This document shows, one piece after another, positions 1-64,000 of a stretch of 64,000 bases of DNA. Source of the stretch: Gemmatimonadota bacterium (GTDB taxonomy: Bacteria > Gemmatimonadota > Gemmatimonadetes > Gemmatimonadales > Gemmatimonadaceae). Position numbers and translations under genes: made by a program. The stretch covers positions 7,040 through 71,039 of the forward strand of contig JAHFCT010000015.1 in assembly GCA_023249375.1 (NCBI GenBank), written 5' to 3'. Within the stretch, counting starts at the first letter, position 1, and each line of letters starts with the position of its first letter. The notes below the pieces were generated by a model, which had not been told where the DNA came from, did not search any database, and worked only from the letters and a program-made list of their open reading frames with translations.

Positions 1-1042
1 CGGGCCGCGCATCGCCGCGTGCGTCTGGCGGCGACTCTCCGCGCGCTTCGCGCCGCAATTCCACCTTCCGCTCGTCACGCGGCGGAGCGGTCGGGCGCCG
101 CTGCAGCGACGTGAGCGGCGTGCGAGGCCTCTCCACCGCGCCGCGCTCCTCGCCTTCGTCGAGCGACTCGTCGTCCGTCTCGTGCAACTCGTCGTCCGCC
201 GGCATCGCTTCGCCCGCAAGCTCGCGCTTGAACTGGGCGAGCGGGATGACGCGGGTCTCGCCCGCGGGATTCCGCAGTGTGACGAGATCGCGGAAGATGT
301 CGGTGGCGTCGATCTTCTCCTCGCCCTGCAGCGTCTGCACGATCTTTCCCTGCTTGGGGAATCGTTTGCGCGCCTGCACGTAGAACTCGTGCTCGTACCG
401 CAGGCAGCACATCAGGCGCCCGCACGCGCCGGAGATCTGCGTGGGAGTGATCGTCGAGAGCCGCTGCTCCTTGGCCAGCGACGTCTTCACCGGCAGCAGT
501 TCGGGGAGCCAGGAGGCAGAGCAGAGCTGGCGTCCGCAGTGCCCAACGCCGTCGAGCCGCTTGGCCTCGTCGCGCGGCCCGATGTGCCACATCTGCACGC
601 GCGCGTCGAAGTGGTTCTCCAGCTGGCGCACGAGCGTGCGGAAATCGACGCGCTCCTCGGCGGTGAAGTAGAACGTCAGCCGACGGCGGTCCCACTGCCA
701 CTCGGCGTCGGAGATCTTCATTTGCAAGCCGAGCGCGCGCGCTTTCTGCACGGCAGCGCGCCGCGCCGTCTCTTCGTCGGAGCGCAGCGTGTTGGCGCGC
801 GCAATGTCGTCGCCGGTGGCCAGGCGGAGCGCGGTACGGAGCGGGTCGCGCTGCTCCTTGCCGTGGGTCGTGCCCGCCTTGCGGCGCTCGGCGAGCTCGC
901 CGGTGGCGTGCACGTGGCCGAGGTCTTCGCCACGCTCGACATCCACGATGATGGCGGCGCGCACCGGTGGCGGCGCCTCGAATGACCAGCGGAAGAACTC
1001 GCGGCGATTGCCCTTGAATGCAACTTCGATCAGATGCTCCAC
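1..1042 (-). CDS. RicT/PSP1 domain protein, 3' end beyond window
   Basis: About 347 codons are visible; the end lies outside the window. The family (YaaT/RicT in Bacillus) is a cysteine-rich cytoplasmic protein of the RicAFT complex, which affects RNA processing. The diagnostic PSP1 core is present: GHCGRQLC near residue 168 and GRLMCCLRYE near residue 210, which supply the conserved cysteines. The tail after about residue 250 is charged and low in complexity. A GTG start is chosen because it lies one base after the accA stop and yields a typical N-terminus (VEHLIEVAFKGN). It is the last visible gene of dnaE-accA-ricT. The family call is secure; the role in this organism is inferred. Confidence 0.85.
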   Translation of the reverse strand, partial: MEHLIEVAFKGNRREFFRWSFEAPPPVRAAIIVDVERGEDLGHVHATGELAERRKAGTTHGKEQRDPLRTALRLATGDDIARANTLRSDEETARRAAVQKARALGLQMKISDAEWQWDRRRLTFYFTAEERVDFRTLVRQLENHFDARVQMWHIGPRDEAKRLDGVGHCGRQLCSASWLPELLPVKTSLAKEQRLSTITPTQISGACGRLMCCLRYEHEFYVQARKRFPKQGKIVQTLQGEEKIDATDIFRDLVTLRNPAGETRVIPLAQFKRELAGEAMPADDELHETDDESLDEGEERGAVERPRTPLTSLQRRPTAPPRDERKVELRREARGESPPDARGDARP

Positions 1043-1043
1043 C

Positions 1044-2009
1044 CTACTCCCCGAACTGGCCCATCTTCAGGAACTTCTCGCGCCGGCGGCGGACCAGCTT
1101 CTCCGGCTTGAGCTTGCGCAGGTCGTCGATCTGTTCGACGAGATGATCATGCAGCGTGGCGGCCGCCGCCTCGTGATTGGCGTGCGCGCCGCCCTCGGGC
1201 TCGGGGAGAATCTCGTCGATGACGCCGAGTTCGAGCAGGTCGGGCGCCGTGATGCGCAGGGCGCTGGCCGCACGCTCGCGCATCTCGGGGCTCTTGCCGT
1301 CCTTCCACAGGATCGCCGCGCACCCTTCCACGGTGATCACCGAATAGACCGAGTGTTCGAACATGTTGACGCGGTCAGCCACGCCGAGCGCGAGCGCGCC
1401 TCCCGAGCCACCTTCGCCAATCACGGTGGCGATAATGGGCACCTGCAGTTCACTCATCACGAACAAATTGCGCGCAATCGCCTCGGACTGCCCGCGCTCC
1501 TCGGCGCCCAGCCCGGCCCATGCCCCCGGCGTGTCGATGAAGGTGAGCACCGACACGTGGAATTTTTCCGCCAGCCGCATGAGGCGCAGCGCCTTGCGGT
1601 ATCCCTCGGGGTGCGGCATCCCGAAGTTGCGGTGAATGTTCTCCTTGGTGTCACGGCCGCGCTGGTGGCCGATGATCATCACCGTTTCGCCGTCGAGACG
1701 CGCCCAGCCGCCAACGATGGCCGCGTCGTCGCGGAATGCGCGGTCACCATGCAGTTCGATGAAATCGGTGAAGCAGAGGCGCACGTAGTCGAGCGTGAAG
1801 GGGCGGCGTGAATTGCGCGCCACTTGCACCTTCTGCACCGGCGTGAGGTTCTTGTAGACCTCGCGGCGCAGTTCGCTCAGCTTGTGCTCGAGCGGCGCCA
1901 ACTCGGCGGTGATGTTGATGCTCTGCTCCGTGGAGCTGCGGCGCATCTCCTCGATCTGCCGTTCGAGCTCCATGATCGGCTTCTCGAATTCAAGGGCAGC
2001 AGTGCCCAT
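1044..2009 (-). CDS. accA: acetyl-CoA carboxylase carboxyltransferase subunit alpha
   Basis: 321 residues, close to E. coli AccA (319). With AccD this cytoplasmic subunit moves the carboxyl group from carboxybiotin to acetyl-CoA, giving malonyl-CoA for fatty acid synthesis. The N-terminal helical part (EKPIMELERQIEEM) is followed by crotonase-fold signatures: GHQRGRDTKENIHRNFG, DTPGAWAGLGAEERGQ, and the oxyanion-hole segment GEGGSGGALALGVAD. The ATG start at 2009 lies one base beyond the dnaE stop; an in-frame extension to 2045 would overlap dnaE and does not look like the family. accD is not in the window. Co-transcription with dnaE is inferred from the 1-nt gap. Confidence 0.96.
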   Translation of the reverse strand: MGTAALEFEKPIMELERQIEEMRRSSTEQSINITAELAPLEHKLSELRREVYKNLTPVQKVQVARNSRRPFTLDYVRLCFTDFIELHGDRAFRDDAAIVGGWARLDGETVMIIGHQRGRDTKENIHRNFGMPHPEGYRKALRLMRLAEKFHVSVLTFIDTPGAWAGLGAEERGQSEAIARNLFVMSELQVPIIATVIGEGGSGGALALGVADRVNMFEHSVYSVITVEGCAAILWKDGKSPEMRERAASALRITAPDLLELGVIDEILPEPEGGAHANHEAAAATLHDHLVEQIDDLRKLKPEKLVRRRREKFLKMGQFGE

Positions 2010-2010
2010 C

Positions 2011-5000
2011 TCAGCTCCCGCGCACCAGGCGCACGCGCTCCTCACCGAGGAGCGCCCGTAACTCCAGCAACGAGGCGCCGGCCGTCGAGACGGTCAGCGA
2101 CGACGAACGGAAGCGCGTCGTCGCGCCGTCCGCGCCCTGCCAATGCACTTCGAGCGGCGCCGATCCGGGATGCGACTCGGCCACCGCGCGCACGTCTTTC
2201 ATCACCTGACCGGCCACGCCACAGTTGGCGGCGAGGCTGATGGCTACCGCAATCTGGCCCGAGGTGCGCAACTCGGCGAGCCGGATGACGCTTTCGACGA
2301 TGAACGTCGGATTGTCGATGCCCTGGTCGCGGCGCGAGTAGCTCCCCTTGATCAGCATCGGGACGTCGGTCTGCACCTTGTCGCCAATGGCGGCCCACGC
2401 CTCGGGGAAGACCAGCACCTCACCGGCGCCGGAGAAATCCTCCACCGACAGCCGCGCAAACTCGGCCCCCGACTTCTTGCTCACCTGTCGCTTGATCGCC
2501 GTCACCACACCGCCGATGGAGACCGGCTGATCAGTCCACTGGCCGAGCCCGGCGACGGTGTGCGACGCCAGCAGCTCGCACTCGGCGCGGAACGGCTCGA
2601 GCGGATGGCCGGAGATGTAGAACCCGAGGATTTCCTTTTCGCGCTGCAGGCGCTCGCTCTCCGACATCGGCTTGATTGCCGGCAACGTGGGAACGATCTG
2701 CTGCTTTGTCTCGCTCGACGCGGCCCCAAAGTCGCCAAAGAGCGAATGCTGTCCCGATGAGCGCTCGTGCTGCAGCAACGAGGCCGACTGCATCGCGCCA
2801 TCGAGCGCGGCGGCGAGCTGGGCGCGATGGCCCAGGCCGTCGAGCGCGCCCGCAAAGATGAGCGCCTCGAACACGCGCTTGTTGCAGGTGCGCAGGTCCA
2901 CGCGCTCGCAAAGTTCGTAGAGCGTGGCCACGTGCTGCGTGGTGCGCGCGGCGATGATGGAGTCGATAGCCGACCGCCCGACATTGCGGACCGCGCCCAG
3001 GCCAAACCGGATACGATCATTGCCGACGACCGTGAACTTGTAGCCCGACTCGTTGACGTCCGGCGGCAGGATCTGCAGGCCGAGATCGCGCGCTTCATTG
3101 ATGTACTTCACGACCGAGTCGGTGTCGCCGATGCACGCAGACAGCAGCGATGCCATGAACTCGGCCGGGTAGTGCGCCTTGAGGTACGCCGTCTGATACG
3201 AGAGGACGGAGTACGCCACCGAGTGCGACTTGTTGAATCCGTAGCGGCCGAAGGTCTCAATCTGGCTGGCGATGTCCTCGATGGTCTTGCGCGCAAAGCC
3301 CTTGGCGATCGCCTTCTCGGTGAACTTGCCGAGTTCCTTGCGGATCAGCTCGGCGTCCTTCTTGCCCACGGCTTTGCGCAGCACGTCGGCCTCGGCGAGC
3401 GAGATGCCGGCCAGCCGCTGCGCGATGCGCATCACCTGTTCCTGATAGGTGATGACGCCGTACGTCGGCGCGAGGATTTCCTCGAGTTCGGGCAACGCGT
3501 AGGCGACGGGCTCTTCGCCCTTCTTGCGGCGGCAATAGACGCGATGCATCCCGGCGTCGAGCGGGCCCGGGCGGAGCAGCGCGTTGGAGGCGACGAGGTC
3601 GTCGAACCGGTCGGCGCGCATGGCGCGCACCATGTCGGTGGCGAGCGGCGACTCGAACTGGAAGACGCCCGCCGTACGCCCGGCGCGCAGCATGCGGTAC
3701 GTGGCGTCGTCGTCGTAGGGAATGGCGTCGAGGTCCACGTCCTTGCCGCGGCGCGCCTTGATGGCGGCGAGGCAGTCGTGGATGATGGTCAGCGTGGTGA
3801 GGCCGAGGAAGTCCATCTTGAGCATCCCGGCCTTCTCGAGCTGGTTCATGTCGTACTGCGTGACGACGACACGTTCGTCGTCGCCGGCGCCCGAGCCCTT
3901 GGACTCCTGCGTGCAGACCGGCACGTATTCGTCGAGCGGCCCCGGCGCGATGACGATGCCCGCGGCGTGAATGCCGGCGTGGCGCGACAGTCCTTCGAGC
4001 GCGATCGCGAAGTCGAAGAGCTGTGCGTGCCGTTCGTCCTGCGCGTACAGCTTGCGCACCTCGGGCACTTTCTCGATCGCTTCCTTGACGGTCAGCGAAT
4101 AATTGGGCGCGTTCGGCACGAGCTTCGCGATGGCGTCGGTCTCGCCGGGGGTGAAGCCGAGGACGCGCCCCACGTCCTTGATCGCGGCACGCGACTTGAG
4201 CGTGCCGAAGGTGATGATCTGCCCCACCGAATCGCGCCCGTACTTGTCGCGCACATAGTCGATGACTTCGCCGCGCCGCTCTTCGCAGAAGTCCACGTCG
4301 ATGTCGGGCATCGACACGCGTTCCGGATTCAGGAAGCGTTCGAAGAGCAGGTCGTACTTGAGCGGGCAGACATCGGTGATGCGGAGCGCATAGGCGACGA
4401 TGGAGCCCGCCGCCGAGCCGCGGCCCGGGCCCACGGGAATGCCGCGGTCGCGCGCCGCCTTGATGAAGTCGGCGACGATGAGGAAGTAGCCGGCGTAGCC
4501 CTGCTTGTTGATGACGTCCAGCTCGTACTCGAGCCGGTCCTTGACGTTGGCCGGCGTGGGCGTGCCGTACCGCGCCTTGGCCCCCTCCGTCGCGAGCCGC
4601 ACGAGGAGCTCGTTTTCCGTCTTGACGCCCTTGGGGAGCGGGAAGGACGGCACGTGGTACTTCTTGCCGAATCGCACGTCGCACTGGTCGGCGACGCTGA
4701 GCGTGTTGTCGAGGACGTCGGCGCGGCCGGCAAAGTGCGCGCTGATTTCGGGGGCGCTCTTGAAGTACAGCCCGCGGTCGTAGCGCATGCGGTTGGCGTC
4801 GGAGCGGTCCTTCTTGAGGCCGATGCAGAGGAGAATGTCGTGCGCGTCGTGGTCCTCGGCGCGCAGGAAATGCGCGTCGTTGGTAGCGACCACCGGCAGG
4901 CTGAGTTCGCCCGCGAGCGCGAAGATGCGCTCGTTCAGGACGCGCTGCTCGCCGGCCTCGTGGGCCTGCACCTCGAGGTAGTAGCGGTCCTTGAAGACGT

Positions 5001-5502
5001 CCGCGTACCATTCGGCGGTGCGCCGCGCGTCGTCGTGCCGGTCGGCGAGCAGGTGCGTCGCGACTTCGCCGGCCATGCAGGCGGAGGAGACGATGATCCC
5101 CTCGTTGTACTTGGCCAGCAGTTCGCGATCCATCCGCGGCTTGCCGTAGAAGCCCTCGGTGTACGCCAGCGACGACAGCTTCACCAGGTTGCGATACCCG
5201 GCGAGATTCTGGGCGAGGAGAATCAGATGGTAATAGTTGCGTTCACCCGGACCGCCGCGCGTGCGCACGCGCCGGCTGCCGGACGCCACGTAGGCCTCCA
5301 TGCCGAGGATGGGCCGGAGCTTGGCCTTTCGGGCCTTCTCCTGGAACTCCCACGCGGCATGCAGGTTACCGTGATCGGTGATGGCGAGGGCTGGCTGCTC
5401 GAACTCCAGCGCCCGCTCGATCAGGTCATCGATCCGGTTCGCCCCATCGAGGAGCGAGAACTCGGAATGGCAATGCAAGTGAACGAACGACATAGAATTC
5501 AT
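2011..5502 (-). CDS. dnaE: DNA polymerase III alpha subunit (DnaE1 type)
   Basis: 1163 residues, the usual DnaE1 length. It is the catalytic subunit of the replicative polymerase. The N-terminal PHP domain opens with FVHLHCHSEFSLLDG. The palm carries PDIDVDF near residue 400 and KMDFLGL near 562, giving the three catalytic aspartates. FNKSHSVAYS, tandem HhH motifs and a C-terminal OB-fold region follow in order. Two close starts exist, ATG 5502 (MNSMSFVHLHCH) and ATG 5493 (MSFVHLHCH); neither has a good ribosome binding site. The gene is first in the dnaE-accA-ricT run and is divergent from the metallopeptidase lipoprotein gene, with a short AT-rich spacer likely holding both promoters. Confidence 0.97.
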   Translation of the reverse strand: MNSMSFVHLHCHSEFSLLDGANRIDDLIERALEFEQPALAITDHGNLHAAWEFQEKARKAKLRPILGMEAYVASGSRRVRTRGGPGERNYYHLILLAQNLAGYRNLVKLSSLAYTEGFYGKPRMDRELLAKYNEGIIVSSACMAGEVATHLLADRHDDARRTAEWYADVFKDRYYLEVQAHEAGEQRVLNERIFALAGELSLPVVATNDAHFLRAEDHDAHDILLCIGLKKDRSDANRMRYDRGLYFKSAPEISAHFAGRADVLDNTLSVADQCDVRFGKKYHVPSFPLPKGVKTENELLVRLATEGAKARYGTPTPANVKDRLEYELDVINKQGYAGYFLIVADFIKAARDRGIPVGPGRGSAAGSIVAYALRITDVCPLKYDLLFERFLNPERVSMPDIDVDFCEERRGEVIDYVRDKYGRDSVGQIITFGTLKSRAAIKDVGRVLGFTPGETDAIAKLVPNAPNYSLTVKEAIEKVPEVRKLYAQDERHAQLFDFAIALEGLSRHAGIHAAGIVIAPGPLDEYVPVCTQESKGSGAGDDERVVVTQYDMNQLEKAGMLKMDFLGLTTLTIIHDCLAAIKARRGKDVDLDAIPYDDDATYRMLRAGRTAGVFQFESPLATDMVRAMRADRFDDLVASNALLRPGPLDAGMHRVYCRRKKGEEPVAYALPELEEILAPTYGVITYQEQVMRIAQRLAGISLAEADVLRKAVGKKDAELIRKELGKFTEKAIAKGFARKTIEDIASQIETFGRYGFNKSHSVAYSVLSYQTAYLKAHYPAEFMASLLSACIGDTDSVVKYINEARDLGLQILPPDVNESGYKFTVVGNDRIRFGLGAVRNVGRSAIDSIIAARTTQHVATLYELCERVDLRTCNKRVFEALIFAGALDGLGHRAQLAAALDGAMQSASLLQHERSSGQHSLFGDFGAASSETKQQIVPTLPAIKPMSESERLQREKEILGFYISGHPLEPFRAECELLASHTVAGLGQWTDQPVSIGGVVTAIKRQVSKKSGAEFARLSVEDFSGAGEVLVFPEAWAAIGDKVQTDVPMLIKGSYSRRDQGIDNPTFIVESVIRLAELRTSGQIAVAISLAANCGVAGQVMKDVRAVAESHPGSAPLEVHWQGADGATTRFRSSSLTVSTAGASLLELRALLGEERVRLVRGS

Positions 5503-5567
5503 AAGGATAGCGCCAGCACCGCGTGGCGTCAAAGCACTTTTCAGACCCGTTTGGAAGGTGTAATTGC

Positions 5568-7793
5568 TTGCTAGTCAATAGGTTAGTTTCACTCGTCGTC
5601 CATCCGATCCTGGCGATCTCGGCCCTTTTGGCGGTGAGCGGGTGCACGCACGAGCGTCTGCTGGCGTCCGGTCGAAGCTACGTGCTTCGAATCGCGGCGG
5701 GCGACATGCAGACCGGACCACTCGGCAACGTGCTGACGCAGCCGCTGTCGGTGTCGGTGGTGGATGCCGCCGGCAACCCCGTGAAGGCGGCGGTCGTGGT
5801 ATTTCGCGTCACCGCGGGGACGTCGGACGGCGCGGCGGTGCTCGATTCGCTCTCCGTGACAGACGCCACCGGCACCGCGCAGGCTGAACTGCGACTGGGC
5901 ACACGCTCGGGGGCGGTCACCGTACTCGCGTTCGCGCCAGGCGCCGAAGATCGCGCGGTGACCATGCGCGCGACAGCGATGGGAGGGCCGACGATCAGCG
6001 GCGTGCTTCCCGTCAACGTGGGACCGGGTGACACGCTGGCGATCGCCGGAGACGCGCTAGGCGGAGTTGGCGCGACGGTAGAGTTTGGCACCACGCGTGC
6101 GAGGCCAGTGAGCGGATCAAATGGCGAACTGCGCGTGGTCGTGCCGGACTGCCTCCCTGCCGGCAGCCTGAGCCTTCGCGTGCTGAGCGGCTCGGCGTGG
6201 ACAGCTCCGGCGACGCTGAGCTATTCATCGAGACGGCGTCCGCTGACACTGCGTCCCCTCGAGGCGGTCACGATAACGGCCACCGAGCTGGCGTCGTGCG
6301 CCGAGTTGACGACGAGCGGCAGCGAGGCGTACCTGCTGATTCCGCAGTTTGCCGCATACGCCGAGTCGCCCGTGTCCACCGTGGTGCGTATTTCGGGCGG
6401 TGGGACGTCGGCTGCGACGGTGTTTGGCGGCGCGATGTCGCCAGCGGGAATGCGCGGGGGGCCCGATGCGCAGTGGGCGATCGACCGCACGCTGCGCGAA
6501 CAGGAGCAGCGGCTCGCACCGCTCGCCCGCGGTGGCCAGGCGTACCGACCGCCGATGCTGGCGCTTACCGTCGGAAGCCTTCGCACCTTTCGCGTCATCA
6601 CGTCGCAGGCGGCCGACCAGTTCACGAACGCCACGGGACAGCTGCGCTACCTCGGCGAACATCTCGGCATCTATGTGGACACGTCCACCGCCTCCGCGTA
6701 CACGGACACGGAGATCGAGCGGCTCGGTCACCTCTTCGACGCCGAGCTCTACCACACGGTGGTGGAGGCGTTCGGACCGGAGTCGGACATCGATCAGAAC
6801 GGCAAGGTGCTGGTCTTTCTGACGCCGCGCGTGAACGCACTGGTGGCGTCTCTCGATTGCGGGGCGCGTGGCTTCGTGACCGGATTCTTCTATGGCCGCG
6901 ACTTGCTGCCGTCTCTGACGAACTCGAATGCGGGGGAGATCTTCTACGCGCTGGTCCCCGACCCGACCGGCCGGTTCAGCTGTTCGCACTCGTCGTATGA
7001 CACGCAGCGATTGGTGTCGAGCACCTTTGTGCACGAGATGCAGCACATGATCTCCTATTTTCACCACGTGGTGGCGCGCGGCGGCGATGCGGAACAGCAC
7101 TGGGTGAACGAGGGCCTGAGCCACATCGCGGAGGAACTGGCCTCGAAGCTGTTCGAGGCGCGGTATCCGCCGCCGCTGAACCGCACGAGCTCGACGCAGC
7201 TCTTTCCCGACTCGGCGGCGCCCTTCATCACGCAGCAGTTGATGAATGCGTACGTGTACCTCAATAGCACGCCGTCGCACTCGGTGACGACATTTGACGG
7301 CACCGGATCGATGGAGGAGCGCGGCGCGGCGTGGATGTTCCTTCGCTGGCTGGGCGACCAGAAGGGCGAAGCGATCTACCGCCGGCTCGTGCAGACGTCG
7401 CTGACGGGTGTCGCGAATATCGAGGCGCGGAGTGGCGAGCCGTTCGGGCAGTTGTTCGGCGATTTCGCGCTGGCGCTGTGGACCGACAGCATTCCCGGCG
7501 TCGCGCGCAGCCAAGTGGCGCCGCGCTATCGATTCCTGAGCAGGAACCTGCGTCAGCTGATGGCGCGGCAGGCGCTGATCTCGGGGTGGCCGGACGAGTG
7601 GCCGGTGAAGCCCGTGAACGTGCCGTTTGGCGGGTACGCCGAGGGATCGCTGATTCAGGGGACGATGGTGTATACGTCGTTTGGGCCGTTCCCGGCGGGC
7701 ACGAGCGCGGCGGTGCTGGGGTTCGGGAAGTCCGCGGGCGGCGCGTTTGGCAAGGCGGAGGGGGCGCAGGTGGGGGTGCTGCGGGTGAAGTGA
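5568..7793 (+). CDS. lipoprotein with Ig-like and IPT-like domains and M30-type zinc metallopeptidase domain
   Basis: 741 residues. A TTG start is preferred: GGAAGG lies 9 bases upstream and it gives a compact lipoprotein signal (VVHPILAISALLAVSGC). A GTG at 5523 is the in-frame alternative. After the lipobox come a Big_1-like Ig domain (about residues 25-125) and an IPT/TIG-like domain (GPTISGVLPVNVGPGDTLAI). The C-terminal half carries HEMQHMISY at residues 489-497 and NEGLSHIAEE from about 514. This HExxH-plus-downstream-Glu layout resembles the M30 hyicolysin family. It is probably anchored in the outer membrane and degrades protein outside the cytoplasm. Substrate unknown. Also visible is DIDQNG, a loop resembling a calcium site. 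Confidence 0.75.
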   Translation: MLVNRLVSLVVHPILAISALLAVSGCTHERLLASGRSYVLRIAAGDMQTGPLGNVLTQPLSVSVVDAAGNPVKAAVVVFRVTAGTSDGAAVLDSLSVTDATGTAQAELRLGTRSGAVTVLAFAPGAEDRAVTMRATAMGGPTISGVLPVNVGPGDTLAIAGDALGGVGATVEFGTTRARPVSGSNGELRVVVPDCLPAGSLSLRVLSGSAWTAPATLSYSSRRRPLTLRPLEAVTITATELASCAELTTSGSEAYLLIPQFAAYAESPVSTVVRISGGGTSAATVFGGAMSPAGMRGGPDAQWAIDRTLREQEQRLAPLARGGQAYRPPMLALTVGSLRTFRVITSQAADQFTNATGQLRYLGEHLGIYVDTSTASAYTDTEIERLGHLFDAELYHTVVEAFGPESDIDQNGKVLVFLTPRVNALVASLDCGARGFVTGFFYGRDLLPSLTNSNAGEIFYALVPDPTGRFSCSHSSYDTQRLVSSTFVHEMQHMISYFHHVVARGGDAEQHWVNEGLSHIAEELASKLFEARYPPPLNRTSSTQLFPDSAAPFITQQLMNAYVYLNSTPSHSVTTFDGTGSMEERGAAWMFLRWLGDQKGEAIYRRLVQTSLTGVANIEARSGEPFGQLFGDFALALWTDSIPGVARSQVAPRYRFLSRNLRQLMARQALISGWPDEWPVKPVNVPFGGYAEGSLIQGTMVYTSFGPFPAGTSAAVLGFGKSAGGAFGKAEGAQVGVLRVK

Positions 7794-7867
7794 CAGCAGA
7801 TGGCAGTGCGCAGAGAGTGATGGAAGACCGTAGACGATGGCACGTTGATGAGGGCACATTGAGCGTG

Positions 7868-8818
7868 ATGAATCCGCGATTCGATCATGTGGTGTATGCG
7901 CTGGCGCTCGGCGCGCTGACGACCGTGGCACTGGACGCGCAGTCGTCGGTGGTCGTGCTGACGCTGCCGGCCAGTGCGCGCGCGGCCGGCGGCGGCGATG
8001 CGGCGCCGTTCGTGAGTGATGCGGCGGCACTCTTCTACGGGGCGCAGCATCTGCCGAATGACCGCTCTGCGTCGTTGAGCGCCGGCACGTGGATTGGCGA
8101 TGTGCAGCTCGCGACGCTCGCCTACTCGACGCCGTGGCGCCGGCGGGTGATTGCGGTGGGCGTGCAGTCGCTCGACTACGGGAGCGTTGATGAAGTGATC
8201 CCGGATCCGCTCGCGGACGGAACGCGCGGTACCGCGACCGGTGGCCGTGTGAGCGGCAGTGAGTTGGCGGCGTCGGTGGGACTTGCGCAGACGATGGGGC
8301 GATCGCGCACGGGCGTGGCGGTCACGTATGTGCATCAGCAGGTGGCGGACCTGAGCGCGTCGGCGGTGACGATGAGTGCATCGCACGGGATCACGATGGG
8401 CGCTTGGGACCTCGATCTTTCGGCGGAGCACGGCGGCGCGCCGGCGGGCAATCCGGCGCAGCGGCATCTCACCGTCCCGTTCACGACACGACTGAGCGTG
8501 GCCACGCCGTCGTGGTCGCTCGCGGGATCGCGCTGGCGTGGCATTGCGGAATACCGTCGCGCGAATCGTGAAGGCTCAACGTCGGTGATCGGTGCCGCGG
8601 GTGCCTTTGCGACAGGCGCGGGCTGGATGCTCGAAGTGCGGGGCGCCGGCGTGTCGTATTCGGATGCGACAGCCCGCGCGCGGTGGTCGGCGGGCGGCAG
8701 CGCAGCACGCGGCGCATGGTCGCTGGACTATGCGTATCAGGGTTTCGGCGCACTGGGCGCCGTGCATCGCATGGGGGTATCGTGGCGCTCGCGCGGCCCA
8801 CGAAGCCCCTCCCGCTGA
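7868..8818 (+). CDS. outer-membrane beta-barrel protein, PorV/PorQ-like
   Basis: 316 residues with a signal peptide (ALALGALTTVALDAQ). The mature start, SARAAGGGDAAPFVSDAAAL, is the hallmark of PorV/PorQ/UPF0164-type barrels, which open with a Gly/Ala-rich segment followed by a 'D-A-AL-Y' stretch. The rest alternates short amphipathic strands and ends in an aromatic strand, as expected for a barrel. In Bacteroidetes such proteins serve type IX secretion; here no other T9SS gene is seen, so function is open. ATG 7868 overlaps a GTG and follows the metallopeptidase gene by 74 bases, a spacer that contains weak AGATGGC-like repeats. The next gene lies 11 bases downstream. Confidence 0.6.
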   Translation: MNPRFDHVVYALALGALTTVALDAQSSVVVLTLPASARAAGGGDAAPFVSDAAALFYGAQHLPNDRSASLSAGTWIGDVQLATLAYSTPWRRRVIAVGVQSLDYGSVDEVIPDPLADGTRGTATGGRVSGSELAASVGLAQTMGRSRTGVAVTYVHQQVADLSASAVTMSASHGITMGAWDLDLSAEHGGAPAGNPAQRHLTVPFTTRLSVATPSWSLAGSRWRGIAEYRRANREGSTSVIGAAGAFATGAGWMLEVRGAGVSYSDATARARWSAGGSAARGAWSLDYAYQGFGALGAVHRMGVSWRSRGPRSPSR

Positions 8819-8829
8819 GCGGCGCCGCC

Positions 8830-9861
8830 ATGCACCTGCGCTGGGGGAGCGTGGGACTGGTGCTGCTCGCCGTGCTTGGCGGCGCGGCGGTGCTGACGGC
8901 GGCGACGCGGAGCGGGCGGTATCTGGTGCGGGCGGCGTGGGAGGAAGGGAAGATCCTGCGGCATCGCCGATCGATTGCCGACTTGGTGCAAGATCCGCGC
9001 ACCGACGCCGTCACGCGGGGCAAACTGCAGCTGGTGCTCGAGGCACGCGCATTTGCGCGCGACTCGCTCGGCTTGCCGGCGCGCGACGCGTTTACGCAGT
9101 ACACGCGCCTGCCCAGCGATACGCTGGTGCTCGTGCTGAGCGGCGCGGCGCGCGACACGCTGGCGCCGGTGACCTGGTGGTTCCCGGTCGTTGGGCGTGT
9201 GCCGTACAAGGGGTTCTTTGACGTCAAGGAAGCGGTGCGCGAGGAGTCGCGCATGCGCGACCGCGGCTTCGACACATACCTGCGGCCGTCTCCGGCGTTC
9301 AGCACGCTGGGGTGGTTCAACGATCCGCTGCTGTCGACGACGCTGCACAGCGATTCGGCCGACGTGGCGAACACCGTGGTGCACGAGCTGACGCACAATC
9401 GGTTCTACGCGCCCGGCGAGGCCGTGTTCAACGAGAGCTTTGCGAACTTCGTCGGCGCGCGCGGGGCCGCGGCGTTCTTTCGCGCGCGCGGCGACTCCGC
9501 GAATGCCTCGGCGTGCGAGCGGCGCTGGGACGACGAGAAGCGGCTCGGCGCCTTCTGGACGCGCGTCAAGGACTCGCTTGAGGTAGCGTACGCGGCGCAT
9601 CCGGGCACCGACGGCCGGGCCGCGAGGCTCAGTGCGCGCGACAGCGTGTACACGTGGGCGCGGCGCCAGTTGGTGGACAGCGTCGGACCACGGCTCACGA
9701 CATTTCCGGCGTGGTATGCGAGCCGTGTGCGACTCGACAACGCGGCGCTGCTGGCGCGGCGCATCTACATGACCGATCTCGGCGCGTTCGATGTGGTGTG
9801 GGAGCGCGAAGGGCGCGACCTCAAGCGGACGATCGAAGCGGTGATCGCGGCGCGGCGCTGA
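8830..9861 (+). CDS. putative membrane-anchored aminopeptidase (COG4324-like)
   Basis: 343 residues. One N-terminal membrane segment (GSVGLVLLAVLGGAAVLTAA) anchors the protein, followed by a helical region and a zinc peptidase core: HELTHNRFY at residues 185-193, then FNESFANFVG, whose Glu (about residue 202) fits as third ligand. The spacing HExxH-N12-E and the surrounding YAPGEAVFNESFA match the predicted aminopeptidase family Aminopep (PF10023). ATG 8830 is 11 bases after the barrel gene stop; an upstream in-frame GTG would overlap that gene. The function is assigned only from the family signature; no substrate is known. Confidence 0.75.
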   Translation: MHLRWGSVGLVLLAVLGGAAVLTAATRSGRYLVRAAWEEGKILRHRRSIADLVQDPRTDAVTRGKLQLVLEARAFARDSLGLPARDAFTQYTRLPSDTLVLVLSGAARDTLAPVTWWFPVVGRVPYKGFFDVKEAVREESRMRDRGFDTYLRPSPAFSTLGWFNDPLLSTTLHSDSADVANTVVHELTHNRFYAPGEAVFNESFANFVGARGAAAFFRARGDSANASACERRWDDEKRLGAFWTRVKDSLEVAYAAHPGTDGRAARLSARDSVYTWARRQLVDSVGPRLTTFPAWYASRVRLDNAALLARRIYMTDLGAFDVVWEREGRDLKRTIEAVIAARR

Positions 9862-9933
9862 TCGCGCTGGCCTCGTAGAGCAACGTACCTAGAGCCCGAG
9901 TGCGTTCGTGCTGGCGGAACGTGTCACGGCTTT

Positions 9934-9970
9934 CCACGGATGATACGGATTGAACGGATGGACACGGATT
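9934..9970. repeat. CCACGGATGA-type dispersed repeat, single arm
   Basis: A run of variants of 'acggat' (ccacggatga, tacggattga, acggatggac, acggatta) fills the spacer between the converging aminopeptidase and helicase genes and supplies the helicase stop codon. It closely matches the arms of the long palindrome at 24631-24785 (both share ccacggatga, acgg and ttgaa in order). It is probably a solo copy of a dispersed intergenic element. Confidence 0.6.
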
Positions 9971-12053
9971 AGTTCGCGCCGAACCGCCCCTTCATCAGCG
10001 CACGCAGGTCCACGACGGGCGTCACGGATGCATCAGGCGGCGGCAACTGCGCCGCCGGTGGTTCAGCGACCACGCGCTGCATTGTGCCGCGCACGCCGCG
10101 GTCGAGGAAGCGCGAGACCTGGTCAAAGGTGTAGTCGGCGCCGCGGCGCGTGTCATACACGTTCAGCGGATACGACACGGCGAGGTGATTGCGCGCGCGG
10201 GTGAGCGCCACGTACATCAGCCGCCGCTCCTCGTCGATCTGATCGTCGGAGCCAAGCGCCCGCGAGAGCGGGAAGTAGCCGTCGACCGCCCAGATGACGA
10301 AGACGGCGTCCCACTCGCGCCCTTTGGCGCTGTGCGCAGTCGAGAGCACCAGCGTGTCGTCCTCGCTGTCGGAACCGAAGCCGAGGTCCTGCGTGCCCTG
10401 CGGCGGCTCGAGCGCGAGCGCGCTGAGGAAGGCGGCACGGCTTGGATAGCCGCCGGCGATGACTTGCAATTGATCAAGATCGGCGAGCCGCGGATCGGGG
10501 CGATCGTACTTCTCGCGCAGGATGTCATCGTAGAGGATGCGCACGCGGGCGATCTCGCGCGCGACGGCGCCTTCGTCAGCCGGAACGCCCGAGCGCAGCC
10601 CGTCGAGCAGGGTAACGAGCGCCTGATGCGCGGCCTTGGCACGCGGCGGCGCGCGGAACTGGCCAAACGCCGCGTGGCTCCACGCGTGCTCGGCCATCAC
10701 CTCCATCGCATTGCGCGCCGTCACCTCGCCGATGCCGGGCATCAGTAGCAAGAGACGATACCAGCTCACTTCGTCGCGTGGATTCTCCAGCACGCGCAGG
10801 AAGGCGAGCACGTCCTTCACGTGCGCCGCCTCGAGGAACTTGAGGCCGCCCCACTTGTCGAACGGGATGTTGCGCGCCGTCAGTTCGATCTCGAGATCGG
10901 CGCTGTGGTAGCCGGCGCGGAAGAGCACCGCGATCTCGTGCAGCGGCGTTCCCTCCTCATGCAGCTCGAGAATGCGGTCGACGACGAAGCGCGTCTGCGT
11001 CGGTTCGTCCTGCGCCGTGACGAGCCACGGGCGGTCGCCGCCGGTGCGCTTGGTAAACAGGTTCTTCGAGTAGCGCTCGCCGGCGCGCGAGATCAGGATG
11101 TTCGACGTGTCGAGGATCGGCTGCGTGGAGCGGTAGTTTTCCTCGAGCGCGACGATCGTCGTGCCGGGAAACTCCTGCGGGAAGTCGAGGATGTTGCGAA
11201 TCGTCGCGCCGCGGAACGAGTAGATGCTCTGCGCGTCGTCCCCGACCGCCGTGATGTTGCGGTGCGCGCGGCACATGCCCTTCAGGATGCGCGCCTGCAG
11301 CAGATTGGTGTCCTGGTATTCGTCAACGAGGATGTGGTCGTACAGGCCGGCGATCTTGTCGGCGAGCGCTGGCACCTGCTCCAGCAGCGTCGCCCAGAAG
11401 AGCAGAAGATCGTCGTAGTCGACGAGATTGCGCTCCTGTTTCCGCTGCGTGTAATCGGCGTAGACCTTCGCGATCTCTTCCTCGTGCTCCACGAAGCGCG
11501 GATACTCGTCGCGCAGCAGCGCGCCGACCGGGATGTCGGTATTCACGTGCCGCGAGTAGACGTGGTGCAGCGTCTCCTTCTTGGGGAACCGCTTGGCGCG
11601 GTCGCCAAAGCCCAGGCGTGCGCGCGAGAACTGCATCAAGTCCTCGGCGTCCGACTGGTCCATGATGGTGAAGTCGGGGCGAATGCCCGCCTGTTCGCCG
11701 AAGCGCCGCAGCAGCCGATGCGCCGTCGCGTGAAACGTCCCGCCATGCACGTGGCGGCTCGTGCTCCCCACGAGGCGCTCGGCGCGCGCGAGCATCTCCT
11801 GCGCCGAGCGGCGCGTGAACGTGAGGAGGAGAATGCGCTCTGGCCGCACGCCGCGTTCGAGCAGGACGCCCACGCGATGGACCAGCGTGCGCGTCTTTCC
11901 CGTTCCCGCGCCCGCGACGATGAGTAGCGGCCCATCGCCGTGTGTGGCCGCACGGCGCTGTGCGTCGTTGAGGCCGTCGGCCGCGCTGCCGCTCTCGCTG
12001 CGGGGCGCGACGTCGCGCTCACGCGCGGCGTAGAGGCGGGGATCGTCGGACAC
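9969..12053 (-). CDS. UvrD/PcrA/Rep-family ATP-dependent 3'-5' DNA helicase
   Basis: 694 residues. All SF1A motifs are visible in order: Walker A GAGTGKT (about 48-54), motif Ia TFTRRSAQEM, motif II VDEYQDTN near 243, motif III GDDAQSIYSFRGA, motif IV LEENYRSTQPIL, motif V STAHSAKGREWDAVFV and motif VI EERRLMYVALTRAR. Such enzymes unwind DNA in repair and replication restart. It is shorter than canonical UvrD/PcrA, so calling it uvrD or pcrA would be over-precise. GTG 12053 is chosen because it gives a normal lead-in (VSDDPRLYAA) before the helicase core. The longer frame to 12293 reads as arginine-rich non-native sequence. The gene is divergent from a TonB-plug protein gene 209 bases away. 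Confidence 0.9.
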   Translation of the reverse strand: MSDDPRLYAARERDVAPRSESGSAADGLNDAQRRAATHGDGPLLIVAGAGTGKTRTLVHRVGVLLERGVRPERILLLTFTRRSAQEMLARAERLVGSTSRHVHGGTFHATAHRLLRRFGEQAGIRPDFTIMDQSDAEDLMQFSRARLGFGDRAKRFPKKETLHHVYSRHVNTDIPVGALLRDEYPRFVEHEEEIAKVYADYTQRKQERNLVDYDDLLLFWATLLEQVPALADKIAGLYDHILVDEYQDTNLLQARILKGMCRAHRNITAVGDDAQSIYSFRGATIRNILDFPQEFPGTTIVALEENYRSTQPILDTSNILISRAGERYSKNLFTKRTGGDRPWLVTAQDEPTQTRFVVDRILELHEEGTPLHEIAVLFRAGYHSADLEIELTARNIPFDKWGGLKFLEAAHVKDVLAFLRVLENPRDEVSWYRLLLLMPGIGEVTARNAMEVMAEHAWSHAAFGQFRAPPRAKAAHQALVTLLDGLRSGVPADEGAVAREIARVRILYDDILREKYDRPDPRLADLDQLQVIAGGYPSRAAFLSALALEPPQGTQDLGFGSDSEDDTLVLSTAHSAKGREWDAVFVIWAVDGYFPLSRALGSDDQIDEERRLMYVALTRARNHLAVSYPLNVYDTRRGADYTFDQVSRFLDRGVRGTMQRVVAEPPAAQLPPPDASVTPVVDLRALMKGRFGAN

Positions 12054-12262
12054 GGCCCCAAATATACACCGAAGCAAAGGGCGGGGGGACCGGTCAACGC
12101 GGAGGCAACCCGACTGGGCGCAATGGCGAATCGCGCGGCGCTCCTGGCCGACTGACCTTCCCTGCGGGACTGTGCGCCGCGTCACTTGCCAGAACGGCCC
12201 GGAAGCGCAAGCGTACGGAGTGCGAGCCGGCGAGCGCCGGCTGCGAGGCCTCGGGAGCCCCC

Positions 12263-13063
12263 ATGCGTTGTGCCGTGGCTGTGGTGCTGGCATTGCTGTC
12301 GGCGCGAGATCTCGCGCGCGCGCAGGAGCTTACGCCGACGATCATCTTCGGCACGGTGCGCAGCGCGGCTGGCGTGGCGCTCCCGAAGGCCGACGTCTGG
12401 GTCGAAGGCACTGACCGGCGTGCGGTCACCAATGATCTGGGCGAGTATCGCATCGATGACGCCCCGAACGGGCACGTGCGGGTGGCGGTGCGTCACTTCG
12501 GCTTTCATCCCGACAGCAAACGCGTCTCGCTCGTGGCGGGTGACACGCGGCAGGTGCGCTTCATTCTCGACGGCATGATGGATGAACTCGACACGGTGCT
12601 CGTCACGGCGGGCGAGCGCTCAAGCCCGCGTTTGCAGGAATTCTGGGATCGCCGGGCGAACGGCATGGGCGTGTTTCTCACGCGCGACCAGATTGTGAAG
12701 CGCCGCGCGTATCGGGTCTCAGATCTCTTTGAAGCGATGATGGGCGTGCGTGTACTCGACGGAGGAACAGTGATCTCGACTCGCACGTTGAACGCCGGGC
12801 GGCGGACCACGGCCCGCACGACGGCGAACGCGTCGCCGGGCGCGTGTTCGATGCAGTACTACGTGGATGGCGTGTTCATGACGCCGGGCACGTTTTCGCT
12901 GGACGAACTCAGCCCCGACATGATTGAAGCGGTCGAGATCTATCGCGGCCCGTCGGAAATCCCGGTCCGCTTCCGGCAGCGCGACACCGCGTGCGGGCTC
13001 ATCGTGATCTGGACACGCGAACCGCCCCTGCCGGTGAAGCGCGATCCGGGCGCGGCCGGCTGA
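12263..13063 (+). CDS. exported carboxypeptidase-regulatory-like plus TonB-plug protein without a barrel
   Basis: 266 residues. A signal peptide (MRCAVAVVLALLSARDLARA) is followed by a CarboxypepD_reg-like Ig domain (IIFGTVRSAAGVALPKADV to about residue 105) and then a plug-like domain (about 130-255) with VLDGGTVISTRT, YYVDGVFM and MIEAVEIYRGPSEIPVRF, the usual TonB-receptor plug signature. The 22-strand barrel that normally follows is absent and the frame closes at residue 266. A short hairpin (12225-12242) and GGGAG precede the ATG. The gap of 209 bases before it, back to the helicase start, holds nothing else recognisable. It may be a barrel-less periplasmic or partner protein; the role is unknown. 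Confidence 0.75.
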   Translation: MRCAVAVVLALLSARDLARAQELTPTIIFGTVRSAAGVALPKADVWVEGTDRRAVTNDLGEYRIDDAPNGHVRVAVRHFGFHPDSKRVSLVAGDTRQVRFILDGMMDELDTVLVTAGERSSPRLQEFWDRRANGMGVFLTRDQIVKRRAYRVSDLFEAMMGVRVLDGGTVISTRTLNAGRRTTARTTANASPGACSMQYYVDGVFMTPGTFSLDELSPDMIEAVEIYRGPSEIPVRFRQRDTACGLIVIWTREPPLPVKRDPGAAG

Positions 13064-13101
13064 CTCTTTGCGGCGCGGCCATGTGCCGCGTCGTCGCGCG
13101 A

Positions 13102-14241
13102 TTACCGGCGGTCGCCTCGGAACCGATAAAACGTCAGCCCGTCCTTCTTCGCCGGCAGGAGCCTTCGCTCTGCCGGCGACTTGCCGTCGGCGAGCAGCAC
13201 GGCGAGATCCGCGAGAAAGCCCTGGTTGCCGAAGAGCGTGTGGCCCAGCACGTCGGCCGTGACGCGGCTGGCATCAATGGTGTCCATGCCGTCGACGACC
13301 ACGAGCGAATCGCCGCCGAGTCCGAGGCGGCCCGCACCGTTCACGAGGCGCGAGGCGCGCAGGGCGTCGTCATCGCTCGACGCGTAGAGCGTGATGTGCT
13401 CGGCGTGCGTCGCGAGTCGCGGCAGGATCTCGCGCTTGAAGACGCGGGCATCGACGTCGGGCGCCGCGAGCACGATCTGGTTCAGGTGCGGCGTCGGATC
13501 GGCGGGTGACGTGAGCGTCAGCGCCTTGCCGGCGACCTCCGCACCCATCGAGTGCGCGAGCAGGCTCAGGCGGTCCGGCTGTGCCGCCACGGCGTGATTG
13601 CGCAGCACGCGCAGCAGCTGGTAGCCCGCGTTGCGCGCCGACTGCTGATCGCGGACGTACGCCGTAACCGATGCAGCCGACGGCCATGAGAAGAGCAGCA
13701 CCGAGCCGTCAAAGTTGAGATCCGCCACGACCTGCGCCGCGCGCACCGCGGCGTCTTCGAACGAGACGTTGTAGCCGTGCACAAACACGAGCAGGTCGCG
13801 CGAGCGCGAGAGTGCGAGATCGGCCGAGAGGCGCTGTACGAAGCGGGCACTGTCCACCGGAATGGTGGACGTCACGAAAAAGTCCTTCTGCGGATCGGGG
13901 CGGTACGTGAGCGCGTTGTCGCGCAGCGTGCCGGGGCGCGGCAGTTCGCCCGTGCCGCGCGCGCGATACGACGGCACGTTGACGCTCACCGCGGCGAACT
14001 GCAGCGAGTCGCCGTCGTCGGGGCCGTAGCGTTCGCCCGGGCGGTCGCTCGATACCGACCGCCGCGTCGTGGCGAGCAGCACGGTGATGCGCGTCGGCCC
14101 CGTGTCGAGTGCCGCATACGATCGTGCCTCCGCCGCGCGTGGGAGCGCGAAGGGCGGTGCGACGGGGACGGGCGGCGGAGCGGGCGGCGTGCTGTGTCCG
14201 CACGCCGAGAGCACCAAAGCGAGGGCGAGGAATGAGCGCAT
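13102..14241 (-). CDS. lipoprotein alpha/beta-hydrolase (DUF900-type esterase)
   Basis: 379 residues. The N-terminus is a lipoprotein signal (MRSFLALALVLSAC) followed by a proline-rich linker. The core has LLVFVHGYNVSFEDA, then LLAHSMGAEV near residue 230 with the nucleophile Ser in the elbow, and a late His candidate in the C-terminal third (DVLGHTLFGNQGF). This matches the DUF900 group of alpha/beta hydrolases, often annotated as putative esterases. Its ATG shares one base with the lipB stop (TAATG), so it is probably translated by coupling with lipB. No biochemical link between the two is known. The substrate is not predictable. Confidence 0.8.
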   Translation of the reverse strand: MRSFLALALVLSACGHSTPPAPPPVPVAPPFALPRAAEARSYAALDTGPTRITVLLATTRRSVSSDRPGERYGPDDGDSLQFAAVSVNVPSYRARGTGELPRPGTLRDNALTYRPDPQKDFFVTSTIPVDSARFVQRLSADLALSRSRDLLVFVHGYNVSFEDAAVRAAQVVADLNFDGSVLLFSWPSAASVTAYVRDQQSARNAGYQLLRVLRNHAVAAQPDRLSLLAHSMGAEVAGKALTLTSPADPTPHLNQIVLAAPDVDARVFKREILPRLATHAEHITLYASSDDDALRASRLVNGAGRLGLGGDSLVVVDGMDTIDASRVTADVLGHTLFGNQGFLADLAVLLADGKSPAERRLLPAKKDGLTFYRFRGDRR

Positions 14242-14963
14242 TATTCGGCAATCGCCGCCGCGAGCGCGGCGGCGTCCATGGGCTGCGGTGAAAGTTCAAA
14301 GAGCGACGCGAACGCGGCCACGGTGCGGTCGCGCACGTCGCCGAAGAGCGATGGGGACGGCGCGAGGCACGGTCCGGTGGCCGCGTCGAGCAGCTCGCGT
14401 TCGACGCTCGTCATCACGACGTCCTGAATGCCGCAGGGCACCATCAGGTCGAAGTACGAGAGATCGGTGGTCACGTTGAGCGCGAAGCCGTGCCAGGTGA
14501 CCCACTGGCGCGCGTGCACGCCGATGGAGGCGATCTTGCGGTCGCGCACCCAGACGCCCGTCTTGCCCGGATTGCGTGCGGCCGCGATGTCGAACGCGGC
14601 GAGGGCGCGAATCATCACTTCTTCGAGCCGGCGCAGGTACCAGTGCAGGTCCTGCGTGTGCCGCTCGAGGTTGACGATCGGATAGCCGACGAGCTGTCCG
14701 GGGCCGTGAAACGTGACGTCGCCGCCGCGCTCGACGTCGAACAGCTCGACGCCGCGCGCGGCGAGCAACTCGTCCGTTGCGAGCAGGTTGCCGTCTTTCG
14801 TCGAACGCCCGAGCGTGATGACCGGCGGATGCTCGACGAGCAGCAGCACGTCGTCCTCCAGGCGGCCCGCCAGGCGCGCCTTGGCGGCGTCGCGCTGAAG
14901 CGCGAGCGCGTCGGCATATGGCACGACACCGAGATCGGCGACGAACAAGCGGCGAGCAGGCAT
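14241..14963 (-). CDS. lipB: lipoyl(octanoyl) transferase LipB
   Basis: 240 residues. LipB moves octanoate from acyl carrier protein to lipoyl domains in the cytoplasm; LipA then inserts sulfur. Family signatures include RGGDVTFHGPGQLVGYP, GKTGVWV.. RKIASIGVHARQWVTWHG (catalytic Lys near 142) and the nucleophile Cys near 177 in LMVPCGI. ATG 14963 gives MPARRLFVADLG, the expected start. Acceptors encoded nearby are the E2 subunit (19802-21094) and GcvH (42521-42919); lipA lies 8 kb away. A second octanoyltransferase-like gene is at 38394-39170. The 124-base gap upstream contains no recognisable gene. Confidence 0.96.
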   Translation of the reverse strand: MPARRLFVADLGVVPYADALALQRDAAKARLAGRLEDDVLLLVEHPPVITLGRSTKDGNLLATDELLAARGVELFDVERGGDVTFHGPGQLVGYPIVNLERHTQDLHWYLRRLEEVMIRALAAFDIAAARNPGKTGVWVRDRKIASIGVHARQWVTWHGFALNVTTDLSYFDLMVPCGIQDVVMTSVERELLDAATGPCLAPSPSLFGDVRDRTVAAFASLFELSPQPMDAAALAAAIAE

Positions 14964-15087
14964 CACTGAAGAATACGACGGCGCACCGCGGAGTACGACT
15001 GAGCAGCTACCCGCCCTGGAGGAGACTCCCACCCGGCGCTGCATGTGTCGGCGACGGTCATCGTGCCGACGAGGCTCGCCGAACGTG

Positions 15088-15990
15088 CTACCCGCCCGTC
15101 TTGAAGACGAACAAGCCCGCGCCCGCGACGAGCGACGGATCGCAGACGATCTGATGGCCGTTGACCGGCGGAGCGACGACCGTGCGCTCTTGGCTCCATG
15201 AGCGGCCAGCATCCGTGGACCGATACGCCGTGATGCCACCCTTGCAGACGTACAGCCGCACCGCGCCATCGGGGGCGCGCGCGAGTTCGGGAACGCCGCC
15301 AAACGTGAGCGTCGCCTCCCGCGTGAACGCGAGACCGTCCGTCGAGCGCGCGATGAGTGTGTTCTGTCCTGCCGAGATCGCCATCAGCCACGTGCCGTCC
15401 GCGAGGGCGAGCAGCGACGGGTCGGTGAGCGTCTCGGCGGGCGTGAAGGCGAGCGCCGTCGCGCGCATCGTGAAGTTGATGCCGTCGCTCGATTCGGCGA
15501 GGCACATGGCGCGCGCGGTGGCGGTGCCCGATGCGCCGAAGCCCCAGAAGAACGCGAGTCGAATGCGCCCATCCGGCAGCAGCACCGCGTCGGGATCGAC
15601 CACGCCGAGCGGGTTCGCGATGCCGTCGAGCGTGATGGGGCCAAGCACGCGCGCCGAGTCGCCCTCGAGGCGCGCGACGTAGGTGTAGCCCATCGCGCCA
15701 TTCACATAGTAGAGCAGCACGCTGCCGTCGGCGCGGCGCACCGCGTCGGGAACCGACGCATGATCGATGACTTGGCGCATCCCGGTCATAGTAAGACCAT
15801 CGGCGGTCTGCGCGACGACGACCTGATGGTAGTACGGTCCGGATGGATCGTTGATCGGCCCACCCGGTCCGCCGGCGGAGGGGACGCATGTGGGAGTTGC
15901 GCTGCTGCCCGTTGGCGCCGTCGACGGACTCTTCGAGCTGCCGCCGCAGGCCGCGAGCGCCGCCGTGAGGAAACTCACGACGACTCGCAC
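15088..15990 (-). CDS. lipoprotein with sialidase/glycosidase-like beta-propeller repeats
   Basis: 300 residues. A GTG start at 15990 gives a short lipoprotein signal (VRVVVSFLTAALAAC); a second GTG at 15978 is possible. The mature part has repeated segments of the type ADGSVLLYYVNG, DGRIRLAFFWG, ADGTWLMAIS and APDGAVRLYVCKGG, plus RSTDAGRSWSQE, an Asp-box-like motif. This pattern is typical of five- or six-bladed propellers related to sialidases and GH43-like proteins. Catalytic residues cannot be identified, so it may only bind ligands. It is divergent from the LolA-like protein gene with 70 bases between starts. Confidence 0.6.
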   Translation of the reverse strand: MRVVVSFLTAALAACGGSSKSPSTAPTGSSATPTCVPSAGGPGGPINDPSGPYYHQVVVAQTADGLTMTGMRQVIDHASVPDAVRRADGSVLLYYVNGAMGYTYVARLEGDSARVLGPITLDGIANPLGVVDPDAVLLPDGRIRLAFFWGFGASGTATARAMCLAESSDGINFTMRATALAFTPAETLTDPSLLALADGTWLMAISAGQNTLIARSTDGLAFTREATLTFGGVPELARAPDGAVRLYVCKGGITAYRSTDAGRSWSQERTVVAPPVNGHQIVCDPSLVAGAGLFVFKTGG

Positions 15991-16060
15991 GGAAACGGCG
16001 CCCAGCGCCAGCCGCGGCGCGCACGTATCGTTGGTAGAATCCCCGAAGGAGCCACGCATC

Positions 16061-16834
16061 ATGCGAACGATAAGGATCTTCGCCGCCGCCGCCACTTGTC
16101 TGACCGCCGCGTCACTCTTCGCTCAGGGCGCCGTTCCCGCCTCTGGCAAAGACGTGCTGGCTCAGATGCGGGCGAAGTATGCGGGCGAGTGGTACAAGTC
16201 GCTGACGTTCAGCCAGACCACCACGCTACGGCAGCGCGACGGGCGCGACACGGTGCAGACGTGGTACGAGACGCTGCGCTACACTCCGGAACACGGCGCG
16301 CAGCTGCGCATCGATGTCGCGCCGCTGTCAGCGGGCAACGCGTCGCTCTCGACGTGGGATTCAACCTGGGTGCTGCGGGCCGACACGCTGGCCGCGGCGC
16401 GTGCCGGAGGCAATCCGTTTCTCGCGCTGATCGAAGGGGTCTACCTGCAGACCGTCGAGCGCACCATCCCGCAGCTGGCGCCGCTTGGGTTTGATCTCAT
16501 GAAGCTGCGCTCGGCCGAGTGGCAGGGCCAGGCCGTATGGATCGTCGGCGCCACGGATCCGGCCGACACGACGTCGGCGCAATTCTGGGTGGAGTCGAAG
16601 CACTTGATGGTGGTGCGCATCGTGCTCGCCGCCGGCGGGCGTGCGCCGCTCGACATCCGACTGGGCGCGCTTGCCCCGTGCGGCAAGGGATGGCTCGCCA
16701 CGAAAGTCGAGATGATGCAGGGCGGCCAGCGCCGCCAGCTCGAGGAGTATCACGACTGGAAGTGCGACACGTCGTTCGACCCGCAGCTTTTCAACCCGGG
16801 CGCGGGAAAGACGGCAAAGCACTGGGCGCGCTAG
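16061..16834 (+). CDS. exported protein of LolA-like type, function unknown
   Basis: 257 residues. It has a signal peptide (RIFAAAATCLTAASLFAQ) and a strong ribosome site (GAAGGAG about 9 bases upstream). After cleavage the sequence alternates strands such as YKSLTFSQTTTLRQ, QTWYETLRYTPE and QAVWIVGATDP, and ends in EEYHDWKCDTSFDP. The layout resembles LolA/LolB-like half-barrel proteins that bind lipids in the periplasm, but this is a structural impression. Two cysteines in the C-terminal part could form a disulfide. It converges on the M14 carboxypeptidase gene, with only 11 bases between the stops and no terminator. Confidence 0.5.
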   Translation: MRTIRIFAAAATCLTAASLFAQGAVPASGKDVLAQMRAKYAGEWYKSLTFSQTTTLRQRDGRDTVQTWYETLRYTPEHGAQLRIDVAPLSAGNASLSTWDSTWVLRADTLAAARAGGNPFLALIEGVYLQTVERTIPQLAPLGFDLMKLRSAEWQGQAVWIVGATDPADTTSAQFWVESKHLMVVRIVLAAGGRAPLDIRLGALAPCGKGWLATKVEMMQGGQRRQLEEYHDWKCDTSFDPQLFNPGAGKTAKHWAR

Positions 16835-16845
16835 GCGCACGGTGC

Positions 16846-18159
16846 CTACCGGTTGCCGCCGAACTCCCGAACCAGTTCGCTCGAAGGATCGGCACTCTTG
16901 CGAAGCGTCATCTGCACGGGCGAACCGAGCCGGAGCCACGAGGCATCGCGCTGCGTGGTGAGCATCGCCGCCGCCGGATGGATGAAAAGCCCCGTTGCGA
17001 CAATGGTGTCGAGTGCGACGACGTCGTCGAGGTCGCCGATCTCCCGCACCCGCGCCCGCCCCTTTCGCAGCGCGTCGTCGTAGTTGAACGAGATGTCGAC
17101 GCGCACCGGCGCCTGGCCGGGAAGCACGAGCGACGCGCCGGTGACCACGACGTCCACCGCCGACCGGTCGTTCACCGGGAGCGACATGTAGACGTTGGGA
17201 TCCTCGTTGCGGAAGTCGCCCGTGGCGATGGCGTCGAGCGCGGAGAGAATGCCGATGACATTCACGCGCCGCAGGTGCTGCTTCTCGGGATCGTCGGGGA
17301 GCGCGCCGCTCTCGATGAGCACGAGGCTGGTGCCCCACGACTGAAAGGCGTCCCCGAACGCTCTCACGTTGAACGCATCATCGTAGCGTGCGATGCGGCC
17401 GGGAATTTCGCGTTCGAGCACGGAACGTACGCGTGCCGCCACCAGCCGCGCCGCCTCGCGCGTCGGGCCAAAGGCGTTAGTCGCCTCGGCGGCCGGCGCG
17501 AGCAGCGCGATGCCCACCCGCTGATTGCCGGGCCGGCCGAGGGTGCGCGCGTTCTGGTCGTGCAGGTTGAAGCCAAACGCCGGTCTTATGGAATCGCGCA
17601 CCGACTTGAGGACGCGCGCCTCGGCCGTCGAGAGCCGGCGCACGTCGCGGTTGATGTCGACGCCCACGGCATTCTCGCGCTGGAAGAGTTCCGCGCCATC
17701 GGGGTTGAGCATTGGCAGCATGACGACGGTCAGCCTTGACGCGATGCGGTCGCGGACCGCGTCGCGCTGATTCGGAGAGAGCCCCATCCACGCCACGAGG
17801 TCGGCAAGCGCCATCGTCGCCGTGGATTCGTCGCCGTGCATCTGCGACCAGAGGAAGACCGTCGTTGGCCCGTTGCCAAACGTGATGGCACGCAGCGCGC
17901 GTCCCTGCGTCGAGGCGCCGACACTCGTCACGCGCAGCGACGAGGACTTCAGCGCCGGTTCCATCGCCGCCCAGTAGTCGGTGTGCGTGAATCGGCGCAC
18001 GGTGATGGCGGCGACGCGATTGTCGGAAGCGATGCGGCGGCCGAGTTCGAGACAACAGTCGGCAACGGGGGCAGGACGGCTCGTGGCGCGCGGCGTGCCG
18101 GAGCACGCGAGCGCGAGCAGCACGAGCGGAAGGGCGGGACGGGAACGATGCAGTGACAC
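16846..18159 (-). CDS. M14-family zinc carboxypeptidase lipoprotein
   Basis: 437 residues. A GTG start with GGAG six bases upstream gives a lipoprotein signal ending LLALACSG. The M14 fold is shown by MHGDEST near residue 107 (the HxxE zinc ligands), VDINRDVRRL (substrate-carboxylate Arg region), FNLHDQNART near 199 (third zinc His) and LIESGAL near 281 (catalytic Glu). The C-terminal 130 residues form an extra domain not assigned here. It probably trims peptides at the cell envelope. It lies downstream of the lpd terminator and is likely a separate transcription unit. Confidence 0.88.
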   Translation of the reverse strand: MSLHRSRPALPLVLLALACSGTPRATSRPAPVADCCLELGRRIASDNRVAAITVRRFTHTDYWAAMEPALKSSSLRVTSVGASTQGRALRAITFGNGPTTVFLWSQMHGDESTATMALADLVAWMGLSPNQRDAVRDRIASRLTVVMLPMLNPDGAELFQRENAVGVDINRDVRRLSTAEARVLKSVRDSIRPAFGFNLHDQNARTLGRPGNQRVGIALLAPAAEATNAFGPTREAARLVAARVRSVLEREIPGRIARYDDAFNVRAFGDAFQSWGTSLVLIESGALPDDPEKQHLRRVNVIGILSALDAIATGDFRNEDPNVYMSLPVNDRSAVDVVVTGASLVLPGQAPVRVDISFNYDDALRKGRARVREIGDLDDVVALDTIVATGLFIHPAAAMLTTQRDASWLRLGSPVQMTLRKSADPSSELVREFGGNR

Positions 18160-18305
18160 AGCGGGCTCCGTGGGAACTGAAAATTGGAGAATACGACTTA
18201 ACGCCGCCGCGGGCGACCGCCAGCGCTCCGCGGCGCGCCGGGACGTATCGTGCCGGCACCGACGCGCCGAGTTCGATTTGTCCGAAGCGGTCGAGCGAAG
18301 AAGAC

Positions 18306-18337
18306 GAGGGGCGCTCCGCATCACGCGGACGCCCCTC
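18306..18337 (-). terminator. hairpin terminator after the pdh operon
   Basis: A 13-bp stem with one bulged base (GAGGGGCG..TCCGC pairing with GCGGA..CGCCCCTC) and a five-base loop begins 24 bases beyond the lpd stop. On the minus strand it is followed by a T-rich stretch (GTCTTCTTCG). It likely ends lipA-pdhA-pdhB-E2-lpd transcription. Confidence 0.75.
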
Positions 18338-18360
18338 GATACCTTCGTCCATTCGCCGGC

Positions 18361-19764
18361 TCAGGCGTGGATCATCTTGCCCATCGAATCGAGCACCGCC
18401 TCGGCTATCGCCTCGGACAGCGTCGGGTGCGCGTGGATCGCGAGATCGACTTCCTCGACGGTGAACTCGTTCTCGCGCGCGACGAGCAGTTCATGGATCA
18501 TCTCGGTGGCGTGCGAGCCCACGATGTGGGCGCCGAGAATCTCGCCGTACTTGGCGTCGCGAATGATCTTCACGAAGCCCTCGCTCTCCCCCGCCGTGCG
18601 GGCGCGGCCGTTCGCGCTGAACGGGAACTTGCCGAGTTTGTAGTCCAGCTTCTTTTCCTTGCACTGCGCTTCGGTGAGCCCAATGGACGCGACTTCGGGG
18701 CTGCAGTAGGTGCAGTTGGGGATGTTGCCGTAGTTCAGCGGATGATAGTGCGCGCCGGCGATCACCTCGGCCACAATGACGCCCTCGCGCTCGCCCTTGT
18801 GGGCCAACATCGGCGGACCCGCCACGTCGCCAATGGCGTAGATCCCCTTGGCCGTCGTCTCCATCTTTTCGTTGATCTTGATGAAGCCGCGGTCGGTGAG
18901 CTGCACGCCCACGTCCTTGAGGCCGATGTTCTCGACGTTGGCGGCGCGGCCGGCGGCGACGAGCACCTTGTCGACAACGATCTCCTGCGACTTGCCGCCT
19001 GCCTCGACGGTGAGCGTCACGTTGGTCTTGCCAACCGTCGTCTTCTGCAGCTTGGCGCCCGTCAGCACGTCCATGCCGCGCTTCTTGAATGAGCGCGCGA
19101 CTTCGGCCGAGCTGTCCTCGTCCTCGAGCGGAAGAATGCGCGGCAGCACCTCGATGACCGTCACCTTCGTGCCGAACGCGTTGAAGACATCGGCAAACTC
19201 GCACCCCACCGCGCCGGCGCCGACAATGGCGAGCGACTTGGGCGCCGTCTCGAGGACAAGCGCTTCGTCGGACGAGATGACCGTCGTCTTGTTCAGCTCG
19301 AGCCCCGCCTGCGGCAGGCCCTTCACGCGTGAGCCCGTGCCGATGACGATCCCCTTGGCGGCCGTGTGCGTCTCGCTCTTGCCGTCGGCCGTCGTGACCT
19401 TCACGCTCTTGCCCGCGCCGAGCACGCCGCTGCCCTTGATCCACGTGACCTTGTTCTTCTTGAACAGGAACTCGACGCCCTTGGAGTTCTTGTTCGAGAC
19501 ATCACGCGAGCGCTTCATGGCCACGCCGTAGTCGAGCGTGATGTCGCCGACCTTCACGCCAAACTCCGCCGCGTGCTTCAAGCGGTTGGCGATGTGCGAC
19601 GACTCGAGCAGCGCCTTGGCCGGGATGCATCCCCAGAGCACACAGGTGCCGCCGAGTCCTTCGCGCTCAATGACGGCCACCGTCTGGCCGAGCTGCGCCG
19701 CGCGAATGGCGCCGACGTAGCCGGCGGGACCGCCGCCGAGGAAGATGATGTCGAAGTTGGCCAT
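18361..19764 (-). CDS. lpdA: dihydrolipoamide dehydrogenase (E3)
   Basis: 467 residues. E3 reoxidises dihydrolipoamide of E2 (and of GcvH) and passes electrons through FAD to NAD+. The FAD motif GGGPAGYVGAIRAAQLG opens the protein. The redox disulfide is C41/C46 within GGTCVLWGCIPAKALL; the four spacer residues VLWG differ from the common LNVG/LNRG. The NAD domain has VGAGAVGCEFADVF, and the C-terminal interface carries AIHAHPTLSEAIAEA with the catalytic His-Glu. It is last in the pdh operon. A heptanucleotide repeat sits in the 37-base spacer before its ATG, where no Shine-Dalgarno is evident. Confidence 0.96.
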   Translation of the reverse strand: MANFDIIFLGGGPAGYVGAIRAAQLGQTVAVIEREGLGGTCVLWGCIPAKALLESSHIANRLKHAAEFGVKVGDITLDYGVAMKRSRDVSNKNSKGVEFLFKKNKVTWIKGSGVLGAGKSVKVTTADGKSETHTAAKGIVIGTGSRVKGLPQAGLELNKTTVISSDEALVLETAPKSLAIVGAGAVGCEFADVFNAFGTKVTVIEVLPRILPLEDEDSSAEVARSFKKRGMDVLTGAKLQKTTVGKTNVTLTVEAGGKSQEIVVDKVLVAAGRAANVENIGLKDVGVQLTDRGFIKINEKMETTAKGIYAIGDVAGPPMLAHKGEREGVIVAEVIAGAHYHPLNYGNIPNCTYCSPEVASIGLTEAQCKEKKLDYKLGKFPFSANGRARTAGESEGFVKIIRDAKYGEILGAHIVGSHATEMIHELLVARENEFTVEEVDLAIHAHPTLSEAIAEAVLDSMGKMIHA

Positions 19765-19770
19765 GGATGC

Positions 19771-19798
19771 AGAGGGTGGATGGTAGAGGGCAGAGGGG
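19771..19798. repeat. AGATGGN-type heptanucleotide tandem repeat
   Basis: Four 7-bp units fill the spacer between the E2 stop and lpd start: agagggt, ggatggt, agagggc, agagggg. The same unit family occurs at 21119-21146 and 33213-33254. Being directly upstream of lpd, it occupies the place of the ribosome binding site. Confidence 0.7.
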
Positions 19799-19801
19799 AA
19801 G

Positions 19802-21094
19802 CTAGAAGACCAGCATCAACGGGTTCTCCAGCATCCGCCGCAGTTCCTGCAGGAATCGCGCGCCCACGGCGCCGTCGATCACGCGGTGGTCGCAGCTCAT
19901 CGTCACGCGCATGCGTTTGCGCACGGTCACCGCGCCGTCGAGAACAACAGGCGTATCCTCGAGTGCGCCGATGGCGAGGATGCCGCACTCCGGCGGGTTG
20001 ATGATGGCCGTGAACTGGTCGATCTGCATCATGCCGAGGTTCGACACCGAAAACGTCGAGCCGGTGTACTCGTTGGGCGTGAGTTTGCGCTCGCGCGCCT
20101 TGGCGGCGAGTTCACGCGACTCGCGCGAGAGCTCGCGCAGTCCCTTCCGGTCGGCGTCAAAGATCACCGGCACGATGAGCCCGTCGTCGGTGGCCACCGC
20201 CATGCCGAGATGCACGCGGTTGAAGAAACGAATCTTGTCGCCCAGCCAATGGGCGTTCACCTCGGGGTGCTTGGCGAGCGCGGTGGCGACGGCCTTGAGC
20301 ACGATGTCGTTGACCGAGACCTTGAAGTCATCGCCGAGCGCGGCCGCCTGCGTGCGCATCTCGACGACGCGCGACATGTCGAACTCCGCGGTCAGGAAGA
20401 ACGTCGGGATCGGGCCGATCGACTCGGCCAGGCGCTTGGCGATCGTCTTGCGGATCTGCGTGAGCGGCTCGTCCACGAAGTCACCAACCGCCGCCGCACG
20501 GCTGGCAGTCGTGGCAGACGGGGCGGCGGCACCGGCGCCGCTCATTGCCGCCTCGATGTCGCGCTTGATCACGCGGCCGCCCGGACCTGACCCCGCAATC
20601 GCCCCGAGGTTGACTCCGCCTTCGCGGGCGAGACGTCGAGCAAGCGGCGAACTCCGCGTGGGACCCGTGCTGCCGGCAACAACGGGCGCGACGGCGGGCG
20701 CTGCGACCGGGGCGGTGACCTGCGCACTCGCGGGCGCGCTCGCCGTGTTCGTCGCGCTCGTCGCGCTCGCCGTCACGGCGCTGCTCGATGCCGCGGCGGC
20801 CGGTGCCGTCGCTGCGACGCCAACCGCAAGGCTCACAATCGCGCCGATGTCTTCATCGGCCGCCGCAATCACACCCACCACCGAGCTGACGGGAACCGTC
20901 GCGCCTTCGGCGACGAACTGCTTGCGCAGCACGCCATCGCCACGCGCGACGAGTTCCATCACCGCCTTATCGGTCTCCACCTCGGCGAGCACATCGCCCG
21001 ACTTCACGGCAGTGCCTTCCGCCACGTTCCACTTGACGAGCCGGCCCTCCTCCATCGTCGGGGAGAGCGCTTCCATGAAGACTTTGGTAGCCAT
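19802..21094 (-). CDS. pdhC: pyruvate dehydrogenase E2, dihydrolipoamide acetyltransferase
   Basis: 430 residues. One N-terminal lipoyl domain carries the lipoylated Lys43 in VETDKAVMEL. An alanine-, valine- and threonine-rich linker (about 80-145) leads to the peripheral-subunit-binding domain (SSPLARRLAREGGVNLGAI, about 150-190), and then the catalytic acetyltransferase core, which ends in SCDHRVIDGAVGARF with the active His near 403 and Asp near 407. A single lipoyl domain is the common form in many bacteria. It forms the core of the complex with the E1 alpha, E1 beta and E3 proteins encoded on either side. Acceptance of acetyl rather than another acyl group is inferred from the operon. 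Confidence 0.95.
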   Translation of the reverse strand: MATKVFMEALSPTMEEGRLVKWNVAEGTAVKSGDVLAEVETDKAVMELVARGDGVLRKQFVAEGATVPVSSVVGVIAAADEDIGAIVSLAVGVAATAPAAAASSSAVTASATSATNTASAPASAQVTAPVAAPAVAPVVAGSTGPTRSSPLARRLAREGGVNLGAIAGSGPGGRVIKRDIEAAMSGAGAAAPSATTASRAAAVGDFVDEPLTQIRKTIAKRLAESIGPIPTFFLTAEFDMSRVVEMRTQAAALGDDFKVSVNDIVLKAVATALAKHPEVNAHWLGDKIRFFNRVHLGMAVATDDGLIVPVIFDADRKGLRELSRESRELAAKARERKLTPNEYTGSTFSVSNLGMMQIDQFTAIINPPECGILAIGALEDTPVVLDGAVTVRKRMRVTMSCDHRVIDGAVGARFLQELRRMLENPLMLVF

Positions 21095-21118
21095 ATCGGT
21101 TTCAGTCGGGGGCGATGG

Positions 21119-21146
21119 AGACGGTAGATGGCAGATGGTAGAGAAC
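21119..21146. repeat. AGATGGN-type heptanucleotide tandem repeat
   Basis: Four 7-bp units (agacggt, agatggc, agatggt, agagaac) lie between the pdhB stop and the E2 start. They match the unit family at 19771-19798 and 33213-33254. Confidence 0.75.
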
Positions 21147-21150
21147 CCAC

Positions 21151-22131
21151 CTACGCGCGGTACATGACCTGCTTGATGGCCGCGATGGTCTTGGCGGCGT
21201 CGGGCTTCGCGATCTTCTCGAGTCCTTTGGCGTACGGCATCGGGACGTCAGCCTGGTGCACGCGCAGCACTGGCGCGTCGAGATCGTCAAAGCACTCGCG
21301 CTGAATGAAGTCGACGACCTGCGCGCCGATGCCGCAGAGCTCCCAGCCTTCTTCGAGCACTACGGCGCGCTGTGTCTTGCGCACGGACGCGTAGATGGCT
21401 TCGACGTCCATTGGACGGATCGTCAGCAGGTCGACGACGTCGACGTGAATGTCTTCCTTCGCGAGCTGGTCGGCCACCTGCACGGCCACGAGCGCCATCT
21501 TGCCGCTCGTGATGATGGAGCAGTCGCTCCCTTCGCGCTTGACGTCGGCCTTGCCGAGCGGAATGAGATACTCAGCCTCGGGCACTTCCCCCTTGGTGTT
21601 GTAGAGCATCTCGCCTTCGAGGAAGACCACCGGGTTGTCGTCGCGGATGGCGCTCTTGAGCAGCCCCTTGGCGTCGTACGGCGTTCCCGGCGACACGACC
21701 TTGATGCCGGGGATGTGTGCGAGCCAGCTCTCAAACGCCTGCGAGTGCTGCGCGCCGAGTTGCAGCGCCGCGCCGTTGGGGCCGCGGAAGACGATGGGCA
21801 CGTTGAACTGGCCGCCCGACATGTAGAGCATCTTGGCGGCGGAGTTGACGACCTGGTCGATGGCGAGCAGCGCGAAGTTCCACGTCATGAACTCGATGAC
21901 GGGGCGCAGGCCGGCCATTGCCGCGCCGACGCCGATGCCGGAAAACCCCAGTTCGGCGATCGGACTGTCCACGACGCGATTCTCACCGAACTCCTCGAGC
22001 AGTCCCTTGGAGACTTTGTACGCGCCGTTATAGACGCCGACTTCCTCGCCCATGATGAAGACGCGGTCGTCGCGGGACATCTCTTCGCGGAGCGCCTGAT
22101 TGAGGGCCTCGCGGTACGTGATGATGGGCAT
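21151..22131 (-). CDS. pdhB: pyruvate dehydrogenase E1 component, beta subunit
   Basis: 326 residues, the standard length. With E1 alpha it forms the thiamine-diphosphate enzyme that decarboxylates pyruvate and acetylates the E2 lipoyl arm. It opens with ITYREALNQALREEM. It has the glutamate of the cofactor activation relay in GEEVGVYNGAYKVSKGL, then RVVDSPIAELGFSGIGVGAA, RGPNGAALQLGAQHSQAFE and the transketolase C-terminal domain with the VVLEEGWELCGIG segment. The start is three bases after the pdhA stop. A heptanucleotide repeat follows its stop. Confidence 0.95.
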   Translation of the reverse strand: MPIITYREALNQALREEMSRDDRVFIMGEEVGVYNGAYKVSKGLLEEFGENRVVDSPIAELGFSGIGVGAAMAGLRPVIEFMTWNFALLAIDQVVNSAAKMLYMSGGQFNVPIVFRGPNGAALQLGAQHSQAFESWLAHIPGIKVVSPGTPYDAKGLLKSAIRDDNPVVFLEGEMLYNTKGEVPEAEYLIPLGKADVKREGSDCSIITSGKMALVAVQVADQLAKEDIHVDVVDLLTIRPMDVEAIYASVRKTQRAVVLEEGWELCGIGAQVVDFIQRECFDDLDAPVLRVHQADVPMPYAKGLEKIAKPDAAKTIAAIKQVMYRA

Positions 22132-22134
22132 GGC

Positions 22135-23166
22135 TTAGCTCGTCGTATCCACGAGGACGTCTTCATACAGCGCCGCCGGCGGCGGCTCCGGGCTGGCATC
22201 GGCAAAGTCCCACGCGTCCTGCACCGTCGCCGCCACCTCGTGCTCCATGGCATCCCACTCAGCCACCGTCAGCGTCCCCGCGATGACCATCGCGTCGCGC
22301 AGCGAAAAGATGGGATCCATGGTCTGGTACTCGTCGAGTTCTTCCTTGGGGCGATACGTACCGCTGACCGCGTCGGACATCGAATGGCCGCGGAATCGAT
22401 ACGTGCGCACCTCGAGCAGTGACGGCAGCGATTCGGTGCGCGCCCGGGCGATGGCGGCTTCCGTGGCCGTTCGCACCGCGTGCACGTCCATGCCGTCGAT
22501 GACGACGCCGTCCATCCCCTTGTAGCCGTCGGCGCGGCGCGAGAGGTCATCCACCGCCGCCGCGCGCTCCACGGACGTGCCCATGCCGTAGCGATTGTTC
22601 TCGATGACAAAGAGCACGGGGAGCTTCCACAGCGCCGCCATGTTGAGCGCTTCATGGAACGCGCCGATGTTGACCACCGAATCGCCCATGAAGCAGACGC
22701 ACACTTGATCGCCGCCGCGGTACTTGATGGCAAAGCCCACGCCGGCGGCGACCGGCACATGCGAGCCGACGATCCCGTGCCCGCCGAGGAAGTTTGTGTG
22801 GCGGTCGAACATGTGCATGCTGCCGCCCTTGCCGCGCGAACAGCCGTCGATGCGGCCGAACAACTCGGCCATCACGGCGCGCGGCGTGATGCCGCGCACC
22901 AGCGCCTGCCCGTGGTCGCGGTAGGTGCCGATCACGTAATCGTCTGGACGCAGCTGTGCGATGATGCCGGTGGAGACGGCTTCCTGTCCGATGTAGAGGT
23001 GACAGAAACCGCCGACTTTGCCGAGGGCGTATGCTTCGCCGACCTTCTCCTCGAAGCGGCGCTGCAGCAGCATCGAGTGCAGCAGCTCGCGGTCGAGCGC
23101 CGGATCACCGGCAACGCGCAGCGATTGCGAATCGCGCCTGGGGTCGGGTTTCTTCTTGGATGCCAT
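22135..23166 (-). CDS. pdhA: pyruvate dehydrogenase E1 component, alpha subunit
   Basis: 343 residues. It binds thiamine diphosphate together with E1 beta. Signatures are MLLQRRFEEKVGEAYALGK, GGFCHLYIGQEAVSTG, the substrate-site stretch HGIVGSHVPVAAGVGFA and the cofactor motif FMGDSVVNIGAFHEALN, where GDS replaces the usual GDG, followed by VIENNRYGMGTSVER. Phosphorylation-loop-like RFRGHSMSD is present as in all E1 alpha proteins. It lies 14 bases after lipA, so the lipoyl synthase gene leads the operon. A branched-chain 2-oxoacid dehydrogenase is the main alternative; pyruvate is favoured by the compact two-subunit E1 and the linked E2. Confidence 0.93.
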   Translation of the reverse strand: MASKKKPDPRRDSQSLRVAGDPALDRELLHSMLLQRRFEEKVGEAYALGKVGGFCHLYIGQEAVSTGIIAQLRPDDYVIGTYRDHGQALVRGITPRAVMAELFGRIDGCSRGKGGSMHMFDRHTNFLGGHGIVGSHVPVAAGVGFAIKYRGGDQVCVCFMGDSVVNIGAFHEALNMAALWKLPVLFVIENNRYGMGTSVERAAAVDDLSRRADGYKGMDGVVIDGMDVHAVRTATEAAIARARTESLPSLLEVRTYRFRGHSMSDAVSGTYRPKEELDEYQTMDPIFSLRDAMVIAGTLTVAEWDAMEHEVAATVQDAWDFADASPEPPPAALYEDVLVDTTS

Positions 23167-23180
23167 GATAGGTCGGGGGG

Positions 23181-24089
23181 TCAGACGCCGGCGGCTTGGA
23201 CTTGCTCCCAGGCGTGGTAGCTTGAGCGCACGAGCGGCGCCGATTCGACGTGCCGGAAGCCCAGCGCCATTCCCTGGTCGTAGAACCAGCGGAACTCCTC
23301 GGGCGTCACGTAGCGATCGAGGCCGATGTGGTCGTTGGAGGGGCGCAGGTACTGCCCGATGGTGAGGATGTCGACATCGACGGCGCGCAGGTCGCGCATC
23401 ACCTGGACGATCTCCTCGTTCGTCTCGCCCATGCCAACGATGATGCCGGTCTTGGTGGGGATCTCGGGGGCGAGGCGTTTGGAGATGCGGAAGATCTCCA
23501 TCACGCGCTCATAGCGGCCGCCGGGACGCGCCTTCTTGTACAGGCGCGGCACCGTTTCGGTGTTGTGGTTGTAGATGTCGGGATTGGCTTCGAGCACGGT
23601 GCGAATGGAGTCTTCGTTGCCCTGGAAATCCGGGACGAGCACTTCCACCGAGGTCGCCGGATTGTCGGCCTTGATGAGCCGCACGGTTTCGGCGAAGGCC
23701 CACGCGCCGAAGTCGGGCAGGTCGTCGCGGTCCACCGACGTCAGCACCACGTGCCGCAGGCTCATCTTGCGGGCGGCCTCGGCGACGCGGGCAGGCTCGG
23801 CGGCGTCGAACTGCGGCGGCCGGCCGTGCGCCACGGCACAGTAGGCGCAGTTGCGCGTGCAGACATCGCCGAGGATCATGAAGGTGGCGGTGCCGTGCTG
23901 CCAGCACTCGCCGACGTTGGGGCAGTGGGCCTCTTCGCAGACCGTGTTGAGCTTGAGGTCGCGCATGAGGTTCTTGAGGTGGAGGTAGTTGCCTCCACCC
24001 GGCGCCTTGACCTTCAGCCAGGACGGTTTGCGCTCAGGCAGCGGTTCCGCCCGGTGCCGTCCCATGATCTGGTACAGGTGCTCGCTCAT
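23181..24089 (-). CDS. lipA: lipoyl synthase LipA (radical SAM)
   Basis: 302 residues. It inserts two sulfurs into protein-bound octanoyl groups. The auxiliary cluster cysteines are C51, C56 and C62 (CEEAHCPNVGEC); the radical SAM cluster is C77, C81 and C84 (CTRNCAYC). The C-terminal RSSYHA supplies the serine ligand of the auxiliary cluster. It is the first gene of the operon with pdhA, pdhB, E2 and lpd, so lipoyl assembly and its main client are co-expressed. Its upstream region has an unusually AT-rich segment with a perfect 10-bp dyad (24173-24210), a likely control site. Confidence 0.96.
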   Translation of the reverse strand: MSEHLYQIMGRHRAEPLPERKPSWLKVKAPGGGNYLHLKNLMRDLKLNTVCEEAHCPNVGECWQHGTATFMILGDVCTRNCAYCAVAHGRPPQFDAAEPARVAEAARKMSLRHVVLTSVDRDDLPDFGAWAFAETVRLIKADNPATSVEVLVPDFQGNEDSIRTVLEANPDIYNHNTETVPRLYKKARPGGRYERVMEIFRISKRLAPEIPTKTGIIVGMGETNEEIVQVMRDLRAVDVDILTIGQYLRPSNDHIGLDRYVTPEEFRWFYDQGMALGFRHVESAPLVRSSYHAWEQVQAAGV

Positions 24090-24172
24090 GCTCGGAATTG
24101 GCGAGAGGTGCCGACCCCCGGCATTCGGGGGTGGGAGAGGGAAAGTAGCGGTGGATCCAGAGAGAAACCAGT

Positions 24173-24210
24173 TGTAGTAACCGTTAAAAGACGATTTACA
24201 GGTTACTACA
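24173..24210. promoter_or_regulatory. perfect 10-bp inverted repeat upstream of the lipA-pdh operon
   Basis: TGTAGTAACC and GGTTACTACA flank an 18-bp AT-rich spacer, 84 bases before the lipA start and 138 before the small membrane gene. The AT-richness contrasts with the surrounding sequence. It could be an operator for a dimeric regulator or part of a promoter. No binding protein can be named. Confidence 0.5.
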
Positions 24211-24347
24211 TATTCGGCCTTCCAATAGGGGTCGACTGGTCAGGCCCGGCGGCACTTGGCATTCCATCGCACCGGCGAGGGCCGAGGTCCGCGAAACATC
24301 CAGCGAGGCTGGCGCGTATGGCAAGCAGCACCCGCACCGAGGTTTCC

Positions 24348-24566
24348 ATGCTGCGCACCATCTTTGGGATTGGCGTTCTTGCCCTGGTCGGCCTGTTCGC
24401 CCTCAAGATCTTCTTCGGGCTCTTCGGCGCCCTGTTCGGGATCTTCTTCTTGCTGCTTGGCTGGGCGGTGCGCATCGCCATCGTCGGCGGCATCATCTAT
24501 CTGATCCTGCGGCTCTTCATGCCGGAGACGGCCAAGAAAATTGAAGAGAGCTTCAATAAGCCGTGA
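24348..24566 (+). CDS. small two-helix membrane protein, unknown function
   Basis: 72 residues. Two hydrophobic stretches follow directly on each other, FGIGVLALVGLFALKIFFGL and LFGIFFLLLGWAVRIAIVGG, and a third weaker one (IIYLILRLFM) runs into the charged tail PETAKKIEESFNKP. CGAGGT seven bases upstream supports ATG 24348; ATG 24318 is an in-frame alternative adding ten residues. It is divergent from lipA and followed after about 20 bases by a strong hairpin, so it looks like a monocistronic unit. No family is recognised. Confidence 0.7.
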   Translation: MLRTIFGIGVLALVGLFALKIFFGLFGALFGIFFLLLGWAVRIAIVGGIIYLILRLFMPETAKKIEESFNKP

Positions 24567-24587
24567 CGCGCGGCGGTTGAAGCACAG

Positions 24588-24617
24588 AGGGGCGCGATCC
24601 TTCGTGATCGCGCCCCT
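24588..24617 (+). terminator. hairpin terminator after the small membrane gene
   Basis: A perfect 11-bp stem (GGGGCGCGATC / GATCGCGCCCC, extended by an A-T pair) with a six-base loop starts 22 bases past the stop codon. There is no strong T tract, so it may stop RNA polymerase with help or protect the 3' end. Confidence 0.65.
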
Positions 24618-24630
24618 TGGCGCTTCTGCT

Positions 24631-24785
24631 GCCGACCACGGATGATGCGGTTCTGGCGGATCGCCGCGGATATGGCGAAGAACTTGGGGGTGTGAGATGC
24701 CGCGAATCTCGGCGTTGCACACCCCCATTGAAATGTCGTTGCCTTATCCGAACGATCTATTCAAACCGTGTCATCCGTGGTCGGC
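24631..24785. repeat. 155-bp nested palindrome (MITE-like or structured RNA)
   Basis: Perfect 15-bp terminal inverted repeats (GCCGACCACGGATGA / TCATCCGTGGTCGGC) are followed by imperfectly complementary arms sharing CGGTT, GATCG and GGATA in order. An inner perfect 9-bp repeat, GGGGGTGTG (24686) / CACACCCCC (24718), encloses a further small stem. The whole can fold as one long hairpin. It fills the spacer between two converging genes and encodes no protein. An arm-like copy occurs at 9934-9970. Confidence 0.75.
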
Positions 24786-24828
24786 AATTGCGGTTGGCGT
24801 AACGGTCGCCCGCACGAGCCAGCCACGA

Positions 24829-25782
24829 TCATCTGAGCCCCTCAACAACCGCCCACGCGAGCATCGGCAGCATGATCTCGTGGTGCCCTGTCAGTTCGTA
24901 GCCGGCGCCGCCGGCCATCGTCGGGCGCTGCACGACGTTGACGTGCGGCCGGTAGTGACGCTGCATGTCGATGTCGCACGTGGTGAAGTCGGTGGGGCGT
25001 CCGCTGTTGAGGTTGCGGGCAACAGTCAGCGCCTTGAGGAAAACCTCGGGCATGATCACGGCGCTGCCGCAGTTCAGCACCACACCGCCGTCGTGCAACC
25101 GGTCCACGGTCGCCGCGAGCCGGCGGAAGTCGCGATGACTCGTATCGCCGATGGCCGCTCCGTTGGCGGCCGGATGCTGATGAATGATCTCAGCGCCGAG
25201 GGCTGCGTGCACCGTGACGCCGACGCCGGCGCGGTGCGCCTGCAAAATGACGCTCAGTTCCGGATGCGCGAGCGATTGCTCGGACTCGAGGGCGCGGGCG
25301 ACGCTCTCGCCCATGCCCCATTCGCATTCCATCCCAGCGGTGAACGCCTGGTTGAGTCCGCGTCCGGTCTCTTCGGCCATGCCAAAGGTGCCGTCGCGCA
25401 GCCCTGCGGCCACGTCTTCGCTCGTCGCGCCGAAGCGCGCGATCTCATAGTCGTGGATTGCCGCCGAGCCGTTCATCGCGATGTCCGTGATGACGCCGCG
25501 GCGCATCAGGTCGATGAGCACCGGGCCGACGCCCGTCTTCACGACGTGGCCGCCGAGCATGGCGATGACGGCGCGATTGCTGCGGTGCGCCCGCACCACG
25601 GCGTCAACGACGCGGCGCAAATCGGCGGCCTTGAGAACGTCGGGCAGCGAACGCATGAACGCGCCGAACGAGTGGTCCGCCGCCGGCGGCGTGGCAAACT
25701 CGCTGGCGCTCACCTTGTTCGGGCGGCCGGCCACCGGAATGGTGCGGACCTTCGAGAGGTCGGCTTCGCGGGGCGTGCTCAC
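24829..25782 (-). CDS. conserved protein of unknown function (deoxyhypusine-synthase-like layout)
   Basis: 317 residues from a GTG start that overlaps the stop of the DUF3108 gene (GTGA). The sequence is well ordered and clearly a real protein. Notable segments are AVIAMLGGHVVKTGVGPVL, RGVITDIAMNGSAAIHDYE, FGATSEDVAAGLRDGTFGMA and HAALGAEIIHQHPAANGAAI. The glycine-rich 'GGH..K.G' start, the 'A.NG...HD' turn and repeated alpha/beta units recall a Rossmann-like deoxyhypusine synthase fold, but no catalytic Lys can be assigned with confidence. The gene ends a run of GT4, GT2 and DUF3108 genes. The function is not known and the fold comparison is inference. Confidence 0.55.
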   Translation of the reverse strand: MSTPREADLSKVRTIPVAGRPNKVSASEFATPPAADHSFGAFMRSLPDVLKAADLRRVVDAVVRAHRSNRAVIAMLGGHVVKTGVGPVLIDLMRRGVITDIAMNGSAAIHDYEIARFGATSEDVAAGLRDGTFGMAEETGRGLNQAFTAGMECEWGMGESVARALESEQSLAHPELSVILQAHRAGVGVTVHAALGAEIIHQHPAANGAAIGDTSHRDFRRLAATVDRLHDGGVVLNCGSAVIMPEVFLKALTVARNLNSGRPTDFTTCDIDMQRHYRPHVNVVQRPTMAGGAGYELTGHHEIMLPMLAWAVVEGLR

Positions 25783-26624
25783 TTGGAGGACTCCGATGGG
25801 GCGAGGACGGACATCGTGCGCAGGTACAGGTTCAGCGAGCCGAAGGCCAGCTTGGATTTCATCTGCACCATGATGCGTCGGCTGTCGTCGGTGAGCCAGA
25901 TCTCGGCTTCTCCGTTCTCGGAGAAAATGCCCTTGGTCTTGATGATGGGCTGGATGACGATGCAGTCGAAGGTTCCCGCCGGAACGTTGACCGTTTCGCG
26001 GCGCAGGACGCGAATGCGCACCGGGTTGCGGTCGGGAATGAAATACCGATTGAACTCGTACGACTTGCCGACGACGAGCGGCACCGTGCGAATGAAATAC
26101 AGGAACGAGCCGTCGTCGAGCGGCTCGGCAACCGACGCTTTCTCCGTTTTTCCGAGTTGGAGGTAGGTCGCTTTCTCGGGGAAGATGTCAAACGTCTTCT
26201 GCCGCTCGCGGCCGATCTCGCTGAAGTCCTGCTGGAAGCGCAGCGACGAGAGCGTAGTGACGTCCATCCAGGTTTCGAGCACGTCGTCGACGCGCATCGC
26301 GAGTAGTCCGCCGTGGACGCTGAAACGTCCGCGCCATGCCGGGCGGCCGCGCATTTGCTCGACGCCGACCATCAGCATCTCGCCGGAACCCGCCTTGATA
26401 AAGCCGAACTTCACGTCGTAGCGCAGTCGCTCGCCGACGCTCCACGGCACGGAGGCCGCGCCAGCGGCGCGCGCGGTGTCCTGTGCGGCGAGTTGCGGTG
26501 CGGCGAGAACGAACGCGATGGCGGCGAAGGCGATGCCGGCGAAGGCGAACGTCATCGCCGCGGCGGCGATCGAGCGCGTCCACCCGGCACGCGCGGCGCG
26601 CAGTGCGCGTCGCGTGCGGGTCAC
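25779..26624 (-). CDS. DUF3108 exported protein
   Basis: 281 residues. GTG 26624 overlaps the stop of the upstream glycosyltransferase gene (GTGA), giving a 45-residue lead with a hydrophobic signal (MTFAFAGIAFAAIAFVLAA) ending near AAPQLAAQ. The mature part matches DUF3108: VGERLRYDVKFGFIKAGSGE, ETWMDVTTLSSLRFQQDFSE, VPAGTFDCIVIQP and EIWLTDDSRRIMVQMKSKL. These proteins are predicted periplasmic beta-rich proteins often found with envelope biogenesis genes. It is sandwiched by overlaps between a glycosyltransferase and the unassigned protein, which suggests a shared envelope-related task. Exact function unknown. Confidence 0.8.
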   Translation of the reverse strand: MTRTRRALRAARAGWTRSIAAAAMTFAFAGIAFAAIAFVLAAPQLAAQDTARAAGAASVPWSVGERLRYDVKFGFIKAGSGEMLMVGVEQMRGRPAWRGRFSVHGGLLAMRVDDVLETWMDVTTLSSLRFQQDFSEIGRERQKTFDIFPEKATYLQLGKTEKASVAEPLDDGSFLYFIRTVPLVVGKSYEFNRYFIPDRNPVRIRVLRRETVNVPAGTFDCIVIQPIIKTKGIFSENGEAEIWLTDDSRRIMVQMKSKLAFGSLNLYLRTMSVLAPSESSK

Positions 26625-27382
26625 GCCGTGGCGACGGCGCGCCGTTTGCGGGCTGCCCAGCCCGCGCGGACGATCGCCTTGAGGTCGGGCCAGACCTGCA
26701 CGCGCGTTGGACGTGGGCGGAGGTCGTAGCGCGGCTCGACGGCCACTGCCTCGACCCGGCGCGCGAGCGCCGACGCGCGATGCAGCAACTCCAGGTTGGC
26801 GACGCCCACGGAGCCATCCGTGACGGAAGCGTCGCCGGCGGCGCGCACGAGGTCGCGCACCACGGTGATGCGGAAGAGACGATACGTGCCGAATGGATCG
26901 CCGATGCCCGGCACGGTGAGGTGCGCACGCACTGGCCACAGCCGCGCCGCGCGTCGTGCCCACGTGCCGAGCGTACGGACGGCACTCGGCGCGTTCGCCA
27001 CGGCGGTCGTTTCGGCGACGACGACATCAGCGCCGCCCTCGAAGCGCTTGATCAGCTCCGGGAGGTGCTCCGGCTGGTCGGTGAAGTCGCCCTGCATGAG
27101 CACGACGGCGTCGCGCCGCGGGTACTTGGTACGCTGACCGGCCGCGCGGAACAACGCGTCGACGGCGCGCGCGTAACCGACGCGCCGTTCGCTGCGAATC
27201 ACCGTCAGCGGCAGCACCTTGTGGTACGGCTCCAGGACCGCCGTCGTCTCGTCACTGCTCGCATCATCGAATACGAGGATTTCGTACTCGCGCGAGAAGT
27301 CGCGGAAGACCTTGCGGATACGCCACAACAGGACGCCGATGGTCGGCGCCTCGTTATGCGAGGGGATGCAGATGTAGAGCAC
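26621..27382 (-). CDS. family 2 glycosyltransferase
   Basis: 253 residues. It has the GT2 nucleotide-sugar fold: LYICIPSHNEAPTIGVLL, EILVFDDASSDETTAVLE and the catalytic-base region VVLMQGDFTDQPEHLPELI. There is no obvious C-terminal membrane helix, unlike many dolichyl-phosphate mannose synthase relatives. GTG 27382 is preferred because it gives the normal family start; an ATG at 27427 would add 15 atypical residues. It follows the GT4 gene by 78 bases. It probably transfers a sugar to a lipid or glycan of the envelope. Donor and acceptor are not predictable. Confidence 0.85.
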   Translation of the reverse strand: MLYICIPSHNEAPTIGVLLWRIRKVFRDFSREYEILVFDDASSDETTAVLEPYHKVLPLTVIRSERRVGYARAVDALFRAAGQRTKYPRRDAVVLMQGDFTDQPEHLPELIKRFEGGADVVVAETTAVANAPSAVRTLGTWARRAARLWPVRAHLTVPGIGDPFGTYRLFRITVVRDLVRAAGDASVTDGSVGVANLELLHRASALARRVEAVAVEPRYDLRPRPTRVQVWPDLKAIVRAGWAARKRRAVATA

Positions 27383-27460
27383 GGACGATCGGTAGGGGCC
27401 AGGAGGGCGGAGCCAGAGGGACCGCAACTCCGAAAGCTACCGGAACGGCGGGTCGTGCGT

Positions 27461-28534
27461 CTACGGGGCGTGCCCCGCAGCAGCGGCCTGATGGGCCAGC
27501 ACCTGCTCATACACCGCAGCCGAACCGTTGACCATTCGCTCGACGCTGAACTGCGCGGCGCGCGCTCGGCCGCCCTCGGCCAGACGCCGGCGCAGTGCGT
27601 CATCGGAAACAAGCCGCTCGACCTCGCGCGCGAACGCCGTGACATCACCCGGCGGGGCGAGCAACCCCGACTCCTCGGGCTCGACGAGTTCGGCAAGCCC
27701 GCCGGTCGCGAACGCGACCGGCGGGACGCCGAGCGCCATCGCGTCGATGACGGCGGTGCCGAGTCCCTCGGCGCCGGACGGATGCCACAGCATGTCCACG
27801 CCGGCCATGGCGTCGTGAATGGCATCGACGAAGCCCGCGCGATAGGCGGCGATGCCGCCGAACGTGTCGGCGCCAATGGCAGAGCCGCCGAGCAGGACGA
27901 GCCGCACCCGATCGCGCGTCGCCGGCGCGAGCTTCGCCGCAATCTCCTGCAATTGCTCGACGCCTTTCTCGGCGGTCATCGCGCCAACCACGGCGCAGAG
28001 CAACGTGTCCGCGGGCCAGCCCGCTTCGCGGCGCCAGTCGCGCGGTGTGCCGACGGTGGGCGTCGGCACGCCGGAATAGACGACGGTGCACCGATCGGCG
28101 GCGACGCCTCCGAGCTGCAGCGCCTGGCCGACGGCCTCGCTAATGGCGATGAAATGCGCGACGCGCGAGCCGTACTTCAGGCGTCCCTTGGGCACGAAGG
28201 GCACGCGGCGCGTGACGACGAGCGGAGCCGGCGCGCCGATGAGCGCGCCGAGGGCGATGGCGTGGGCCCGCGCATCGTGGGCATGCACGATGTCGGGACG
28301 CCAACGCGAAAAGATGCGGCGCACGCGGCGCATCGCGATGACATCGAAGTCGATACGCATCGCGACGGCGGCGCTGGCGATGCCCTGTGTCTTCAGGCGG
28401 CCGGCGAGCGGCGAATGGGGTGCGGCGACGACGAGCGGTTCAAACCCGCGTTCGCGCTGGGCCTGCGCCAGGAGAAAGACCTGGCGCTGCCCGCCGCGCC
28501 AATGCCGGCCCGAGTCGAGATGAAGAATGCGCAC
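27461..28534 (-). CDS. family 4 glycosyltransferase
   Basis: 357 residues with a GT-B layout. The N-terminal domain opens MRILHLDSGRHWRGGQRQ and includes PDIVHAHDARAHAIALGAL. The C-terminal domain includes VVGAMTAEKGVEQLQEIA and the donor-binding HPSGAEGLGTAVIDAMALG, equivalent to the EPFGL..EAMA motif of GT4. The start is GTG. The gene leads the run GT4, GT2, DUF3108, unknown. It likely builds a cell-surface glycan or lipid-linked sugar; acceptor unknown. Confidence 0.88.
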   Translation of the reverse strand: MRILHLDSGRHWRGGQRQVFLLAQAQRERGFEPLVVAAPHSPLAGRLKTQGIASAAVAMRIDFDVIAMRRVRRIFSRWRPDIVHAHDARAHAIALGALIGAPAPLVVTRRVPFVPKGRLKYGSRVAHFIAISEAVGQALQLGGVAADRCTVVYSGVPTPTVGTPRDWRREAGWPADTLLCAVVGAMTAEKGVEQLQEIAAKLAPATRDRVRLVLLGGSAIGADTFGGIAAYRAGFVDAIHDAMAGVDMLWHPSGAEGLGTAVIDAMALGVPPVAFATGGLAELVEPEESGLLAPPGDVTAFAREVERLVSDDALRRRLAEGGRARAAQFSVERMVNGSAAVYEQVLAHQAAAAGHAP

Positions 28535-28675
28535 GGGACAAATATGGGGCGGGGAGCGGGGCGTCGGGGGAGGCCGCGCGCGCCGTGCGTGAGGCAGTGG
28601 CGTTGCTGTCCACGGGACAGTCAGTGCAGAAATGCGCCGAGTCGGCCGATAAGCCGGTTAAGGAGGCAGGCCCCC

Positions 28676-29404
28676 ATGATCGTTCCCGACATTCGCCAGC
28701 GGTTGACGCGGAGTGATGCGCAGTTGGTGCTCGCCCTGCTGGGCGATACCGGCGCCGACGCGGCCGCTTCCGCACAGGAAACGCTGCGCGATCAGGGATT
28801 TGATGCGCTGCTCGACAGCCCTCGCCTGCTTTCGGCCGTGATGACCTCACCGCGCGGGGCGTTCGCCTCGCTGCCGCTCTTCCTGTACGTGGTGACGCGT
28901 CACGCCATGCTGCAACAGGGCGAACCGAGCCGCGCGATGGCCGATCTCGTCGGGAGCATCCTGCTGAAGTTCAGCTTCGGGAAGCGCGCCGTGCGGATTG
29001 CCGACGTCGATGACGAGGTGTTCGACACGATGGCGACGCTGCTTGTCGCGTCGCACGGCGGCGATGCGCGGCGGGCCTTCATGGCGCGTGCGCATCTGGG
29101 CAACTACGCACTCTGGCTGAGCGGCATGTTCCCCGATCGCATCGAGCACCTGCGATGGCGCCGCGGCGCGCCGGGCCTCGAATACTTCGAGGAGATGGGA
29201 CGCCGTGGATGGCGCCTTGCCGCCGAGCATCGGCTTGCGGGTGCGCACGGTCTGACGCCGCTGTTCGCCGATGCGGCCGACCGGTTTGACACGCTGCGCA
29301 AGGCGCTCAATCGCGTGAGCGACACGCTGCTGTTCCCACGCGTGCACACGCCGGAGCGGCTGATGCGACAGGTGAAGGACGAGGTGCGCTGGCGGGCCGC
29401 GTAG
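28676..29404 (+). CDS. conserved hypothetical protein, mostly helical
   Basis: 242 residues with a strong AAGGAGG site nine bases before the ATG. No signal peptide or membrane segment is evident. The sequence is rich in Ala, Leu and Arg and reads as helical, with segments such as RLTRSDAQLVLALLGDTG, FLYVVTRHAMLQQGEPSRA, MARAHLGNYALWLSGMFPDR and LFADAADRFDTLRKALNRV. No recognisable catalytic motif was found. It is divergent from the GT4 gene and followed by degenerate 10-bp GC repeats. A cytoplasmic soluble role is inferred; function unknown. Confidence 0.7.
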   Translation: MIVPDIRQRLTRSDAQLVLALLGDTGADAAASAQETLRDQGFDALLDSPRLLSAVMTSPRGAFASLPLFLYVVTRHAMLQQGEPSRAMADLVGSILLKFSFGKRAVRIADVDDEVFDTMATLLVASHGGDARRAFMARAHLGNYALWLSGMFPDRIEHLRWRRGAPGLEYFEEMGRRGWRLAAEHRLAGAHGLTPLFADAADRFDTLRKALNRVSDTLLFPRVHTPERLMRQVKDEVRWRAA

Positions 29405-29450
29405 CGGCGGAGGCGTGGCGGCGCGGCGCGTGTGGAGTCGCGGTTCATGG

Positions 29451-29480
29451 CGGCGCGTGGCGGCGCGTGGCGGTGCGTCG
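29451..29480. repeat. 10-bp tandem repeat downstream of a stop codon
   Basis: Three units of the form CGGCGCGTGG (two exact, one CGGTGCGTCG) follow a looser GC-rich stretch that starts at the stop codon of the upstream hypothetical gene. The whole 109-base spacer between converging genes is this low-complexity sequence. Confidence 0.6.
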
Positions 29481-29513
29481 AGGTGCGGTGCGTGACGTGC
29501 GGCGTTGCGGTGG

Positions 29514-30239
29514 CTACGGACGAACCGCCGCGGCGAAGGCCGAGAAGATCGCGCGGTCCCACGGTTCGGGATCGTCGATGAGCTCTTCGGGATGCCACTG
29601 CACGGCGAGCACCCACCAGTCGTCGGTTGTCTCGACCGCTTCGACCACGCCGTCGATGGCATGCGCGGTGACGCGCAAGCCCGGTGCCACGCGATCGACC
29701 GCCTGGTGATGCAAGGTGTTCACGTCGAACGCCAGCGAAATGGTGGCGCTGGCGAGGCGGGAGCCTTCGGACACGGTGACACCATGCACGCGCTGCTGGC
29801 GCGCGTGGTCGCGCGCATGCTCGAGGCTCCCGGCGTGCTCGGACGCAAGGTCCTGCACGAGCGTGCCGCCGAGTGCGACGTTGAGCAGCTGCATGCCGCG
29901 GCAGATGGCGAGGACGGGGCGCTTGGCATCGCGCGCCGCCTCGACGAGCGCCAGTTCCGTGGCATCGCGCGCGGCGTGCGGCGGCTGCGTGGCGGGATGC
30001 GGCTCGGCGCCGTAGCGCGCCGGATCCACGTCCTCGCCGCCCGAGAGGACGACGCCGGCGACAGCCGCCATGAGGGTGCTGGCTTCGCTGCGCGAGAGGG
30101 TCGGCGGCACGATGAGCGGGACGAGGCCCGCGGACTGAATGGCGCGCACATACGCGCTGTTGACGCGGACGCGTTCATTGGCGCCCGGGCGGGACGGCAG
30201 CTTGGACGACGCGGAGAGAGCGACGAGCGGGCGAGACAT
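29514..30239 (-). CDS. class I glutamine amidotransferase, PuuD-like gamma-glutamyl hydrolase (C26)
   Basis: 241 residues. The catalytic triad of the C26 family is visible: Cys113 in LAICRGMQLLN, and His216 and Glu218 in VQWHPEEL. SGGEDVDPARYG and QLLNVALGGTLVQDL are typical of gamma-glutamyl-gamma-aminobutyrate hydrolase PuuD. No other putrescine-degradation gene is nearby, so the true substrate (gamma-glutamyl-GABA or another gamma-glutamyl amide) is open. ATG 30239 gives MSRPLVALSASSK; an upstream ATG adds only two residues. Confidence 0.85.
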   Translation of the reverse strand: MSRPLVALSASSKLPSRPGANERVRVNSAYVRAIQSAGLVPLIVPPTLSRSEASTLMAAVAGVVLSGGEDVDPARYGAEPHPATQPPHAARDATELALVEAARDAKRPVLAICRGMQLLNVALGGTLVQDLASEHAGSLEHARDHARQQRVHGVTVSEGSRLASATISLAFDVNTLHHQAVDRVAPGLRVTAHAIDGVVEAVETTDDWWVLAVQWHPEELIDDPEPWDRAIFSAFAAAVRP

Positions 30240-30330
30240 GCACAACCGGCCGAAGAGTGTGCGTTGAAAGCTACGGTCGGGCGCACGCGGCGTCAGGCGC
30301 GGTGCGGCGGCCGCCGTGCAGCGGCCACAC

Positions 30331-30666
30331 TCAGACCGCTCCCTCCTCCATCATCGCGAGCATGGCCGCCTCGGCGTCCGCTTCCTTGCGTTTGTGGAAG
30401 GCGGTGATCTCGGTGGCGAGCGCGTGGAACGCCTGACTGAGCGTGAGGTCGCAGACCGCGCGCCGGTGCGCCGAGACGTCGACGCCCTCGGGCGGCGGCA
30501 GCAGCATGAGGAGTTCAAAGACCGAGATGCCGCCGCGCCGGGCCAGGACGTGCACCGTGGCGCCATGTCCGCGTGCCAGCACGTCGGCGAGCGGGGCGAC
30601 GAGATCGCGCGGCACGCTGCCGCCTTCTCGCAACGGGAAGCTCGTGACGTCTGCTGAACCTGGCAT
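30331..30666 (-). CDS. small conserved hypothetical protein
   Basis: 111 residues starting MPGSADVTSFPLREGGSV. It has an alpha/beta middle (VHVLARRGGISVFELLMLL) and a helical C-terminal half (LSQAFHALATEITAFHKRKE) ending in a short acidic, methionine-rich tail. No signal peptide, membrane helix or known motif is seen. It is preceded by a 270-base region with direct and inverted repeats and is divergent from a coiled-coil protein gene. The coding bias looks real. Function unknown. Confidence 0.55.
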   Translation of the reverse strand: MPGSADVTSFPLREGGSVPRDLVAPLADVLARGHGATVHVLARRGGISVFELLMLLPPPEGVDVSAHRRAVCDLTLSQAFHALATEITAFHKRKEADAEAAMLAMMEEGAV

Positions 30667-30756
30667 GTGCGGAGTTGGGCGCTGCTGGAGGAAGTGCGGG
30701 TCGCGGACGCGACAGGCATCTCTGAGTATCGGTCGATGGCCGGCGAAGGTGATACA

Positions 30757-30829
30757 ATACGCCGACCCTGAACGGCGGAACCGCGTCGCCGCCACGGCGC
30801 GGAATGGCGGAACCGCGGCGACGGCGTAT
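30757..30829. repeat. inverted repeat enclosing a 12-bp direct repeat
   Basis: ATACGCCG (30757) and CGGCGTAT (30822) bracket two copies of GGCGGAACCGCG at 30774 and 30806. The unit lies in the 270-base spacer between divergent genes (30667-30936), where nothing else is recognised. It may be an operator or a small structured RNA. Confidence 0.45.
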
Positions 30830-30936
30830 CGTAAGGTGAAGTGCGGCGCGGGTTGGCCGCGCGCACCGAGTCTTTCCACGCCGCGGCGCTCAGACGGCCG
30901 GCGCCACGGTGCCACGACTTTCCTCGAGTCTCTCTT

Positions 30937-31515
30937 GTGTTCGAATCGCTGAAATCCACCATCGAAGACCTGCTGGGCGGCCGCGTGCATCCAGGCGACC
31001 GGCGCGCCGTCATCAACGACATGAAGCAGGCGCTGGTCATGGCGAAGCTCGGCGTCGAGGACCTCGAGCAGGGGGTCGCGATTACCAGGAAGAAGCTGGA
31101 CGCGGAGCGGCAGGGGCTGGACACCGTGATGCGCCGCAAGGGCCTGGCCGCTGGCATCAATGACGCGGAGACGGTGGCGATCGCCGAGAAATACGAAGGG
31201 CAGCATCGCGAAAAGATCGCGGTGCTGGAGCGCAAGCTCGAGGCGCAGGAGGCCGAGGCGTCGATTGCGCGGCGCGACTACGACGAGATGCTGACGCAGC
31301 TCAAGGCGGCGTCAGCGGGCGCGGGGAGCGTGGGCGCGGGCGCCGCGCCGCCGGGGACGTCGCGTGGGCCGACGGACGCCGAGCTCGGGCTGCCGGATGA
31401 CGGCGCGCTCAACGCCGAGCTCGACTCGATGCACCGGCAGCGCGCGCGCGAAGCCAAGGACGCCGATGCCGATGCGCGACTCGAAGAGCTGAAGCGGCGG
31501 ATGGGCCAGCCGTAG
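30937..31515 (+). CDS. coiled-coil protein, weakly PspA/IM30-like
   Basis: 192 residues from GTG 30937 (VFESLKSTIEDLLGG). The middle (about 40-135) is a long charged helix with heptad character, for example QGVAITRKKLDAERQGLD and HREKIAVLERKLEAQEAEA. A flexible Gly/Ala/Pro segment and a short charged helix end the protein. Architecture and length recall PspA/IM30-type proteins, but no diagnostic motif is present and the similarity may be only that of coiled coils. An 8-bp tandem repeat follows the stop. Function unknown. Confidence 0.6.
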   Translation: MFESLKSTIEDLLGGRVHPGDRRAVINDMKQALVMAKLGVEDLEQGVAITRKKLDAERQGLDTVMRRKGLAAGINDAETVAIAEKYEGQHREKIAVLERKLEAQEAEASIARRDYDEMLTQLKAASAGAGSVGAGAAPPGTSRGPTDAELGLPDDGALNAELDSMHRQRAREAKDADADARLEELKRRMGQP

Positions 31516-31534
31516 GGCCGACGCCGAATGCGGA

Positions 31535-31566
31535 GGTGCCGCGGTACCGCGGTGCCACAGTGCCGC
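31535..31566. repeat. 8-bp tandem repeat downstream of a stop codon
   Basis: Four octanucleotide units (GGTGCCGC, GGTACCGC, GGTGCCAC, AGTGCCGC) start 20 bases after the stop of the coiled-coil gene and include the perfect 14-bp palindrome CCGCGGTACCGCGG at 31539-31552. The rest of this 184-base spacer holds only a ribosome site for the next gene. Confidence 0.65.
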
Positions 31567-31699
31567 GATGCGTGCGTCAGCGCCCGTTTGACGAACGGCG
31601 CCCGATCGGCTACATAAAGCCATCCGCGCAGGCCACGATTTTCCGGGCCCGCGGCGATCTCACGAATCAACGCCCTTCCCAATTTTCTGGAGAAGACGC

Positions 31700-33208
31700 A
31701 TGAGTGGTGCAGCCGATACGAACCGGGACGGCACCGTCCTGCCCGAGTTCAAGCAGGTGATGGGGCATCCGCAGCCCCTGTGGATGTTGTTCATGTCGGA
31801 GTTCTGGGAGCGCTTTGCGTTCTACGGCATCCGGTGGGCGCTGGTGCTCTACATCGTCGCGCAGTTCCACAGCGGTTCGGCGACGGGGCAGGCCGCCGCC
31901 AACCTGACGTATGGGTCGTACCTGGCGCTGGTCTATGCGGTCGCGATCTTCGGCGGCTACGTCGCCGACAAGGTGATCGGCTACCAGCGCTCGATCCTGA
32001 CGGGTGCGGTGTTCATGGCGGCGGGCCTGTTCATGATCACGCTCCCGAACCAGATGCTGTTCAATCTCGGCCTGTCGACCATCGTGGTAGGCAACGGGCT
32101 GTTCAAGCCGAACATCTCGACGATCGTCGGCAAGTGCTACTCGGCGGGCGACGAACGGCGCGATTCAGGCTTCACGATCTTCTACATGGGCATCAACGCC
32201 GGTGCGTTCCTGTCGCCGCTCCTGACGAGCTGGCTGGCGGAGAACCTGTTTGGCACCGATGCCATGCCCTCGTACAAGGTCGTCTTCCTCACGGCCAGCG
32301 TCGGCATGCTGATCAGCCTGTTCTGGTTCTACTTCGGCCGTCGCGCCCTGCAGGGCATCGGCGCGCCGCAGGCCGACCAGCAGAACCGGATGCGCGTGGT
32401 CTACGTGGCGATTGGCGGCATCATTGCCGTGCCGATCATCTACTCGCTGCTCTCGCTGGGCGGGACGAAGCTGCAGTACGTGCTGTCGGTGATGTTCGTG
32501 GGCCTGTGCGTCATGCTGATGGTCGAGGGCATCAAGGACGGCGCGGTGGCGCGCGACAAGACGATCGCCATGCTGCTGATCTTCACGTTCAACATCATGT
32601 TCTGGATGTTCTTCGAGCAGGCGGGCAGCTCGTTCACCTTCCTCGCCGACCAAATCGTGAATCGCCAGTTCGGGAGCTGGACGTTCCCGACCGGCTGGTT
32701 CCAGAGCGTGAACGCGGTGGCCATCATCATCTTTGCGCCGATCGTCGCATGGGTGTGGGTGGCGCTGTCGAAGATGAAGATGAACCCGTCCATTCCGAGG
32801 AAGTTCGGGCTTGGCCTGCTGTTCAATGGCCTCGCGTTCCTCCTGCTCATGTTTGCGCTGTCGAGCCTGATAGGCGCCGACAACAAGATTCCGTTCTGGA
32901 CGCTGGTGGCGGTCTACCTCATCCAGTCGGTGGGCGAACTGTGCCTCTCCCCGATCGGTCTCTCGATGGTGACCAAGCTCGCGCCGGTGCGCCTGGTGGG
33001 CCTCGGCATGGGCGGCTGGTTCCTGTCGACGGGAATTGGCAACAACCTGTCGGGCATCTTCGCCAGCAGAGTGAGCGGCGAGACGGGCATGACGACGGCG
33101 TCGGCGCTGAGCGGTTACACGTTCGGTTTCTGGGCGCTGACGGCGGCCGGAATAGTGCTCTTCCTCATTGCGCCGCGGGTGCAGAAGCTGATGCACGGGG
33201 TGAAGTAA
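31700..33208 (+). CDS. POT/PTR2-family proton-coupled oligopeptide symporter
   Basis: 502 residues with 12-14 hydrophobic segments. The family ExxER motif is present as SEFWERFAFYGIRW in helix 1, followed by FGGYVADKVIGYQRSI and the PTR2 signature region NGLFKPNISTIVGKCY. The conserved C-terminal segment SVGELCLSPIGLSMVTKLAP is also typical. It imports di- and tripeptides with protons across the inner membrane. GGAGAAG lies a few bases upstream of the ATG. It converges with a peptide ABC transporter operon across a hairpin terminator, so two peptide uptake systems lie side by side. Confidence 0.93.
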   Translation: MSGAADTNRDGTVLPEFKQVMGHPQPLWMLFMSEFWERFAFYGIRWALVLYIVAQFHSGSATGQAAANLTYGSYLALVYAVAIFGGYVADKVIGYQRSILTGAVFMAAGLFMITLPNQMLFNLGLSTIVVGNGLFKPNISTIVGKCYSAGDERRDSGFTIFYMGINAGAFLSPLLTSWLAENLFGTDAMPSYKVVFLTASVGMLISLFWFYFGRRALQGIGAPQADQQNRMRVVYVAIGGIIAVPIIYSLLSLGGTKLQYVLSVMFVGLCVMLMVEGIKDGAVARDKTIAMLLIFTFNIMFWMFFEQAGSSFTFLADQIVNRQFGSWTFPTGWFQSVNAVAIIIFAPIVAWVWVALSKMKMNPSIPRKFGLGLLFNGLAFLLLMFALSSLIGADNKIPFWTLVAVYLIQSVGELCLSPIGLSMVTKLAPVRLVGLGMGGWFLSTGIGNNLSGIFASRVSGETGMTTASALSGYTFGFWALTAAGIVLFLIAPRVQKLMHGVK

Positions 33209-33212
33209 CTGC

Positions 33213-33254
33213 AGATGGTAGATGGGAGATGGTAGATGGCAGAGGGCAGAGAGT
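33213..33254. repeat. AGATGGN heptanucleotide tandem repeat, six units
   Basis: Six 7-bp units (agatggt, agatggg, agatggt, agatggc, agagggc, agagagt) begin four bases after the POT stop codon. This is the best copy of the family also seen at 19771 and 21119. Confidence 0.85.
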
Positions 33255-33268
33255 GCTCGGCAGTAAGC

Positions 33269-33295
33269 GAACGGCGGCCTTCCCGGCCGCCGTTC
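33269..33295. terminator. bidirectional hairpin terminator
   Basis: A perfect 11-bp stem (GAACGGCGGCC / GGCCGCCGTTC) with a five-base loop lies between the converging POT gene and peptide ABC operon, 60 bases after one stop and 48 from the other. TTCTGCAATTG follows on the plus strand. Confidence 0.75.
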
Positions 33296-33343
33296 TGCAA
33301 TTGCTCGCGAGCGGAAATGCGCGGCGACGTTAGTGGCCGCTGC

Positions 33344-34108
33344 CTACCACGGAATCCTGGGAATCGCGGCGAGCAGCGCCTGCGCGGCGGGCGACGCCGG
33401 TGCGCTGAACAGCTGGTGCGTGGGTGCACACTCCACAATGCGGCCCTGATGCATCACCGCAACGCGCGTGGCGATGCGCTCGACGACGGCGAGGTCGTGC
33501 GCGATGAAGAGGTAGGTGAGTGCGCGGCGCGCCTGCAGCTCCGCCAGCAGGTCGAGCACCTGCTGGCGCACGAGCACATCCAGCGCCGAGACGGCCTCGT
33601 CGAGCACGAGGAACTCGGGCTCCACCGCCAGCGCGCGTGCGATGGCGATGCGCTGCCGTTCGCCACCCGAGAACTCGTGCGGGAATCGGCTGGCATCGCT
33701 CGCCGACAAACCGACTTCCTCGAGCAGATGCGCGACACGCAGGTCGCCGCTGGGGCGCTGAAGCAACGCGTGGATGTCGATGCCCTCGCGTACGATGTCG
33801 CCGACGCGCATGCGGGGATCGAGCGACGCCTTCGGATCCTGAAAGACCACCTGCGCGCGGCGGCGGAACTGCCGCAGCGCATCCCCCGTGAGCGCGAGGA
33901 CGTCAGCGCCGTCAAAGTGCACGCGCCCAGCCGCCGGCGCGACGAGCCGCAGAATGGCGCGGCCGAGGCTGGTCTTGCCGCTGCCCGACTCACCAACCAG
34001 CGCGAACGTCTCGCCGCGCTCAATGTCGAACGACACGCCGTCGACGGCGCGTGCGGCGGCTGCCGGGTACTCGACGACGAGGTCGCGAACCTCGAGCAGC
34101 GCGGTCAT
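33344..34108 (-). CDS. peptide ABC transporter ATPase (DppF/OppF type)
   Basis: 254 residues. Walker A GESGSGKTSLGRA, Q-loop VVFQDPKASLDPRM, signature FSGGERQRIAIARAL, Walker B LVLDEAVSALD and the H-loop in FIAHDLAVVERIA are all intact. The FQDP..SLDPR motif is characteristic of the OppF/DppF branch. It hydrolyses ATP at the cytoplasmic face together with the partner ATPase encoded upstream, with which it overlaps by ATGA. The C-terminal oligopeptide-transporter extension of this branch is short here. It is last of the five-gene transporter operon. Confidence 0.93.
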   Translation of the reverse strand: MTALLEVRDLVVEYPAAAARAVDGVSFDIERGETFALVGESGSGKTSLGRAILRLVAPAAGRVHFDGADVLALTGDALRQFRRRAQVVFQDPKASLDPRMRVGDIVREGIDIHALLQRPSGDLRVAHLLEEVGLSASDASRFPHEFSGGERQRIAIARALAVEPEFLVLDEAVSALDVLVRQQVLDLLAELQARRALTYLFIAHDLAVVERIATRVAVMHQGRIVECAPTHQLFSAPASPAAQALLAAIPRIPW

Positions 34109-34893
34109 GCGCCGCGGCCGGCGGGACGCACCGCGTCGACGAGCGCGCGCGCCTGCGGATGCTCGGGGGCGGCAAGCAGCTGCGGCGTGGCGGTATCCTC
34201 CACCACGCGCCCGTCATGCAGCACCATCGTGCGCGAGCAGGTGGTGGCGATGACGCCGAGGTCGTGGCTGACGAGCAGCATGGCCATGCCGCGCTCGCGC
34301 TGCAGCGTGCGCAGCAGCTGAAGCACCTGGGCCTGCACCGTGACATCAAGCGCCGACGTCGGTTCATCGGCGACGAGCAGGGCGGGGTCGAGCAGCAGCG
34401 CCATGGCGAGGAGCACGCGCTGGCGTTCCCCGCCGGAGAGTTCGTGCGGATAACGCAGCGCGCGCGTTCCCGCATCGGTCAGTCCGGCGCGGTGCAGCAT
34501 GTCGACGGCGCCGCGCATCGCCTTCTGGGCGTCGCGTTCGCCATGGGCGCGCGCCACCTCGGCCACCTGCGCGCCGACGCGCTGTCGCGGGTTGAGCGCG
34601 GTCAGCGGTTCCTGAAAGACCATCGAGATCCGGCGGCCTCGCAGATTGCGGCGCGCGCCAGCCGCGCGCTCGAGCATGTTGTACCCGTCGAAGACGACAC
34701 GCCCACGCGTTTCCAGCGATTGCGGCAGCAGCCCAAGCAGCGACAGGGCCAGCGATGTCTTGCCGCTGCCGCTCGCGCCGAGCACGCCCACGGTCTCGCC
34801 GTCGCTCACGGCAAACGAGACGTCGTCGAGAATCGGCGCGCTTCGCCCCCCGCTGCCGATGTGCAGCCGCTCCACCGAGAGCAGGGCGGTCAT
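34105..34893 (-). CDS. peptide ABC transporter ATPase (DppD/OppD type)
   Basis: 262 residues. Walker A GASGSGKTSLALSLL, Q-loop MVFQEPLTALNPRQRVGAQ, signature ELSGGERQRVLLAMAL, Walker B LLVADEPTSALD and H-loop VSHDLGVIATT are intact. The FQEP...LNP motif identifies the OppD/DppD branch. The cysteine-rich C-terminal extension found in some members is absent. It overlaps both neighbours by ATGA, consistent with stoichiometric synthesis of the two ATPases. Confidence 0.93.
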   Translation of the reverse strand: MTALLSVERLHIGSGGRSAPILDDVSFAVSDGETVGVLGASGSGKTSLALSLLGLLPQSLETRGRVVFDGYNMLERAAGARRNLRGRRISMVFQEPLTALNPRQRVGAQVAEVARAHGERDAQKAMRGAVDMLHRAGLTDAGTRALRYPHELSGGERQRVLLAMALLLDPALLVADEPTSALDVTVQAQVLQLLRTLQRERGMAMLLVSHDLGVIATTCSRTMVLHDGRVVEDTATPQLLAAPEHPQARALVDAVRPAGRGA

Positions 34894-35735
34894 CGGGCGC
34901 GCTCCTCGCCGGCAATCGCCGTGCGCAGCCGGTCAGCGAGCACGAGCGCCGAGCCCACCGTGAGCGTCACGGCGGCGATGGGGAAGACCACCAGCCACCA
35001 CGCCGACGTGAGATAGTCCGTGCCGTCGAGAAGGATGTTGCCCCAGCTCGGCAGCGGCGGCTGAATGCCGAGGCCCACGAAGCTGAGCGCCGCTTCGAGC
35101 GGAATGACCGCTGCCAGCGCGAGCGCGGCCGCGACCGCCACCTGCGGTGCCACGGCGGGGAGCAGGTGGCGCCAGACCAGGCGCCACCGCGACGCCCCGA
35201 GGGCGCGGGCCGCCAGCACATACTCGCGCTGCAGGTGATCGCGGAACTCGGCGCGCACGATGCGCGCGGTAGTGAGCCATCCACTGCCACCGATGAGCAC
35301 GATGAGCCACCAGGGCGACAGCGCGCCGAACGTGGCGACCAGCGCGATGACGACGAGCAGGCGCGGCATCGCGATGAGCACGTCAACGAGGCCGGAGACG
35401 ATGGAGTCCACCCAGCCGCCCATCACCGCGGCGAGCGCGCCAAGCGCCGCGCCGAGCGTGACGGAGAGGAGCATCGCACCGGCCGCGACGCCGAGCGAGA
35501 CGCGCGCGCCGTGCAGAATGCGGCTCAGCACATCACGCGAGAACGGGTCGGTGCCGAAGAGGTGATGCCACGATGGCGCGACGAGCCGCAGCGCCACCGG
35601 ATCCGGCTGCAGGGTGGGATCGTAGGGCGAGATCCACGGCGCGAGCACCGCGGCAATCGCGGCGGCGCTCAGCACGCCGCCGGCGATGCGCGCGGGCCGG
35701 TCGGCGAGCAGTCGCTGCCAGGTATTGGCGGCCAT
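34890..35735 (-). CDS. peptide ABC transporter permease (DppC/OppC type)
   Basis: 281 residues. It has an N-terminal membrane segment (GGVLSAAAIAAVLAPWISP), the OppC-type insert HHLFGTDPFSRDVLSRILHG, about five further helices, and the ABC-coupling EAA-like loop EYVLAARALGASRWRLVWRH. This inner-membrane subunit pairs with the DppB-type permease. Its ATG shares one base with the upstream permease stop (TAATG) and its stop overlaps the next start (ATGA). Confidence 0.92.
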   Translation of the reverse strand: MAANTWQRLLADRPARIAGGVLSAAAIAAVLAPWISPYDPTLQPDPVALRLVAPSWHHLFGTDPFSRDVLSRILHGARVSLGVAAGAMLLSVTLGAALGALAAVMGGWVDSIVSGLVDVLIAMPRLLVVIALVATFGALSPWWLIVLIGGSGWLTTARIVRAEFRDHLQREYVLAARALGASRWRLVWRHLLPAVAPQVAVAAALALAAVIPLEAALSFVGLGIQPPLPSWGNILLDGTDYLTSAWWLVVFPIAAVTLTVGSALVLADRLRTAIAGEERAR

Positions 35736-36709
35736 TAGGGCACCGGGACGCGCCGCGGAGCGACGACGTCGGCGACGAGATCGGTGAGCGTGCGCGCCAC
35801 GACGGCGACGAGCGTCGCGAGGAGCACCGCGGCGAGCACGAGCGGATAGTCGCGCGCGAGCAGCGCGTCAAAGAGCGTGAGCCCCATCCCCGGCCATCCG
35901 AAAATACGCTCGATCAGCGCCGCGCCGCCGACGAGCGACGGGAGCGCGAGGCCGAGGAGCGCGATCACGGGGCCGATGGCATTTGGCAGCGCATGGCGCA
36001 GCAGCACGTCCCATTCGCCAAGCCCCTTGGCGCGCGCCGTGCGAATGAAATCTTCGCGCATCACGCCGAGCAGCGCGGCACGCTGATGGCGCGCCACGCG
36101 TGACGCGACCGCGAGCGCCAGCACCGCGGCCGGCAGCGCGAGGTGCCACAGATAATCGGCGGCGCGTTCCCACAGTGGCCACGCCGTGGCGTCTCCCAGA
36201 CTGCCGAGACCCGCCACCGGGAAGATCCGCCAGCGCGCGCCGAGCCACGTCATCGCAAGCAGGCCCACCAGAAACTCGGGCATCGCGACGCCGCCGAGGG
36301 TGAGCGCGCCGAGCACGCGATCCTGCCAGCGGCCGTGATGCCGCACTTGCAGCAGCGCCGCGCCAACGCCCACGGCGAAGCCGAGAATCAGCGCCGCGCC
36401 GACAAGGACCAGCGTGCGCGGCAGCGCGTCGCGCACCACCTCGGCGACGGCGCGATGCCGCGACGCCGAGTAGCCCAGCTCGCCGCGCACGAGCGCCCCG
36501 CCCCAGTGCGCGAAGCGCTCGAGCGGCGGCAAGTCGAAGCCGTACCGTGCGCGCCATTCGGCACGCACATTCGGCGGCACGTCAGTGCCATCGAGCGCGG
36601 TGGCGAACGGATCGCCGGGCGCGAACTGCAGCAGGGCGAAGACCGACGTCGCGACGACCGCACAGACGGCGGCGGCGTGCAGCGCCCGGGCGATCAGGCG
36701 GCGCGTCAC
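35735..36709 (-). CDS. peptide ABC transporter permease (DppB/OppB type)
   Basis: 324 residues from a GTG start. The N-terminus (LHAAAVCAVVATSVFALLQF) and the following FAPGDPFATAL match the OppB/DppB pattern 'F..PGDP'. Six helices are expected, and the coupling loop is DFIRTARAKGLGEWDVLLRH. It forms the transmembrane channel with the DppC-type partner. It begins three bases after the substrate-binding protein gene ends. Confidence 0.92.
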   Translation of the reverse strand: MTRRLIARALHAAAVCAVVATSVFALLQFAPGDPFATALDGTDVPPNVRAEWRARYGFDLPPLERFAHWGGALVRGELGYSASRHRAVAEVVRDALPRTLVLVGAALILGFAVGVGAALLQVRHHGRWQDRVLGALTLGGVAMPEFLVGLLAMTWLGARWRIFPVAGLGSLGDATAWPLWERAADYLWHLALPAAVLALAVASRVARHQRAALLGVMREDFIRTARAKGLGEWDVLLRHALPNAIGPVIALLGLALPSLVGGAALIERIFGWPGMGLTLFDALLARDYPLVLAAVLLATLVAVVARTLTDLVADVVAPRRVPVP

Positions 36710-36712
36710 GCC

Positions 36713-38356
36713 TCAGGGCGCGGCGAGGGCGCGGCGGTCGCGCGGCAGCCGCTGTGCCCGATCGATGGTCCAGTGCGCGATGTCCGACCACCACGCATCG
36801 GGACGGAGCGCGGTGGTCGTAAGCCGGCGGTGCACGCCCGCGAACATGCGCGGTTCGTACAGCCAGATCGCCGGTGCGTCGTCGATGGCCGCCTGATACG
36901 CCGTGCGGAAATGCGCGCGCACGGCCGCCGTGTTCGTTGCGGCGAGCGCACTGTCCACCTGCGCGTCAAAGGTCGCGTTGCTCCACCGGCCCCAGTTCTG
37001 CGCGCCCCGGCTGGGTCCGGGGGTGCCCCAGACATCGCGCACGCCGCGCGGACTCGGGCTGGTGCGCACGCCGCCCACGAGCGCATCGAACGCGCCGCGA
37101 TGTGCGCGGTCGAGGAAGGCGTTGAAGTCCGCCTGCTCGATGGTGACCTGTACGCCAACGGTCTTGAGCTGCGCCTGCAGGAGCACGGCCGCCGCCTGGC
37201 GCGTGCGGCTCGACGCCGGCACGAGCACCGAAAAAGCGAGCCGGCGACCGGCGCGTTCACGCACGCCGTCCTTGTTGGTGTCACGCCATCCGAGCGCGTC
37301 GAGGGCGCGGATCGCTTCCACCGTGTCGAACGGGATGCCGCGCACGGTGGTGTCGGCCGTCCACTGCGTGCGCGAGAACGGGCCAATGGCCGGACGGGCG
37401 AGCGAATCGAAGACGCTCTGCGCGATCGTGGCACGGTTGACCGCCATCGTCAGCGCGCGCCGCAATTCGCGGTCGGCGAAGAGCGGATGCGGGCGGCCAG
37501 CCGCGTCGTTCACGTTGAACTGCACGAACGCGTAGTCGAACCCCCCGTAGGACTGCGCGCGCACCAAGCCGTCAGCGGGCAGCTGTTTGAAGTCCGGCGG
37601 CGCGAGCTGTTCGAGGAAATCGGCTTCGCCGGCGAGCAGCCGCGCGGCCACCGTCGCGCCTTGCGCCGCCACCGCAAAGACCACGCCGTCAATGCGCGGA
37701 CGGCCGCCGTAGTAGTCCGCGTTCGCCGTGAGCTCAAGCGTGGCGCGCGGCGTCCACGACTTGAAACGGAACGGCCCGCTGCCGATGGGCGCACGCACGG
37801 CGGGCGCATCGTGCAAGGCGGTGTCGGCGAGCGCGGCGAGTCGATGCGCGGGCAGCGGGATGAGGGTATAGACGAACGCGTAGAACTGTTCCGGCGTGCG
37901 TTCGCGGAAATGCGCGCGCGCGGTGTGCGCGTCGGGCACCGACACCGAGTCCACCGTGGCGAGCGCGGCGCGCTGCACGGCGCCCACCGCACTGTCGGTC
38001 CAGACGCGAAACGCAAACTGCACGTCGCGCGCCGTGACCGGTTGCCCGTCGTGCCAGCGCGCGCGCGGATCGAGATGGAACGTGATCGTCAGCGAATCGG
38101 CGGACCACTCCCACGACGACGCGAGCTTGGGGACAAAGCCGCCGTCGCCGATGGTGTTCAAGCCCGGTCCGATGTCGGCGAGCTTGTCGTAAATGAGTTC
38201 GGTGACCGCGCGACCCTGATTGCCGACGGTGAGCGGCGGAAAGAGCGTTTCGGCGTCGGCGCCGGCGGAGACCACGAGTATGCCGCCGGAGCGCGCGTCG
38301 CCGCCGCGACAGGCGGCGGCCAGCACGCAGACGGCCAATGCGAAGCGGCGAGTCAT
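36713..38356 (-). CDS. peptide ABC transporter substrate-binding lipoprotein (SBP family 5)
   Basis: 547 residues. ATG 38356 gives a lipoprotein signal (MTRRFALAVCVLAAAC). The mature protein matches bacterial extracellular solute-binding family 5: TLFPPLTVGNQGRAVTELI, LASSWEWSADSLTITFHL, RWHDGQPVTARDVQFAF and IGSGPFRFKSW. It captures peptides or similar ligands outside the inner membrane and delivers them to the permeases encoded next. DTNKDGVRER near the middle resembles a calcium loop. It is the first gene of the five-gene transporter operon and follows the LipM-like gene by 37 bases. Confidence 0.9.
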   Translation of the reverse strand: MTRRFALAVCVLAAACRGGDARSGGILVVSAGADAETLFPPLTVGNQGRAVTELIYDKLADIGPGLNTIGDGGFVPKLASSWEWSADSLTITFHLDPRARWHDGQPVTARDVQFAFRVWTDSAVGAVQRAALATVDSVSVPDAHTARAHFRERTPEQFYAFVYTLIPLPAHRLAALADTALHDAPAVRAPIGSGPFRFKSWTPRATLELTANADYYGGRPRIDGVVFAVAAQGATVAARLLAGEADFLEQLAPPDFKQLPADGLVRAQSYGGFDYAFVQFNVNDAAGRPHPLFADRELRRALTMAVNRATIAQSVFDSLARPAIGPFSRTQWTADTTVRGIPFDTVEAIRALDALGWRDTNKDGVRERAGRRLAFSVLVPASSRTRQAAAVLLQAQLKTVGVQVTIEQADFNAFLDRAHRGAFDALVGGVRTSPSPRGVRDVWGTPGPSRGAQNWGRWSNATFDAQVDSALAATNTAAVRAHFRTAYQAAIDDAPAIWLYEPRMFAGVHRRLTTTALRPDAWWSDIAHWTIDRAQRLPRDRRALAAP

Positions 38357-38393
38357 GAGTTGTGCCACGTCGGGAAACGATAGGGGGAGACGG

Positions 38394-39170
38394 TCACCTG
38401 CGCCACGTCCACGCATCGTCGCGGAACTGTGTGAGTGCGTCTTCGAGCGCCACCTGATCCTGCAGCGCGCCATCAGTCGTAATCGCCGCCGTCGTGTCAC
38501 CGCCCTCGGCGCTGACCACGGCGAACAGCGCATCGCGCACGGCGTCGTACGTCGCCTCCTCACCGAGCGCTTCGCGCAGCGTCGCCGCGGGAGCGGGCTC
38601 AAGGAACGGCCCGGTGACGAAGGCCGCGATTTGTCCCTGATCGTCGTCGAGGAGGATGGAGCCATGCTGCAGCAGCGCACCATCAGCACGCACCTGCGCG
38701 CTGCCGACGAGCTTGCGTCCGCCGAGTGTCAGTTCACCCGCGGCGGGCACGGCAAAGCACGCCGCGCCCTCCGGCCGCATCGAACGCGGTTCGCTCGCCT
38801 CGATGGCGGGAACGCCGAGCCGATGCAGTGCGCGCACCAGCAGCTTGTTGAACAGCCGCACGCTCGCCGCGATGGTTTCGCCGGCGACGATCGGCGCCGT
38901 GATGGAGTACGTGACTTCGCGATGATGCAGCAGCGCGCGTCCGCCGGTGGGGCGCCGCACGAGGCCGAGGCCCACGGTTGCAATGGCGCTGGCATCGTAC
39001 TGCCGCCGCGCGGTTTCGTGCCGTCCGAACGAAAGCGTCGGCCGCCGCCAGCCGTAGACGCGAAAGACTGACTCGCCGGTGCGGCGCGCCCGGTCCATGA
39101 GCGCCACGTCGCACGCCATGTTCCAGGCCCCGTCGCAGGCCCCGGTGTCGAGCAGGCGCCAGCGGGTCAC
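38394..39170 (-). CDS. LipM-type octanoyltransferase / lipoate-protein ligase family protein
   Basis: 258 residues of the BPL_LplA_LipB fold. Key segments are RRPTGGRALLHHREVTYS (the RRxxGG loop) and ACFAVPAAGELTLGGRKLVG with Cys138 and Lys153, followed by SAQVRADGALLQHGSILL. A Cys at this place, followed by ELxxxGRKxxGSAQ and LQHGSIL, is typical of Bacillus LipM, an octanoyltransferase, rather than E. coli LplA. GTG 39170 lies one base after the stop of the small membrane gene. It is close to gcvP and gcvH, so GcvH is a plausible acceptor. A salvage ligase remains possible. Confidence 0.8.
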   Translation of the reverse strand: MTRWRLLDTGACDGAWNMACDVALMDRARRTGESVFRVYGWRRPTLSFGRHETARRQYDASAIATVGLGLVRRPTGGRALLHHREVTYSITAPIVAGETIAASVRLFNKLLVRALHRLGVPAIEASEPRSMRPEGAACFAVPAAGELTLGGRKLVGSAQVRADGALLQHGSILLDDDQGQIAAFVTGPFLEPAPAATLREALGEEATYDAVRDALFAVVSAEGGDTTAAITTDGALQDQVALEDALTQFRDDAWTWRR

Positions 39171-39171
39171 G

Positions 39172-39327
39172 TCAGCGCGTGAAGGCGTAGTAGATGACAT
39201 ACAGCCACGACAGCACACCGTGCAGGATGGCCCACAGAATGGAGTGATTGACGCTCCACGAAATCGCGATGGCGAGCGCCGAGCCGAAGCTGATGCCGGC
39301 GCGCGTGGCTTCCTGACGGGCGGACAT
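39172..39327 (-). CDS. 51-residue conserved membrane protein
   Basis: The product is 51 residues with two hydrophobic helices (SFGSALAIAISWSVNHSILW and AILHGVLSWLYVIYYAF). GGAG lies about seven bases before the ATG. The SWSVNHSILWAI..G.LSWLYVIYYA pattern looks strongly constrained. It is translated just ahead of the LipM-like gene, with one base between stop and start. The function is unknown. Confidence 0.75.
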   Translation of the reverse strand: MSARQEATRAGISFGSALAIAISWSVNHSILWAILHGVLSWLYVIYYAFTR

Positions 39328-39541
39328 GACGGTCTCCGAACGGTGAGTCACGTGAAGATACGCCCCGGGGATCGGTGGTGCATCGACCTGTGGTGGTCCG
39401 CCCTGCGAAACACGAGGCAATCCCCTGACGCGCGCCGTGTCCCAACGAACAACGCGCGTGGTTAGTTTTCTAGATGTCGCGCGCCGCACCGCACCCGCGT
39501 CGGGGGTGGCGCTGGCGCGCCGCACTGGAGAAGCGCGCACC

Positions 39542-42397
<2,856 letters not shown>

Positions 42398-42423
42398 CGG
42401 CCACGCGTCGCCGCTCATAAGAC

Positions 42424-42467
42424 GAAGGGCACCGAGGATTCGCGAAACCGCGACCTCGGTGCCCTTC
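42424..42467. terminator. strong bidirectional hairpin terminator
   Basis: A perfect 14-bp stem (GAAGGGCACCGAGG / CCTCGGTGCCCTTC) has an inner 5-bp stem TCGCG / CGCGA. It lies between the converging gcvP and gcvH genes, 26 bases from one stop and 53 from the other, and likely serves both. Confidence 0.85.
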
Positions 42468-42520
42468 GGGCTTGTCTGGCTCCTTCCGTGCGGAACCGAG
42501 CCTCTTCGATCTAACGAATG

Positions 42521-42919
42521 CTAGTGACCGCTGCCGGATGCCACGTGCTTCTCGTACGCCGCCGCATCGAGCAGCGCGGCGACATCGGCCGGGTTGACCT
42601 TCATCTTGATCATCCAGCCTTCACCGTAGGGATCGCTGTTGACGAGCGAGGGCTCGCCTTCGAGCCGCGCATTCACGTCCAGCACCTCGCCGGCGATGGG
42701 GCAGTAGATGTCAGACACGGCCTTCACGGCTTCGATGGTGCCGAACGAATCATGCGCGCCGTACGTGGCGCCGGCCTTCGGGAGATCGAGATAGACGACA
42801 TCGCCCAACTCGCCCTGTGCAAAATCGGTGACGCCGACGTAGACGACGGTCGGGTCGGCAGTGGGCTTCAGGTATTCGTGACTTTCGGTATAGCGATATT
42901 CAGCAGGAATCGAGGACAC
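42521..42919 (-). CDS. gcvH: glycine cleavage system H protein
   Basis: 132 residues. It shuttles the aminomethyl group on a lipoyl arm attached to Lys66 in FGTIEAVKAVSDIY. Typical flanks are RYTESHEYLKP, VGVTDFAQGELGDVVYLDLP, and GEVLDVNARLEGEPSLVNSD. The start codon is GTG. It converges on gcvP, so the two are separate transcription units facing the same terminator. Lipoylation probably depends on LipB/LipA or on the LipM-like enzyme encoded 3 kb away. Confidence 0.96.
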   Translation of the reverse strand: MSSIPAEYRYTESHEYLKPTADPTVVYVGVTDFAQGELGDVVYLDLPKAGATYGAHDSFGTIEAVKAVSDIYCPIAGEVLDVNARLEGEPSLVNSDPYGEGWMIKMKVNPADVAALLDAAAYEKHVASGSGH

Positions 42920-42977
42920 GGACCGCTCCAGGTGTGTCTGAGGTGTATGTGAATTCTACCGTTCGCGGAGCGTGGGT

Positions 42978-43586
42978 TCAAGCCGATACGGCGCGATCAC
43001 GCAGTGCGTTGAAGACGGTCCGCGCACGCAGTTCGAGCGCCGCCGGCGTGCCGTCGTTGTCAATCACCCAATCGGCACGCGCGCGCTTGGCCTCGCTCGG
43101 CCACTGCGCGTCGGCCATGGCCGCCGCGTCGGGGTCGCTGAGGCCGCGGTCACGCACGAGGCGCGCCAGGCGCACGTCGCGCGGCGCGTCCACCAGCACG
43201 ATCGCGTCCACCGTATCAGCAAGATCGGCCTCGAACAGCAGGGGAATGTCGCACACCACCAGTTGGTCGCCGCGGGCCGCGGCCTGCTCGATGGCGCTGC
43301 CGCGCCGCCGAGCCACCTCGGGGTGCACGATCGCGTCGAGCGCGGCGCGTTCCGCGGCATTCGCAAAGACGACGCGGCGCAGGGCGGGGCGGTCGAGCGT
43401 GCCATCGGGCGCGATGACGGCCGCTCCCCAGCGCGCCGCGATGGCGGCGAATGCCGGCGTGCCGCGGGCCACCGCGTCGCGCGCGAGCGCATCGGCGTCG
43501 ATCAGCACCGCGCCCCACGATGCAAAGTGGCGCGCCACGGCGGACTTGCCGGCTCCGATGTTTCCCGTCAATCCGATCACGAGCAT
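42978..43586 (-). CDS. coaE: dephospho-CoA kinase
   Basis: 202 residues. It phosphorylates dephospho-CoA in the last step of CoA synthesis. The P-loop GLTGNIGAGKSAVA is at residues 5-18, followed by WGAVLIDADALARDAVARG, LVVCDIPLLFEADLADTVD and VDAPRDVRLARLVRDRGLSD, all typical of CoaE. ATG 43586 is preferred; a TTG nine bases earlier would add three residues. It lies 58 bases upstream of gcvH on the same strand and is divergent from the FimT-like gene. Confidence 0.95.
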   Translation of the reverse strand: MLVIGLTGNIGAGKSAVARHFASWGAVLIDADALARDAVARGTPAFAAIAARWGAAVIAPDGTLDRPALRRVVFANAAERAALDAIVHPEVARRRGSAIEQAAARGDQLVVCDIPLLFEADLADTVDAIVLVDAPRDVRLARLVRDRGLSDPDAAAMADAQWPSEAKRARADWVIDNDGTPAALELRARTVFNALRDRAVSA

Positions 43587-43631
43587 CCCGAACAATGGCG
43601 CGCGTTGTGCGCCCCGTGCAACTTTTACGCT

Positions 43632-44186
43632 GTGAATCGCCGCCGCGGATATACGATCATCGAAGTCGTGATGGTGCTGGTGCTCATCGCCATCATGTCG
43701 GCGCTGGCGCTGCCGAAGATATCGTTCCTGCGCTACACGCAGGACGCCAGCGGCCGCTCCGTCCAGCGCTCGCTGATTGCCGCGCAGCAGGTGTCGATCT
43801 CCAAGAACACCAACGTGCTCTTCGTCGTCGACTACGCCGCGTCGCGCATGCGGATCGTGCAGGACACGAACGCCAACGGCGCGGCCGATGCCGCGGAGAC
43901 CTGGTCGTCACAGCGGCTGCCCGAGGGATCCAAGTTCTCGATTCCGGGGACGACGGTGGACGGTGCCACGGCATATTACGCGACCGGGCCGGGCATTTCG
44001 ACTACCGCCTCCGGCCCGACCATTACGTTCTACCCGAACGGATCAGCGAGCGGCGACGCCTTCTTGTACGTCGGCGTGGCGTCGGGGCGCACCGACGCGC
44101 TGCGCGCCATCGAATTTGCGGGGTCGACGGGACGCACGCGCCTGTGGCGGTATCTCAGCGGGGCTTGGCGCCGCGACTCGCTGTAA
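43632..44186 (+). CDS. FimT/GspH-like type IV pseudopilin
   Basis: 184 residues from a GTG. A prepilin leader of six residues ends in RRRG, followed by YTIIEVVMVLVLIAIMSAL; the mature Glu5 needed for assembly is present. The globular part contains DTNANGAADAAE at residues 78-89, which fits the 12-residue EF-hand calcium loop. FimT/GspH-type minor pilins prime pilus or pseudopilus assembly in the inner membrane. It lies 2.4 kb from the PilV/W/X-like genes on the same strand, with the tnaA unit between them. Confidence 0.82.
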   Translation: MNRRRGYTIIEVVMVLVLIAIMSALALPKISFLRYTQDASGRSVQRSLIAAQQVSISKNTNVLFVVDYAASRMRIVQDTNANGAADAAETWSSQRLPEGSKFSIPGTTVDGATAYYATGPGISTTASGPTITFYPNGSASGDAFLYVGVASGRTDALRAIEFAGSTGRTRLWRYLSGAWRRDSL

Positions 44187-44236
44187 CGGCGGGCCGCGGG
44201 TCGGACTAGCGTCGGCGCGCCGCGCAGCCTGTCGCT

Positions 44237-45625
44237 CTACGCAAACACTCCGCGCACCAGCGGCTCGAACTTCGCCGTGAAGTGCCGCAGGGCCGGCGGC
44301 TGTTCCACGATGCGCACGCCGCGAATGCGCGGCGCGATGCTGTTCACGTGCAGCAGCACTTCGCACACATAGTCCATGTGGCTCTGGGTGTAGACGCGGC
44401 GCGGGAAGGCGAGGCGCACGAGTTCGAGGTCAGCGGGCCGCTCGCTGCCGTCGGGCTGCTGGCCAAACATCACCGAGCCAATCTCGCAGGCGCGGATGCC
44501 GCCTTCGAGATAGAGCACGAGCGACAGCGCCCACCCCGGATACTCGGACGGCGGGATGTGCGGCAGCCATGCCTTGGCATCGAGATACAACGCGTGGCCG
44601 CCCGCGGGCCGCACCATCGGGATGCCCGCGCTGGTCATCTTCTCCGCCATATACTCGACGAAGCGGATGCGATAGCGCAGGTAGTCGGGGTCGAGCGCCT
44701 CGTAGAGGCCGACCGCGATGGCCTCGAGGTCGTAGCCCGCGAGCCCGCCGTAGGTCGGGAATCCTTCCGTGAGGATGAGTGTGTTGCGGCAGCGCTGCGC
44801 CAGCGCATCGTCATTCATGGCGAGGAAGCCGCCGATGTTCGCCATGCCGTCCTTCTTGGCGCTCATCGTGCAGCCGTCGGCGAGCGAGAACATCTCGCGC
44901 GCAATCTCGATGGGCGTCCGGTCTTCGTAGCCGGCCTCGCGCGTGTGGATGAACCACGCGTTCTCGGCAAAACGGCACGCATCGAGGAAGAACGGCACGC
45001 CGTGCTGGCGGGCGATGGCCGACGCACCGCGGATGTTGGCCATGCTCACCGGCTGCCCGCCGCCCGAGTTGTTGGTGACGGTGATCATCACCAGCGGCAC
45101 GCGCCCCGGATTCTCCGTCAGCACGCGCTCGAGCGCGGCAAGGTCCATGTTCCCCTTGAACGGATGCAGCGCCTGCGGATGGTGCCCCTCGGCGATCGGG
45201 ATGTCCATCGCCGAGGCGCCGCGGGCCTCGAAGTTGGCGCGCGTGGTGTCGAAGTGCCGGTTGTTGGGGACGATGTCGCCCGACTTCAGCATCGCGCCGC
45301 TCAGGATGTGCTCGGCGGCGCGCCCCTGATGCGTGGGAATGACGTGGGTGAAGCCCGTGATGTCGCGCACCGCCGCGTCGAAGGCGTAGAACGAACGGGC
45401 GCCGGCGTACGTCTCGTCGCCGCGCATCATGCCGGCCCACTGGTAGATCGACATCGCCCCTGTGCCCGAGTCGGTCAGCAGGTCGATGAGGACATCCTCA
45501 CCGCGCAGCAGGAAGATGTTGTAGTGCGCCGCGGCGAGGGCGACGGCGCGCTGTGCTTCGGTGGTCTGGCGTATGGGTTCGACCGTCTTGATGCGAAACG
45601 GCTCGATGATGGTCTTGAACTTCAC
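44237..45625 (-). CDS. tnaA: tryptophanase (tryptophan indole-lyase)
   Basis: 462 residues. It splits tryptophan to indole, pyruvate and ammonia with pyridoxal phosphate. The cofactor lysine lies near residue 255 in MSAKKDGMANIGG. Two positions separate it from tyrosine phenol-lyase: Asp in RHFDTTRAN (Thr in TPL) and His in ALRHFTAKFEPL (Phe in TPL); both point to tryptophan. The start is GTG and overlaps the stop of the upstream regulator gene (GTGA). No tnaB permease or TnaC leader peptide was found. Indole could act as a signal; this is inference. Confidence 0.85.
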   Translation of the reverse strand: MKFKTIIEPFRIKTVEPIRQTTEAQRAVALAAAHYNIFLLRGEDVLIDLLTDSGTGAMSIYQWAGMMRGDETYAGARSFYAFDAAVRDITGFTHVIPTHQGRAAEHILSGAMLKSGDIVPNNRHFDTTRANFEARGASAMDIPIAEGHHPQALHPFKGNMDLAALERVLTENPGRVPLVMITVTNNSGGGQPVSMANIRGASAIARQHGVPFFLDACRFAENAWFIHTREAGYEDRTPIEIAREMFSLADGCTMSAKKDGMANIGGFLAMNDDALAQRCRNTLILTEGFPTYGGLAGYDLEAIAVGLYEALDPDYLRYRIRFVEYMAEKMTSAGIPMVRPAGGHALYLDAKAWLPHIPPSEYPGWALSLVLYLEGGIRACEIGSVMFGQQPDGSERPADLELVRLAFPRRVYTQSHMDYVCEVLLHVNSIAPRIRGVRIVEQPPALRHFTAKFEPLVRGVFA

Positions 45626-46425
45626 TGGGTCCCTTGCGATTCAAGTCCTTGAGCGAGTTCCGGGCGCCCGATGGCGCGCAGGAACTGCGCCGTGACGTAA
45701 CGGGCGCCGCCGTGCTCGCGGATTTCCAGCGGGGTGGCGCCCACATAGCGCTGGCACATGTTGCGGAACGCCGATCCCGAGGGAAAATCGAGCGCGCGGG
45801 CGATGCCGTCGGCGCTGCGCTTGGGATCGTCGAGCATTTGTCCGGCGACGATCAACCGCCCCCAGCCGATGAGCTTCTGCGGGGCGGGGAGGCGTTCCTT
45901 GCGCAGCTTCTCGAGCAGCGTCCCCTTGTTGACGGAGAGCGTGTCGGAGAGGCGATGCGACGTGAGCCGCATATGGGCGCGCGTGACGACGATAAGGATG
46001 GCGTCGCGCGCCACGGCGTCCATCGCCGAGAGGCGGTGCCGGAGCAGCGCGGCCACGCCGCGCGCCTCCGCCTGCTCCACGACGGTACGCACGGCTTGCG
46101 GCGAGTCGTCGAGGTCGACGATGAGGAGTCCGTCGAGTCCCGCGCGTCCGGCGTCGAAGAGGTCGCGCGCGCGCTGCGGACTGGCCGTCACGTAGGCGAT
46201 GAGCGTGAGCCGTGGAAAGCGCGAGCGCAGCTGGCGCACGCGTTCGAAACTGGCGGTGCCGTCGGCGAAGAGATCGAGGACGGCGAGATGCACCGGCTCC
46301 GTGGCGCAGGCCGCGAACAGCTCATCCCAGCTGTGGCAGGGCGACAGGCTGTGCTGCCCACGGACGGCGCCGTGGACGCGCTGCAGGCATCGGTCGAGCG
46401 GGAGCAGAGTGGCGACTACGCCCAT
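45622..46425 (-). CDS. AraC-type regulator with receiver-like N-terminal domain
   Basis: 267 residues. The N-terminal half (about 1-140) has receiver-like alternation, for example PVHLAVLDLFADGTASFERV and FPRLTLIAYVTASP, and could be a degenerate response-regulator domain. The C-terminal part has two helix-turn-helix units; the second, SADGIARALDFPSGSAFRNM followed by YVGATPLEIREHGG, fits the AraC pattern. It overlaps the tnaA start, so the two are co-translated, and it probably controls tnaA or itself. Two strong hairpins lie just upstream. The DNA target and effector are unknown. Confidence 0.7.
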   Translation of the reverse strand: MGVVATLLPLDRCLQRVHGAVRGQHSLSPCHSWDELFAACATEPVHLAVLDLFADGTASFERVRQLRSRFPRLTLIAYVTASPQRARDLFDAGRAGLDGLLIVDLDDSPQAVRTVVEQAEARGVAALLRHRLSAMDAVARDAILIVVTRAHMRLTSHRLSDTLSVNKGTLLEKLRKERLPAPQKLIGWGRLIVAGQMLDDPKRSADGIARALDFPSGSAFRNMCQRYVGATPLEIREHGGARYVTAQFLRAIGRPELAQGLESQGTQ

Positions 46426-46441
46426 GGGCCTTTGGGGTGCG

Positions 46442-46493
46442 GGCCGCCGGTGCGGCGGCCACTGGAAGTTACCACGCCGCCGGGCCCGGCGGC
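46442..46493. promoter_or_regulatory. two GC hairpins upstream of the regulator-tnaA unit
   Basis: GGCCGCCG-gtg-CGGCGGCC (46442-46460) and the perfect 18-bp palindrome GCCGCCGGGCCCGGCGGC (46476-46493) lie in the spacer between the regulator start and the PilV-like gene. Both use the same GCCGCC/GGCGGC pairing, so alternative folds are possible. This could be a leader attenuator or an operator. Confidence 0.5.
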
Positions 46494-46569
46494 ACAAGGC
46501 GCGCGACGGGGTAGAGGAACGGCAAAAGGGCTGGCGTTTGCCCCGTGGCCCCAACCACATTGTTTATAG

Positions 46570-47001
46570 ATGCAGACAGGGATCTCCGCGCGCTCCAGGA
46601 CGCGCCGCTCAGGCATGACGTTGATCGAGGTCATCATCGCGGTGATGATCCTCAGTGGCGTGCTCATCGGCCTCTCGAATTTCACGCGGCGGTTCCAGAA
46701 GCTCTCCAACAATCACGATGCCCTGGCGATTGCAAGCGAATTGGCCACCGCCCGGCTCGAGGCCGTCCAGCTGTACCGGACCTACTCGACGCTGGTGTCC
46801 ACGTTCGACGGGACATCCGAGACCAGCGCCACCTCGTCGGCCAACCCGCCCATGACCCAGTATCCCGGTTATACGCGCACGACATCGGCGGTGCGCACGG
46901 GGCCGACCACCAGCGCGGACTACGTGACGGTCACGGTGACTGTCACGCAGACGGCGACCAGCACGACGGTCCGCAAGTCGCTGGTCATCGCGGCGTTCTG
47001 A
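46570..47001 (+). CDS. PilV/GspI-like type IV pseudopilin
   Basis: 143 residues. After a 15-residue leader ending RRSG comes MTLIEVIIAVMILSGVLIGL, the classical prepilin helix with Glu5. The remaining globular part is rich in Thr and Ser (VTVTVTVTQTATSTTVRKSL). The next gene starts within its stop codon (TGATG). As a PilV-type minor pilin it would be part of the tip complex with the PilW- and PilX-like proteins. Confidence 0.82.
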   Translation: MQTGISARSRTRRSGMTLIEVIIAVMILSGVLIGLSNFTRRFQKLSNNHDALAIASELATARLEAVQLYRTYSTLVSTFDGTSETSATSSANPPMTQYPGYTRTTSAVRTGPTTSADYVTVTVTVTQTATSTTVRKSLVIAAF

Positions 47002-48125
47002 TGGCGCGCGCGCGGCGGGGCGGGTTCAGCATGATCGAGATGATTTTCGCCGTCTCGATCACGGTGCTCGTCTTCTCCATCGCCATTCCGTTCTTTCGCG
47101 CGCAGACGCGGGCGATGGACGCCGGGGCCGGGCGGCTCGATGCGTTCCAGGCCGCGCGCTACGCGGTGGCGCGCATCGAGGCCGACCTGCGGTTCGCCGG
47201 CGGCGATGTGAGCCAGCCACTGATCGTGCAGGCGGCGCCGTTCGCCATTGCGTTCAACGCCAACATCGCGGCGCGCACGCCGACCATCGATCCCAACGCG
47301 TCGTACTGGGACTCATCGCTCGACACGCTGACGTCACAGGCGTGGATGGTGTCGCGTGCCGGCACGCTGCGGCTTTCGACGAAGACCTATCCGCCGCAGA
47401 CGTACCTGAATCTCAACGGCACCGCCGGCAAGGCCGAGACCATCCAGTACTTCCTGCGCGCGGATGCGAGTGGCACGACCGGGATGTATGTGCTGTATCG
47501 CCGCGTGAACGACCGCGACAGCACGCTGGTGACACGCAACTTGTACGTGCCGAGCGATTCCAACTTCTTCTTTCGCTACTACGCGACGGATGCCAGCGGG
47601 ACGACGGCAGCGATCGCCAACTCGTCGCTCCCGCTGTACTGGGACGACTCGCAGGGGCGCGCCGACTCCATCACCGCCGTGCAGCTCCGCGCGACCGGCC
47701 AGTACTGGGACGGCCGCGCGCAGACGAATGTGTTCCGCGACCTGTATACGACGGTGAAGCTGCGCAACGCGTTCCGGCTATTGCCGCGTCGCTGCGGGGC
47801 CGTCCCGGTGACACCGGATACGCTGGGCGTGCTCGTGGAAACGGCGCCCGCCGGCGCCAAGCGCGACGTGCGGCTCGACTGGTCGGCGATCGCGGGCGAT
47901 TCGACCTCGCCGCGCGACGTGCGCCAGTACGTCCTCTACCGGCGGCTGAGCGGTGCGGCTGCCTGGACGCCGATTGGCAGCAAGGTGGCGCGCGGGGCGA
48001 GCGCGTACCGCTATCAGGACTTCGCGCTGCCGGTCACGGGGACGTATGAGTACGGCATCGCCGCGCGTGATTGCACCGGACTGTCCAGCACGCGCACGGG
48101 CTCTTCGACGGTGACGTTCCCATGA
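47001..48125 (+). CDS. PilW-like prepilin with C-terminal Fn3-like domain
   Basis: 374 residues. The leader ends RRGG, followed by FSMIEMIFAVSITVLVFSIA with Glu5, then IARIEADLRFAGGDVSQP-like text (ARIEADLRFAGG) that is typical of PilW. From about residue 270 the sequence changes to VLVETAPAGAKRDVRLDWSA and YVLYRRLSGAAAWTPIGSKV, a fibronectin type III-like pattern that is unusual in PilW and could be an adhesion module. It overlaps PilV (TGATG) and the next gene (ATGA). Confidence 0.78.
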   Translation: MARARRGGFSMIEMIFAVSITVLVFSIAIPFFRAQTRAMDAGAGRLDAFQAARYAVARIEADLRFAGGDVSQPLIVQAAPFAIAFNANIAARTPTIDPNASYWDSSLDTLTSQAWMVSRAGTLRLSTKTYPPQTYLNLNGTAGKAETIQYFLRADASGTTGMYVLYRRVNDRDSTLVTRNLYVPSDSNFFFRYYATDASGTTAAIANSSLPLYWDDSQGRADSITAVQLRATGQYWDGRAQTNVFRDLYTTVKLRNAFRLLPRRCGAVPVTPDTLGVLVETAPAGAKRDVRLDWSAIAGDSTSPRDVRQYVLYRRLSGAAAWTPIGSKVARGASAYRYQDFALPVTGTYEYGIAARDCTGLSSTRTGSSTVTFP

Positions 48126-50344
48126 TGGCATCGGCGCGCCGCGGGTCGGCCCTCGTGCTCGTCCTGATCATGACGCTGGCGCTCGCGGGTCTGTCGGCGT
48201 CGGCGGTGTATATGACGAGCAGCTCGGGGCTGCTCAGCCGCTATCACGACAAGGATCGCGACCTCACCTTCGCGCTCGAAACGGCGCTTGAGCTGGGCAA
48301 GTCGCGCCTGCAGCGCGATACGACCCTCGTCCTCTACGACACGGGCTACAAGCAGCTGCTCACGAGCCAACCCGTGTACACCTCCAGCGGGTCCGTGCTG
48401 ACGGGCGTCACGGTGAATCTCTACGCCGGCAACACGGGCGACACGTCGGGAGTGTACATCCCGTACATCACGCTCCTCGGGACCGTGTCGGACCCCAGCG
48501 GCATCCGCTACGCGCGTCGGCTGGACCTGTACCAGCAGTCCTTCTCGCGGTACGGGCTGTTCACGAATGATTTTCCGGCGGCGGCCAGCATCGGCGCCGG
48601 CGAGCAGGTGGCCGGACGCGTGCACTCGAACAATCGGTTCATCGGGTCGAGTTCCGGCTCGCCGACGCCGGTGTTTTTCGACACCGTGAGCGCGGCCGGT
48701 GTCATTAGCGGCAGTGGGCAGTGGTCCGACACGCTGAGTTCGGCGTCGGGCACCACCGTCATTCCATATCCGGCGCAGGCGACGACGCGCACGTACTACT
48801 CGGCGCTCGCCACCGCCGGCAACCTGAATTACACCATCAGCGCGGGCTCGGCCACCAGCGCGTACAACGCCGGCATCAACATGTCGGGCACGTCGAACGC
48901 GACGGCCAACTACACGGGGCGGATCGAGTTCCTGACGATTGACGTGAACAACAACGGCATGATCGACTCGACCGAAGGCTTCATGAAAGCCTTCATCCTG
49001 TGGCCAGCCTACGGCGGCGATTCGACGCTGCTGAACACGAACTTCAGCGGCGTCCCGGTGGCGACCACGCAGCAGATCATGCTGAACCAGTGCGGGGCGT
49101 TCTACAACGTGCTCACCTCGACCGGTGCGTACCGGCGCGAGTTCTTCCCCGTGTCGATGCACAAGACCACGTGGGTGAGTACCCGCATCCAGACGAGCAC
49201 GTACCCCACGGTGAGCGCGGCGCAGGCCGCCGTCTTCGCGGTGCTCGACCGCACGGCCATTCGCACCATCCTGCAGCAGCCTACGGCGCGCTGCTTCCCG
49301 TTGGGAAGTCCGTACCTCGTCAACGTGGAACGCTTCACACAGTCCGGCTCGGCGCACTGCTATCAGGATTGGAACGCGTTCACCGCGTGGCGCATGTACA
49401 CGTGGGGGTCCAACCCGCTCTGTCCGGCTTCGCAGCAGTACGGCGGCCAGGACTCGACGTTCACACACTACGTCTTCACCTGTGCGGTGGATCAAGCGTT
49501 TACCGACGGGCGATGTACGTACACCGGTGCTGCACCCTCGTACATCTACGACCCGCCCTACGTGGGTGAGTGGGACTCCTACCCCGGCACGAGCAACCTG
49601 CCGACGCTCCCCGCGGCGGTGCGTCAGGACGTGGAACGGCCATACCTCTTTCCTCTGCACCCGACGTACAATCCCAATTCGCGCGGCGTCGTGTATCTCG
49701 CGTCGAGCTCGGCGACGCGCCGCAGCATCTACCTGTCGGGGACGGTGCGCGGCAATGTGACGGTCTTTGTGAACGGCATCGCGACGCTGATCGACGACAT
49801 CACGTACGACGCGGAACCGACCGACACCACCAATCTCTGCCGCAATTTTTTCGGCCTGATTGCGTACGATTCCATCCAGATTTCGGATAACGCCATCAAC
49901 CGTCCGCGCAACTACGACAATACGAGCGCAGACTATACGATGAGCATGGGGAGCAATCGCGATTTCCTGTTCCACGGCATCGCGATGGCGCTCGGTGGAT
50001 CGGTCAACACGTTCAATCCGAACGTCGCGACATCGGCGAACCCGGTCTACACGTGCCCCACGGGCAGTGCGTTCACCGCGGCGGGCGGCTGCATGCAGAT
50101 CGTGGGCGGCACGGTGATGAAGACCTATGCGGCACCGTACACGGCCACCGCCAACTCGGGCTTCCGCCCGCTGCGCGGGCGCGATCCCTGTCAGATGGAG
50201 AATCGCCGGCCGCCGTACTTCCCGATCGCCAAGACCCGCGTGCGGCCCGCCAAGATGTTTGACGTTGACGTGCGCCAGGTGAAGACCACGGCGCTGCTCA
50301 CGTCGTACTTCACGCGCTTGCGCGGCGCGCGCGCGGCGCCGTAG
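48122..50344 (+). CDS. very large PilX-like minor pilin or pilus-associated protein
   Basis: 740 residues. The N-terminus, RRGSALVLVLIMTLALAGLS, is a PilX-like helix lacking Glu5, which is characteristic of PilX/GspK-type tip subunits. It is far longer than usual PilX (about 150-200). The body is rich in Ser, Thr, Tyr and Gly with many Cys residues, and contains a perfect EF-hand-type loop DVNNNGMIDSTE at residues 274-285. It is last in the PilV-PilW-PilX run and may combine PilX and adhesin (PilY1-like) roles; that is inferred. The stop is followed by 56 bases of repeats. Confidence 0.65.
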   Translation: MMASARRGSALVLVLIMTLALAGLSASAVYMTSSSGLLSRYHDKDRDLTFALETALELGKSRLQRDTTLVLYDTGYKQLLTSQPVYTSSGSVLTGVTVNLYAGNTGDTSGVYIPYITLLGTVSDPSGIRYARRLDLYQQSFSRYGLFTNDFPAAASIGAGEQVAGRVHSNNRFIGSSSGSPTPVFFDTVSAAGVISGSGQWSDTLSSASGTTVIPYPAQATTRTYYSALATAGNLNYTISAGSATSAYNAGINMSGTSNATANYTGRIEFLTIDVNNNGMIDSTEGFMKAFILWPAYGGDSTLLNTNFSGVPVATTQQIMLNQCGAFYNVLTSTGAYRREFFPVSMHKTTWVSTRIQTSTYPTVSAAQAAVFAVLDRTAIRTILQQPTARCFPLGSPYLVNVERFTQSGSAHCYQDWNAFTAWRMYTWGSNPLCPASQQYGGQDSTFTHYVFTCAVDQAFTDGRCTYTGAAPSYIYDPPYVGEWDSYPGTSNLPTLPAAVRQDVERPYLFPLHPTYNPNSRGVVYLASSSATRRSIYLSGTVRGNVTVFVNGIATLIDDITYDAEPTDTTNLCRNFFGLIAYDSIQISDNAINRPRNYDNTSADYTMSMGSNRDFLFHGIAMALGGSVNTFNPNVATSANPVYTCPTGSAFTAAGGCMQIVGGTVMKTYAAPYTATANSGFRPLRGRDPCQMENRRPPYFPIAKTRVRPAKMFDVDVRQVKTTALLTSYFTRLRGARAAP

Positions 50345-50366
50345 CCGGCCTTTCAGAGCTGTGGCG

Positions 50367-50417
50367 TTACAGCAGCCGCGTCCCTACAGCAGCTGCGGCC
50401 TTACAGCAGCCGCGGCT
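50367..50417. repeat. 17-bp tandem repeat covering the tdk stop codon
   Basis: Three consecutive 17-bp units (starting ttacagcagccgcg, ctacagcagctgcg and ttacagcagccgcg) run from the spacer into the 3' end of tdk. On the minus strand each unit ends in a stop triplet, so the tail of tdk has been duplicated beyond its own stop. Confidence 0.85.
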
Positions 50418-51006
50418 GGTCGCCGCGCAGCACCGCGTGGCAGTTGCGGCAGCGCGCCTCGTAGCTCTCGGTGCCGCCCACCATGATCAGCGGCGAGTCC
50501 CAGTGCGCGGGCCGGCCGTCAATCAAGCGCTGATTGCGGCTGGCCGGCGCGCCGCACCGCACGCAGATGGCGTGCAGTTTGTCCACGACTTCCGCCAGAC
50601 ACATCAGGCGTGGCATCGGGCCAAACGGCTCGCCGCGAAAATCCGTGTCGATGCCGGCCAGAATGACGCGCACGCCGCGGTCGGCGAGGCCGGTGGCGAC
50701 GTCGCAAATGCCTTCGTCGAGAAACTGTACCTCATCGATGGCCACGACCTGCGCGTCGGCGTCGAGCCGCTGCGCCACCTGCGCCGCCGAGTCCACCGGC
50801 ACCGCCTCGACGGTGCGTCCGTCGTGCGAGCCGACGGCAAAGACGCCCGTGTAGCGGTTGTCCAGGTGCGACTTGAACACCTGGACCCGCTTCTTGGCAA
50901 TCATCGATCGGCGCACGCGGCGGATGAGCTCTTCGCTCTTGCCGCTGAACATCGACCCGGCGATCACTTCGACCCAACCGCCGGGCAGCTGGAAGTGATC
51001 ACTCAT
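50401..51006 (-). CDS. tdk: thymidine kinase
   Basis: 201 residues. It phosphorylates thymidine with ATP in pyrimidine salvage. The P-loop is [18 protein letters not shown], the Walker B segment [14 protein letters not shown], and the lasso zinc site is formed by CVRCGAPA and [18 protein letters not shown] is the substrate-loop hallmark. Its ATG overlaps the stop of the degenerate helicase-like gene (ATGA), so the two are coupled. Confidence 0.96.
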
Positions 51007-52604
51007 TGATCACCCCGAGGCCGGCGCGGGCCTCCGCCCCGCGGCTTGTCACGAAAACTGCCGCGCGGCTTGTCGCCGAAGCCGCCACGCGGCTTGTCGC
51101 CAAAGCCGCCGCGTGGCTTGTCGCCAAAGCCGCCGCGCGGCTTGTCGCCGAACGAGCGCGGCTTATCTCCCGTGGCGCGCGGCTTGTCGCCGAAGGCACG
51201 GGGTTTGTCGCCGTAGGCGCGCGGCTTGTCGCCGAACGCACGCGGCTTGTCGCCAAACGCACGCGGCTTGTCGCCGAAGCTGCGGCGCGGGGCGCGTTCA
51301 TCGCGATCGCCGCTGCCCGCCGAACGACGGGGCGGCCGGTCATCGCGCTCGCGGCGGATGGTCCGGTCCACAAAGCGCGGCTTCGACGGCTCGCGCGGAT
51401 CACGGAGCGGGAAATCGTCGCGTGGGCGCGACGGGCGCTCTGAACGCGGCGCCCGTTCGCTGGAGATGCGTGGCGGGCGATCGGCAATCGATGCGGCAGG
51501 CGCCGCGACCGCGGGAGCAACCGGCACGGCGTTGCGCGCCATCTCAAGCAGGTGCAGCGCGGCGCCCGCCAGTTCCACGCCATCGAACTCCGAGAGCAGC
51601 GGTTCCAGCGCCATGATTTCGCGCGCGGGATACGACGCCGAAAGCACGCTCTTCAACTCGGCGCGCAGCCGCTCTTCCTGCGCACGCGCCGCACTCGTCG
51701 CGCGGCGCGTGACAAATGGCGTGACGCCGGCGCTGCCCGCCATGCGGCGGAGCGCGCCCAGCTGACGCGGCGCGATGAGCGCCACGGTGCGGCCGGGCTG
51801 CGCGGTCATCGCCGTCTCGAACGCCGACGCCGACGGCAGGCCGGCAAAGATCACGAGCGCGACGTTGGTCGGCGCCTCGCCGTCGGTGACGAGCACCATC
51901 GGCGCGTCGGCGGGATATCCGTGCTCGGCGAGCGCGGCGTGCACGGCGTCGGGGTCCGTCGTGATGACCACTGTGGACGGCGGGTCGAGATCATCGAGCA
52001 GGCCGGGCACCGCGGCGGCAGCGCTGCTGCCGCGCACGCACTGATACTGCAGCGCCGCCGGCGTCGTCTCACTCGACGCGTCGTCGGCCAGGCGGTGCGC
52101 CTTGTGCAGGTAGCGCTCGAGCAGCGCCTCGACGGCTGCCGTCGCCTCGGAGGCAATGAGCACGCGGCGCGCCTCCTTGGGCACCGACGCCATGACAGTG
52201 GCGAGCTGATCGGCGTCGAACTCGTCGGCGGCAACGAGCGCAACCACCTGCACGCCGTCCAGCGGCAGCGAGGACGTGGCGAGCAAACGCTCCGCGTCCG
52301 CCGGGGTCACGATGACGATGGGTGCGCCGTAGGTCTTGAGCACGCGGGCGGCGCGCTGCGCATCGGTCACAGGGAGAATGCGCGCGATGCCGGCGCGCGC
52401 AATGCGCAGCGCCAATGCGAGCTCGACGGCAGCGCCCGTATCGGGAACGCAGATGAGCGCGGCGGGCGATTGGCCCGGTTCGCCGCCCTCGCGGTCAATC
52501 ACCGGCGCGAGCCGGTCGGCGATGCGTCCCCAATGGGGGGCGAGAAAATGGGCGACGTGCGTGTTGCGGCCGGTCGTACCGGCGGCGGACGGTGTTGCGC
52601 TCAC
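51003..52604 (-). CDS. degenerate DEAD-box-helicase-like protein with GDKPR repeat tail
   Basis: 533 residues from GTG 52604 (GAGG five bases upstream); a TTG at 52622 is the alternative. The first 330 residues follow the two-domain layout of DEAD-box RNA helicases, but the P-loop is missing, [10 protein letters not shown] stands in for the DEAD box, [17 protein letters not shown] resembles the motif III region and no motif VI is seen. ATP-driven unwinding is therefore unlikely. A proline/arginine linker leads to eleven FGDKPRA/GG-type repeats and a [11 protein letters not shown] end, probably an RNA-binding disordered tail. It overlaps tdk. It may be a pseudo-helicase RNA-binding protein; this is inference. 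Confidence 0.6.
51041..51281 (-). repeat. coding tandem repeat, seven 21-bp and four 24-bp units
   Basis: Inside the helicase-like gene, eleven units encode xFGDKPR (seven) and GGFGDKPR or a variant (four). Positive charge and glycine recall RGG-type tails. Length could vary between strains by unit slippage. Confidence 0.9.
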
Positions 52605-52713
52605 TGCGACCTCGATTGTCAATGGCGTCAGCGCCAGCGTGACGCTAACTTCGTCGTGCCCCTACAATCTAGCGCAATTTCCCCGGCCCTCCAATCGGGA
52701 GCCCGGTTTTCTT

Positions 52714-53895
52714 ATGTCGCTTTCCTTTGTGCCGTCGTCCAACGTCGCCTCCATTAAAGAGTCGGCGACGATCGCCGTGTCACAGCGGGCCAAGGCGCTC
52801 CGCGCCGCCGGCCGCACGATCATCGATTTGGGGGCCGGCGAGCCCGACTTTGACACCCCGACGTTCATACGTGAAGCGACGAAGGCGGCACTCGACGCCG
52901 GTGCGACGCGTTACACCGCGGTCGAGGGCATCCTGCCGCTCCGTGAGGTGATCGCCGCCGATGCGACGCGTCGGCGCGCCGGTCGCGACACGCCGGTGAC
53001 GCCCGGCGAGGTGGTCGTCTCCACCGGTTCCAAACAGTCGCTGCAGAACGCCGCATTCGCGCTGTTTGGTCCGGGTGACGAGGTGCTCCTGCCGGTGCCG
53101 AGCTGGGTGAGCTACTTCGAGATGATAGGGCTCGCACGGGCCACGGCCGTCGCCGTACCCGGCGATCCGTCGATCGGCCTCAAGGTGACGCGCGCGTTGC
53201 TCGAGCGGTATGCGACGCCGCGCACGCGCGGGCTGATGCTCAACTCGCCCTCCAATCCGAGCGGCGCCGTGTACGGCGCCGATGAGCTGCGCGCGATCAC
53301 CGATCTGGCCGCCGAGCGCGGCTGGTGGGTAATCAGCGACGAGATCTACGCGCGCATCACGTACCGCATGGGCGAGGCGCCGTCGGCGCTCGACGTGGCG
53401 GCACGCCGCGACAATCTGGTGGTCATCAATGGCGTGGCGAAGGCGTACGCGATGACCGGATTCCGCATCGGCTGGTCAATTGCGCCGCGCGCCGTCTCGC
53501 AGGCAATGACCGCGCTCCAGTCGCACACGACCTCCAACGCGGCCACGTCGTCGCAGCACGCGGCGCTGGCCGCACTGACGCGCACCGACGAGGCCGACGC
53601 CGCGATTCGTGCGATGGTCGGCGAGTTCAAGGAACGCCGCGACGCGGCGCGGGGCATCCTGTCGGCCATTCCGTCGCTGGAACTGGTGGAGCCCGAGGGC
53701 GCGTTCTATCTGTTCTTCAAGGCGCCGGGCGGCGACGGCACCGCGTTCGCGACGAAGCTGCTCGAGACTGAGGGGGTGGCGGTGGTGCCGGGCGCGGCCT
53801 TTGGCACGCCAGCCTGGGTGCGCGCGTCGTACGCGGCATCACGCACCGATGTCGAATCCGCGATGCACGCGATCGTGCGTGCCTGGAGCGCGTAA
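52714..53895 (+). CDS. aspC: class I/II aminotransferase, aspartate aminotransferase type
   Basis: 393 residues. The N-terminal GAGEPDFDTPTFIREA is typical of the class I-gamma (Thermus-type) aspartate aminotransferases; then SNPSGAVYGADELRAITDLA, ISDEIYARITYRMGEAPS and the cofactor Lys243 in INGVAKAYAMTGFRIGW. It exchanges amino groups between aspartate, glutamate and their oxoacids, and may have broader specificity. GGGAG lies about 14 bases upstream of the ATG. The gene's 3' end is duplicated as a 13-bp tandem repeat. The gene symbol is the generic name. Confidence 0.88.
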   Translation: MSLSFVPSSNVASIKESATIAVSQRAKALRAAGRTIIDLGAGEPDFDTPTFIREATKAALDAGATRYTAVEGILPLREVIAADATRRRAGRDTPVTPGEVVVSTGSKQSLQNAAFALFGPGDEVLLPVPSWVSYFEMIGLARATAVAVPGDPSIGLKVTRALLERYATPRTRGLMLNSPSNPSGAVYGADELRAITDLAAERGWWVISDEIYARITYRMGEAPSALDVAARRDNLVVINGVAKAYAMTGFRIGWSIAPRAVSQAMTALQSHTTSNAATSSQHAALAALTRTDEADAAIRAMVGEFKERRDAARGILSAIPSLELVEPEGAFYLFFKAPGGDGTAFATKLLETEGVAVVPGAAFGTPAWVRASYAASRTDVESAMHAIVRAWSA

Positions 53896-53923
53896 GCGGA
53901 GCGCGTCAACGGAGCGCGTGAGT
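53885..53923. repeat. 13-bp tandem repeat covering the aminotransferase stop codon
   Basis: Three units of GGAGCGCGTNANN (period 13) run from inside the last codons of the aminotransferase into the spacer, with weaker units after them. The first unit carries the stop TAA. The rest of this spacer holds no recognisable feature. Confidence 0.75.
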
Positions 53924-54017
53924 GTGGCGCTTGACCGGCCCGCGTGACGCGCGCCATCGTCCGCGCTATCTTGGGTTTGTCGCTGTTCGTGCCCCTTCCT
54001 CATGCACTTGAGCTGAT

Positions 54018-54296
54018 ATGATCACGACGATCGTCCTGGTGCGCGCCGAGCCCTCGCTGATTCCCAAATGCGCCGCGGCGCTGGCCGGCATCGACGGCGT
54101 CACCGACGTCTACTCCGTGTCCGGTGAGTGGGACCTCGTCTGCCTCATCAAGGTGAAGGAGTACGAGGAGATTGCGCACGTCGTGACCGAGGAGTTTCCC
54201 AAGGTGCCCGGGCTCGTACGCACGACGACGCTGACGGCGTTTCGCGCGTACTCCAAGAAGGACCTCGAGCAGGCGTTCAACATCGGGGTGGAGTAG
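54018..54296 (+). CDS. stand-alone Lrp/AsnC ligand-binding (RAM) domain protein
   Basis: 92 residues. It matches the effector domain of Lrp/AsnC regulators: TTIVLVRAEPSLIPKCAAAL, VTDVYSVSGEWDLVCLIKV and LVRTTTLTAFRAYSKKDL. The DNA-binding helix-turn-helix is absent. Such RAM-only proteins assemble into ring oligomers and bind amino acids. It is downstream of an aminotransferase and could sense amino acids; its partner is unknown. It converges with the next gene, with 12 bases between stops. Confidence 0.88.
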   Translation: MITTIVLVRAEPSLIPKCAAALAGIDGVTDVYSVSGEWDLVCLIKVKEYEEIAHVVTEEFPKVPGLVRTTTLTAFRAYSKKDLEQAFNIGVE

Positions 54297-54308
54297 CGCT
54301 TCGCGCGC

Positions 54309-55259
54309 CTACTTCTTCTTCTTTTCCCTGACGCACCAGTTCTGCGGCACGCGCAGCATCTCGTGCCACTTGCCGCTCGCGCGCGCGAGCAACACGAGCT
54401 CGTTGGTGCCGGCATAGCGCCACGACTCGAGAAAGACCTCATCCGTGCCGTCGCCCGTCAGGTCGAGGTGGTCGAGCATGCGCTGGAACTCCACCGCGCG
54501 CGCCTCGCCGCTCTCGAGATGACGATAGCTCACCTGATAGCCCTTGCCGTCGATGTCATCGCCGAACACCAGGAAGTGCGTCGTGTGCCCCGCGCCGGGG
54601 CCGGTGTCGCCGGCGTTCGCATCCACCTGACTGGCGACGAGCGTCGGCTTGCTGCCGCCGGATACGTGCATCGCACGCGCGCTGAACGATGCGGTGTCGA
54701 TGTCGGTGGAGTCGAGCTGCTCGGCTTTCAGCGCCGCGAGGGCGAGGGTACGCGCGGTGGCGGCGAGGTCCTTTGGCGCCGAGACCGCCGCTGCCATACT
54801 CGGGCGCGCCACGCTCAGCGAGAGGAACTCAAAGGCAGGATCGAGCGGCACCGACGTCTTGAGCGCCACCGCCGCCATCGGGCGCACTTCACGGCAGCCG
54901 GGCAGGTCGTATAGCGGCTCGCTGTCCGGCTCCCACATGCGGCGCGTGACGGTCACCGTGCCCGCCGGCTGCCCATCGCGATAGACCGGATATTGCGAGC
55001 CGGGCTGGAAGTACGTGGAGTCGAGGCGGCGCCAGTCGGACTCCGGCAGGATGATTGGCTTCACCGCGCCGTCGATGATGGCGGCAATCGGCACGAGCCG
55101 CGTGGAGTCGGTGGTCCCGAACACCTGGAAGACAAGCGGCGGCTTGGTGGCGACGTCAAACGAGGGCGGCGGCGGCCGGTCGTCGGCGGACTCCTTCTTC
55201 GCCTTGTCGCATCCCGCCGCGAGGGCTAGGATGCTCAGCATGAGTGCGGATCGGCGCAT
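54309..55259 (-). CDS. lipoprotein of unknown function with FG-GAP-like end
   Basis: 316 residues. ATG 55259 or 55241 gives a lipoprotein signal (MLSILALAAGCDK). The mature protein has no known catalytic motif. The C-terminal part (LDHLDLTGDGTDEVFLESWR, then NELVLLARASGKWHEMLRV) resembles FG-GAP/VCBS-type propeller repeats, in which DLTGDGTDE would bind calcium. It ends in a lysine-rich tail (REKKKK). The 5' end overlaps the start of the nurA-like gene on the other strand. Confidence 0.65.
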   Translation of the reverse strand: MRRSALMLSILALAAGCDKAKKESADDRPPPPSFDVATKPPLVFQVFGTTDSTRLVPIAAIIDGAVKPIILPESDWRRLDSTYFQPGSQYPVYRDGQPAGTVTVTRRMWEPDSEPLYDLPGCREVRPMAAVALKTSVPLDPAFEFLSLSVARPSMAAAVSAPKDLAATARTLALAALKAEQLDSTDIDTASFSARAMHVSGGSKPTLVASQVDANAGDTGPGAGHTTHFLVFGDDIDGKGYQVSYRHLESGEARAVEFQRMLDHLDLTGDGTDEVFLESWRYAGTNELVLLARASGKWHEMLRVPQNWCVREKKKK

Positions 55260-56241
55260 CGGGCCAACGTACCTGCCATCTGGCGGGGCCGCAAGCGTGC
55301 GCGACGCCCTGCGTGCGCTGCGCGGCGCGGGCGCCGCATTGACCGCGTCCGAGCCGGCCCTCGAGTTGCGTCCCGTTGTGGCGGAGCCGCCGCGGCTGCA
55401 GCGCGCCGAGCCGCTCGAAGGCGACGCCGTGCGCGGACGCATCGTGGATGGCGAGCCGATCGCCGGTTTCGTCGCGTTTCTCGATGGCATTCAGGAGAGC
55501 CGCGTGCTGGCGCACTGGCCGGGCGGCATCCCGCTGGTGCACGGCACCGTCGCGGCGACGGTGCGCCGACGCCGCGACCGTACACTCGTCGCCTGGCGCG
55601 ACGACGCCACCCGCGTCGCCCGCACCCTTTTCGTGCCGCGCGCCGCGATTGGTGAGGCCGCATGGACGGCCATCGAGCGCGAATGCGCGGTGCGCGACAC
55701 GCTCGAACCGGGCGAGAGCGGTCCGTGGCACCCGCAGGAACTGACGTCGCGCGCCCTGAGCGCCGTGCAGCGCCGCCGCGAAGAGGCGGAGACGGCGTGC
55801 GCCGCGCTCTGGTGCGCTGACGGCGATGGCCCGCTGCTCGTGGACGGCGGCATCGCGTCGGCCGGCAGCGCCGCGCACTCGCCTCTCGCCATCGGCGTGG
55901 TGAAGTCGCACCGCACGCTCTACGTCGACGGCGATGCGCTGCCACTCGTGCTCGGCCTGCGCGCCGGAGAGCGCACGACGGCGTTCACGGTGAAATCGCC
56001 GCGCCGCGCGCCGGTGGCCAGCTGGTACCTGCGCCTGCGCGACGCTGCCTCACACGACGCGCTGTGGGGCCTCGTGCGCGTTGAGGTCGCGCTTGACGGC
56101 GCGAGCTCTGCACGTGCGGACGAGGTCTCGCGCTGGCTGCTCGCCGAACGATCGCCCGTGTCGCTCCCCGATCCGCGCTGGGGAGCCATGGCGTATGGCG
56201 TTAGGTTGACGGAGGAGTATCTGCGCGCCATCACGCGGTAG
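55240..56241 (+). CDS. nurA: NurA-like nuclease
   Basis: 333 residues from ATG 55240; ATG 55231 is possible. The family shows a bipartite active site and the candidates here are FVAFLDGIQESRVL (Asp82), PLLVDGGIAS (Asp202) and AIGVVKSHRTLYVDGD (Lys222), with SLPDPRWGAMAYGVRL at the C-terminus. This pattern fits NurA 5'-3' exonucleases, which work with the HerA translocase in DNA end resection. The call is supported by the adjacent herA, sbcD and sbcC genes. It is not as clear as the other genes of the cluster; sequence search is needed to fix the family. Confidence 0.7.
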   Translation: MSADRRIGPTYLPSGGAASVRDALRALRGAGAALTASEPALELRPVVAEPPRLQRAEPLEGDAVRGRIVDGEPIAGFVAFLDGIQESRVLAHWPGGIPLVHGTVAATVRRRRDRTLVAWRDDATRVARTLFVPRAAIGEAAWTAIERECAVRDTLEPGESGPWHPQELTSRALSAVQRRREEAETACAALWCADGDGPLLVDGGIASAGSAAHSPLAIGVVKSHRTLYVDGDALPLVLGLRAGERTTAFTVKSPRRAPVASWYLRLRDAASHDALWGLVRVEVALDGASSARADEVSRWLLAERSPVSLPDPRWGAMAYGVRLTEEYLRAITR

Positions 56242-56365
56242 CCGTCGCAGCGGTCGGCCGACTGTCAGCTACGTACACAACCCTCGTCATCGCACCCGAC
56301 GCAATCGTGATCGCCATCCTTCTTCGAAATCCTGAATCCAAATCCGTGATCTCTGTCCAAAATCC

Positions 56366-58312
56366 ATGTCCGTAGGACGCGTTGTCGCAACGGAGCGCCG
56401 TCCCAACACCCCGCACGAATTCCATTTCTGGACCGCGCTTGATGCCCCCGTCGGGATTGGAACGATCGTGCGCGTCGAGGGACCGGCCACGGGTGACGGC
56501 CGGCTCGTCAGCGTGTACGGTGTAGTGGTCGAGGGGTTCTCGTATACCGATCTGCAGACGCCGCTGCACGATGTCATCGGCGCGGACGGCGATCCGGAGC
56601 GCGCGCTGCGCGCACCGACGGATCGCACCGAGATTCGCCTGTACACGGCGCACTCGCTGCGTCACGTCCCCGACGAGCCGCTGCAGCCGGTGCCGATGGG
56701 CATCGTGCATCTCGCCACGGACGACGACGTCGCCGTGGCGCTGCGGATGGACGGCTACCTGAAGGAAGGGCAACGCACAGGCATTCCCATCGGCGTCTAT
56801 CGCTCCGGTGCGATGCAGAGCCCCGTCTATCTTGACGCCGACTTCCTGCTTGGTCCCGAGGCCGCGCACCTCAACATCTCGGGCGTCTCGGGCCTCGCCA
56901 CCAAGACGAGCGCCGTCGAGTGGCTGCTCAGCTCGATCTTCGCGCACTTTCCTGAGCAGAAGGGAAGCGTCGCCGCGGTCTGCTTCAACGTCAAAGGACC
57001 GGATCTCTGCTTTCTCGACCTGCCCGCCGAAAAACTCGACGAGGCCGACCGCGCGCTCTACGACGCAGTCGGCGTTCCCGCCGAACCGTTCCGCGACGTG
57101 GAGTACTACGCGCCATGGACGGCACGCGGCCACGCGCTGGCCACGCTGCGCACCAATGAGGCGCTGTCGCACAACGTCTTTCCGTTGAGCTGGGGGCTGC
57201 GCGAGGTGCTGCAGTACGCCGAGGTGCTGCTCAACAAGGATGACATCGACGCCAAGGCCGACGCGCTCATCGACTTCATTCGCGAACGGGTGGTGAATCA
57301 GGAGTTCTCCGACTCCCTGCTCGACCGCGTGCACACCGTGCGGTCGTTCAGCGACCTCGAGCAGTGGTTTCGCGACGTGCTGCGCGCCATGGAAGGGCGC
57401 AACGCCGAGACCTGGCGCACGCACCACGTGGCGACGATCAGAAAAGTGCGGAACCGGCTGACGAACATCTCCACGCGCTGCCGCGGGCTGGTCACCGACG
57501 ACGGCACGTCCAACGACCTGCCGTTCGGCGCGTTTCGCGACCGCGCGGTGTATGTGATCGACGTCGCGTCGTCCGAGGAAGACGCGCAGGACCTGATCTT
57601 TGCGCGCGTCGTCTCGCAGCTGCGGGAACAGCTCGAGCGCCGCACGCTGGGCGTGGACCACGTGGTCGTCTTCGTGGACGAACTCAACAAGTACGCGCCA
57701 TCCGACGGCCCCGACACGTACGTGCGGCAGATGCTGCTCGATATTGCCGAACGCGGGCGGTATCTGGGGCTCGTGCTCTTTGCGGCGCAACAGTTCCGGT
57801 CGCAGGTGCATCGCCGCGTCGTGGGCAACTGCGGCACCGCGCTCTTCGGCCGCATGGACCTGGAGGAGCTCGCCACGCCCGGATACGCGACGCTCGCCCC
57901 CGCCACGCGCATCAAGCTGAGCACGCTCGACAAAGGGCAGCTGATGGTGCGGCATCCGCACTTTGCGCAGCCGGTCTTCGTGCGATTCCCGCGTCCGGCC
58001 GTGCTGAGCGGGCGCGAAGGCGTCGAGCGGTTCCCCGCCGAGCCGGAGCCGTCGCTCGAGTCCGCCGTCACGCGGTCGCTGCGCAAGCTCGACCCGTCGG
58101 TCACCCTCGAGTGGGTGAAGCAGGCCACCGTCGCCGCCTCCGAGGATGACGTGCTGCGGGCCCGCAACCGAACGCTGCAGGCCAGGCCCGACGACGTGAA
58201 GGCGTACTTCCGCGCGCAGTTCCGAGGGCGAGCGGCGTCGGAAGCCATTCCGTCGCGTCCGGCGCCATTGCCGCTGGCGGGTGCCGACAGCAACGACCCG
58301 TACGCGTTCTGA
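56366..58312 (+). CDS. herA: HerA-family ATPase (FtsK/HerA translocase)
   Basis: 648 residues. The N-terminal HAS-barrel-like domain is GRVVATERRPNTPHEFHFWT to about residue 60. The P-loop is variant: GVSGLATKTSAVEW, with K180 but Thr where the final glycine is normal. Walker B is VVVFVDELNKYAPSDG (Asp438, Glu439), followed by LFAAQQFRSQVHRRVVGNCG and ALFGRMDLEELATPGYATL, the sensor and arginine-finger region of HerA. It forms a hexameric ring that pumps DNA to the NurA nuclease. It starts 125 bases after nurA; the spacer has no gene but repeats of 'aatcc'. Confidence 0.82.
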   Translation: MSVGRVVATERRPNTPHEFHFWTALDAPVGIGTIVRVEGPATGDGRLVSVYGVVVEGFSYTDLQTPLHDVIGADGDPERALRAPTDRTEIRLYTAHSLRHVPDEPLQPVPMGIVHLATDDDVAVALRMDGYLKEGQRTGIPIGVYRSGAMQSPVYLDADFLLGPEAAHLNISGVSGLATKTSAVEWLLSSIFAHFPEQKGSVAAVCFNVKGPDLCFLDLPAEKLDEADRALYDAVGVPAEPFRDVEYYAPWTARGHALATLRTNEALSHNVFPLSWGLREVLQYAEVLLNKDDIDAKADALIDFIRERVVNQEFSDSLLDRVHTVRSFSDLEQWFRDVLRAMEGRNAETWRTHHVATIRKVRNRLTNISTRCRGLVTDDGTSNDLPFGAFRDRAVYVIDVASSEEDAQDLIFARVVSQLREQLERRTLGVDHVVVFVDELNKYAPSDGPDTYVRQMLLDIAERGRYLGLVLFAAQQFRSQVHRRVVGNCGTALFGRMDLEELATPGYATLAPATRIKLSTLDKGQLMVRHPHFAQPVFVRFPRPAVLSGREGVERFPAEPEPSLESAVTRSLRKLDPSVTLEWVKQATVAASEDDVLRARNRTLQARPDDVKAYFRAQFRGRAASEAIPSRPAPLPLAGADSNDPYAF

Positions 58313-58409
58313 TCGGCGACCGCCTCCTGTATGCCCTGCGCCGTCTCCGAAATAGTCTGACGTTGCCGCCCCCCCGCACGTAGATTCCCCCTCTCTACGC
58401 CCGCGCCCC

Positions 58410-59612
58410 GTGCGACTCGTCCACCTCTCCGACTTCCACCTCGGTTTCCGGCAGTTCCAGCGCGTCACGCCCACTGGAAAAAACCAGCGCGAGGCGGACG
58501 TGGCGCAGTCGTTCACCCGAGCGGTGGACAAGGTGATTGCGCTCGCCCCGGATGTGGTGCTCATCGGCGGCGACGTCTTTCACACGGTGCGGCCGACCAA
58601 CCCGGCCATCCTGCACGCCTTCCGGCAGTTCTCGCGGCTGCGCGCCGAACTGCCCAACGCGATCGTCGTCATCGTCGCCGGCAATCACGACATGCCGCGC
58701 TCGAGCGAGACCACGTGCATCCTGCGGCTCTTTGAACCGCTGAACTTTCATATCGCCGACAGCGAACCGCGGCGCCTGCATTTTCCCGAATACGAGCTGT
58801 CGATCCTCGCCGTGCCCGATCTCCCGCCCGGCAGCGTCGACCTGTCGCCCGACGAAAGCGTCAAGCACAACGTGCTGCTGCTCCACGGCGAGGTCGAGGG
58901 CGCGCTCCCCGACGGCGTGCGCGAAGACGAACGCGCCTCCATGCCCATTCCGGCATCCGCGGTGTCGCACGAGCGGTGGGACTACGTCGCGCTCGGCCAT
59001 TACCACGTGTATCGCAAGGTCGGGCCCAACGCGTACTACTGCGGTTCGCTCGACTACACGAGCACCAATGCATGGGGCGAGTACCTCGAGGAGCGGTCGG
59101 CCAAGCTGCCGGGCAAGGGACTCATCGAGCGCGATCTCGCGACGGGCAAGCAGACGTTTCACTGGCTCCCCGTCACGCGAAAGATCATCGACCTGCCGCC
59201 GCTCGCCGGCCGCGGCAAGTCGGCGGTGGACCTGGACGAGATGATCGCCGATGCGGTGGAGAAGTGCCCGGACGACGGCATCGACGGCAAAGTGGTGCGT
59301 CTCGTCGCGCGTGACGTGCCGCGCCACGTGGCGCGCGAACTCGATCACCAGCGGCTGCGCGAATATCAACGGCGCGCGCTCCACTTTGTGCTGGATACGC
59401 GGCGCCCGAGCGTGGTGCGCACCGCCGCCGCCGAGAGCGGTGCGCCCGGCAAGCGGCCGTCGCTCGCCGACACGCTGCGCGAGGCGCTGCGCAGCCGCCT
59501 CCTCACCAGCGACATCGACCGCGACCGCCTCGTGGCGCTCGGCGAGCACTACCTGCGCGAAGCCGAGCAGGAGATGTCGGCGCGCGGCATCGGCGAGGAA
59601 GGCGAGTCGTGA
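58410..59612 (+). CDS. sbcD: SbcD/Mre11 nuclease
   Basis: 400 residues from GTG. The metallophosphatase motifs are complete: LSDFHLGF (D-x-H), GGDVFHTVRP, GNHDMPRSSE, LLHGEVEG and LGHYHVYRK. SbcD/Mre11 cuts DNA ends with SbcC/Rad50. Its C-terminus (residues 300-400) has the capping and SbcC-binding helix (REALRSRLLTSDIDRDRL). It overlaps the sbcC start (GTGA). A weak promoter-like pair CTGACG-N18-TAGATT lies upstream (58357-58386). Confidence 0.95.
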   Translation: MRLVHLSDFHLGFRQFQRVTPTGKNQREADVAQSFTRAVDKVIALAPDVVLIGGDVFHTVRPTNPAILHAFRQFSRLRAELPNAIVVIVAGNHDMPRSSETTCILRLFEPLNFHIADSEPRRLHFPEYELSILAVPDLPPGSVDLSPDESVKHNVLLLHGEVEGALPDGVREDERASMPIPASAVSHERWDYVALGHYHVYRKVGPNAYYCGSLDYTSTNAWGEYLEERSAKLPGKGLIERDLATGKQTFHWLPVTRKIIDLPPLAGRGKSAVDLDEMIADAVEKCPDDGIDGKVVRLVARDVPRHVARELDHQRLREYQRRALHFVLDTRRPSVVRTAAAESGAPGKRPSLADTLREALRSRLLTSDIDRDRLVALGEHYLREAEQEMSARGIGEEGES

Positions 59613-62068
59613 GGCTCTCCCGGCTTCGCTTGGTCAACTTCCGCCAGCACGCGGACAGCACGCTGCTGTTCGACAGCGGGCTCACCGGCATCATCGGCCC
59701 CAACGGATCGGGCAAGACGACGATTCTCGAGGCCATCAAGTGGGCACTGTACGGCGGCGACGCGACGCGCGGGACCGTCGATTCCATTCGCTTTGCCCGG
59801 GCGAGTGCGCGTGCACCGGTGCGCATCGAACTCGATTTTGAGTTGGGCGGACATCGCTACCGCCTGGTCCGCGCGCTGACGACGGCCGATCTCTATCTCG
59901 ACGGTGGCGACCGCCCGGTCGCCACGGGCGCATCGGCGGTGACGGATGTCGTGCGACGCCGGCTCGGCATGTCGCTCGACGAGTTCGACAACACGTACTT
60001 CACGGCGCAGAAGCAGCTCGCCGTGATGGCCACGCTCACTGCGGCGGCGCGCGCGCAGTTTCTCTCCCGCGTGCTCGGCTACGAGAAGCTGCGCGCGGCA
60101 CAAGATCTGTGCGACGAGCGCCGCAAGGCGCTGCGCAACGAGAGCAACGGCATGCGCGCCGGCATGCCAGATCCCGACGCGCTGGCGCGCCAGTTTACCG
60201 ATGCCGAGGTGCGCTTGCGCGAAGCGCAGGCGCGTTCGGCGGCGGCCGCGGTAGAGCAGGCGCGTGCCCAGCAGGAGCTGACGGCGCTGCACCCGCGGTG
60301 GGCCGAGGCGCAGCGCGCGCGCGAGGAACTCAAGGGACTCGACGCCGAGCGGCGCGTGCTCGATGCGGAACTCGCGGGGCTCACGCGCACCACGGACAAG
60401 GTCGAGAGCGAACTGCGGCACGTGGCCGATGCGCGCGCGCAGCTCGTGCCGCTCGCCGAGGCGCTGGTGCCGTTCCATCAGGTGGGCGAGGAACTCGCTC
60501 GCCAGCGTGAGCTGGCCGTCTCGGACGGCCGCCGGCAGGCGCTGCAGGAATCGGCCGTCGAACTCGCCACCGAGCTGCAGCGGCTGCGCGAGGGGCGCTC
60601 GCGCCTCGAAAACGCGCCGGCGCTCGAGGAACAACTGACGCTGGAGATGGAGCAGAAGCGTCGCCGTCTCGAGGAGCTGCAGGGCCGGCTCGAGCTGCGC
60701 CGCACCGAGTGGGTGCGCGACCGGCAGGAGGCCGAGACGCGCCGCAACGCGCTGCGCACGCAGTACTCGGAGCTGCGCGACCAGAAGGAGAGACTGCGCG
60801 CCGCGGGCGAAGAAGGGGCGTGCCCCACGTGCAGCCGCCCGCTCGGTGATCACTACCATAGCGTGATCGATTTCCTTGAGACGCAGATCGAGGCGATCAG
60901 CGCCGACGGGCTGTACTATCGGCAGCGCCTCGAGCAGCTCGAAGGGATGCCCGAGGACATCGTGGCGCTCGACGAGGAGCGGCGGCAGGCGATGCAGGAG
61001 GCGAGCGCGCTGGAGCGGAAACTGGCGCGCACGCAGGTGGCGGTGGGCCAGCTCGAGCAGGTGGCGCGCGACCTGTCGCAGAAGGAGCAGCGGCACACAT
61101 CGTTGACAAACGAACTGGTGTCGCTGCCGGGCGGCTATGATCGGGCCAACCACTTGGCGCTTGAAGCGCAGTTCGAACAGCTCGCGGAACTGAGTACGCA
61201 GGCCAACCGGCTCACGACGCAGGTGGAGCGCGAGCCGTCGCTGCGCCGCGAACTCGACTCGACGCAGCGCGCGGTGACGTCGGCGCAGGAAAAGCGCGCG
61301 GCGATCGCGGCGCGCCTCGGGAGCATCGCGCATTCCGAGGAGGAGTACGCGGCGCTCGGCGACACGCACACGCGAGCCGCGAGCGCCGTGCAGGCGGCGG
61401 CGATGACCGTCATGGCGGCCGACGGCGAGGGGCGGCTGGCCGCGTCCGACCGCGAGCGCGTGGTCGATGCGCAGCGCGACCTCGCCGAGCGGCGAGAACG
61501 CATCGAACAGATCGAGGCGGAGAAGCGGCTGCACGACGAGCTCTACCGCGCCTACTCCGACCTGCGCACCGATCTCAACTACCAGATGCGTCCCGAGATC
61601 TCCGAACTGGCGAGCGGATTCCTCTCGTCGCTCACCGACGCGCGCTACAGCGAGCTCGATCTCGACGAGAAGTACCGCATCTCCATTCTCGAGGACGGGG
61701 TGCCGCTCCCCGTGATTTCTGGTGGCGAGGAAGATCTTGCCAACCTTGTGCTGCGACTCGCGATCTCGCAGATGATCGCCGAGCGCAGCGGGCAGCCGTT
61801 CTCGCTGCTCATTCTGGACGAGGTGTTCGGCTCGCTCGATGAGGTGCGGCGTCAGAATGTGATCGGATTGCTGCGCGCGCTGCGCGACCGATTTGACCAG
61901 GTGATCGTGATCACGCACATCGACGACGTGCGCGACGGGCTCGATCAGGTCTTCGTCATCAGCCATGACGAGAAATCGGGTGCATCGCGTGTCACGCGCG
62001 GCGACGACGACGCGGCGCCCGGCGCCGGCGAGCTCCTTGAGGTGGCCGGGGCCGGAGGAGGCGCATGA
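59609..62068 (+). CDS. sbcC: SbcC/Rad50 ATPase
   Basis: 819 residues, shorter than E. coli SbcC (1048) and nearer to archaeal Rad50. It has Walker A GPNGSGKTTILEAIKWALYG (30-38), a long coiled coil, a zinc hook CPTC at C405 and C408, then the returning coil, the ABC signature VISGGEEDLANLVLRLAIS near 705 and Walker B LLILDEVFGSLDEVRRQN. With SbcD it tethers and processes DNA ends. The GTG start overlaps sbcD and its stop overlaps the following GNAT gene (ATGA), so all three are translationally coupled. Confidence 0.95.
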   Translation: MRLSRLRLVNFRQHADSTLLFDSGLTGIIGPNGSGKTTILEAIKWALYGGDATRGTVDSIRFARASARAPVRIELDFELGGHRYRLVRALTTADLYLDGGDRPVATGASAVTDVVRRRLGMSLDEFDNTYFTAQKQLAVMATLTAAARAQFLSRVLGYEKLRAAQDLCDERRKALRNESNGMRAGMPDPDALARQFTDAEVRLREAQARSAAAAVEQARAQQELTALHPRWAEAQRAREELKGLDAERRVLDAELAGLTRTTDKVESELRHVADARAQLVPLAEALVPFHQVGEELARQRELAVSDGRRQALQESAVELATELQRLREGRSRLENAPALEEQLTLEMEQKRRRLEELQGRLELRRTEWVRDRQEAETRRNALRTQYSELRDQKERLRAAGEEGACPTCSRPLGDHYHSVIDFLETQIEAISADGLYYRQRLEQLEGMPEDIVALDEERRQAMQEASALERKLARTQVAVGQLEQVARDLSQKEQRHTSLTNELVSLPGGYDRANHLALEAQFEQLAELSTQANRLTTQVEREPSLRRELDSTQRAVTSAQEKRAAIAARLGSIAHSEEEYAALGDTHTRAASAVQAAAMTVMAADGEGRLAASDRERVVDAQRDLAERRERIEQIEAEKRLHDELYRAYSDLRTDLNYQMRPEISELASGFLSSLTDARYSELDLDEKYRISILEDGVPLPVISGGEEDLANLVLRLAISQMIAERSGQPFSLLILDEVFGSLDEVRRQNVIGLLRALRDRFDQVIVITHIDDVRDGLDQVFVISHDEKSGASRVTRGDDDAAPGAGELLEVAGAGGGA

Positions 62069-63027
62069 GCGCGCTGCCCAAGCCCGGGCCGCGCGGCGTC
62101 CGCGTGCGCGCGCTGCGGCACGACGACATCGGCCCGCTCAACGTGCTTTTTTCGGACGCCTTCTCCGATCGCTATCGCCGCGACGGCTTGGCCGGCGTCC
62201 GCGTGCCGCCGCTGAATCCCCGCATCTGGCGGTATGCCATCGACGACGCCGGTGACGGCGCGATGTGCTGGGTGGACGCCGACGACCGACTGGTGGCGTT
62301 CAACGTAGCGCATCAGTCGGGCATCGAAGGCTGGATGGGTCCGCTCGCCGTGCGTCCCGAGTGGCAGAGTACCGGGCTGGGCCGGAAGATCGTGACGCGC
62401 GGTATCGAGTTTCTGCGCGCGCGCGGCTGCACGGTGATTGGCCTCGAGACGATGCCGCGAACGATGGACAACATCGGATTCTATTCGCGGCTCGGGTTCG
62501 TGCCTGCGCGCATGACGATCACGCTCACGCTCGAGGCGCAGCGCGGGCGCTGCGCGCTGCTCTCGCAGCTCGGCGCCGGCGACACCGACGCGGCGCTGCA
62601 GGCCTGCGCGCGGTTGGTCGAGCGTCTGCAGCCCGGCGTGGACTTCACGCGCGAGTTGCGGCTGACGCGCGAGCTCGGCGTCGGCGACACCGTGCTGCTG
62701 TTCGGGCACGACGGCGTCGAGGGCTTTGCGCTGTGCCACGAGGCGCCGCTCATCGAGGGGCGCGCCAAGGATGAACTGCGGGTGCTCAAGCTTGCGGTGA
62801 GCGACATCACGATGCTGGCGCCGCTGATGGCGGCCGTGGGCGCGTACACGCGCGACTGCAGCCTGCCGCGCGCAGCGGTGCGCGTGCAGGGTGATTACCA
62901 CGATGCGTACCGTTATCTGGTGGCCGCCGGCGCCCGCGTGCGCTGGACCGATCTGCGCATGACGATGGCGGGGAACGAAGAGCGCGTTCCCGCGCGCGGG
63001 ATCGTGCTGTCGAACTGGGAGATTTGA
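62065..63027 (+). CDS. GNAT-family acetyltransferase, possibly with two domains
   Basis: 320 residues. The N-terminal GNAT has the acetyl-CoA motif LAVRPEWQSTGLGRKIVTRG and the following IGLETMPRTMDNIGFYSRLG; the C-terminal 150 residues look like a second GNAT-like or decayed domain. It overlaps sbcC by ATGA, so it is part of the nurA-herA-sbcDC transcript. A role in modifying a protein of the repair complex is possible but speculative. Substrate unknown. Confidence 0.82.
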   Translation: MSALPKPGPRGVRVRALRHDDIGPLNVLFSDAFSDRYRRDGLAGVRVPPLNPRIWRYAIDDAGDGAMCWVDADDRLVAFNVAHQSGIEGWMGPLAVRPEWQSTGLGRKIVTRGIEFLRARGCTVIGLETMPRTMDNIGFYSRLGFVPARMTITLTLEAQRGRCALLSQLGAGDTDAALQACARLVERLQPGVDFTRELRLTRELGVGDTVLLFGHDGVEGFALCHEAPLIEGRAKDELRVLKLAVSDITMLAPLMAAVGAYTRDCSLPRAAVRVQGDYHDAYRYLVAAGARVRWTDLRMTMAGNEERVPARGIVLSNWEI

Positions 63028-63041
63028 GGCGGGGCGGCGCC

Positions 63042-63197
63042 TTACTTCTTGTTGGCCGTCGGCGGCGCCACAACGCCGTAGATCCAGAGGGCGAGGCCGC
63101 CGCTGAGGAGCAGATGAATCCACCCTGGCGCCTGATAGAAGGCGGTGGCCACGGCCCAGATGGCGAGCATGGCGGCGGCGGCAATTTTGTAGCGCAT
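63042..63197 (-). CDS. 51-residue membrane protein
   Basis: 51 residues: MRYKIAAAAMLAIWAVATAF, a short loop (YQAPGWIH) and LLLSGGLALWIYGVVAPP, then a lysine tail. Two hydrophobic helices are evident. It ends 14 bases from the GNAT gene on the opposite strand. The frame and composition look genuine, but no family or ribosome site supports it strongly. Confidence 0.5.
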   Translation of the reverse strand: MRYKIAAAAMLAIWAVATAFYQAPGWIHLLLSGGLALWIYGVVAPPTANKK

Positions 63198-63276
63198 GGT
63201 TCAGAAGGTAAGGCCGTGGCGGTGGCGGCGTCCACTCCACTTTCCCGTTAACGGACCCGATGCTATTGTAGAGGCC

Positions 63277-63304
63277 AAGAAGGGGCGAAGCGGACTTCTT
63301 TTTT
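63277..63304 (+). terminator. weak hairpin with T tract
   Basis: AAGAAG and CTTCTT pair around a 12-base loop, followed by a T run (cttcttttttgag). It lies in the 292-base spacer 63198-63489 between two genes; it could end plus-strand transcription from the sbcC unit. Confidence 0.4.
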
Positions 63305-63441
63305 GAGCCAACAAGTCCTCCGAGTGGCATCCGACAACTTGGTTGACGTCAGGCCCCCACGCGGGGAAGACGGAAGGCCGGGTGAGGGGCTCATCATTCG
63401 ACAGGGCTTCAAAAACCCCGCTTCGTTCCGTCTCCTCGCAG

Positions 63442-63469
63442 CGCCCCGCTCACTTCGGTGAGTGGGGCG
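63442..63469. other. 12-bp hairpin with TTCG loop upstream of the pterin synthase gene
   Basis: CGCCCCGCTCAC and GTGAGTGGGGCG form a 12-bp stem with one G-T pair and a TTCG tetraloop, only 21 bases before the next start codon. It may be a terminator of upstream transcripts or a leader hairpin. Elsewhere the spacer 63198-63489 shows no gene, tRNA or known RNA. Confidence 0.6.
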
Positions 63470-63489
63470 TTGTGCGTTAGATTGAGGCC

Positions 63490-63903
63490 ATGCCCCTCCT
63501 TACCGTCACCCGCCGCCTCACCTTCAACGCCGCCCACCGGATCCACAATCCGGCGCTCAGCGATGACGAGAACCGCGCGCTCTACGGCAAGTGCAACTCG
63601 CCCAACTGGCACGGGCACAACTACACGCTCGAAGTCTCCGTCAGCGGTGAACCCGACCCGGTCTCGAGCTACGTCATCGACCTCGCCGAACTCAAGACAC
63701 TGGTCGAACGCGACCTCCTCGATCGCGTCGACCACCACAACTTCAATCTGGACGTTCCCGAAATGTCGGGAACAAATCCCACCGCCGAGAACATTATTCT
63801 CATGTTCTGGCGCGTCCTCCACCCAGCGCTCAAGCCGCGCACGCTGACGCGCCTCAAGCTCTGGGAAACCGAGAACAACTGGGTGGAATACGATGGCCGC
63901 TGA
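63490..63903 (+). CDS. 6-pyruvoyl-tetrahydropterin synthase / QueD family protein
   Basis: 137 residues. Zinc and catalytic residues of the family are visible: FNAAHRIHN, KCNSPNWHGHNYTLE, VDHHNFNLD, PTAENIILMF and the C-terminal ETENNWVEYDG. The Cys35-x5-HGH spacing is that of the 6-pyruvoyl-tetrahydropterin synthase (PTPS-II) type, whereas QueD proteins have Cys-x3-HGH. It makes either a tetrahydrobiopterin precursor or the queuosine precursor. It overlaps the next, truncated gene by 11 bases. Exact product not decided. Confidence 0.85.
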   Translation: MPLLTVTRRLTFNAAHRIHNPALSDDENRALYGKCNSPNWHGHNYTLEVSVSGEPDPVSSYVIDLAELKTLVERDLLDRVDHHNFNLDVPEMSGTNPTAENIILMFWRVLHPALKPRTLTRLKLWETENNWVEYDGR

Positions 63904-64000
63904 CGCCAAGGGCCCGCTCCGTCCGCTGCGCTCCGCCCGCCTCGACTCCGCTGACGACGCCTTCGATGGCGTCGACATCGGTGGCGACCGCTACCTGGAA
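63893..64000 (+). CDS. truncated gene at window end, unidentified
   Basis: 36 residues are visible, beginning MAADAKGPLRPLRSARLDS, from an ATG inside the 3' end of the pterin synthase gene. The overlap suggests translational coupling and a related pathway; GTP cyclohydrolase I would be a natural partner, but the visible part does not show its signature. No identification is made. Confidence 0.45.
   Translation, partial: MAADAKGPLRPLRSARLDSADDAFDGVDIGGDRYLE

Follow-up and report, generated by a model that had tools for sequence, protein, structure and literature searches.

Within the 64,000-nt window (the whole stretch of Gemmatimonadota DNA that was analysed) a long hairpin lies between two converging genes, as an earlier note on this DNA had described; a short plus-strand gene that is conserved in congeners ends at 24566, and a minus-strand ORF occupies 24829-25782. 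The perfect 15-bp ends that had been noticed are present (GCCGACCACGGATGA at 24631-24645 and its reverse complement at 24771-24785), and a repeat search of the window located outer arms at 24630-24652 and 24764-24786 that are 91% complementary, with an inner inverted pair at 24685-24705 and 24707-24727. The MFE of the hairpin was -103.6 kcal/mol compared to -60.25 (sd 4.03) in 200 shuffles (z -10.8), none of which was equal or better, and with the inverted arms located this bears out the view of one long hairpin. The description of a 155-bp nested palindrome with imperfect arms stood in part. The hairpin and its inverted arms are real, but the true span is about 179 bp and the arms consist of short units in a row, not of a single imperfect palindrome. 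Conservation across 60 arms of 30 copies ends approximately 17 nt outside CCACGG, in agreement with the empty gaps of congeners, which places the whole gene-less element at 24619-24797 (boundaries approximate, ±3 nt).

The left arm (24619-24683, plus strand) consists of an outer part followed by the units CCACGGATGA-TGCGGTTCTG-GCGGATCGCC-GCGGATAT, as defined by an arm alignment and an arm model whose match (G000:C41:31664-31716, window 24625-24677) was aligned with 38 other arms. It is followed by an inner stem-loop, the inverted pair TGGGGGTGTG...CACACCCCCA (24684-24728), a sequence absent from most copies; this inner part of the window copy folds at z -5.1. The right arm (24740-24797, minus strand) carries the units of the left arm on the opposite strand and then the outer part (model match G000:C41:31779-31829, window 24740-24790). 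Directly left of the element is a terminator-like GC-rich hairpin, GGGGCGCGATC...GATCGCGCCCCTT (24589-24618), which an alignment of the gap with 10 congeners shows to be present in those genomes as well, and which therefore marks the insertion point and lies outside the element. Taken by itself, the 10-bp motif CCACGGATGA at one mismatch was not above chance in the window, unlike the longer arm and the paired layout, both of which exceed chance there.

All 10 congeners keep synteny on the lipoyl synthase side and at the next gene, and the insert of about 180 bp is absent from every one of them, being found in the window's own genome (G000) directly after the terminator-like hairpin, whose GC-rich stem the congeners have in common. 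The window hairpin is thus a lineage-specific insertion. A related arm had also been reported at 9934-9970, where it was said to supply a gene's stop codon, and both statements hold: it is the window's only match at up to three mismatches (0 expected by chance), the arm model finds it as a relative of the hairpin (G000:C41:16964-17008), and the TAA at 9969-9971 is formed from the arm's last two bases and the next base. This solo arm (9925-9971, plus strand) lies at the 3' end of the gene for a UvrD-type helicase (minus-strand ORF 9969-12293), and it is absent from the homologous gap in the eight congeners compared (G003 and G008 left out).

The genome search proposed in the earlier note confirmed a dispersed element. 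G000 (3.81 Mb, 120 contigs, 95.9% complete) is, like most of the relatives used, a draft genome, and searching it with the window hairpin returned many diverged copies; nearly all of 22 further loci examined fold as a similar long hairpin. With an arm model made from 39 arms, 75 matches at E<=1 were obtained among 150 of the 1545 first-look candidates, the number that was scored, and after the three weakest had been omitted the other 72 resolved into 30 facing pairs and 11 single arms. The paired elements span 123-217 bp, clustering near 123 and 166 bp, and their arms are rows of CACGGAT-like units of about 9-10 nt (consensus CCACGGATGA CACGGATTGA ACGGATGGA CACGGATC), about four per arm, opposed around a variable inner stem. 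Arms of this type at E<=1e-6 were present in 8 of the 11 genus genomes and in 1 of 49 other relatives. One single arm (G000:C70:1790-1838) lies within an open ftsK-type frame (FtsK_alpha; L187, G000:C70:1250-2350), where the reading frame continues across it, within the linker that precedes the alpha domain.

A structured RNA, one of the possibilities first raised, found no support in these tests. Rfam gave no matches in the window, and in covariation alignments that took in 10 of the 12 short copies and 9 of the 10 long ones, two-sided changes affected 5 of the 41 and 8 of the 40 pairs, with covariation terms of +0.65 and +0.73 that are slightly unfavourable. The units themselves are conserved, as expected for protein-binding sites. 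The inner stems fold at z<-2 in 9 of 28 copies (mean -1.65) and differ in sequence, a trend rather than a rule.

The other possibility raised, an element of MITE or REP type, fits in behaviour (lineage-specific insertion, paired and single arms) but not in membership of the Y1/RAYT class. The Y1 transposase (PF01797) had no matches in G000, while 5 of 14 control genomes were positive, and a RAYT was rejected accordingly. The remark that no transposase is present also proved right for the surroundings of the hairpin. No recognised transposase gene occurs in the stretches examined between neighbouring arms on contigs C1 and C70. MITEs are short and gene-less, with inverted ends and empty sites in relatives. 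The hairpins resemble them in all four respects, and it could be that they are MITE-like elements moved by an undetected transposase, with the gene described below as a passenger or a common neighbour. The size classes, near 123 and 166 bp, are in keeping with this, and the transposase screen of the whole genome covered one family, Y1. The target duplications that the earlier note had suggested looking for did not appear: no duplication of fixed length was detected in 30 copies (best z 3.9 in 10,710 offset/length tests, chance level), although those of old copies may have been lost. With no matching transposase found either, in the Y1 screen or in the stretches examined, and with GxxExxY in place of a transposase in the forms that have matching ends, we regard a MITE of this kind as unlikely. 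Genes of the TIGR02436 family, four-helix-bundle proteins of the 23S intervening-sequence kind, number 3 to 7 in each genus genome (G000-G010), and this lead was dropped since none adjoins a CACGGAT arm in G000.

The GxxExxY family (TIGR04256) has exactly one match in G000, on the minus strand at C1:51709-52041, and a hairpin copy starts 125 nt beyond the 5' end, upstream of the gene. The earlier note, made from the letters alone, had no means of seeing this link. The 111-kb contig that carries it holds 7 of the 41 elements (P 1.7e-4). Five of the six paired copies on this contig (G000:C1:18247-52289) belong to a 122-124-nt class, the longer class being mostly elsewhere.

The linked protein, of about 110 residues, is a clear member of the TIGR04256/PF13366 family, with all three linked proteins searched matching the PD-(D/E)XK nuclease profile PF13366 at E 1e-36 to 3e-35. 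A regular expression for the D..ExK..QxxxY motif matched 66 of 76 stop-free proteins, and in 33 aligned proteins D60 and K72 are invariant and E70, Q84 and Y88 nearly so; the nuclease motifs are intact in most proteins. The structure model (pLDDT 97.4) is nearest, among solved structures, to SSO0001 (Foldseek E 1e-4; Z 10.5, 3.2 Å over 95 residues), which we take to be a Cas4 nuclease. It is followed by AF1548 (Z 9.0), a restriction-like protein (Z 8.3) and Hjc (Z 7.6), matches below Z 8 being ones that may show only a common arrangement; lambda exonuclease was also among the Foldseek matches, and AddAB came lower down. In predicted fold and motif the protein is therefore similar to the Cas4/lambda-exonuclease-like PD-(D/E)XK enzymes, but it has about half the chain length of SSO0001 (111 vs 202 residues), and Cas4 models matched two of four proteins weakly (E 0.003-0.009). 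At locus L032 (5132-5764, minus strand) the longest GxxExxY ORF runs through the upstream hairpin (N-terminal stretch, e.g., LIRVDPFDPCHPW); automatic annotation may place the starts of such genes too early. The family has been described solely at the protein level and is named in PMC8934634; repeats linked to it were not found in the literature searched, which lies mostly outside subscription journals and preprints.

Named genomes were scanned with a small GxxExxY alignment, and the loci used come from the best 80 of at least 566 ranked relatives, so that the sample is not random; 78 loci with at least 120 nt on both sides were kept and two were dropped. When the 300 nt upstream of each gene was compared with the reverse complement of the 300 nt downstream, similarity was far above controls: in the inverted orientation 65 of 78 loci passed the 95th percentile of mismatched pairs and 48 passed the 99th, whereas in the direct orientation 20 and 16 of 78 did so. 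Inverted arms scoring above 30 flanked 60 of the 78 genes, compared with 1 of 468 same-locus pseudo-gene controls, and the arms lie at median distances of 42 and 43 nt from the GxxExxY domain. GxxExxY genes thus lie between inverted unit arms in many bacterial phyla; at 13 of the 78 named loci no inverted arms exceeded the 95th percentile of the mismatched pairs. The simpler rule of a hairpin upstream of every GxxExxY gene failed on the named loci (6 of 79 reached the 95th percentile of the controls) and was replaced by arms on both sides; in the family of the window genome itself, it is common for complete hairpins to stand upstream of the gene or to flank it on both sides.

The nearness of the arms to the gene is also what would be seen if they were operator-like or RNA-processing sites at which GxxExxY binds or cuts DNA or transcripts for self-control, the scattered copies then being regulatory or terminator sites. 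The hairpins that relatives carry upstream of the gene, or flanking it on both sides, would suit this, as would the position of the window copy between converging genes and adjoining a terminator-like hairpin. Lineage-specific copies, however, are a better fit to parasites than to operators, the arms show little covariation, and a regulatory role could be secondary to mobility. We consider this explanation improbable.

The arms of the named loci are built from tandem 9-11-nt units whose sequence varies by locus, the types including CACGGAT, GCGGATTA, ACAGGATTA, CGCCAAGA and CACAGAG as well as CACGGAG, CACGAAA, CGCAAAG and CCAGGAAA. Protein similarity and arm similarity were correlated over 65 loci (r 0.35; 0 of 5000 permutations), and remained so among pairs of different phylum label (r 0.30; 0 of 5000 permutations), using 15 labels (one of them 'unknown') that were assigned by hand from record titles. 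For example, GCCACGGAT..ACACGGA is common to L170 (Proteobacteria) and L127/L149 (Verrucomicrobia), and CGCCAAGA to L119 (Chloroflexi), L111 (Deferrisomatales), L135 (Planctomycetes) and L139 (Cyanobacteria); there are also pairs of close proteins whose arms are unlike each other (e.g., L140/L111 and L159/L144). In these comparisons the unit sequence follows the protein sequence, even between phyla. MITE-like elements moved by another enzyme would leave this tracking unexplained, and also the GxxExxY cargo of the gene-bearing forms that share these arms.

Dispersal was also seen for three further arm types, mostly in genomes where a GxxExxY gene bears them. A CACGGAG hairpin adjoins the GxxExxY gene of G001, where 80 strand-wise matches represent at least 40 distinct copies; matches elsewhere numbered 77 in G005, 48 in G002, 31 in G010, 16 in G008, 6 in G004 and 5 in G003, all copy counts being lower bounds, and none were found in G000, G006, G007 or G009 at the thresholds used. 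The GACAGGAT hairpin of G025 had 80 matches in that genome and one weak match in G023; 10 other genomes had none. The pattern GCCACGGATTGAACACGGATTGAACACGGA (up to three mismatches) occurred 35 times in G062 (L170), 9 times in G060 (L149) and once in G061 (L127), with no occurrence in 11 other genomes and none for the backward control; this GCCACGGAT type occurs in three genomes, each with a GxxExxY gene bearing such arms. Twenty GCCACGGATTGAACACGGATTGAACACGGA loci examined were mostly gene-less hairpins whose loops measure 7 to 97 nt, and at L227, L228 and L232 a GxxExxY-like frame lies between the arms (L228 and L232 are opposite ends of a single G060 locus). Gene-less hairpins and arm-gene-arm forms with the identical arm type thus occur in one genome.

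The window-type GxxExxY gene adjoins the same molybdopterin oxidoreductase gene in G000, G003, G004, G005, G008 and G010, and the second-type gene adjoins the same HTH_18 (AraC-like) gene in G001, G003, G005, G006 and G010. The same neighbour genes across congeners indicate that the GxxExxY gene stayed in place while hairpins spread. In G004, G008 and G010 a CACGGAT arm and a GxxExxY match are no more than 300 nt apart. Crowding around the gene, which was looked at in G001 and in G000 (the 7 of 41 elements above), was clear in G001: of the 40 copies listed, 28 are on the gene's 700-kb contig, and 10 of these 28 lie within 20 kb of the gene vs 1.6 expected (8 vs 1.5 when the two gene-flanking copies are set aside), with none of 100,000 random placements as close to the gene. 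In G006, the second-type orthologue (L253, G006:C157:58200-60400) has Ala in place of the ExK Glu and Pro in place of the QxxxY Gln; there is no CACGGAG unit in the 2.2 kb around it, and the genome has no match to CACGGAT or CACGGAG arms at the thresholds used. This orthologue lacking the ExK glutamate in a copy-free genome is a single case. There are exceptions to the pairing of gene and copies: G002 has 48 CACGGAG matches and no GxxExxY match, G004 (6) and G008 (16) have CACGGAG matches with no gene of that type found, G003 has a window-type gene and no CACGGAT arm at E<=1e-6, and G010 has a single such arm.

Chi-like or restriction-like self-markers would be another role for the units, serving a DNA-degrading or defence activity that depends on GxxExxY. 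Its appeal lies in the fold (SSO0001 nearest, with lambda exonuclease, Hjc and AddAB lower down) and in the weak Cas4 model matches already mentioned, but the four proteins searched gave no clear defence-family match, and about forty clustered copies in one genome with none in several congeners would be an odd layout for a marker. We therefore think this very improbable.

It is rather probable, in our judgement, that the hairpin is a gene-less mobile repeat whose likely driver is the GxxExxY PD-(D/E)XK nuclease encoded beside its own copies of the repeat. The linkage and the insertion are established by the comparisons above, and from them we infer nuclease-driven copying. In such a process the GxxExxY protein would recognise units of its own arm type and would cut DNA at or near the hairpin, as a cruciform or single strand, after which host break repair or template switching might install a copy of the hairpin elsewhere, more often nearby. 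No PD-(D/E)XK nuclease of this fold is known to join strands, which makes the copying step proposed here guesswork. Our data suggest that the arrangement of a gene with matching repeats represents a form of mobile DNA not described before, driven by a nuclease instead of a transposase.

The closest parallel in logic is the REPIN/RAYT system. As set out by Bertels and Rainey (2011; PMC3116915), REPINs are scattered inverted doublets that fold as hairpins and are accompanied by single arms, several types can share a genome, each near its own enzyme gene, and the gene is fixed and single-copy while the hairpins spread without it. On that account the likeness extends to the scattered inverted doublet hairpins with single arms (30 pairs and 11 single arms here) and to an enzyme gene fixed in position beside its own repeat type, with GxxExxY in the place of RAYT. 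The enzyme here, however, is a PD-(D/E)XK nuclease and not a Y1 tyrosine transposase, and the arms are rows of 9-11-nt units amounting to 123-217 bp per element in G000. As the defining enzyme is absent, the parallel is one of function and not of membership. We put at about even the chance that GxxExxY is a second, independently evolved class of RAYT-like driver in a dozen or more phyla, in which each nuclease reads its own code of 9-11-nt units and copies matching hairpins by cut-and-repair, with no transposase involved. If true, this would explain a common class of scattered hairpins (CACGGAT, CACGGAG, CACAGAG, CGCCAAGA and ACAGGAT types) and would assign a role to a nuclease family that is widespread but has no known function; REPIN-like parasitism would then have arisen through an enzyme unrelated to RAYT, and the copying of hairpins without a transposase would represent a new kind of mobility. 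The pairing of proteins with units would also provide a natural collection of small nucleases whose short DNA units differ.

In G003, two window-type GxxExxY genes that are almost the same in sequence lie at contig ends (G003:C64:13976-14290 and G003:C68:254-574), one adjoining the oxidoreductase gene and one the other neighbour, either a split locus or a recent duplicate; the repeats upstream of them are not of the CACGGAT type. At L071 (G015) and L088/L192 (G004), two near-identical tandem hairpins lie directly upstream of the GxxExxY gene.

Follow-up and report, generated by a model that had tools for sequence, protein, structure and literature searches.

The nearest relatives of known structure for NurA and HerA of the locus described here form the NurA-HerA complex of Deinococcus radiodurans (7F6D), which has been described as a resection machine and whose herA-nurA operon is described without mre11-rad50 (PMC9960219). 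Recent papers describe NurA-HerA as limited to few bacteria, Deinococcus-Thermus among them (PMC9960219), and as likely to have been transferred from archaea (PMC12977600), where herA-mre11-rad50-nurA clusters group the same four functions (PMC2288612). The closest bacterial precedent for a four-gene set is that of Oceanithermus profundus, whose gene order has been given as nurA-hepA-sbcD-sbcC (PMC5448004; Blesa 2017). The role of the NurA-HerA pair is disputed. The Thermococcus kodakarensis complex breaks down both DNA strands, a finding taken by its authors as evidence against resection, and it may be antiviral (PMC12977600). In D. radiodurans and Thermus, nurA/herA mutants show modest or even improved resistance to damage (PMC9960219).

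We analysed a window (the whole stretch of DNA under study, 64 kb long) taken from a Gemmatimonadota assembly of 120 contigs that is 96% complete. It carries the following five genes:

55240..56241, plus strand: nurA (333 aa, ATG start at 55240), a predicted bacterial-type NurA nuclease with an RNase H fold
56366..58312, plus strand: herA (648 aa), a predicted HerA/FtsK-family ATPase
58410..59612, plus strand: sbcD (mre11; 400 aa, GTG start), a calcineurin-like phosphoesterase
59609..62068, plus strand: sbcC (rad50; 819 aa, GTG start), an SMC-like ATPase
62065..63027, plus strand: GNAT gene (320 aa), a tandem-GNAT acyltransferase

The positions and strand given for all five genes in a preliminary description of this DNA were confirmed, as were its two overlaps, namely the 4-base GTGA joining sbcD to sbcC and the 4-base ATGA joining sbcC to the GNAT gene. 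The remaining joints are gaps of 124 bp (nurA-herA) and 97 bp (herA-sbcD), and a single transcript presumably spans the cluster. The start of nurA overlaps, at 55240-55259, the probable start of a divergent gene on the minus strand (54309 to about 55259), whose product has a lipoprotein-like N-terminus.

The least certain assignment was that of the first gene. Direct HMM scans of Pfam, NCBIfam, PADLOC and PHROGs gave no match to the window NurA, a null result that we do not read as absence of NurA. The Pfam NurA model, PF09376, misses this protein, has no match anywhere in its genome and picks up the NurA of one relative (E 6e-4). Searched as a single sequence, the window protein has D. radiodurans NurA (DrNurA) as its top PDB match at an insignificant E value of 0.027; DrNurA is also the best match for profiles built from 21 relatives (E 4e-4) and from 63 relatives (E 3.9e-6). 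The AlphaFold model obtained from the 63-row alignment (pLDDT 92) retrieved DrNurA, Thermotoga maritima NurA and SsoNurA first in Foldseek. VIA-align gave Z scores of 18.7 against TM1739, the NurA of T. maritima (1zup), 18.5 against DrNurA (7f6d_G), 14.5 against SsoNurA, 13.4 against chain G of TdpAB and at most 9.5 against RNase H folds other than NurA and TdpAB. Among 96 NurA sequences drawn from several phyla and one phage, divergent ones included, residues D82 (in FLDG), E184, D202, K222, R245, E282 and R313 are nearly invariant. In the 63-row profile, K222 is aligned to the lysine at chain position 221 of 7f6d_H, which would be K201 of DrNurA given some 20 extra residues in the construct; loss of K201 abolishes nuclease activity (PMC9960219). 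Since profile match and predicted fold agree, we regard the assignment of the 55240-56241 product as NurA, first proposed from the letters alone, as settled at the level of sequence and model.

The other three core genes were also correctly named in the preliminary description. HerA is not detected by Pfam, yet its profile matches D. radiodurans HerA (7f6d_B) across both domains (E 1.2e-56), and the two share a P-loop variant (SGxSGxATKTS; SGVSGLATKTS from residue 172 in the window) and a DELNKYAP Walker B motif (FVDELN from residue 436). The 56366-58312 product is, by these sequence criteria, a Deinococcus-type HerA ATPase. Many family-2 genomes appeared to have a TGA inside HerA; in L049, where this was traced, the match overruns the normal stop codon. 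SbcD has the motifs DFH (8), GDVF (54), GNHD (91) and GHYH (196), and scores 70.5 against TIGR00619, slightly under the cut-off of 77.65. SbcC matches PF13476 (E 2e-22) and has a Walker A motif (GPNGSGKT, 30), a zinc hook (CPTC, 405), a signature motif (SGGE, 704) and a Walker B motif (LILDE, 734). Most of the 67 SbcD and 56 SbcC sequences compared retain these motifs intact. Similarity of SbcC to Lamassu, PbeC and other defence ATPases was dismissed as generic SMC/ABC likeness.

Among solved structures, the nearest relatives of both NurA and HerA are the Deinococcus pair, with the catalytic lysine conserved, although the two NurA proteins share only 15–18% identity and the window has all four genes in one cluster. 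The archaeal clusters group the same functions, but the fold matches less well to NurA from archaea (Z 9.4–14.5) than to the bacterial proteins (18.5–18.7), and the HerA profile search listed no archaeal HerA chain at E 1. The initial idea of an archaeal-style resection machine is not quite right as regards the proteins, NurA and HerA being nearest to the bacterial Deinococcus/Thermotoga type. O. profundus has the same four genes in identical order in a bacterial host; it is a single Thermales species, noted in one passage, whereas the window's set is order-wide, lies in another phylum and includes a GNAT gene (PMC5448004).

The order NurA, HerA, SbcD, SbcC, GNAT was held in 20 of 20 genomes from two families. 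Across 80 named loci, NurA lies 5' of HerA in 78 of the 79 with room for it, the exception being L132, where the NurA match of the genome is found some 15 kb upstream. SbcD follows HerA in 68 of 69, and SbcC follows SbcD in 57 of 58. Chance is excluded as the source of this gene order, which is common to most relatives and not peculiar to the window. NurA and HerA genes overlap by 4 bases or fewer in 22 of 78 relatives' loci. The flanks also recur, with tk, an aminotransferase and Lrp upstream and PTPS downstream, which favours a housekeeping gene set; in Gemmatimonadales these surroundings are chromosomal and constant, in contrast to those of a mobile defence island. The cluster's type of HerA was found in 150 genomes of two families. 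In other families of the same class, divergent HerA, SbcD, SbcC and NurA are grouped, with the order altered in some. Raw distances of NurA, HerA, SbcD and SbcC correlate more strongly with one another (0.54–0.69) than with those of flanking genes (0.18–0.51).

Some relatives have HerA-SbcD-SbcC with no recognisable adjoining NurA, among them several f9 genomes. In two family-2 loci (L181:3066-3572 and L180:11942-12499) a protein of 169–186 aa occupies the place of NurA, its gene abutting or overlapping herA; the L181 protein has no Pfam match. The herA-sbcD gap exceeds 700 bp (about 800–1000 bp) in 44 of 73 relatives, an insert absent from the window. We considered the insert as a further repair subunit and dismissed it, as it is mostly a secreted DUF6263-like gene (L085, L078 and other loci of L069-L133).

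We then compared the cluster with the usual bacterial end-processing genes. In the genome of the window, the PDDEXK_1 profile (RecB/AddAB/AdnAB nuclease) and the Exonuc_V_gamma profile (RecC) had no matches, and the only two UvrD_C proteins, at about 800 aa each, are too short to be RecB or AddA. As judged from these family searches, the genome has no AddAB/RecB/RecC signature, in answer to the question of recBCD, addAB or adnAB raised at the outset. RecR is present. RecJ was not found in the assembly. A gap in the contigs is the probable cause, as the gene is present in all seven congeners and in nearly all relatives (278 of 298 genomes in the phylum sample). Across that sample, a strong PDDEXK_1 match, marking an AddAB-type nuclease, occurs in 28 of the 158 genomes that carry this HerA versus 112 of 140 others (Fisher p 2e-28, a value inflated by the non-independence of related genomes). 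The anti-correlation tracks order-level splits and is gone inside the family, where a strong PDDEXK_1 match occurs in 3 of the 17 genomes that lack HerA. Given this lack of exclusion within the family, and given that all 30 genomes with a divergent HerA also have AddAB-type nucleases (as do the 28 that combine a strong match with the cluster's own HerA), replacement of AddAB by the cluster holds for the order and is not a law.

We consider that the locus is probably a chromosomal, vertically kept operon that processes double-strand DNA ends in the stead of AddAB/RecBCD. The recurrent chromosomal position, the conserved order and the co-divergence of the four genes all favour such a housekeeping role in end processing, for which we infer complex formation, the polarity of resection and the role in vivo. 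If the proteins work as their D. radiodurans counterparts do, duplex DNA would be driven by a HerA hexamer into a strand-cutting NurA dimer. SbcD-SbcC, judging from their families, may first recognise and trim blocked or hairpinned ends, and RecFOR would then load RecA onto the 3' tails so produced. The GNAT protein would most likely be a co-transcribed neighbour outside this mechanism. Counting against end processing by the cluster are the behaviour of the D. radiodurans and Thermus mutants, the two-strand degradation by the T. kodakarensis complex, the relatives with no recognisable NurA beside HerA, and the limits of the anti-correlation with AddAB. In addition, the near-universal presence of RecJ means that a RecQ/RecJ route could do the resection.

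In an alternative that we consider unlikely, NurA-HerA and SbcDC would be accessory nucleases with separate jobs, encoded in one operon: SbcDC would cleave hairpins, HerA-NurA would act at forks or chromosome ends, and RecJ-RecFOR would resect. Besides the distribution of RecJ and the presence of RecR, this is consistent with the fact that SbcDC alone is common in bacteria and that an unrelated secreted gene often sits within the herA-sbcD gap. Against it, the four genes are kept together across divergent lineages and several phyla despite rearranged order, and their divergence correlates better mutually than with that of their neighbours.

The several phyla were reached by tblastn with HerA, which returned further NurA-HerA-SbcD-SbcC sets in records of Streptomyces, Nonomuraea, Chlorohelix, Sphaerospermopsis and Aulosira. 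These records come from a plasmid collection, the 11.9-Mb Nonomuraea record being probably a chromosome. In these cyanobacterial, chloroflexotal and actinobacterial sets (L202:5949-12946, L205:5795-12954, L200:5915-13152, L201:6878-14444 and L199) NurA is unannotated; profiles of Gemmatimonadota NurA match the unannotated HerA neighbours in other phyla with E values of about 7e-9 to 6e-19, in a small search space. Close to the copy in Streptomyces are TIGR02680/TIGR02678/DUF2397 genes, which we take to be Wadjet-like. NurA-HerA pairs were also seen in Marinitoga camini virus 1 (L203:4927-7632), where SbcDC is missing, and likewise in a phage-labelled fecal contig of 8.9 kb (L204).

Sir2-HerA, DUF4297-HerA and TdpAB are thought to destroy foreign DNA, and the cluster might similarly be an anti-invader nuclease in which HerA-NurA and SbcCD destroy foreign linear DNA of phages or plasmids. 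We judge this quite improbable for the Gemmatimonadales locus. Occurrence of related sets in plasmid-collection records of Actinomycetota, Chloroflexota and Cyanobacteriota and the surroundings of the Streptomyces copy speak in its favour, as does the match of the NurA fold to TdpAB, a phage-defence complex in which a NurA-like fold is paired with a HerA-like motor. The TdpAB chain (8WFD) is more distant in fold than DrNurA (Z 13.4 versus 18.5), and the HerA profile search gave no match to a TdpAB chain at E 1. Cleavage of both strands by the T. kodakarensis complex also fits destruction of DNA (PMC12977600), whereas the nearest solved relatives of both window proteins are those of Deinococcus. 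PADLOC matches of HerA are weak (best 1.7e-7 for mad8; 6.8e-5 for HerA), the Gemmatimonadales cluster has a recurrent chromosomal neighbourhood, and its HerA, spread through two families, lacks the patchiness of defence islands. Because of the plasmid-borne relatives, the defence interpretation stays alive for other lineages. Sir2-HerA or DUF4297-HerA defence does not fit the cluster: the partner of this HerA has a NurA fold, and neither Sir2 nor DUF4297 had a Pfam match in the cluster or in the flanking proteins scanned.

Wherever the locus extends far enough (49 of 49), the GNAT gene comes directly after sbcC, overlapping by 4 bases or fewer in 41, and its model (pLDDT 94) has an intact tandem-GNAT fold with two-domain GNATs as best matches. 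On these grounds the protein might acetylate and regulate the complex, an addition compatible with any of the above functions. No GNAT gene was found, however, next to the divergent clusters, whether in the same class or in other phyla, and its distances correlate weakly with those of NurA (0.29) and SbcD (0.23), though at 0.61 with those of SbcC. Given this absence from divergent clusters and the looser co-divergence of the GNAT, acetylation as an extra control, suggested in the preliminary description, is very unlikely, and any role of the GNAT in resection control is a guess.

The bacterial four-gene order has already been reported, in O. profundus, and further bacterial clusters may have been mentioned before. 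What is new here is the breadth of the cluster, the evidence that its unannotated first gene encodes NurA, and the link to the absence of AddAB. The cluster predicts which unannotated neighbours of HerA in other phyla are NurA proteins. Returning to end processing, we tentatively propose that HerA-NurA-SbcCD may be the main processor of double-strand ends in whole bacterial lineages, in several phyla, without RecBCD, AddAB or AdnAB; if so, bacteria would have one more presynaptic system in addition to RecQ-RecJ and the RecBCD/AddAB family. Because the cluster is order-wide and stands largely in place of AddAB, gene deletion in these bacteria could show whether HerA-NurA resects ends or destroys foreign DNA.
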